Below, piece by piece: positions 1 through 23,174 of a stretch of 23,174 bases of DNA. The translations under genes and the position numbers were made by a program. Position 1 is the first letter of the stretch. Each line of letters starts with the position of its first letter. The stretch is from IMG/VR virus record IMGVR_UViG_3300037010_000554, positions 1 through 23,174 of that record; one strand, given 5' to 3'. Under the pieces are notes generated by a model that made no database searches, was not told the DNA's origin, and saw only the letters and a program-made list of their open reading frames with translations. This DNA is from a virus.

Positions 1-287
1 CTGCCACTGGCTGCGTGCTGCAACCGCTTAACATCAGCAGCAAGCTTGATATTTTCAGCATGTGCATCATCGATTGCTCTTGCTTTGATAGCATTATTCA
101 CCTCTATCGTAGTGTTTAACTGGTTAACATTGTGCTCTTTGTCTAGCGTCGCTTTAACTTGATTGCTGTAGGCTTCATTCCAAGTAGTATGAAGTTGTGC
201 AATTTCAGCGTTAAGCTTTAATCCATTTACATACCATCCAGCAAAGAAACTGATAGCCGCTGCTGTAATCATTTGGTAAAACCACAT
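1..287 (-). CDS. Rz-like inner-membrane spanin, partial (3' end beyond window)
   Basis: The gene starts with ATG at 287 and stays open to base 1, so about 95 residues are visible and the C-terminus is missing. The start overlaps the stop of the endolysin gene as ATGA. The N-terminus (MWFYQMITAAAISFFAGWY) is a single membrane anchor; the rest is charged, Ala/Lys/Glu-rich and predicted helical, which fits the periplasmic coiled coil of an i-spanin. Its place directly after holin and endolysin supports a role in disrupting the outer membrane at the last step of lysis. No separate o-spanin lipoprotein can be seen here; it could be embedded in or follow the missing part. Function is inferred from topology and position, not from a diagnostic motif. 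Confidence 0.72.
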   Translation of the reverse strand, partial: MWFYQMITAAAISFFAGWYVNGLKLNAEIAQLHTTWNEAYSNQVKATLDKEHNVNQLNTTIEVNNAIKARAIDDAHAENIKLAADVKRLQHAASG

Positions 288-904
288 CAATATCGCCCTT
301 CATATTTATTAGCACGACTATATACTAATCCAATGTAACCACGATTAATATCATATGGACTTTGGCCGTATCCCTTAAATGGTTTGTGGCTTTTAATACT
401 GCTTAACTCTACATTACCAAACCATATATTGGGGTTGCAGTTTGGTGACATGCTGCATTTTAAGCGTTCTTTACGTAGCCCACCAATGCCGCCATTATAA
501 GCAGATAACGCCATACGGTAATTATCATCTGGTGTTGCAGCGCCTTTGACCTCACTACTTAAATCTCGCATGTAGACGACCAATCCACGCAGCTGATAAT
601 TAGCTTGATAGGGATGATCAAATGACCAGTTTCCCCAGTTAATTTCTGGGTGTTTGGTTTTGATCTCCTCAATAGCATCAAAAGATTGTGTCTTGGTGAA
701 TTGGCTTAAGCCTACTCCCCATTCTCTGGCAGTCCTAAGCTCCGCATTTGGCGACCAGCATTTGGGGGATTTAAGCGAGGTACAACTTTCTTGCTCAACC
801 TGCCCTGCTAATAGGCTAGGATTATAGTGTTCATGCCAGTAGCTAACCTGTTCTTGTTTAAGAACTGGCAAGTATGTAAGCGCATTGACTGGCAAGGCAT
901 CCAT
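287..904 (-). CDS. SLT-type lytic transglycosylase / endolysin
   Basis: A 205-aa protein with the signature of the soluble lytic transglycosylase (goose-lysozyme-like) fold: a catalytic Glu in the VEQES motif (Glu39), the GVGLSQF segment at 63-69 corresponding to the GLMQ motif, and ALSAYNGG at 133-139 corresponding to the AYNAG motif. It would cleave the MurNAc-GlcNAc bond of peptidoglycan. There is no signal peptide, so it probably depends on the holin encoded just upstream for release. It starts 1 nt after the holin stop, and its own stop overlaps the spanin start. The position matches the N4 lysis gene (an N-acetylmuramidase), although the motifs here are of the transglycosylase type. Confidence 0.85.
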   Translation of the reverse strand: MDALPVNALTYLPVLKQEQVSYWHEHYNPSLLAGQVEQESCTSLKSPKCWSPNAELRTAREWGVGLSQFTKTQSFDAIEEIKTKHPEINWGNWSFDHPYQANYQLRGLVVYMRDLSSEVKGAATPDDNYRMALSAYNGGIGGLRKERLKCSMSPNCNPNIWFGNVELSSIKSHKPFKGYGQSPYDINRGYIGLVYSRANKYEGRY

Positions 905-905
905 A

Positions 906-1199
906 TCAGTGCCCTGCTGTCATAAGCATACTAATCATTATCGCAAAAGCGGCTACCATCAACGACGCGCCTAAAAAGACTAATCCGCTACCTGTCGATG
1001 ATAGGGATGCTTGTTCTGCCACATCGCCCATATCGATGTAAGGCAATAAGATTTTGCGGATAATATGCGTCAATCCAGCAACCAACATACCTAGCGACAG
1101 AACGCTAACAAATTCCAATAACAAGCTGGCGTTAACGGCATAAAGGAAGATAATAGCTGGAACAAATAACCAAAATAAGCGTTTATCAAAGTGTTTCAT
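906..1199 (-). CDS. Putative holin
   Basis: A 97-aa hydrophobic protein with a first long hydrophobic stretch at about 9-45 (possibly two membrane passes), a short charged connector with HIIRKILLPYIDMGD, and a final membrane segment at about 72-92. Size, membrane topology and position immediately before the transglycosylase fit a phage holin that forms membrane lesions to release the endolysin. The start is preceded by AAGGAAA at a suitable distance. The assignment rests on topology and context; no holin family motif was confirmed. Confidence 0.68.
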   Translation of the reverse strand: MKHFDKRLFWLFVPAIIFLYAVNASLLLEFVSVLSLGMLVAGLTHIIRKILLPYIDMGDVAEQASLSSTGSGLVFLGASLMVAAFAIMISMLMTAGH

Positions 1200-1222
1200 C
1201 TGTGTGTTTCCTTGTGTTTAAG

Positions 1223-1558
1223 TTAAAGGTGTTTAACCAGCAGCGCCATAGCTGGGGCGACAATAAGCGTTAGTACACCACCATACGCATAAAGGCGTGT
1301 TTTTGTCTCTCGATAGTCATCACGTAAGCTGTTTATCACTGTGTCCATCGTATCGATCTTTTTATTGACACGGCTGAATGTTTGTTCATTTTCCGTGCTA
1401 TTCCGTGATATTTCTCTGGTGAGCTCAGCAATACTATGTGATAGTGTCAAGTTGCTTTGTACCTGTTTTTCCATCGTCGTATCGAGCTTTGATAAGGTTT
1501 TATCAAGATGCGCAAAATCATTCTCTAAGCGCATGACACGCTGAGTTATATCATCCAT
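1223..1558 (-). CDS. Coiled-coil protein with C-terminal membrane anchor (XhlA-like)
   Basis: A 111-aa protein. Residues 1-85 are polar, heptad-like and helical (repeated Leu/Ile/Val with Lys/Glu/Asp), and residues about 90-110 form one hydrophobic membrane segment followed by KHL. This architecture resembles hemolysin XhlA-type proteins found in phage lysis cassettes, where they associate with the membrane. It lies 23 nt upstream of the holin gene and has a GGGA-type ribosome site. It may be an accessory lysis protein or an antiholin; the sequence does not distinguish these. Confidence 0.6.
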   Translation of the reverse strand: MDDITQRVMRLENDFAHLDKTLSKLDTTMEKQVQSNLTLSHSIAELTREISRNSTENEQTFSRVNKKIDTMDTVINSLRDDYRETKTRLYAYGGVLTLIVAPAMALLVKHL

Positions 1559-1593
1559 TTATTTTCCCGTCTTCTGCAAATAATTCATATTAG

Positions 1594-1887
1594 TTATACA
1601 CCTTCACTCTTCTTGCAGTGGTCTTTTTCCACCTTGTTCAACAACTTACATAGCCACACAGCCCAACATTCACGATCTATATTATCTTGACTATGGCGGT
1701 ATGCGCGGCTAGATATAGTTTCATCTGGATTGCCATTAAATGCGGCATTAGCTAACTGGTCTGCTGATACTGCTAATGTCCATGCGTGGTTTGGTGAAAA
1801 TACAGCAGCCCACGTATATTTAACAGCCCACCAAGCCACTGCCAGTAGAAGCAGTGGGAGTAAGGCAATAAGAGCTAATCTATTCAT
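1594..1887 (-). CDS. Small N-terminally membrane-anchored protein of the lysis region
   Basis: A 97-aa protein with a hydrophobic Leu-rich N-terminus (residues 2-31), then a soluble part with the segment NGNPDETISSRAYR at about 53-66 and a C-terminal WAVWLCKLLNKVEKDHCKK with two Cys. I recall small phage proteins containing a similar DETISSR segment in other tailed phages, but no function is established to my knowledge. The start overlaps the stop of the upstream gene as ATGA, so the two are translationally coupled. Probably an inner-membrane protein made late; a lysis-associated role is suggested only by position. Confidence 0.7.
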   Translation of the reverse strand: MNRLALIALLPLLLLAVAWWAVKYTWAAVFSPNHAWTLAVSADQLANAAFNGNPDETISSRAYRHSQDNIDRECWAVWLCKLLNKVEKDHCKKSEGV

Positions 1888-2528
1888 AGCTTACCAGCGT
1901 CAATAAAGAACTGATCTAACTGATTACCAGACAATCCTAGTTGAGTAGCTGCAGCGATTAGTAGTGGTGAAGTACGTTCGATTGATGTACTGAACTCCCA
2001 CCAGTCCTTAACGTCTTGGGTACACGCAGATACATAATCCTCTACAGCCTGGCGCATACCAATTGCTGTGAGTTGTAGGCGAACTTGACGAGGGGTGATG
2101 CTACTTACATACTGTTTGCTATATGGGTCGTACTTTGGCAACTGCGTCACAAAATCATCTACACTTGTAACAGGTGATTTCAACAATTCGTAGGCTTTAA
2201 CCCATACAGCATCTTGCCACATAATAAGGGATTCAGCTTCTGCCTTCCACGTACCGTTATTCAAAAACTGTACTACTTCTGAAAAGTTGCGATAGTCATG
2301 CTGCTGTGCTGTCTGATCAAGTAAAGAGTAAACAACTATTTTAGATTGCTGGGTAAGTTGCTCCTGAGTGGGAGCATCTAATGGAAACGGAGTATTACCA
2401 TCCGCAATCCAAGCTAGAATAGCTTCTCTTTCACTATTACCTGGAGCATCAGGAACTAACATGCTTCCATTCAGAACCCAACCCTTAGGTTGGGTTTTAA
2501 CTGATATGATTTCAATTGTACTTAACAT
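1884..2528 (-). CDS. Tail-fibre assembly / chaperone-like protein
   Basis: A 214-aa protein directly downstream of the tail fibre gene. The N-terminal part (about 25-55) carries the REAILAWIADGNTPFP pattern common at the start of phage tail-fibre assembly proteins, and the C-terminal half has ITPRQVRLQLTAIG followed by a conserved helical tail, also typical of proteins encoded after fibres. The ribosome site GAGGGAG precedes the ATG. It is likely a chaperone for folding or attaching the fibre, or a small accessory fibre protein. The call is by pattern and position. Confidence 0.55.
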   Translation of the reverse strand: MLSTIEIISVKTQPKGWVLNGSMLVPDAPGNSEREAILAWIADGNTPFPLDAPTQEQLTQQSKIVVYSLLDQTAQQHDYRNFSEVVQFLNNGTWKAEAESLIMWQDAVWVKAYELLKSPVTSVDDFVTQLPKYDPYSKQYVSSITPRQVRLQLTAIGMRQAVEDYVSACTQDVKDWWEFSTSIERTSPLLIAAATQLGLSGNQLDQFFIDAGKL

Positions 2529-2543
2529 TGTTTAATCTCCCTC

Positions 2544-2554
2544 TTTTTTTTTTT
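2544..2554. repeat. Homopolymer run of 11 T (A on the coding strand)
   Basis: Eleven consecutive T on the plus strand, read as 11 A in the leftward transcript. The run includes the last two bases of the tail fibre stop codon and ends just before the GAGGGAG ribosome site of the chaperone-like gene. Such a run is prone to length change, which would alter the spacing between fibre stop and the next ribosome site rather than a reading frame. Confidence 0.9.
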
Positions 2555-3923
2555 ATAGTTCTGCTGATGCAGTCCAGTTTATTGTAAAATAGCACTGACC
2601 AGATCCACTAGATTGAACATATGCAGATACAGCATTAGTAGATATTAAATCGACAATACCTGATCCAGAAGACACATTATGTGAATCACTTCCAAGAGTA
2701 GAACTTACAGACGGCGGAATTCTTTTTCTTGTTAGAAAGAAATAAGAAGCAGGCATGGGGTCATTTTGAGCTGAGGCGACACCCCACCATCTAATAGATC
2801 CGCTTTCATAGTATCTCGCGCAAGCCTCAATTTCTCCACCGAACTCACCGTCATAAGGATGCCAGCCGTTGGTAGCAATTGGACCGTCTTCGAGTTTTAC
2901 TTGAGCAATATCAAATGTACCTGATTGTTGGCCTAAGCCAGCAGTATCTCCATTAATGTCACTACCAGCATCAAACCAAAAGGCTAAGACAGTAGATGAA
3001 GTTTGTGGGCCATCTGTTCCAAGTGTTCTTCCAATAATAGAGGGCATAGTAAGGGTAATTACTTTCTTTTGCCAAGTTGTAGTTAGTGGTACTTGTTGTG
3101 CTTCGATAGAATACACGGTCGCACTAGGGCTTCCGCCAGAGCCGGGCTGTTGCCAAAACTCAATCGCAATATTTTTATTAGCATCTGCTTTAGCCCAGAA
3201 TGATAAAGTTACTTGTTTTCCAGATAGCAAAGCGACATTCTCAATTGGCTGCCACTTAAAAACATAGTTACTAGCACCAGCCACGCTATTGACGACGGTT
3301 CTGCTAAAATACGTTGCATTAAATAGTGCTCTTTCTGTATCTCCGCACACCACTTGTGAATGTGTTTTAGTTGAGCCCTGGGAAAAATTACTCCACCTAC
3401 TATCAGACCCATACCCGCTTGTAATCTGACTTGTACCGTAATCCCACTTATCGAAATTACCGTTGATCAGATAATTTCTTCGACCACCTTTCTCTCCTAC
3501 AACAAACGCAGTTGTGGCTAACTGGGTAGTGTTCGTACCTGCTGAGGCGGTTGGTGCAGTAGGCGTGCCAGTCAGTATCGGTGATGCTAGGGGGGCTTTT
3601 GCATCCAACTGTGTCTGTACGCTAGTCATTGCTCCAGCCGTTAGACGCATCTCTACGCGATTACCAGCAGCAAATGATCCAGCAGTAGTACCTTCTTGTG
3701 CGCGTACTACAGTTACTGTTGTACCACCACTAGTCCCTGTGCTAGTGACTTTTACAATTTCCCAACCACTTTCAGTAGCACCTGATTTATTAAATAAGGT
3801 AAGTAAAAAATAGTCTGGTGCAGTTAGTGCCGGTAGATCGGTGCCTAAAACAAATGTAGTATCTGTTGTGGATACAGCGTTAACCAGTGTAGTTGCATAG
3901 TTGTTAATAAACTTGGTACTCAT
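2553..3923 (-). CDS. Tail fibre / receptor-binding protein
   Basis: A 456-aa protein. Residues 1-110 form an N-terminal attachment-like region (begins MSTKFINNYATTLVNAVS and includes an Ala/Thr-rich stretch), followed by a phage fibre repeat-like segment with PLASPILTGTPTAPTA (about 112-127) and QLATTAFV (about 134-141). After RRNYLINGNFDKW (about 148-160) comes a beta-rich region resembling carbohydrate-binding modules found in fibres (VTLSFWAKA, DIAQVKLEDG, WHPYDGEF). The C-terminal ~90 residues probably carry the host-contact tip. It overlaps the next upstream gene by ATGA and is followed by a chaperone-like gene, a common fibre-plus-chaperone pair. It is the most probable host-range determinant in the window. 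Confidence 0.82.
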   Translation of the reverse strand: MSTKFINNYATTLVNAVSTTDTTFVLGTDLPALTAPDYFLLTLFNKSGATESGWEIVKVTSTGTSGGTTVTVVRAQEGTTAGSFAAGNRVEMRLTAGAMTSVQTQLDAKAPLASPILTGTPTAPTASAGTNTTQLATTAFVVGEKGGRRNYLINGNFDKWDYGTSQITSGYGSDSRWSNFSQGSTKTHSQVVCGDTERALFNATYFSRTVVNSVAGASNYVFKWQPIENVALLSGKQVTLSFWAKADANKNIAIEFWQQPGSGGSPSATVYSIEAQQVPLTTTWQKKVITLTMPSIIGRTLGTDGPQTSSTVLAFWFDAGSDINGDTAGLGQQSGTFDIAQVKLEDGPIATNGWHPYDGEFGGEIEACARYYESGSIRWWGVASAQNDPMPASYFFLTRKRIPPSVSSTLGSDSHNVSSGSGIVDLISTNAVSAYVQSSGSGQCYFTINWTASAEL

Positions 3924-4219
3924 GCTTTAACCTTTAATTTCATATCTGGCCATCTAACGCCATCTTGGTTGATCGGGTCGAATGTCACTAAATGACATTT
4001 ATAACTGCCTACCTCTGTAGGAGCAAAGGTCATGCCGATACTAATTTCCACAATGCCATCTTGTTTCTCGACAAATAGGGACTGATCAGTAATAGTACGT
4101 AAACCCTCAATGACAAATGCATATTGATTAACTGCCATTAAACTCTCTGCTACGCCACCACGAGTCAGGCGTAGAGAGAAAGTATTATCACGACCTTGGT
4201 AAATAGCTTCTACTATCAT
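3920..4219 (-). CDS. Small structural protein upstream of the tail fibre, unknown
   Basis: A 99-aa protein with alternating hydrophobic beta-type segments (TFSLRLTRGG, YAFVIEGL, GIVEISIGMTFA, YKCHLVTFD, MKLKVKA) and no membrane segment, suggesting a compact beta-sandwich. It sits between two fibre-region genes, overlapping the fibre start by 4 nt, so it is likely a virion appendage or fibre-adapter component. No family was recognised. Confidence 0.7.
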   Translation of the reverse strand: MIVEAIYQGRDNTFSLRLTRGGVAESLMAVNQYAFVIEGLRTITDQSLFVEKQDGIVEISIGMTFAPTEVGSYKCHLVTFDPINQDGVRWPDMKLKVKA

Positions 4220-4221
4220 AG

Positions 4222-4644
4222 TTAGTCATTGATCTGATAGTACAGCTGTGAAATTGTTACACTAGCACCAACACCTGTTACTGTTTTACCAGTACCATAA
4301 TCTTTTACTAACAGGATGCTACCTGTGTTGTCTGCTGTAGTAGTTAGAACAGCCCATCGTAATGTTCCCCAATTATCTGCTGTGGTTGTCCACGTCTGGT
4401 TAGCAAGAATAACTTGCCAGCCACCAGTACCAGCTTGTACTGTCCAGTTAGCAGCGGTTAGTGTTTTAGCTGCATACCCAGAACCAGCTTGTTCTAACGA
4501 TGCAATATCAGTGAGTGCAGTTGCTTCTACGATATTAGCATTATCTGTGTATAAGCGCAAAAACAACTGAGTAGGTGCTGCAGTACCCTTAAAGTAAGCT
4601 TTAAGTGTACCATCACGAAGTTCCTGTGAAACAAAACTAGACAT
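4222..4644 (-). CDS. Beta-rich tail appendage protein, unknown
   Basis: A 140-aa protein, Thr/Ala/Gly-rich with predicted beta strands. It begins MSSFVSQELRDGTLKAYFKG and contains PTQLFLRLYTDN and NWGTLRWAVLTTTADNTGSILLVKD. The composition and the position inside the fibre cluster suggest a structural protein at the tail or a fibre component. The start ATG follows the TAA of the upstream gene directly (TAAATG), showing tight coupling. No enzymatic motif seen. Confidence 0.7.
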   Translation of the reverse strand: MSSFVSQELRDGTLKAYFKGTAAPTQLFLRLYTDNANIVEATALTDIASLEQAGSGYAAKTLTAANWTVQAGTGGWQVILANQTWTTTADNWGTLRWAVLTTTADNTGSILLVKDYGTGKTVTGVGASVTISQLYYQIND

Positions 4645-5355
4645 TTATGAATCTCCTATAGGCGTGTTTATTTCTAAGATAAGTGTAGCAGATTCTATTG
4701 CTAATTGCCACGTATTATGTAACATATCTCCATAATATGAAGATATATCTGTATCAGTTAACCTCCAAGTAGAGGTAATTCCACCAACGAAAGTCAGTGA
4801 TAGTCCTGCCGATAAGGTTTCCGACTGTGAAATACCACCATTAACAACGCAGCCTATAAGTAACGTAATATCTTCACCAGTATTACTAGTACCATTTAAC
4901 GTACCGTAGTTAACTATACAGGTATTAAGCGCACCGTAATAACCTAATAGATCATTATGTGGGAGCGCCCAATCATAAGCAACACCGCCAACAAGAGTCC
5001 TAGATAGTCCAGCATATAAGGTTTCCGACTGTGAAATACCACCATTAACAACGCAACTTATAATATACTTACTACCAATACCGAATGTTCTAGCTAACCC
5101 TCCAGATAGAACATCACTGAGGATATTATTAGCTTTAAGAGTCCAGCTGGAAATAACTCCATCAGATAGCACATCACTAAATGCGCAATTAGCCTTAAGC
5201 GTCCAACTAGCGTCGACTCCACCAACTAGAATATTACTGAAGATACCATCAGCTTTAAACACATAGTCAGAAATGACCCCATCAAGTAGTGTAGCATCTT
5301 CATCGGTACTGCTAGTACCATTTAATGTACCAGTGTTAAGCGCACCATAATTCAT
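4645..5355 (-). CDS. Repeat-containing tail appendage protein
   Basis: A 236-aa protein built from internal repeats: the N-terminal NYGALNTGTLNGTSSTDEDA recurs in altered form at about 138-160 (YGALNTCIVNYGTLNGTSNT); three copies of a unit with xxWTLKANxxxSDVLSxG lie at about 30-90; and VVNGGISQSETLxAGLS occurs twice (about 102-118 and 168-184). These units predict a beta-solenoid-like or multi-blade structure. Position after the adaptor gene corresponds to the N4 appendage region. The ATG overlaps the stop of the upstream gene (TATGA) and AAGGA precedes it. Repeat number could change by recombination. Confidence 0.72.
   Translation of the reverse strand: MNYGALNTGTLNGTSSTDEDATLLDGVISDYVFKADGIFSNILVGGVDASWTLKANCAFSDVLSDGVISSWTLKANNILSDVLSGGLARTFGIGSKYIISCVVNGGISQSETLYAGLSRTLVGGVAYDWALPHNDLLGYYGALNTCIVNYGTLNGTSNTGEDITLLIGCVVNGGISQSETLSAGLSLTFVGGITSTWRLTDTDISSYYGDMLHNTWQLAIESATLILEINTPIGDS
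4812..4851. repeat. 40-bp perfect direct repeat, copy 1
   Basis: Identical over 40 bases to 5016-5055, both inside the appendage gene; encodes the VVNGGISQSETL segment. The flanks diverge quickly, so the identity may reflect recent duplication or gene conversion. Confidence 0.92.
5016..5055. repeat. 40-bp perfect direct repeat, copy 2
   Basis: Second copy of the 40-base repeat at 4812-4851. Start-to-start distance is 204 bp, a multiple of three, so recombination between copies would delete or add 68 codons in frame. Confidence 0.92.
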
Positions 5356-6050
5356 ACAAATCCTTTAGTCCATAGTCTGTATACATCAAAACTATCGTAG
5401 TTGTACATTGTATCTACTATACTCTCCAACTCTATGCATAATGCTTCATACTTCTTTAAGTACCCAACACCCTCATCACCTACCGGAGTAACGCTACGAA
5501 TAGAAGAATATCCCCTATATGCTACATACATCCGTAATGCTTCTAGGAACATCACATTCAGAGGGATATTATCTTCCAACCCTACACTCTTAGGAGATGT
5601 AGTGTAATTAATATAAATAGATACTACCTTATCCTCATTCTTACCACTTACTACAAACGTGTTATAGGCAATAGTCCTCAAAAACAATTTATTATAGCTA
5701 TTCTGTGAGAATAGGAACTCAATATTCTTATCATCTACTGGTATATCGAGGTACTTATCGGTAGTAACACCTACAACTGATAACGCTGTATCAGGTAGTT
5801 TAATCTGTGCCGATTCCATCATACTTTCAGTGTACGTATCATAAGGCTCTACATCAGCTTCATATGTATCTACCTGCAAGGGAAACTTTTTGTATAATGA
5901 TACTAGTCCTTGATTAACAAAGCTAATCATAGTACTCATATTCTCATTCTGTTCTTCGGTATCAGTAGGTAAGCCTGTACCGACATCCCGCAAAGTGATC
6001 TGTCTTAAATCACTATTTGCTATATCTTTTATGAAGTCTATTACTTTCAT
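5352..6050 (-). CDS. Head-tail adaptor-like protein (N4 gp67-like by position)
   Basis: A 232-aa protein when read from the ATG at 6050, which has AAGGAT five bases upstream; an in-frame GTG at 6077 would add nine residues but has no good ribosome site. The sequence is mixed alpha/beta: helices near the start (MKVIDFIKDI), a strand-rich middle (TALSVVGVTTDKYLDIP, VSIYINYTTSP) and helices with NVMFLEALRMYVAYRG. Helical ends with a beta core and an immediate position downstream of the large terminase match the adaptor/neck protein of N4-like phages (N4 gp67, about 30 kDa). No motif proves it. Confidence 0.62.
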   Translation of the reverse strand: MKVIDFIKDIANSDLRQITLRDVGTGLPTDTEEQNENMSTMISFVNQGLVSLYKKFPLQVDTYEADVEPYDTYTESMMESAQIKLPDTALSVVGVTTDKYLDIPVDDKNIEFLFSQNSYNKLFLRTIAYNTFVVSGKNEDKVVSIYINYTTSPKSVGLEDNIPLNVMFLEALRMYVAYRGYSSIRSVTPVGDEGVGYLKKYEALCIELESIVDTMYNYDSFDVYRLWTKGFV

Positions 6051-6100
6051 AGCTATCCTTATACTTTGACCTACCACAACCTATCATAGTATAACACAAA

Positions 6101-7819
6101 CTAGAATACCGTACTACCGGGTTTACTAGTTTCTTTATCATCTAGATCACCAGTCCAGATCATACCATCCTCATCCACTACACTATGACCTTCATATTGT
6201 ATTTCACCACTACCAGCTATAATATCTATAAGACCTAATTGACTAACCACATCACAGAAGTCATCATGATCACTGAACCCTGTATGTGTAGCACCTCTCA
6301 ATTGCTTTAGTGCTTCCTTCATATCAGGTGAGTCTTTCAGCTCATTAGGGAAATATATCTTACCATTCTGGAACTGTGGTACCATATACCTGAACCTCTC
6401 ATGTTTACTACCAGCATTCCTACTCCTGATACCCTCCTTACTGCCTGTAGCACCCTTCTGCCTTGCGAATGTGAAGTACCTATTAGTAACCATCATCTTC
6501 TGCTTCAGGGCGTGCATATGCAGCAGCTGCTGACCATCTACCTCAATACCTGTTTCAACTACTCTACCACCTTTGCCCCACGACATAACCAACCTAAACA
6601 ACGAATTGTGTTGATCATCGATATCCATCTTCTGTAGTACTAAATCTAGTAGATAGTAATCCCAGTTGCTACTAACAGCCCATACACCTATCCCGCAGAA
6701 GTCACTGCTAGCAGCACTGGTAGTAGTTAAGTCAGTAGTAATATACAAGCTATATCCACCTAAATTTGGTAACAGTAGTTTCCTGTCATACCACTGAATC
6801 AAGTTATCAGGAACTAATCTGTCCTCCTCATTACTAACCCTAAGCATCAACTCCTGGTTAAACGACCTAGTAGAACCTGTAGCCACAGCATCTAGGTACC
6901 TATCCATAACACTGGTGTAGTCATGCATATCAGGCCACAAACCTACGAAGTTTTCCTTATGCATACCTTCATATATCTCTTTGCATATCGGTGTAACCAG
7001 CGGTGTAAAACCGCCACTCTCTACCATCATATATACAGGATCTCTCTTATGGAATGGTGTGTTAACTAGTACGAACTGTGTATTCTTAGCTCTCATGGCA
7101 TTCTTAGCATCACTAGTTAGAGCAGTTATCACGTTATGCATGATAGTATCAGAGTAAGCATCAGCCTCGTTCTTAATCGTATCATCACCGATAATCAATC
7201 CATAGCGGTCACTAGTCACCGGGTTTCGTGAACCTGAACGAATACCACCACCCTGCACACCCTTGAACTTGATAAGCATGTGCCTCTTCTCAATAGGCTC
7301 AGTACCCTTCCTAACCAGTTCCACTTCACTCTCTGTACTCCTAATCGTCTCGAACCACTGCTTAGCAAACAGACTCTTCTCCAGCACACCACCCATCAAC
7401 TTAGCCTGATCCCTAGCACCACCTTGTTGACTATCTGATAGAATCAGAATATGACTAAGTGGACCAGTAGCTGGAAGACTACCTCTTATAGCAGCCACAA
7501 TCGGGTAGAACAACGTAGTAATAGTAGATTTAGCGGAACCGCGTGTAGAGATAATACCTACCTGCCTTGGGTTAATCGTAATCAAGTCTTGTATATCTTT
7601 CGGGTACGGGAACTGTTCTTTAGTTAGGTTACCATACAGCATATCTATGATGAAGTAATGGAACTTAGGGTTGGGTACTTCGAAGTCCTCTCCATAGAAC
7701 ACCCTAATCAAGTTAAAGAACTCTAGTGCATCAGTAGACGGTGTATAGTTACTAAACGTCAAATCTACATTATCTAGTGCATAGTCAATATCAAATCTCT
7801 CACGCTTCACTGTAGTCAC
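6101..7819 (-). CDS. Terminase large subunit
   Basis: The DNA-packaging motor, up to 572 aa. ATPase domain: Walker A-like STRGSAKST at 91-99 and Walker B LIIGDD at 208-213. C-terminal RNase H-like nuclease: first acidic residue in TTDLTT (Asp363), Glu in RVVETGIEVDG (Glu422 or Glu426) and the last in DHDDFCD (517-523). It would cut concatemers and drive DNA into the prohead. The GTG at 7819 gives the numbering used here, but GGAGG touches it; the GTG at 7810, three codons later, is better spaced and may be the true start. The 5' end overlaps the upstream gene by about 20 nt. Placement followed by an adaptor-like gene matches N4 gp68. Confidence 0.93.
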   Translation of the reverse strand: MTTVKRERFDIDYALDNVDLTFSNYTPSTDALEFFNLIRVFYGEDFEVPNPKFHYFIIDMLYGNLTKEQFPYPKDIQDLITINPRQVGIISTRGSAKSTITTLFYPIVAAIRGSLPATGPLSHILILSDSQQGGARDQAKLMGGVLEKSLFAKQWFETIRSTESEVELVRKGTEPIEKRHMLIKFKGVQGGGIRSGSRNPVTSDRYGLIIGDDTIKNEADAYSDTIMHNVITALTSDAKNAMRAKNTQFVLVNTPFHKRDPVYMMVESGGFTPLVTPICKEIYEGMHKENFVGLWPDMHDYTSVMDRYLDAVATGSTRSFNQELMLRVSNEEDRLVPDNLIQWYDRKLLLPNLGGYSLYITTDLTTTSAASSDFCGIGVWAVSSNWDYYLLDLVLQKMDIDDQHNSLFRLVMSWGKGGRVVETGIEVDGQQLLHMHALKQKMMVTNRYFTFARQKGATGSKEGIRSRNAGSKHERFRYMVPQFQNGKIYFPNELKDSPDMKEALKQLRGATHTGFSDHDDFCDVVSQLGLIDIIAGSGEIQYEGHSVVDEDGMIWTGDLDDKETSKPGSTVF

Positions 7820-8522
7820 CCTCCACTATATTCAAACTAATACCAGTCTTCTGTACATCCCTAATGTCATACCCACCTTCCAGTAACCGCTTCTGATTAA
7901 CCGCCAACTGAGCTAACTGCTCATTCAGTTTCTCTTGCATACTCATAGCTTCTGAACCTAACCCAATACCTAGTTCAATCTTCATATTCTCTGGTCCTTT
8001 AGTTGCAGCCAGTAACTCTTTAGCAGCATTAATCTTGTCTCTATCCTGCTTAGCTGTCTGCATAAGTGTAGCTAGTATCCCAATCGCCTTGTATCTAGCA
8101 CCGGTGAACATCATATCTAGTGGAATCTGACTCAGCGTAAGAATGTCTACTACTAGTTTACTTCTCCTATATCTACTAGCAGCACTAGTTAACTCTGAGT
8201 ACCCTATGGCAGTAGTATCCAACGTCATCCTCTGCTGTACAAACTCTCTATGAATGAACGTTTTCTTGTATGCTTCAGTGTAGTTATCGTCTAGTGATAC
8301 CATATATGCACAGAATCTAACTGCATTCACATAGTCAGAGATAGATGCCTTATGCTTTGTCATCACAGACTCATATGTAGTCAGCGACTGCAGTAGCGTC
8401 TCACCTTGGAACTCTGCCTCGTTCTGTGATGCATTGATAAGCTCAATGACTTCTTCTGTTATCGCATTTTTTCTTGACGGAAGTGCTTTCTGCATTAGTT
8501 CCATCGTAACTATATTTGCCAT
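7800..8522 (-). CDS. Putative terminase small subunit
   Basis: A 240-aa, mostly helical protein. The central and C-terminal part (about 140-180), with IGILATLMQTAKQDRDKINAAKELLAATKGPE, is of the type seen in phage small terminase subunits, and the tail (about 190-215) is a coiled-coil segment with MQEKLNEQLAQLAVNQKRLL. It overlaps the large terminase gene. A small subunit would recognise the packaging site and load the large subunit. In N4 the gene before the large terminase is gp69, whose function I do not recall as proven, so the call is inference. AAGG precedes the ATG. Confidence 0.6.
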   Translation of the reverse strand: MANIVTMELMQKALPSRKNAITEEVIELINASQNEAEFQGETLLQSLTTYESVMTKHKASISDYVNAVRFCAYMVSLDDNYTEAYKKTFIHREFVQQRMTLDTTAIGYSELTSAASRYRRSKLVVDILTLSQIPLDMMFTGARYKAIGILATLMQTAKQDRDKINAAKELLAATKGPENMKIELGIGLGSEAMSMQEKLNEQLAQLAVNQKRLLEGGYDIRDVQKTGISLNIVEGDYSEA

Positions 8523-8601
8523 AGTTTACCTTACTGTACTTTGTTCATTTAATTATCTATTGATTTACAACACATTTTTACCAACATGTTGTACGCTATT
8601 C

Positions 8602-8811
8602 TTATATAGTACTACAACTATCCGACATTTGTAAATATGCTGCTACCTTCTTACCTAGTGCAACCTTCTGTATTCTCAGCTCATTCCACTTACCTCTATC
8701 CCAGTACCACTCAGGCATACCTAGATCGAACTTCACCTCTTCTAATTCTAGTTCAGTCTTTAGAAGTAGGTCATCTACACTACTAGTATCATAGCTTATC
8801 GTTATCTTCAC
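8602..8811 (-). CDS. Small hypothetical protein
   Basis: A 69-aa acidic protein from a GTG start, with AAGG nine bases upstream. It contains LLLKTELELEEVKFDLG and a Trp-rich MPEWYWDRGKWNELR segment. It overlaps the end of the GIY-YIG gene by 23 nt in another frame. No family recognised; coupled expression with the upstream gene is likely. Confidence 0.6.
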   Translation of the reverse strand: MKITISYDTSSVDDLLLKTELELEEVKFDLGMPEWYWDRGKWNELRIQKVALGKKVAAYLQMSDSCSTI

Positions 8812-9232
8812 TATTTATTACCTTCCTGTGCGGCATGTCTTCGATTGCTGTCTGATCTATGGAGATTGGTTCACCTGCTAGTAGTTGATCGTACACTTCT
8901 ACCACTTGTTCTAACGGACAATAGAAGAACTCAGTATGACCACCAAATTCATATTGAGTTTCATATCGGTACCTATGGAAGTACTCATGTAGGAACTGTT
9001 CTTTCTTAGCTATATCAGTAGTTGTCTTGAATCTTTTCACATAGCATTCGGGGAATACTCGGTACTTTTTCCATATACCTATTAGTATCTCACTAACCCT
9101 TTGCTCTACTTTACTTCTACTAGTTATTCCTATCTTAACTAATAACCTATCCTCTAGCTTTATCTGTAGCACATACACTATACCATTATCACTACCTACA
9201 TCCGAGGTGTTAATCTTTAGGTTCAGTTTCAT
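8789..9232 (-). CDS. GIY-YIG nuclease-like protein (T5orf172/Mug113-type)
   Basis: A 147-aa protein with a compact GIY-YIG core: GIVYVLQ at 17-23 (GIY position), VKIGIT at 32-37 (YIG position), Arg45 in VEQRVSE, Glu78 and His82 in KKEQFLHEYF, and GHTEFF at 98-103. This arrangement fits the T5orf172/Mug113 branch better than homing endonucleases, which have the YIG Tyr and an extra DNA-binding domain. Here the YIG motif reads KIG, so nuclease activity is uncertain. It overlaps the ParB-like gene by 23 nt and has GGAGAG upstream. It may act on host or competing DNA, or in end processing next to packaging genes. Confidence 0.72.
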   Translation of the reverse strand: MKLNLKINTSDVGSDNGIVYVLQIKLEDRLLVKIGITSRSKVEQRVSEILIGIWKKYRVFPECYVKRFKTTTDIAKKEQFLHEYFHRYRYETQYEFGGHTEFFYCPLEQVVEVYDQLLAGEPISIDQTAIEDMPHRKVINSEDNDKL

Positions 9233-9923
9233 AGCTACTTCTCTCCACTATTATATCTAGTAGAGCTTGTAACTCTGCTGTACTCCAACCATTAACTAGA
9301 GTAGCTACTGCATTGACCTTCAACCTATCCACCTCAGGAGCTACCCATTCATCTGCTTCCTTACCTATTGGAACTGGTTCATCCTTAGGTTTGGTAGCTT
9401 TCACCCATTGTACAATACCTAACAAACTATCAGTGAACTTCCTGTAACTACCACTACCTATATCAAACTTGCTACCCTTCTCCAATAGGTCAATGATATC
9501 TAATCTACCTAGCTTCTCTAAGGAAACTACATGTTGCAGGTTAGTCAGTGAACATCCAGTAGCTAGTACAGCCTCAGGTTGCTTCATCCCATCACGGTAC
9601 AATCTATATCCTCTTACAGCTAGTTGTGTAGGTGATTGGTGTCTTCTTCTCTCAGTAGACATAACCTTAGTCTTAACCTCAGCTATCTTCAGGTTATTAT
9701 TCAGATTACTAGTAGTTATCTTATCTATCCCTAGCTCCTTCAATGCTCTCAACCTATGTCTACCATCTACAATCTTACCCCTATACACCAACACTGGTTG
9801 CAACTGCCCATTAGTCGCTACATCTAACTTGAACGCTTCATACTGCTCATTATTCATCACGGGATGTGTAGCCGTCAACGGATGTAACTCCATATCAACC
9901 ACTCTCTTCACTTCTACTACCAT
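9210..9923 (-). CDS. ParB/Srx-domain protein
   Basis: A 237-aa protein with an N-terminal ParB nuclease/CTPase-type domain: LHPLTATHP at 13-21, LDVATNGQLQPVLVY at 33-47 and the signature DGRHRLRALKELG at 53-65. The middle (about 85-135) is helical and includes a possible helix-turn-helix (MKQPEAVLATGCSLTNLQHVVSLEKLG). The C-terminus is long and unassigned. ParB-domain proteins bind DNA sites and use CTP or act as nucleases; in phages they occur as regulators and as packaging-related proteins. AGGAGA precedes the ATG. The repeats and dyad just upstream (9941-10155) are candidate binding sites, suggesting autoregulation or a role at the genome ends. Confidence 0.8.
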   Translation of the reverse strand: MVVEVKRVVDMELHPLTATHPVMNNEQYEAFKLDVATNGQLQPVLVYRGKIVDGRHRLRALKELGIDKITTSNLNNNLKIAEVKTKVMSTERRRHQSPTQLAVRGYRLYRDGMKQPEAVLATGCSLTNLQHVVSLEKLGRLDIIDLLEKGSKFDIGSGSYRKFTDSLLGIVQWVKATKPKDEPVPIGKEADEWVAPEVDRLKVNAVATLVNGWSTAELQALLDIIVERSSYETEPKD

Positions 9924-9940
9924 ACAAAGTCTCCTATTAC

Positions 9941-10155
9941 CTTAGGGGATTGTAGTCATTTCTTAGGGAATTGTCAACAGGGCAGAGCGAATCACTATAA
10001 CCTATTGATGTATAACCAATAGCAGGAAATAAATCCCCTCAACTTAGGGGATTCCGCTCTTGGCCATTCCTGCCATATTGTATCTATATATTATAGTGGT
10101 AAACCTTGGTAGTGGGTGTATTACTCCGCGGGCAGGTAGCTAAGCTTAGGGGTTT
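9941..10155. repeat. Four CTTAGGGG-type direct repeats upstream of the ParB-like gene
   Basis: Copies on the plus strand: 9941-9951 CTTAGGGGATT, 9962-9972 CTTAGGGAATT, 10043-10053 CTTAGGGGATT, 10145-10155 CTTAGGGGTTT. One inverted half, AATCCCCT at 10032-10039, makes a local dyad with the third copy. Four near-identical 11-mers within 215 bp of a gene-free region are unlikely by chance. They may be operators, ParB-type sites or packaging signals. Confidence 0.75.
9981..10065. promoter_or_regulatory. Nested inverted repeats (cruciform-like) in the gene-free region
   Basis: Outer arms: AGAGCGAATC at 9984-9993 against GATTCCGCTCT at 10050-10060 (10 pairs, one bulged base), extended by GGC at 9981-9983 and GCC at 10063-10065 across a 2-nt bulge. 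Inside lie two smaller dyads: CTATTG 10002-10007 / CAATAG 10017-10022, and AATCCCCT 10032-10039 / AGGGGATT 10046-10053, the latter sharing bases with the outer arm so the two forms are alternatives. This could be a leader RNA for the ParB-like gene on the minus strand, a protein-binding cruciform, or a terminus signal. Confidence 0.65.
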
Positions 10156-10220
10156 ACATTATGTTATAAATCAACGACTTAAAAATTTCATACGGGAGAA
10201 TTTTTATATTTGGTATGAGT

Positions 10221-11072
10221 TCATTTGCATCTCTCAACCAAATACTTACCATACATATTTCTTGATGCGCACTCACCTACTGCTATACGTTTAACCTCTT
10301 TTCTTACTGTACCTAAGGTTCTAGTATTCCCTGCTAACGTCTCTTGTTCTAGGATATACCTTGATGCAGCTCTTACGGATGGATACTTAATACCGTTTAC
10401 TAGTATAGGAGATTCTAGTAGTTTGGCTATATTGATAGCTACTCCATCTTTAGTAATGTTTTTATTATCAAGCTTTTTAGTTTGTGCTCTTCTAGAGTGA
10501 GATGGTAGGGTATCAATAAGCTCTTTGACTTCACTATACTGCTTAGCAAATCTAGTATCCATATCACTCATCAGATCATTGTACATCCCTTCCAGTATGT
10601 AGGTAATCTTATTAAGTTCTGCGGTTTCTTGTTCTATGTCATCTCGAATACTTTCTAATACGTTTAGTATTTCTTGGTTTCTTATTCTTTCCTCTTTTAT
10701 TAATTGTAGATCTTTATTATCTCGATTATGTATGTACGTAGCATTCATACCTTGGGTACACCATCGTAGGTTTTCTTTTCTGTTATCTAGTTTGTTTTCA
10801 TTTATATGATCTACTACATCATAACTAGGGTCATCCTTAGGTACGAAATGAGTAGCTACCAACCTATGAAGTAGTATGGATGTACCATTTACCCTTACAC
10901 TTTTATATCCGTAATTCTTGGCTATGGGATCAATAATATCATCTGGTATATATTTACTTACATACCTAGTTACCAATAACCCATTTTCTAATACCAGTCT
11001 ATTACTAGTAAAAGCATAACCTTGCACACCATTGTAGTCATAGTAATTACTTTGTTCAAATTTAATCTTCAT
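10221..11072 (-). CDS. HNH homing endonuclease with NUMOD1-like domain
   Basis: A 283-aa free-standing endonuclease. HNH core: ILLHRLVATHF at 66-76, then DHINENKLDNRKENLRWCT at 88-106, with His89, Asn91/Asn96 and Asn101 in the usual places. A helical, charged linker (about 125-200) leads to a NUMOD1-like DNA-binding segment at about 221-260 (SPILVNGIKYPSVRAASRYI). This is the standard layout of phage homing endonucleases, which cut a cognate site in related genomes and spread by repair. It lies in the gap between the ParB-like gene and the early genes, has its own ribosome site GGAGGG, and is probably a mobile guest. It could also act in trans on the intron site in the RNA polymerase gene, but nothing in the sequence shows this. 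Confidence 0.87.
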   Translation of the reverse strand: MKIKFEQSNYYDYNGVQGYAFTSNRLVLENGLLVTRYVSKYIPDDIIDPIAKNYGYKSVRVNGTSILLHRLVATHFVPKDDPSYDVVDHINENKLDNRKENLRWCTQGMNATYIHNRDNKDLQLIKEERIRNQEILNVLESIRDDIEQETAELNKITYILEGMYNDLMSDMDTRFAKQYSEVKELIDTLPSHSRRAQTKKLDNKNITKDGVAINIAKLLESPILVNGIKYPSVRAASRYILEQETLAGNTRTLGTVRKEVKRIAVGECASRNMYGKYLVERCK

Positions 11073-11327
11073 GTCACCCTCCTAGGTTATGCTTATATTA
11101 TACAGGAGGGGAGGGTCTCATGTGTAGCATTTTTTCACTAGGTAGGATTTCATTTCTATCCGCTCTCGCCCTTATCCGACACCATCCCCCCCTATAGTAA
11201 CCATCCCAGAGTCCCTTTTTTCCACACCCAGTCATAGCAGTAGCCGTCTCGTACTGTCTGTATGCTCTGACCAGTCTATGCTGCGGTATCAACTTCGGTA
11301 CTGTTAATGTCCAAGGAGGACACCATC
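11073..11327. other. Divergent gene-free region between late-type and early genes
   Basis: About 255 bp between the leftward endonuclease and the first rightward early gene. It holds a purine-rich stretch at 11101-11117, a C-run near 11186-11192, one TCCACAC repeat at 11221-11227 followed by an inverted repeat CAGTA...TACTG (11238-11256), and a GCTCTGACCAG 11-mer at 11264-11274 that recurs at 11532-11542. It must contain the first early promoter. I could not identify an N4-type vRNAP promoter hairpin with certainty. A 64-codon minus-strand reading frame here looks non-coding. Confidence 0.6.
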
Positions 11328-11531
11328 ATGGCAATGCGCAACACCCTTAGTGATAGGGACAGATTCGTATCCTCTTACCGCTCTGTCAATGACACAGTCG
11401 TGTTTGACTGTGTTATGTCTGATGACGTTACTATCCGTAACACTAAACAGACTCTAACTTATAAAACCGCACCGAGTACGGTGCGTGGTAATAAACGTTC
11501 TGATGCAGAGTTACGCCGGTCATTCCGGTAA
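11328..11531 (+). CDS. Small early protein, unknown
   Basis: A 67-aa basic protein and the first gene of the rightward early block. The ATG at 11328 is chosen because AAGGAGGA lies eight bases upstream; an ATG at 11307 is upstream of that ribosome site. The sequence is Arg/Ser/Thr-rich (MAMRNTLSDRDRFVSSYRSV near the start; KRSDAELRRSFR at the end). No family recognised. First-expressed small basic phage proteins are often host-takeover factors, but this is inference from position. Confidence 0.72.
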   Translation: MAMRNTLSDRDRFVSSYRSVNDTVVFDCVMSDDVTIRNTKQTLTYKTAPSTVRGNKRSDAELRRSFR

Positions 11532-11583
11532 GCTCTGACCAGACCATGTTTGGGTCAGCTGTGATACCCATTTAAAATCACAG
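11532..11583 (+). promoter_or_regulatory. Recurrent two-hairpin intergenic element, copy A
   Basis: Directly after the stop codon. Hairpin 1 is GACC...GGTC at 11542-11556 with an ATGTTTG loop. Hairpin 2 is CTGTGAT (11559-11565) / ATCACAG (11577-11583) with an 11-nt loop ACCCATTTAAA. The same design occurs at 11933-11977, 12380-12403 and 13045-13087. Possible roles: RNA processing site, attenuator, or a promoter for the phage RNA polymerase, since N4 RNAPII promoters contain an A/T-TTTA core like the one in the loop. Confidence 0.75.
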
Positions 11584-11614
11584 CAATTGTTCATTCTTGT
11601 TAAGGAGTTATATC

Positions 11615-11920
11615 ATGATGAACACACAATTTTCTAATGGTACTCATACATGTGGTACGTACACTACAGGCACCGTCAACAAAGATGGCTACGTCAAAGG
11701 CTGGAGCGTCAGTGATGGCTGTCGTGGTTTTAGTCACAATGTGTTTTCAGGGTTTTCTGTGAAGACCTTGAACAATCGTACTGAGAATGAGCTTGCGCAA
11801 AGCCGTCTGTGGCATCATTCTTATTTATCTGATCCTACCATTGCGGAGATGGTAAGACACTTAAGAGAGCGTGGTCTTCGTAATTTTGCGGTTGAGGAGG
11901 GTCTAATCACTCTCTTCTAA
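11615..11920 (+). CDS. Small early protein, unknown
   Basis: A 101-aa protein. The ATG at 11615 follows AAGGAG at seven bases. The N-terminal half is Gly/Thr/Ser-rich with GTHTCGTYTTGTVNKDGYVKG and a second Cys in SDGCRGFSH; the C-terminal half is helical (DPTIAEMVRHLRERGLRNFAVEEG). Two Cys/His clusters might bind a metal but no zinc-finger spacing is clear. Flanked on both sides by copies of the recurrent two-hairpin element, so it forms its own unit. Confidence 0.72.
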   Translation: MMNTQFSNGTHTCGTYTTGTVNKDGYVKGWSVSDGCRGFSHNVFSGFSVKTLNNRTENELAQSRLWHHSYLSDPTIAEMVRHLRERGLRNFAVEEGLITLF

Positions 11921-11932
11921 GCGCCCTAACCA

Positions 11933-11977
11933 ACCCATGTTTTCGGGTCTAACTGTGCCACCCATTTAAAGGCACAG
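11933..11977 (+). promoter_or_regulatory. Recurrent two-hairpin intergenic element, copy B
   Basis: Hairpin 1: ACCC (11933-11936) / GGGT (11945-11948) with loop ATGTTTTC. Hairpin 2: CTGTGCC (11953-11959) / GGCACAG (11971-11977) with the loop ACCCATTTAAA, identical to copy A. The inner two stem pairs differ from copy A on both arms (AT/AT becomes CC/GG), a compensatory change. Confidence 0.8.
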
Positions 11978-12002
11978 TAAATTGTTCGTAATGGAGTAAT
12001 GT

Positions 12003-12332
12003 ATGAACAAACAAAAGTACGGTATATTTTCAGCACTCGGTGAAGTGCTGACAGTCATTGGTAAATCCTCGTATGCTGTTGGTCGTTTGGCTGACGCGGC
12101 TATCGAGGGATCGGAGATGGCAGTTGAGGCTGCTGTTTCCGCTCGTTCAGGTACCCTGTTAGACAAGCTGGTTGAGGCCGGTTTGCTAACAGCAGGCTCA
12201 AAGGAGGCATTAGTGCTTCTGTCTATCAAGGATCCTGTTAAGTACGAGGCTGTGCTTAATAGGGTTCTTACCAAACTCTCTGATGATGCAGAGAGCTTAG
12301 TCAGTGTTAAGACAGATACACCAGCACCATAA
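12003..12332 (+). CDS. Small early protein, unknown
   Basis: A 109-aa protein, Ala/Leu/Ser-rich and largely helical (GRLADAAIEGSEMAVEAAVS, then KLVEAGLLTAGSKEALVLLS), with a disordered Thr/Pro end (TDTPAP). No membrane segment or known motif. The start is preceded by ATGGAG. Its amphipathic helices suggest a protein-binding role; function unknown. A dense minus-strand reading frame covering the same bases is a shadow. Confidence 0.72.
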   Translation: MNKQKYGIFSALGEVLTVIGKSSYAVGRLADAAIEGSEMAVEAAVSARSGTLLDKLVEAGLLTAGSKEALVLLSIKDPVKYEAVLNRVLTKLSDDAESLVSVKTDTPAP

Positions 12333-12341
12333 CCCATCGTC

Positions 12342-12403
12342 CTGTGCATGACGTTAAACTGCACAAGAATTAGGGTAAGCCACTCACCTATATTAAAGAG
12401 TGG
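12342..12403 (+). promoter_or_regulatory. Recurrent two-hairpin intergenic element, copy D (divergent)
   Basis: First hairpin TGTGCA / TGCACA (about 12343-12365). Second hairpin CCACTC (12380-12385) / GAGTGG (12398-12403) with loop ACCTATATTAAA, a variant of the ACCCATTTAAA loop of copies A and B but with a wholly different stem sequence. The conserved loop with unrelated, complementary stems argues that structure and loop are what is kept. Confidence 0.65.
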
Positions 12404-12422
12404 TAATAGTTGGAGAGCAGAA

Positions 12423-12689
12423 ATGTTCACTCAAAATCAAGTAGCCCAATAGGCTAAACATGTACTAAATGACTCTTGGTTATACCAATTAGCTTCAGGG
12501 GAGCTAATGCTTCCCTGTGAGGTTAAAGACGACTGGTCGCTGTTTGATTGGAGGTCAGACGAGTACCTAAGGACTCGTTTGTTGTATACAACCAATAAGA
12601 AGGTTGTATATCGCGTGAAGTATAGCAAGGGTACAGTAGATATATCTATACCTTTATTAAAAATACGATTAATACCTTACCCTGCATAA
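12423..12689 (+). pseudogene. Early gene interrupted by an in-frame amber codon
   Basis: A ribosome site (TTGGAGAG) and an ATG at 12423 open a frame that reads nine codons (MFTQNQVAQ), meets TAG at 12450-12452, then stays open to TAA at 12687-12689 (88 codons in all, counting the amber and the stop). The rest reads AKHVLNDSWLYQLASGEL and onward to IRLIPYPA with normal composition, so the frame is clearly coding. Either the gene carries a nonsense mutation, the amber is read through, or translation restarts at ATG 12507, which has GGGGAG close upstream and gives 60 residues. TAG serves as a normal stop for other genes here (for example at 18274 and 20559), so the code is not globally reassigned. 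Confidence 0.65.
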
Positions 12690-12728
12690 ATCTTAAGACC
12701 TAAGCAAGTCTATAAACTGCTAACAACA

Positions 12729-12757
12729 CCTTACCTTCGGGTAGGGTTTTATTTTTT
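12729..12757 (+). terminator. Intrinsic terminator
   Basis: Stem CCTTACC (12729-12735) with GGTAGGG (12740-12746), TTCG tetraloop, followed by TTTTATTTTTT. It closes the first early transcription unit after the amber-interrupted gene. Confidence 0.9.
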
Positions 12758-12759
12758 CT

Positions 12760-12993
12760 TCCACACGTTACTCAGCTACCTTTACTGACACTAGTAAGAA
12801 TACCTACTCAACCATTAGCGTTAGGTAGGTAGTTAATTTTTCCACACAGAAGACAGGTACTAACATCTCAATCAGCATCCAACCATTCAGTCCGTACTAA
12901 TCGAACTAGCGTATTACCGAGTGCTTGGCTTTCTCCACACTCCTTCGATAGACTGTTCTACTCCCTTAGCAAGTCGAAGGTTGGCATCCACAC
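12760..12993 (+). repeat. Cluster of four TCCACAC repeats (a fifth at 11221-11227)
   Basis: TCCACAC at 12760-12766, 12841-12847, 12934-12940 and 12987-12993, each after a T-rich or TTGGC stretch, all in the same orientation. With the fifth copy at 11221 every copy lies in a gene-free region on the early side. Two (11221 and 12841) read TTTTCCACA, which fits a relaxed DnaA box (TTWTNCACA); the others fit with one or two mismatches. They may instead be early promoter cores. Confidence 0.7.
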
Positions 12994-13044
12994 CATCCGA
13001 TAGACTGTCTACTCAGCTAAATGCTACTACCGTATGCCTTGTAC

Positions 13045-13087
13045 ATCCTATGCTTTGGTATAGCTGTGGTACCAATTTAAATCCACA
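13045..13087 (+). promoter_or_regulatory. Recurrent two-hairpin intergenic element, copy C
   Basis: ATCCTATGCTTTGGTAT, related to hairpin 1 of copies A and B, followed by TGTGG (13065-13069) / CCACA (13083-13087) with the loop TACCAATTTAAAT, close to ACCCATTTAAA. It ends the gene-free region and precedes the gene at 13137. Confidence 0.65.
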
Positions 13088-13136
13088 ACAGATAAACAAA
13101 CCTTTTCTCAATTCTTAAAGTAACCTAGGAGGTTAT

Positions 13137-13529
13137 ATGAAATACAAAGTGTTTACATCAAGTGGTTTACAGTACTTCATCAGTACAGATATTCTTTCAG
13201 GATATAACCAAGAACACTTCTCTAAGGAGTTAGGCTCCTTTGATGAAGTACACATCAGTAACTCTTGCCCTGATAAACTAGCCCAATTAGGGTTTAGTCA
13301 CTCAGTAGAGCTTGACCTACGATGTGTCAAAGAAACTACAAACAGTAGCTGGAATGAAACTAGACTTAAGAGGTTAGTAGGGTATCTTGATAGGTACTCT
13401 GATACATTCAGTGAAGCTATTCGTGTGCATAACCTAATGGTTGTGTCTAACGTAATACCAACCAAAGAATTCTTTTCACACTACATCGAGATGTTGGATT
13501 TCTTAGGTAGTAAAATGAAAGGTTGCTAA
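13137..13529 (+). CDS. Early protein, unknown
   Basis: A 130-aa protein with strong ribosome site CTAGGAGG seven bases or so before ATG. Starts MKYKVFTSSGLQYFIST, with an N-terminal beta-like part and a helical C-terminal half (RLKRLVGYLDRYSDTFSEAIR; KEFFSHYIEMLDFLGSKMKG). Mixed charge, no membrane segment, no motif recognised. Follows the early control region and so heads a second early unit. Confidence 0.75.
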   Translation: MKYKVFTSSGLQYFISTDILSGYNQEHFSKELGSFDEVHISNSCPDKLAQLGFSHSVELDLRCVKETTNSSWNETRLKRLVGYLDRYSDTFSEAIRVHNLMVVSNVIPTKEFFSHYIEMLDFLGSKMKGC

Positions 13530-13546
13530 TTGCAAGCCTTTGATCA

Positions 13547-13571
13547 ATCCATGATTTGGGCAATCTTGCCC
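13547..13571 (+). promoter_or_regulatory. Intergenic hairpin related to the recurrent element (copy E, partial)
   Basis: ATCCATGATTTGGGC resembles hairpin 1 of copies A and B, and GGGCA (13558-13562) / TGCCC (13567-13571) form a tight stem. The ACCCATTTAAA-loop hairpin is absent, so this is a degenerate or half element. Confidence 0.5.
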
Positions 13572-13593
13572 TGCTGTTCTTACGGAGTACCCA

Positions 13594-13860
13594 ATGGACA
13601 CAACACTTTTTGCTGTACCGTCATCATCTGCAACTACATTGTCTATGTCATTAGAAGACCTCATTTGCTTCCCTCAACTAATGGTTGAGTATATGAGAGT
13701 GTTACAGGTGATTACACCTAACTCATCAGAGTTAGAGATACTAGCTGAGAACCTGATGTCGTTGTATGACTTGGTTCTTTTACCTAACGGTGAGCTTACT
13801 AGCTTGTTAGATCTTACTCCACCAAATTGCAATGTTTATGTTGATGGAGAGGGTATGTGA
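13594..13860 (+). CDS. Small early protein, unknown
   Basis: An 88-aa acidic, Leu/Ser/Thr-rich protein with helices (LEDLICFPQLMVEYMRVLQ; ELEILAENLMSLYDLVLLPNGELTS). ACGGAG precedes the ATG. Its TGA stop overlaps the ATG of the following mini-gene (GTGATG). Negative charge and small size are typical of phage inhibitors that mimic DNA or bind host proteins, but no evidence beyond composition is visible. Confidence 0.7.
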   Translation: MDTTLFAVPSSSATTLSMSLEDLICFPQLMVEYMRVLQVITPNSSELEILAENLMSLYDLVLLPNGELTSLLDLTPPNCNVYVDGEGM

Positions 13861-13958
13861 TGACAGGCATGACAATTGATAACTTGTTGTATTCGTTAAT
13901 TTTAACAATGCAACTTACTACATTTCTAGCTCTAGCCTATCAAGGTTTTAGAGCTTAA
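13860..13958 (+). CDS. 32-aa membrane peptide
   Basis: ATG overlaps the stop of the previous gene (TGATG), so expression depends on coupling. The peptide is hydrophobic over about residues 8-28 (NLLYSLILTMQLTTFLALAY) and would form one membrane segment. No family known. Confidence 0.5.
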   Translation: MTGMTIDNLLYSLILTMQLTTFLALAYQGFRA

Positions 13959-13985
13959 TTGCATACACACCCGTACACTTTACGT

Positions 13986-14031
13986 CTACTTTACAGGTTC
14001 ATAACTTGTAGAGTAGTACCACAAGTGGTAC
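13986..14031 (+). promoter_or_regulatory. Tandem strong hairpins in leader of the DUF4326-like gene
   Basis: First: CTACTTTACAGGTT (13986-13999) pairs over 14 positions, with two G-U pairs, to 14003-14016 around a 3-nt loop CAT. Second: GTACCAC (14016-14022) / GTGGTAC (14025-14031) with loop AA, sharing one base with the first. N4 vRNAP promoters are hairpins with 3-nt loops, but with 5-7 bp stems, so this is longer than expected; an RNA leader structure is equally possible. The ribosome site TTGGAG follows seven bases after the second stem. Confidence 0.75.
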
Positions 14032-14047
14032 ATATTGGAGACATCAT

Positions 14048-14317
14048 ATGATAGCTACTACATTAACCCTTCGTCGTAATAAGCATAACGTCTATATCGG
14101 CAAAGGAAGTCCTTTCTGTCCGATAGAAAGCTTATCCGATAACGACTATCGTCGTTGGTTATGGCAACAGATGCAGAACCCTGCCTTTGCACAATCTGTT
14201 AAGTTACTGCAAGGCAAGAAGTTAGCTGTATATAACTTACAACGAGATACTCATTCTCGCATTCTTATTAACGCTATCAACTACTTAAATGCGGCTACTG
14301 TAAGCCCATTGCAGTAA
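14048..14317 (+). CDS. DUF4326-like protein
   Basis: An 89-aa protein whose start, KHNVYIGKGSPFCPIESLSDNDYRRWLW, follows the pattern of DUF4326 proteins (VYIGRGSPFGNP...YRRWL), and whose LLQGKKLAVYNLQRDTHSRIL matches the L-GK-L-C-C...HGDVL region. The usual Cys residues of that region are replaced (AVYNL), so a metal or catalytic role may be lost. DUF4326 is widespread in phages and has no settled function. Good ribosome site TTGGAG. Confidence 0.6.
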   Translation: MIATTLTLRRNKHNVYIGKGSPFCPIESLSDNDYRRWLWQQMQNPAFAQSVKLLQGKKLAVYNLQRDTHSRILINAINYLNAATVSPLQ

Positions 14318-14365
14318 TTGCCTAGGCTATTTGCCATCATTTTTAAATCAATCGGAGAATCATAT

Positions 14366-14995
14366 ATGAACACTACAGTACTATTGAAAGCTAAATTAGA
14401 ACAGTTACAAGCTGAGGCTAATGCTAAGCGTGAAGCCTATGCTATCAACTATCAGTTGGAGACGCAAATTAACGACCTGACTAATGAAGCTCTACAGAAT
14501 GAGCTTGCTAAACGTCAAGTACTTGAGAATGAGTACAAGCACTTAGATGACATGATGAAGACTGCATTGCGTCATTTCCCATCATTCAAAGACAACCGCT
14601 TGTATGCATTTGGTCAAGAAGCTGGTTTGCTAGTAGGTATCGCTCGCGGTATTACTTATACAAAACAAGCTGAACGTCCTGGTGTTGAGGCTTGTTTCGG
14701 GCATCCACCTGTGACATTAATCCGTTCTATTACGGATAATCTACCTGAGTTAGCTCGTTACCGTGATGTCACCAAAAGCATTTTACCTGCGAAAGACTGT
14801 GACCTAGCTAGACTACGTGCGGATCTAGAGTTATTGCGTGCATTCTTCCGTGTCAGTTTTGATCTGACTAAGGTTAACGATGCAACATGGCAATATGCTA
14901 AAGAAGCCTCTGAACTGCGTGCTACTCGTGAGCAGGTAGAACATGAATCTACTGTTGCTAATGAAGGAGACAATCAAGAGTACCTTGTCTTGTAA
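14366..14995 (+). CDS. Helical early protein upstream of the RNA polymerase (possible N4 gp15 position)
   Basis: A 209-aa protein from ATG 14366 (CGGAGAA upstream). Residues 1-60 are a coiled coil (LLKAKLEQLQAEANAKREAYAIN... start), the middle holds FGQEAGLLVGIARGITYTKQ (about 85-104), and the end is helical and acidic. In N4 the gene before RNAP2 encodes RNAP1 (gp15), the other subunit of the heterodimeric RNAPII. I see no polymerase motif here, and the downstream gene already contains the DxxGR region, so this may instead be an accessory or an unrelated factor. Followed by a terminator, which makes it a separate unit from the polymerase. Confidence 0.6.
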   Translation: MNTTVLLKAKLEQLQAEANAKREAYAINYQLETQINDLTNEALQNELAKRQVLENEYKHLDDMMKTALRHFPSFKDNRLYAFGQEAGLLVGIARGITYTKQAERPGVEACFGHPPVTLIRSITDNLPELARYRDVTKSILPAKDCDLARLRADLELLRAFFRVSFDLTKVNDATWQYAKEASELRATREQVEHESTVANEGDNQEYLVL

Positions 14996-15001
14996 CGTAT
15001 C

Positions 15002-15036
15002 AGGTGTGGCTAGCCTTAAATAGCCAACCTTTTTTA
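15002..15036 (+). terminator. Intrinsic terminator before the RNA polymerase gene
   Basis: Stem AGGT-TGGCTA (15002-15012, one bulged G) with TAGCCA-ACCT (15021-15030), loop GCCTTAAA, followed by a T run to 15036. Confidence 0.88.
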
Positions 15037-15061
15037 TATCGTCATATTACGGGAGTTACTT

Positions 15062-17200
15062 ATGACAACTGATATCCGCACTGAAATTCTTTCTGGTTAC
15101 TTACCTTTCCCTAAGTTCGACGCATTTGTCGAAAAATATGGGGTTGAGGCTATGACTGTAGCTGACAATATGTGGAACGCATTATGGCGTAACTACATGC
15201 ATAAAGGCGACAAGGGTACGATTTCGTTACCATTATGGGCTACCAAGTTTGGTGACCCTGTAGTGTTTAACCGTATCCTTAAGTCATTGTCACTGCAAGG
15301 TTGGGTAACTACCTCAGCAGACCCTAAAACTAACTTCGCTACTGCTATCATGAACATAGATATGCTTCTATCGTTTGTGTCAGTACAAGAACTAGCTCAC
15401 CTACGTGCTCAGTCTAAAGTCCGCCATTACTTACCTAAGTTCAAACAGTCTACTGCTTCTGATCTAGTTAAGTTAAATGGTAAGACTACTAAGACTGGCT
15501 TAGTTCGTGAAGGATTTGCTAAGGCAGCTAATACTCAATACTATTATGATGTTGAGTACTTAACTAAGTATAAAGAAGCTATCAGCCTGAATGTTATCAA
15601 AGGCATGACAAAAGTCCGTAATATTTGGACTGAATTAGTAATGGACGAAGCGTCTTTCGATAATCTGTCACTAGCTATCGTGCAAAACTTAATTGATCAC
15701 CCTCAGATCATTAACCAAGGAGGCAATAAGTCTGACTCACGTGGTCGTGCTATCAAGAACAGTCTATCATGGGTATTCAACCCTATCGGCTATAAGGATG
15801 CACGTGCATTGATCACTATCCCGTTAGGTCTACGCAACCTAGCTACTGAAGAGGGTGCTACCGCTATCTACTTATTCATTGCTGAATTAGCTGGTGCAAA
15901 AGTACCTTCAGTACAGGCTAAGATTGATGCTGGTCGTTCTCACTATGAGACACGCTACACGCATGATCTAGACCTAGACAGTGAGGAAGATCGCAAGCAC
16001 CTGTATGAGAATATCTGGTTAGAGCGTCTGTATGATGATCTAGATGGTTACTATAGCAACGATACTTATTACTGGTCTGTACCTGTAGAGTTAGATGCGA
16101 GTGCGTTAGCCTAATTGGCGCACTATAAACCTTGTGAACTCAGGGAAAGCTAAGTCCTAACGGATATGCTAATCCTGATCTAAGCCGAGTAATCGGAAAG
16201 AGCAGAGACTATCGAAAAGTATGAGTAATCATGAACTTAGTAGAGTAGGTACCAAGTGGTATCGAAGCGCAAGGCACTAGAAATAGTGATGATATAGTCC
16301 GATCCTGCATGAAAATGTAGGCAGTTGTATTACCAATAATCATGTGATATATATTAAGAAATCACTATGTTGGTAAATTAACGAAGGTAGCTTAACGAGC
16401 TGCCTTGAACTAAAGCAATGCTCCAATACATTGGTGTCCTGCTAAACGACCGTCGCTTATGTGAAATGACAAACCTGGTTGGTGAAGAGTTATCTGATCC
16501 TTGGTCTGATAGCGTATTGTCTCGTGAGCATGTTAAGAAAGCATTTACTCCTATGCTCTACGGTTCTGGTAAGTCTGCTACCCAACTGTGGGACAAGAAC
16601 AACCTGACATGGGGTGTAGAGGATATGGTTCGTGCAGAGACTCTCATTCAGTCAGGCGCATTCGCTGTAGCTAGCAAGTTCAAAGAGTTCGTAATCGATC
16701 ACGTCAAACCTAAAGAAGATATGACTGTTATGATTGGTGACGATGTATTCGACATCAAGTGTAACCGTTACCATCATTTAGGTGACAAGACTACACGCTA
16801 CTCTATCTATGACACTACCACTGACCGTATTCGTACCATCGAAAACACCAGTCGTCGTGAAGTGGCTGACCTTAAAGCGTTCAAGCGTTACTTCTTAACT
16901 CTCCTAGTGCACAATCTAGATTCACAGGTAGCTGACCGTGTATCTGGTGCTGTATACGACAATTACGAATGGTGTATTGATATTCATGACGCGTTCATCG
17001 TGTCACCTGAAGCTGCTCTATTCACTCGTAACGAGTATGCAAATCAACTAGAACACCTGCACACTAACCGTAAAGCGATACTTGGAGGTTACTTCGTATC
17101 TATCGGTATCGGTGCAGAAGCACAGAAAGCTTGGAACGATCTTCAAACTGTAATCGAGCCTATGGACACATTTGAATGTGGGCTAATGGCACTTAAATAA
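15062..17200 (+). CDS. Single-subunit (T7/N4-type) RNA polymerase, split by a group I intron: join 15062-16106 and 16416-17200
   Basis: Spliced product 609 aa. It transcribes phage middle genes in N4-type phages. Visible motifs: DSRGR at 225-229 (DxxGR), followed by NPIGYKDARALITIPLG like the T7 NPQGNDMTKGLLTLAKG; motif A PVELDASASMLQYIG with catalytic Asp345; motif B R385-x3-K389-x7-Y397-G398, the same spacing as T7 R627, K631, Y639, G640; H514 in LLVHNLDSQ; motif C CIDIHDAF with H539 and D540. Without splicing the frame ends after 350 residues just past motif A. Exon 2 contains ATG 16418 but no ribosome site, so it is not a separate gene. The ribosome site is ACGGGAG before ATG 15062. Confidence 0.95.
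16107..16415 (+). ncRNA. Group I self-splicing intron in the RNA polymerase gene
   Basis: 309 nt, no ORF. Splice sites follow from pairing: exon 1 end AGUGCGU (16100-16106) pairs with GCGCACU (16118-16124), with U16106-G18 (16118) as the conserved U-G; exon 2 start CAAU (16416-16419) pairs with AUUG (16114-16117) as P10; the last intron base is G16415. Core: P4 UCAGG (16140-16144) / CCUGA (16174-16178); P7 GACUA (16207-16211) / UAGUC (16295-16299), within the typical CAGAGACUA and GAUAUAGUCC sequences. GAAA-capped hairpins at 16275-16288 and 16304-16321, and an extended stem at about 16330-16378. The joined codons give DASASMLQ, exactly continuing motif A. Confidence 0.96.
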
Positions 17201-17219
17201 CCAACAAAGGAACCCTATT

Positions 17220-17462
17220 ATGTTAGAACTACTAATTTTCATCGTATCACTATTCGCTATGTGGCGACTACGAAAACCTATTCAAGAGGTATCAGACGCA
17301 GCTATTGAACCAGCAGAAAACGTAGCGTTAGACATGCGCTACAACTCAATGGTACGGAGACAAGAAATTGCCGATGATATCAACTCGTATATTGATAACA
17401 ACGGCAATAAACGCACGTTGTACTCTTATGAAGACCTGCTGAAGACTATGAAGAAGAAATAA
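17220..17462 (+). CDS. Small N-terminally anchored membrane protein
   Basis: An 80-aa protein with one membrane segment (residues 2-16, LELLIFIVSLFAMW) and a charged cytoplasmic or periplasmic tail ending TLYSYEDLLKTMKKK. AAAGGA precedes the ATG, 20 nt after the polymerase stop, so it is likely co-transcribed with it; a terminator follows. Function unknown. Confidence 0.72.
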   Translation: MLELLIFIVSLFAMWRLRKPIQEVSDAAIEPAENVALDMRYNSMVRRQEIADDINSYIDNNGNKRTLYSYEDLLKTMKKK

Positions 17463-17474
17463 TCTTCACTTTTA

Positions 17475-17507
17475 CCCTATCACATCAGTGGTAGGGTTTT
17501 ATTTTTT
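17475..17507 (+). terminator. Intrinsic terminator after the RNA polymerase unit
   Basis: Stem CCCTATCAC (17475-17483) / GTGGTAGGG (17488-17496), loop ATCA, then TTTTATTTTTT. The stem-tail layout is nearly the same as that at 12729-12757. Confidence 0.93.
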
Positions 17508-17525
17508 ACTTGAGAGGCTCACACA

Positions 17526-18005
17526 ATGTGGTTTAAAGATCTTGCAACACAGCATCCATTCTACGCGATATTAGCGGTAGTAGGATTCACTGTGTTTTTA
17601 TTTTTTCCTCTGGTACTACTAGTAATAGTAGTAATAGGTTGGTTATACCACCGCTTCTCCGATAACAACGATTCGATAGCCCACAAAGTACCTGCAAACC
17701 TTCTCAGTGAACCTCACGTAGTAGAACGTGTAACTCCTTACATGTCCCACAATGCAAAAGTAGCTTACCTACAATCACCACAATGGAAAATGAAAGCAGC
17801 ACAAGTAAAAACAAGAGATGGTTACAAGTGTATAGTAACAGGAATAACAACCCAGCTAGAAGTCCACCACATCACCTATGCACGTCTAGGAGATGAAGAC
17901 CTATCCGATCTTGTAACAATAACAAGAAAGGTACATCAAAAGATTCATGATAAACTAGGTTACAGCAGGGACACTCTCTACCCTGTAAGTGCCTATTTTT
18001 CATAA
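17526..18005 (+). CDS. Membrane-anchored HNH nuclease-like protein
   Basis: A 159-aa protein. Residues about 12-41 are strongly hydrophobic (one long or two short membrane segments), then a linker, then an HNH domain from about 81: YLQSPQWKMKAAQVKTRDGYKC... (start), LEVHHITYARLG at 111-122 with His114/His115, DLVTITRKVH at 128-137 and IH at 140-141. The usual zinc Cys pairs are partly lost (CIVTG rather than CxxC, no Cys in TRKVH). HNH placed after a membrane anchor is unusual: it could cut incoming DNA at the membrane (superinfection exclusion). It is unlikely to be a normal homing endonuclease. GAGAGG precedes the ATG. Confidence 0.8.
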   Translation: MWFKDLATQHPFYAILAVVGFTVFLFFPLVLLVIVVIGWLYHRFSDNNDSIAHKVPANLLSEPHVVERVTPYMSHNAKVAYLQSPQWKMKAAQVKTRDGYKCIVTGITTQLEVHHITYARLGDEDLSDLVTITRKVHQKIHDKLGYSRDTLYPVSAYFS

Positions 18006-18045
18006 CCCAAAACAGGAAGCTATTACTCCTACGCGACTTGTTTTA

Positions 18046-18087
18046 CTGCCTGTAGGTTTACTCCTTTTTACTACAGGTAGGTTTTTA
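18046..18087 (+). terminator. Intrinsic terminator
   Basis: Stem CTGCCTGTAG (18046-18055) with CTACAGGTAG (18071-18080), one G-U pair, 15-nt loop, then GTTTTTA. Confidence 0.85.
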
Positions 18088-18138
18088 CTACTATTTTTTA
18101 TAAGATATTAGCAACAACCTATTACCCAAGGACTAAAC

Positions 18139-18276
18139 ATGTTATTCATCATCCGATCTGTATACGACGGTACAGAGCTATACTCATCATCCAATTACCA
18201 AGACTGCGTATCCTATATGAACGAGTGGTCATATTGGGATGAAGCCTTCATTGAAGAAGTCAACCTAACTAACTAG
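18139..18276 (+). CDS. 45-aa small protein
   Basis: ATG at 18139 (AAGGA upstream), stop TAG at 18274. Aromatic and acidic (SVYDGTELYSSSNYQDCVSY...; NEWSYWDEAFIEEVN). Reads like a small stand-alone phage protein with a beta-hairpin start and a helix. Function unknown. Confidence 0.6.
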   Translation: MLFIIRSVYDGTELYSSSNYQDCVSYMNEWSYWDEAFIEEVNLTN

Positions 18277-18283
18277 GTGTCTC

Positions 18284-18706
18284 ATGAAAAAAGAACAACG
18301 TCAAGTCTTTACCAAACTCACAGAAGAACTCTCCGCTATACCTAATACCAATTGCGGAGGTTGTGGTGTAGTAGCCAAAATCTTGTACAAGGCACTTCAT
18401 AAACGTTATCCTAATATGTCTATCTGGTACCTAGATGACTATGACATTAGCGAATACTATGTTTATAATCAACCCTATACTCCTAGGCATGTAGTTATCA
18501 AAATAGATAGGTATTACTATGATGCAAGCGGAGTCTATTCACTAACTCAATTACGAAACCTTTGGAAATTCACAGACAAGTGGAAAGTCAGTTATCAATA
18601 TCTAGTTAACTCTGTAGATAACTCATCTTGGAACCCTAAATTCAACCGCAGAAAACACGCACCTGTTATCCGCAAACTAACCAAATCATACAAGGCACTA
18701 CTATGA
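18284..18706 (+). CDS. Small protein with Cys/His/Asp arrangement, possible transglutaminase- or papain-like fold
   Basis: A 140-aa basic protein. NCGGCGVVAKILYKALHK at 23-40 puts Cys24/Cys27 at the start of a helix, followed by RHVVIKIDRYYYDASGVY at 68-85 with His69 on a strand and Asp80 just after. This order and the HVV...YYDASG segment recall small papain/transglutaminase-like domains. The C-terminus is very basic (KFNRRKHAPVIRKLTKSYK). The resemblance is a pattern judgement, not a proven family. The gene overlaps the next start by ATGA. Confidence 0.6.
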   Translation: MKKEQRQVFTKLTEELSAIPNTNCGGCGVVAKILYKALHKRYPNMSIWYLDDYDISEYYVYNQPYTPRHVVIKIDRYYYDASGVYSLTQLRNLWKFTDKWKVSYQYLVNSVDNSSWNPKFNRRKHAPVIRKLTKSYKALL

Positions 18707-18993
18707 AACTGCTATTTGCTTTCCTTTTCTTCTTCCCATTAGTTGTACTAGCTACAGATGAGCAAGAAGCCATCATTAACTCTCTTACAGAAGGAGAAGG
18801 TGCACGCTTAGCCCATTTACTTGAAGACCCACAGGCAGTAACCAGTGTTAAACTAACCAAGTTTGTAGCTGTAGTTCACAGTAGTTACAAATCAACGTAC
18901 ACCTGCCGTGATATCGTGTTCACTAACAAGTATAACTCTACCCTGATCTCTACTTGCAAAGTTGGAGGAGATTGGGTTTTCTTGTACGATTAA
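18703..18993 (+). CDS. Exported small protein with signal peptide
   Basis: A 96-aa protein. Residues 1-17 (MKLLFAFLFFFPLVVLA) form a clear signal peptide with cleavage after VLA. The mature part has two Cys in YTCRDIVFTNK...STCKVGGDWVF (about 67-93), which resembles the CRxxx...C...GxW pattern at the C-terminus of 17-kDa surface-antigen-type proteins; a disulfide is likely. It would be periplasmic or at the outer membrane. An early-made exported protein may block superinfection. The start overlaps the upstream stop, and a terminator follows. Confidence 0.75.
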   Translation: MKLLFAFLFFFPLVVLATDEQEAIINSLTEGEGARLAHLLEDPQAVTSVKLTKFVAVVHSSYKSTYTCRDIVFTNKYNSTLISTCKVGGDWVFLYD

Positions 18994-19004
18994 ATCAAAT
19001 TTGA

Positions 19005-19087
19005 GCCTCTACAGACCCCTTTCTTTTGGTACGTGACTAAGTTATGCCATCTCCAAATTTAAGTGCCTGTAGAGCCTTTATTTTTTA
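19005..19087 (+). terminator. Intrinsic terminator with long loop
   Basis: CTCTACAG (19007-19014) pairs with CTGTAGAG (19067-19074), a 52-nt loop between, then TTTATTTTTT. An inner AAATTT pair may extend it. Confidence 0.75.
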
Positions 19088-19169
19088 CCTCAAAACGTAC
19101 ACCGTAATTTTCGAAAAATACCGTTTTTTGCATACATAAACCTACACCATACCACCACTTTTCGTCTTC

Positions 19170-19239
19170 ATATAACTAGGGACTAGTTATCTTCTATTTT
19201 AACTAATTCAACATACCTCACCCTAGTCTCTAGTTATAT
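19170..19239 (+). promoter_or_regulatory. 17-bp inverted repeat in leader of the next gene
   Basis: ATATAACTAGGGACTAG (19170-19186) pairs over all 17 positions, with one G-U, to CTAGTCTCTAGTTATAT (19223-19239); the loop is 36 nt and AT-rich. It ends 20 nt before the ATG at 19259 with AGGAG between. No T run follows, so it is not a classic terminator; a leader structure, RNase III-type processing site or operator is more likely. Confidence 0.75.
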
Positions 19240-19258
19240 AAATACAGGAGTATCTACC

Positions 19259-19438
19259 ATGACTATCTGGACACCACATTATGACCCTAGCTATACACCA
19301 TTGGATATACTAGCCACTGCACACTTACAACATTCACTAGTTGATGTTGTCTACATAGATGGAGGTATAGATGTCTGCTGCAAACCATCCGAAGTATGCT
19401 GGTCTATAGTAGCAGCATGGCGAGTATCACAACAATAG
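19259..19438 (+). CDS. 59-aa small protein
   Basis: ATG at 19259 with CAGGAG about eight bases upstream; ends at TAG 19436. Reads MTIWTPHYDPSYTPLDILAT near the start, then HSLVDVVYIDGGIDVCCKPSEVCW with three Cys, and a short helical end. Unknown function; follows the 17-bp inverted repeat leader. Confidence 0.65.
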   Translation: MTIWTPHYDPSYTPLDILATAHLQHSLVDVVYIDGGIDVCCKPSEVCWSIVAAWRVSQQ

Positions 19439-19446
19439 GAACAATT

Positions 19447-19698
19447 ATGGAACTAATCAACATCATAACAGTAATTGTAGTATTTACGGTAGTTTTCTAC
19501 TACGTCTTCTGCGGTCTGAACAACATCTATGAACGAATGCACATAGCCTATGTTTATGATCGTGATATACCATGCAGTATGCGAGGATTCTACAATACCT
19601 TTGGTATGGTTGTCTTCTTAGTACTATTCTTATTAACTATCTTATTACCCCTCATCGTACTAGCAGGTTTAGTAAACTTCGTACGACAATTCAACTAG
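19447..19698 (+). CDS. Two-segment membrane protein
   Basis: An 83-aa protein from ATG 19447, with AGGA at the end of the previous gene as ribosome site; an in-frame ATG at 19396 lies inside that gene and is less likely. Membrane segments at about 2-22 (TVIVVFTVVFYYVF) and 52-75 (FGMVVFLVLFLLTILLPLIVLAG), joined by a charged loop. Early phage membrane proteins of this size may act in exclusion or in altering the host envelope; no motif seen. Confidence 0.75.
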   Translation: MELINIITVIVVFTVVFYYVFCGLNNIYERMHIAYVYDRDIPCSMRGFYNTFGMVVFLVLFLLTILLPLIVLAGLVNFVRQFN

Positions 19699-19708
19699 GA
19701 GAATCATT

Positions 19709-20167
19709 ATGTCAACCACATTTGAAGAAGCACAAGCAGGAGACAGGGTCTGGGCAGTTAGTTACGGGCATGGAGTAGTAGACTATATTAGCATTGACCC
19801 AAACTACCCTTTAGTTATTAAGTTTATAAACATCCAAAATCCAAGAAGCTACACATTACAAGGACAGGAGTTTCAGGGAGAAGCACAGACATTATTCTGG
19901 AAAGAAATCAAATTCGAAGCACCTGAACAACCACCACGTATGAGATTAATCAATGGTATTGAAGTACCCGATATCAGTTTTCGTCCTGAAGTAGGTAAAA
20001 ACTACTACTACCCTTCACTAGACGCGATTCTATGTAACAAAACATTTTTCCTAAATGGTATAGAAACAGACGAGTTCCGTGCAGCTAACGGTCTTTGCTA
20101 CCCATACAAAACTGAAGGAAGAGAAGCAGCAATTTTACATACCAAAGCATTATTAGGAGTTAAATAA
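19709..20167 (+). CDS. SH3-like/phage accessory protein, paralog of the gene at 20649
   Basis: A 152-aa protein. N-terminal half FEEAQAGDRVWAVSYGHGVVDYI... fits a small beta-barrel of the CarD/KOW/Tudor-like type (xxGDRVxxxxxGxGxVxxI). C-terminal half (about 74-150) has the pattern PPRMRLINGIEVPDISFRP...YYYPS...FRAANGLCYPY...AILHTKALLG. It is about one-third to one-half identical by eye to the protein at 20649 over its whole length, and the C-terminal half recalls proteins seen in many phages. GGAGAA precedes the ATG. Function unknown. Confidence 0.75.
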   Translation: MSTTFEEAQAGDRVWAVSYGHGVVDYISIDPNYPLVIKFINIQNPRSYTLQGQEFQGEAQTLFWKEIKFEAPEQPPRMRLINGIEVPDISFRPEVGKNYYYPSLDAILCNKTFFLNGIETDEFRAANGLCYPYKTEGREAAILHTKALLGVK

Positions 20168-20376
20168 TGTTCATCGAATTAGCATCAAGAACAATCGTAT
20201 CACTACACCAAGTTAAGGTTGTTAATATTCATAATGATTCATGTATTACTATAAAGTATTTTAATAATGAGTCAGAGATTACTGTTACGTATAACCACAA
20301 AATCTTAGCTCAAGCTGACTATAAAAAGATTAAGGGCGCGTTAACTGAGTTACGTACACCTGAGCAAGCACGATGA
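20167..20376 (+). CDS. Small protein, unknown
   Basis: A 69-aa protein whose ATG overlaps the preceding TAA as TAATG. Beta-rich first half (MFIELASRTIVSLHQVKVVNI; CITIKYFNNESEITVTYNHK) and a helical end (ADYKKIKGALTELR). No family recognised. Its stop overlaps the next ATG. Confidence 0.68.
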   Translation: MFIELASRTIVSLHQVKVVNIHNDSCITIKYFNNESEITVTYNHKILAQADYKKIKGALTELRTPEQAR

Positions 20377-20561
20377 ATCTACAAATTGATTGTTTATATA
20401 TCTGGAAACACGATGAAACTAAACAAAACATTATGAAGTATACAGGTAAAAAAGGCTCATGGAACCAATTTGAACTAGCATTAACACCTGGTGAGGTATG
20501 GTGTGAGATTCTAGATCGCGATTTGGGTATGATTAGACTACTACTCGAATTTCCTGTGTAG
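20373..20561 (+). CDS. Small protein, unknown
   Basis: A 62-aa protein, start overlapping the upstream stop as ATGA, ending at TAG. Begins MNLQIDCLYIWKHDETKQN; Trp-rich with GEVWCEILDRDLGMIRLL. Compact beta-type pattern; no known family. Confidence 0.65.
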   Translation: MNLQIDCLYIWKHDETKQNIMKYTGKKGSWNQFELALTPGEVWCEILDRDLGMIRLLLEFPV

Positions 20562-20648
20562 TTTAAAAAATGAAAAACTATTAGTAAACAAGAACAATAA
20601 ATCTACAAACCAGTTGTTTAAGGCAATAATCAATAAGAGGTGACATAC

Positions 20649-21113
20649 ATGTCAACAACCACATTTGAAACCGCTAAAGTCGGTGATCGCGTCTTCTCTC
20701 ACACATTCGGTTGTGGTGTGATCGATGAGATTAATGAAGATAGTAACTATCCTATCGTGGTAGTATTTGATATTGGTAGTGATACCTTTACCTTAGAAGG
20801 GTCTTACCGTAAAAGTAACCCTACTCAATGCTTATTTTGGGATAAGTGTACAATTGAAGCACCTATCAAACCATCACGTATGAAACTCATTCATGGTGTA
20901 GAAGTCTCAGATATCAGTTTTCATCCTACAGATGAAACTGACTATTATTACCCTGATACCACCGAAGCTGATATGGTTAGTGCTACAACATACTACGATA
21001 AGTACCCAGCTGATACGTTTCGTTCTGCTAACAACTTATGCTATCCGTACACAGAAGAAGGTAAAGCAGCTGCCGTCTTACATGCGAAGGCTATGTTAGA
21101 CATTCCTGTATAA
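20649..21113 (+). CDS. SH3-like/phage accessory protein, paralog of the gene at 19709
   Basis: A 154-aa protein from ATG 20649, chosen because AAGAGGTG is well placed upstream; a GTG at 20640 in the same frame would add three residues. Shares FxxAxxGDRV...GxGVxDxIxxDxNYPxV, xLFWxxxxxEAPxxPxRMxLIxGxEVxDISFxP, YYYP and FRxANxLCYPYxxEGxxAAxLHxKAxL with the paralog. The linker and middle region differ most. Probably a duplicated pair that has diverged. Confidence 0.75.
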   Translation: MSTTTFETAKVGDRVFSHTFGCGVIDEINEDSNYPIVVVFDIGSDTFTLEGSYRKSNPTQCLFWDKCTIEAPIKPSRMKLIHGVEVSDISFHPTDETDYYYPDTTEADMVSATTYYDKYPADTFRSANNLCYPYTEEGKAAAVLHAKAMLDIPV

Positions 21114-21147
21114 CCCACTACCCTATTAACTCTACTGAGGTCTAATT

Positions 21148-21669
21148 ATGAAAATCGTATTCAAATCCAAGAAGCACCTAGCAGAGCAACTACTGAATGG
21201 TCGCAAGTTTACTTACGGTATGGGAACTATCATGTTCGATCCTGGTTTCGTAGATAACCCATTCCGTTACGTAACACCTACTGGTAACTACTCTATGGAA
21301 GGAGCATGGAATGTCGATGATACTGCTTGGGAAGAAGTAGTACCACATATCCATCAGGAGTTTATTGATGCTCACAATAAAGGTGCTGACATTGAGTTCC
21401 TTAATGTTCATGGTGTATGGCTTCCTATAGCTGCACCTAACTGGAACGAGGGTATTGAATACCGAATCAAACCCTATGTGTATCCTTTGTATGCACGCAA
21501 TAAAACTTCTGGATTCGTAGTCCAGTTCACTTCACTTACTGAAGGTACTGTATGTGAAAATGGCACTATGCGATATCCATATGGGACATTAGTATCTACG
21601 GATACTCCTCACTTTGACAAATCTCATTGGGAACTTGGTCAACTTGTAGAATGTTGGAAACCTATCTAA
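21148..21669 (+). CDS. Early protein, unknown
   Basis: A 173-aa protein with GAGGTC before ATG. Begins MKIVFKSKKHLAEQLLNGRKF and has a central HQEFIDAHNKGADIEFLNVHGVW, then APNWNEGIEYRIKPYVYPLYARN. The segment NxxxGADIEF...W...EYRIKP is of a type I recall in small phage proteins, but no function is known. The C-terminal part is Gly/Thr/Phe-rich (SLTEGTVCENGTMRYPYG). No membrane segment. Confidence 0.7.
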   Translation: MKIVFKSKKHLAEQLLNGRKFTYGMGTIMFDPGFVDNPFRYVTPTGNYSMEGAWNVDDTAWEEVVPHIHQEFIDAHNKGADIEFLNVHGVWLPIAAPNWNEGIEYRIKPYVYPLYARNKTSGFVVQFTSLTEGTVCENGTMRYPYGTLVSTDTPHFDKSHWELGQLVECWKPI

Positions 21670-21685
21670 GGAGCGTGGTAATCAA

Positions 21686-21922
21686 ATGTTGCTAATAAAC
21701 AGTACCGTACCTATTCTTAATACTAGTGATGTATGTACAATACTGTCAGACCACCCGTTTTTTAAAACTGTACGGGTAGTTTACGATACACCATCAGAGT
21801 ACCGTCTTGTACGCAGAGACTCTTGTACCTATGTATTACAGGGTGCTTACCGCTGGACTGAGGGAATTGAAACAGGTATCAAGTGGATAGACCTACCGAC
21901 CATAGATGAGACTAACCCTTGA
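21686..21922 (+). CDS. Small protein, unknown
   Basis: A 78-aa protein. AAGGAG is 13 nt before the ATG, which is long for a ribosome site, so expression may be modest. Basic/aromatic middle (HPFFKTVRVVYDTPSEYRLVRRDSCTY) and Trp-rich end (YRWTEGIETGIKWIDLP). Ends over the TTG start of the next gene. Unknown. Confidence 0.62.
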   Translation: MLLINSTVPILNTSDVCTILSDHPFFKTVRVVYDTPSEYRLVRRDSCTYVLQGAYRWTEGIETGIKWIDLPTIDETNP

Positions 21923-22137
21923 AACCTCGTAACTCTCACTATACACCTGACCCGTTCAGTCCTACTATAGCTAGTGTTATCTCCAACATAGCTAAGTCTG
22001 TAACCACTGTGTACACTTTTAATCACAAACCTGAACATCGCTACTGCGAACACTGTAAATCACATCAACCAATTAACGACCAACCCCACATTAAGGGCTG
22101 GAAGTGCGACAATTGTCTACCTAAGGAACCAACATGA
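21919..22137 (+). CDS. Zinc-ribbon-like small protein (TTG start)
   Basis: A 72-aa protein with a TTG start overlapping the preceding TGA (TTGA). The end has HRYCEHCKSHQPI...GWKCDNCLPK (about 40-68), two CxxC knuckles about 17 residues apart, which fits a zinc ribbon. Such proteins bind DNA, RNA or protein partners. Its stop overlaps the next ATG. The TTG start is inferred because no ATG lies in frame before the knuckles. Confidence 0.65.
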   Translation: MKPRNSHYTPDPFSPTIASVISNIAKSVTTVYTFNHKPEHRYCEHCKSHQPINDQPHIKGWKCDNCLPKEPT

Positions 22138-22259
22138 ATACATACAAAGTAACCACTAGCAAAGGACGAGTCCTGTTAGTCAAATCCGACACACCTGACA
22201 ACGCTATGAAGGTAGTATCTAACCAAGGGCACAATCCTGTATCCGCAACTAAGGCATAA
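22134..22259 (+). CDS. 41-aa small protein
   Basis: ATG overlaps the upstream TGA (ATGA), AAGGAACC upstream. Reads NTYKVTTSKGRVLLVKSDTP with a short end; a beta-hairpin pattern. Immediately followed (2 nt) by the next ATG. Unknown. Confidence 0.55.
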   Translation: MNTYKVTTSKGRVLLVKSDTPDNAMKVVSNQGHNPVSATKA

Positions 22260-22261
22260 CC

Positions 22262-23174
22262 ATGAAATTCTTATCGTTCAAGCAAGCCGTAGCTACCCAA
22301 TTTGCAGCTATCGCTAAACAGCCCCTATTCCGTGTAGACGTATCGAAAGATGCCTTGTGGTCTACCTATTTAGACTCTTTCCCTGAAGGCTCTAATCCTA
22401 TCTACCGCGAACGCACATCACATGATTGCAACTGCTGTAAGAACTTCATTCGTGACCTAGGTAATGTAGTAGCTATCATCAATGGAAAACTAGTATCCAT
22501 TTGGGACGTAGTTCTTCCTGCTGACGAAGCTGCTTATCAAACAGTAGCTAATGCAATGTCTGCTTTGGTTACATCTGCACCTATTGCCAATGTATTCCTT
22601 CACTACGAACCTGTAGCTGGAGTAGACAAATCATTTGAACAACTAGTTGACCATGTACATACTTGGGATCACTTCTTCGCTTGTATCCCTTCACAGTTCG
22701 TCAAACCTAAATCTTCATTACCCACTGAGCTAGGTAATGCTCGTGAATCAGCTACCATGCTCCGTCGTGCACTAACTGATTTCTCCTTAGAAACTGTAGA
22801 CACTGTTCTTGAGTTGATCTCTCAGGGTTCTCTGTACCGTGGTGAAGAACATAAACCTGCACTAGCTGCATTCCGCAAATTGTTAGTAGCCTCTGTGGGT
22901 ACTGACCTAGTATTATTCTCTTGGGATAACTACACTTCTGGTACTGCACGCATCCGCAACACTGTCATTGGTAGTTTATTAATTGATCTAGCCGAAGGTC
23001 GTGAGTTAGAAGATGCTGTATCTTCTTTCGAGCAGAAAGTAGCACCTGCCAATTATAAGCGTCCTACCTCCTTAGTAACTCCAGCTATGGTAGAGAACGC
23101 CAAAAACGCTATCAGTGAACTAGGTCTCACCTCAGCTTTACAACGTCGCTATGCAACACTCACCGATCTCAGCA
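22262..23174 (+). CDS. Large early protein with CxCC motif, unknown, partial (3' end beyond window)
   Basis: The frame from ATG 22262 stays open to the window edge, giving 304 visible residues. It begins MKFLSFKQAVATQFAAIAKQ and has RERTSHDCNCCKNFIRDLGN at about 49-68 with Cys56, Cys58 and Cys59, followed by VVAIINGKLVSIWDV (about 69-83). The later part is helical and soluble. I recall a phage protein type with similar FPEGxNPIYRERTxHDCxCCxxFIRxxG sequence but no known function. The Cys cluster could hold a metal or be redox-active. Strong coding signal; the next gene is outside the window. Confidence 0.8.
   Translation, partial: MKFLSFKQAVATQFAAIAKQPLFRVDVSKDALWSTYLDSFPEGSNPIYRERTSHDCNCCKNFIRDLGNVVAIINGKLVSIWDVVLPADEAAYQTVANAMSALVTSAPIANVFLHYEPVAGVDKSFEQLVDHVHTWDHFFACIPSQFVKPKSSLPTELGNARESATMLRRALTDFSLETVDTVLELISQGSLYRGEEHKPALAAFRKLLVASVGTDLVLFSWDNYTSGTARIRNTVIGSLLIDLAEGRELEDAVSSFEQKVAPANYKRPTSLVTPAMVENAKNAISELGLTSALQRRYATLTDLS

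Follow-up and report, generated by a model that had tools for sequence, protein, structure and literature searches.

The window, the complete IMG/VR record of 23,174 bases, carries a terminase gene on the minus strand (6101–7819), after which come early genes reading rightward and a pair of genes like those of N4 RNAPII. This layout marks the phage as a distant N4-like virus. A DNA similarity search with the window found no match among known phages, and a family search with the early genes also gave no matches. Searches for relatives took as queries the early proteins, the terminase and the two RNAP halves separately. For the RNAP2 gene, the nearest named relative is Alteromonas phage AD45-P1, with 44.5% identity over 164 residues; its gene order is that of the window and it has an N4 gp50-like (virion polymerase) region. 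RNAP2 alignment scans of viral contigs gave a group of relatives at 40–52% identity, and the terminase search gave two close relatives (L005 and L006), both of which end short of the early-leader region. The RNAPII-like gene is interrupted beside the DASA motif by a group I intron at 16075–16321 (Rfam RF00028, 74.6 bits; gathering threshold 50), and in AD45-P1 a GIY-YIG gene splits the same gene at a different place. In the early region, no Rfam family reached its gathering threshold.

A gap-free 27-bp motif, TAWGCYYTGACCANNCYATGYTTTGG, is found once in the leader of each of early genes 1, 2, 3, 5 and 6, always on the plus strand. Copy 0 (11261–11287) lies in the leader of gene 1, copy A (11529–11555) begins with the three bases of the gene 1 stop codon, copy B (11920–11946) overlaps the gene 2 stop, copy C (13033–13059) lies in the leader of the second early unit, and copy E (13534–13560) in that of gene 6. 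When each copy is left out in turn, these five score 22.9, 23.5, 16.9, 19.6 and 17.4, respectively, compared with 12.5 for the best non-member position in 46 kb of scored strand. A model built from copies A–C recovers copy 0 (E 0.01) and, more weakly, copy E (E 0.14). All of them lie within 2.3 kb of the start of the early region, ahead of the RNA polymerase genes. The module ends in a G-run, GG(G)T, with an invariant G at column 26. The earlier note had described a two-hairpin element in four copies, A–D. Its first hairpin is not conserved as a hairpin; what is conserved there is the gap-free motif, which is also present at 11261 and 13534 (copies 0 and E, which had been missed) and is absent from copy D. 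A search of the module copies for hairpins of at least 5 bp with a 3-nt loop found none, and only copy E holds one of 4 bp (AATC-CAT-GATT, seen by eye). The fixed spacing, and the conservation of sequence where the copies share no hairpin, suggest that the module is recognized as DNA. No sigma-70 promoter-like site was found at the copies (12 matches overall, compared with 8.8 in shuffles), and a search of bacterial genomes with the module pattern found none. A leader peptide was considered and rejected: the ATG of the module opens frames of 9–10 codons in copies 0, A and B, there is no ribosome site, and the frame is lost in C and E.

The copies share a setting, which is the gene leader and not the gene end. 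Each had been thought to lie directly between a stop codon and the next ribosome site; copy C, however, lies about 340 nt past the last stop (12689) and beyond the intrinsic terminator (12728–12757, plus strand) that closes early unit 1.

Copies A–C continue into a second hairpin, and copy D has this structure without the module. Recomputed coordinates agree with where these four hairpins had been placed: 11558–11584 in A (8 bp, loop ACCCATTTAAA), 11952–11978 in B (8 bp, loop exactly as in A, ACCCATTTAAA), 13065–13087 in C (5 bp, loop ACCAATTTAAA) and 12379–12404 in D (7 bp with one G.U, loop ACCTATATTAAA). The loop starts with ACC and can pair with the terminal GG(G)T of the module, over 5 bp in A, 4 bp in B and 6 bp in C. 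As read from the sequence, copies A, B and C conform to the definition of an H-type pseudoknot, with two interleaved helices and feasible loops (L1 of 2–4 nt and L3 of 6–7 nt). In copy A (11551–11584, plus strand), the predicted S1 joins UGGGU (11551–11555) to ACCCA (11566–11570), S2 joins GCUGUGAU (11558–11565) to AUCACAGC (11577–11584), and L3 is UUUAAA. In copy B (11945–11978, plus strand), S1 would be formed by GGGU (11945–11948) and ACCC (11960–11963), and S2 by ACUGUGCC (11952–11959) and GGCACAGU (11971–11978). In copy C (13055–13087, plus strand), the corresponding strands are UUGGUA (13055–13060) and UACCAA (13070–13075) for S1, and UGUGG (13065–13069) and CCACA (13083–13087) for S2. 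Copy D (12373–12404, plus strand) is an uncertain member; its S2 is GCCACUC (12379–12385) with GAGUGGU (12398–12404), and a possible S1 of 4 bp, including one G.U, pairs GGGU (12373–12376) with ACCU (12386–12389).

Copies 0 and E have the module without this second hairpin or the pseudoknot. The G-run instead enters a weak hairpin in copy 0 (11285–11302, plus strand; GGUAUC-AACUUC-GGUACU, with G.U pairs) and a plain one in copy E (13558–13571, plus strand; GGGCA-AUCU-UGCCC). For copy 0, RNAfold pairs the first Gs with a probability of at least 0.9, although the whole 42-nt fold is not clearly better than shuffles. A terminator scan of the plus strand found none at hairpins A–D, and the hairpin of copy E is terminator-like.

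The stems of the second hairpin change in a compensated manner, as the earlier note had proposed. Pairs were counted from a hand alignment of A, B, C and D. Two or three positions are compensated in A–C with the loop kept: in A, B and C, respectively, pair 6 is A-U, C-G and G-C, and pair 0 is G-C, A-U and G-C; pair 7 is U-A in A and C-G in B and is broken in C, as is pair 1. The stem of copy D has an entirely different sequence and is still paired. The loop adds to this, since its single variable base in A–C (C, C and A) tracks its partner in the G-run (G, G and T), and D adds a U.G; the S1 pair is thus G-C, G-C and U-A in A, B and C, and G.U in D. This S1 evidence is one two-sided change in a single genome. 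The native strand and loop of A, B and C pair over 4–6 bp, compared with 3 bp when those of C are swapped with A or B. The proposal of a selected structure is supported for the second hairpin, and the loop/G-run pairing strengthens it.

We also compared these structures with random expectation. An equally good combination of hairpin and H-type pairing occurs in dinucleotide shuffles at 1/3000 for A, 9/3000 for B, 37/3000 for C and 25/3000 for D, where the best-scoring structure of D is its first hairpin and not the second. Random upstream 13-mers pair equally well at frequencies of 0.0055 (A), 0.017 (B), 0.0044 (C) and 0.037 (D), which may not be multiplied because A–C are homologous. RNAfold z-scores are −2.7 for A, −2.7 for B, −0.5 for C and −3.4 for D, so copy C by itself is thermodynamically unremarkable. 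An alternative upstream pairing of the G-run, of similar energy, is available in A, B and D, which leaves the pseudoknot plausible but not proven. No close relative spans the early region, and the covariation thus rests on copies within one genome. Stop-codon readthrough driven by the pseudoknot was rejected, as the next in-frame stop lies within about 36 nt.

We then compared the early leaders of the relatives. Homologous copies were not found in them, the relatives being distant (RNAP2 at most 52% identical); at 40–52% RNAP2 identity none has the motif or fold of the window, and the module pattern matches them no more often than reversed controls. An unsupervised search of their early noncoding DNA for gap-free repeats found a sequence resembling GTCCTTAYGTRGYGCAATGRKGC at three sites in L009, one directly behind the conserved left-end block before gene 1 and two in tandem, 36 nt apart, past the first terminator. 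A different motif pair, with the same 36-nt spacing and a pair score only at shuffle level, occupies the second position in L027, and AD45-P1 has looser candidate copies at both positions, its own repeats not exceeding shuffles. The two positions correspond to copies 0 and C of the window, and 13 nt of copy C recur exactly, as TATGCTTTGGTAT, in the matching leader of L007. Scored with a matrix built across the relatives, the copies of the window do not stand out from chance (C ranks only ninth), so that a shared function of the two positions is an inference and not demonstrated homology. Some relatives carry a repeated motif of their own at positions equivalent to those of the window, where it may serve the same function. 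Three matches to the patterns were set aside: a site in L006 scoring 18.8 as a module copy is antisense within a coding gene; the stem, loop and pseudoknot pattern, searched in all viral contigs, hit one phage sequence in three contigs, antisense in a coding gene, and was judged to be chance; and an H-type match in L008 falls in a gene.

The left-end block itself, at 11116–11222 of the window, is conserved in the clade (CATGTGGGAAATTTTTAAAATTTTGTA, followed in relatives by a C-run and CCTTTTTT), and its equivalent in AD45-P1, L007 and L009 contains a small 3-nt-loop hairpin. The word TCCACAC occurs five times in early noncoding leaders of the window (11221, 12760, 12841, 12934 and 12987, all on the plus strand), a total count not above shuffles; L009, L027 and AD45-P1 have runs of similar YACACC words behind the first terminator, as seen by eye.

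The explanation we favour, tentatively and with somewhat less than even confidence, is a composite cassette, in which early promoters give transcripts that begin with a paired G-run. In this reading, a single-subunit RNA polymerase of the phage, most likely the one in the virion that makes early transcripts, would use the module as its promoter and initiate at or beside the GG(G). The downstream part would then be the 5′ end of each mRNA, its first bases paired by a pseudoknot or hairpin, which is expected to shield the mRNA from 5′-dependent decay; the fold may also be a putative binding site for translational control, lying 24–49 nt before the start codon. Copying from one leader to another appears to have spread the cassette. 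The promoter half is supported by the position, the strand, the distribution ahead of the polymerase genes and the relatives, and the RNA half by the covarying stem and the loop pairing. Against this explanation, the module is without the 3-nt-loop hairpin used by the N4-type virion polymerase, and the motif is missing from D and the pseudoknot from 0 and E. A more specific proposal, that in this N4-like branch the virion polymerase uses linear promoters in place of DNA hairpins and that each early transcript starts out with its initiating Gs locked in a 5′-terminal pseudoknot or hairpin, we regard as rather unlikely. We found no mapping of early promoter recognition beyond the well-studied N4-like phages. 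A gap-free motif where N4 has hairpin promoters offers concrete sites at which to ask whether hairpin recognition is universal in the polymerase family, and the 5′ structures would make up a compact natural series of variant folds that protect or regulate mRNA.

Parts of this arrangement are familiar from other systems. A T7-type promoter with a 5′ mRNA hairpin has a linear motif that ends in a G-run and a transcript whose 5′ end folds on itself; the cassette is alike in its linear motif, its G-run end and the predicted folding of the transcript 5′ end, with no claim of sequence identity. Promoter and stem-loop motifs, called PeSLs, reportedly lie between early genes of T4-like phages, each consisting of an early sigma-70 promoter and a stem-loop terminator. 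In the window, too, a promoter-like unit with a stem-loop behind it recurs between small early genes; however, the phage is unrelated, nothing in the module looks like a sigma-70 promoter, hairpins A–D lack a terminator-like T-run, and the hairpin loop pairs with the G-run of the motif as a pseudoknot. The N4 virion polymerase promoters P1–P3 (PMC4496689, PMC12633501) are similar in that several left-end copies precede early genes in an N4-like layout, but they consist of a hairpin with a 3-nt loop centred 11 nt before the start, where the window copies have a sequence motif. The leader of T4 gene 32 (PMC3014915) also has an H-type pseudoknot upstream of an A/U-rich ribosome site in a phage mRNA, an operator that the single-strand binding protein of the phage binds, whereas the predicted pseudoknot of the window recurs ahead of several genes, each time behind a conserved DNA motif. 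By defining features, the cassette is neither an N4 hairpin promoter (loop size) nor a PeSL (sigma-70 promoter and terminator). By analogy, its arrangement may be likened to the promoter and stem-loop cassettes of T4-like phages, and its fold to the gene 32 leader.

The composite cassette has to be weighed against readings that keep only part of it. The elements could act in RNA alone, as a pseudoknot or hairpin that binds a phage or host protein and controls translation or stability of the early genes, with the module as part of the RNA and no promoter. The structures of A–C do lie 24–49 nt before the start codons with A/U-rich sequence between, D has the structure without the module, and T4 gene 32 offers a precedent, being controlled by a pseudoknot in its leader from which A+U-rich sequence extends to the ribosome site (PMC3014915). 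We nevertheless consider this unlikely, as what is conserved in the module is its gap-free sequence rather than a structure, copies 0 and E have it without the pseudoknot, and the comparable repeated motifs of relatives are not followed by the fold of the window. A non-functional remnant of duplication, in which leaders were copied along with early genes and the hairpins persist since the copies are recent, would explain the clear homology of the copies and the early genes without family matches, as expected of a shuffling region. It is quite improbable given that the early proteins have no evident mutual similarity by inspection, so that only the leaders were kept alike, and that the stem has drifted through compensated changes around a kept loop.

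DNA-hairpin promoters of the N4 virion polymerase type, with the second hairpin extruded from supercoiled DNA and recognized as DNA, would suit inverted repeats with a kept loop in the early region of an N4-like phage whose clade has the gp50-like region. However, early promoters of N4 and N4-like phages have a stem of 4–7 bp and a 3-nt loop (PMC4496689, PMC3715699), compared with 11 nt in A and B; 0 and E have no such hairpin, and the G.U pairs of D favour RNA on the plus strand, which makes this reading decidedly improbable. Finally, N4 RNAPII (middle) promoters, which the earlier note had suggested from an ATTTA core common to its copies and whose AT-rich stretch from −7 to +2 (PMC4496689) any AT-rich stretch would provide, are very improbable: the loop is AT-rich and RNAPII-like genes lie downstream, but D, 0 and E contain no ATTTA, there is no enrichment of ATTTAAA (5 found, 5.7 expected in the window), the AT core lies inside the structure with the conserved part upstream of it, and the five copies end before the polymerase genes and do not continue into the later, middle genes.

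Further foldings lie near the copies. Early gene 4 (12423–12689) has an in-frame TAG at codon 10; in the terminase gene, TAG is used as a stop. A possible H-type pseudoknot at 12488–12517 encloses a restart ATG (12507) with its ribosome site. The gene at 13137 has its ribosome site within a perfect 6-bp hairpin (13121–13135, TAACCT-AGG-AGGTTA). Among the relatives, L012 has an intergenic H-type pseudoknot at 6883–6916 (TTAGG/CCTAA and TAGTTCA/TGAACTA), which has no Rfam match and lies in an 830-nt noncoding stretch.
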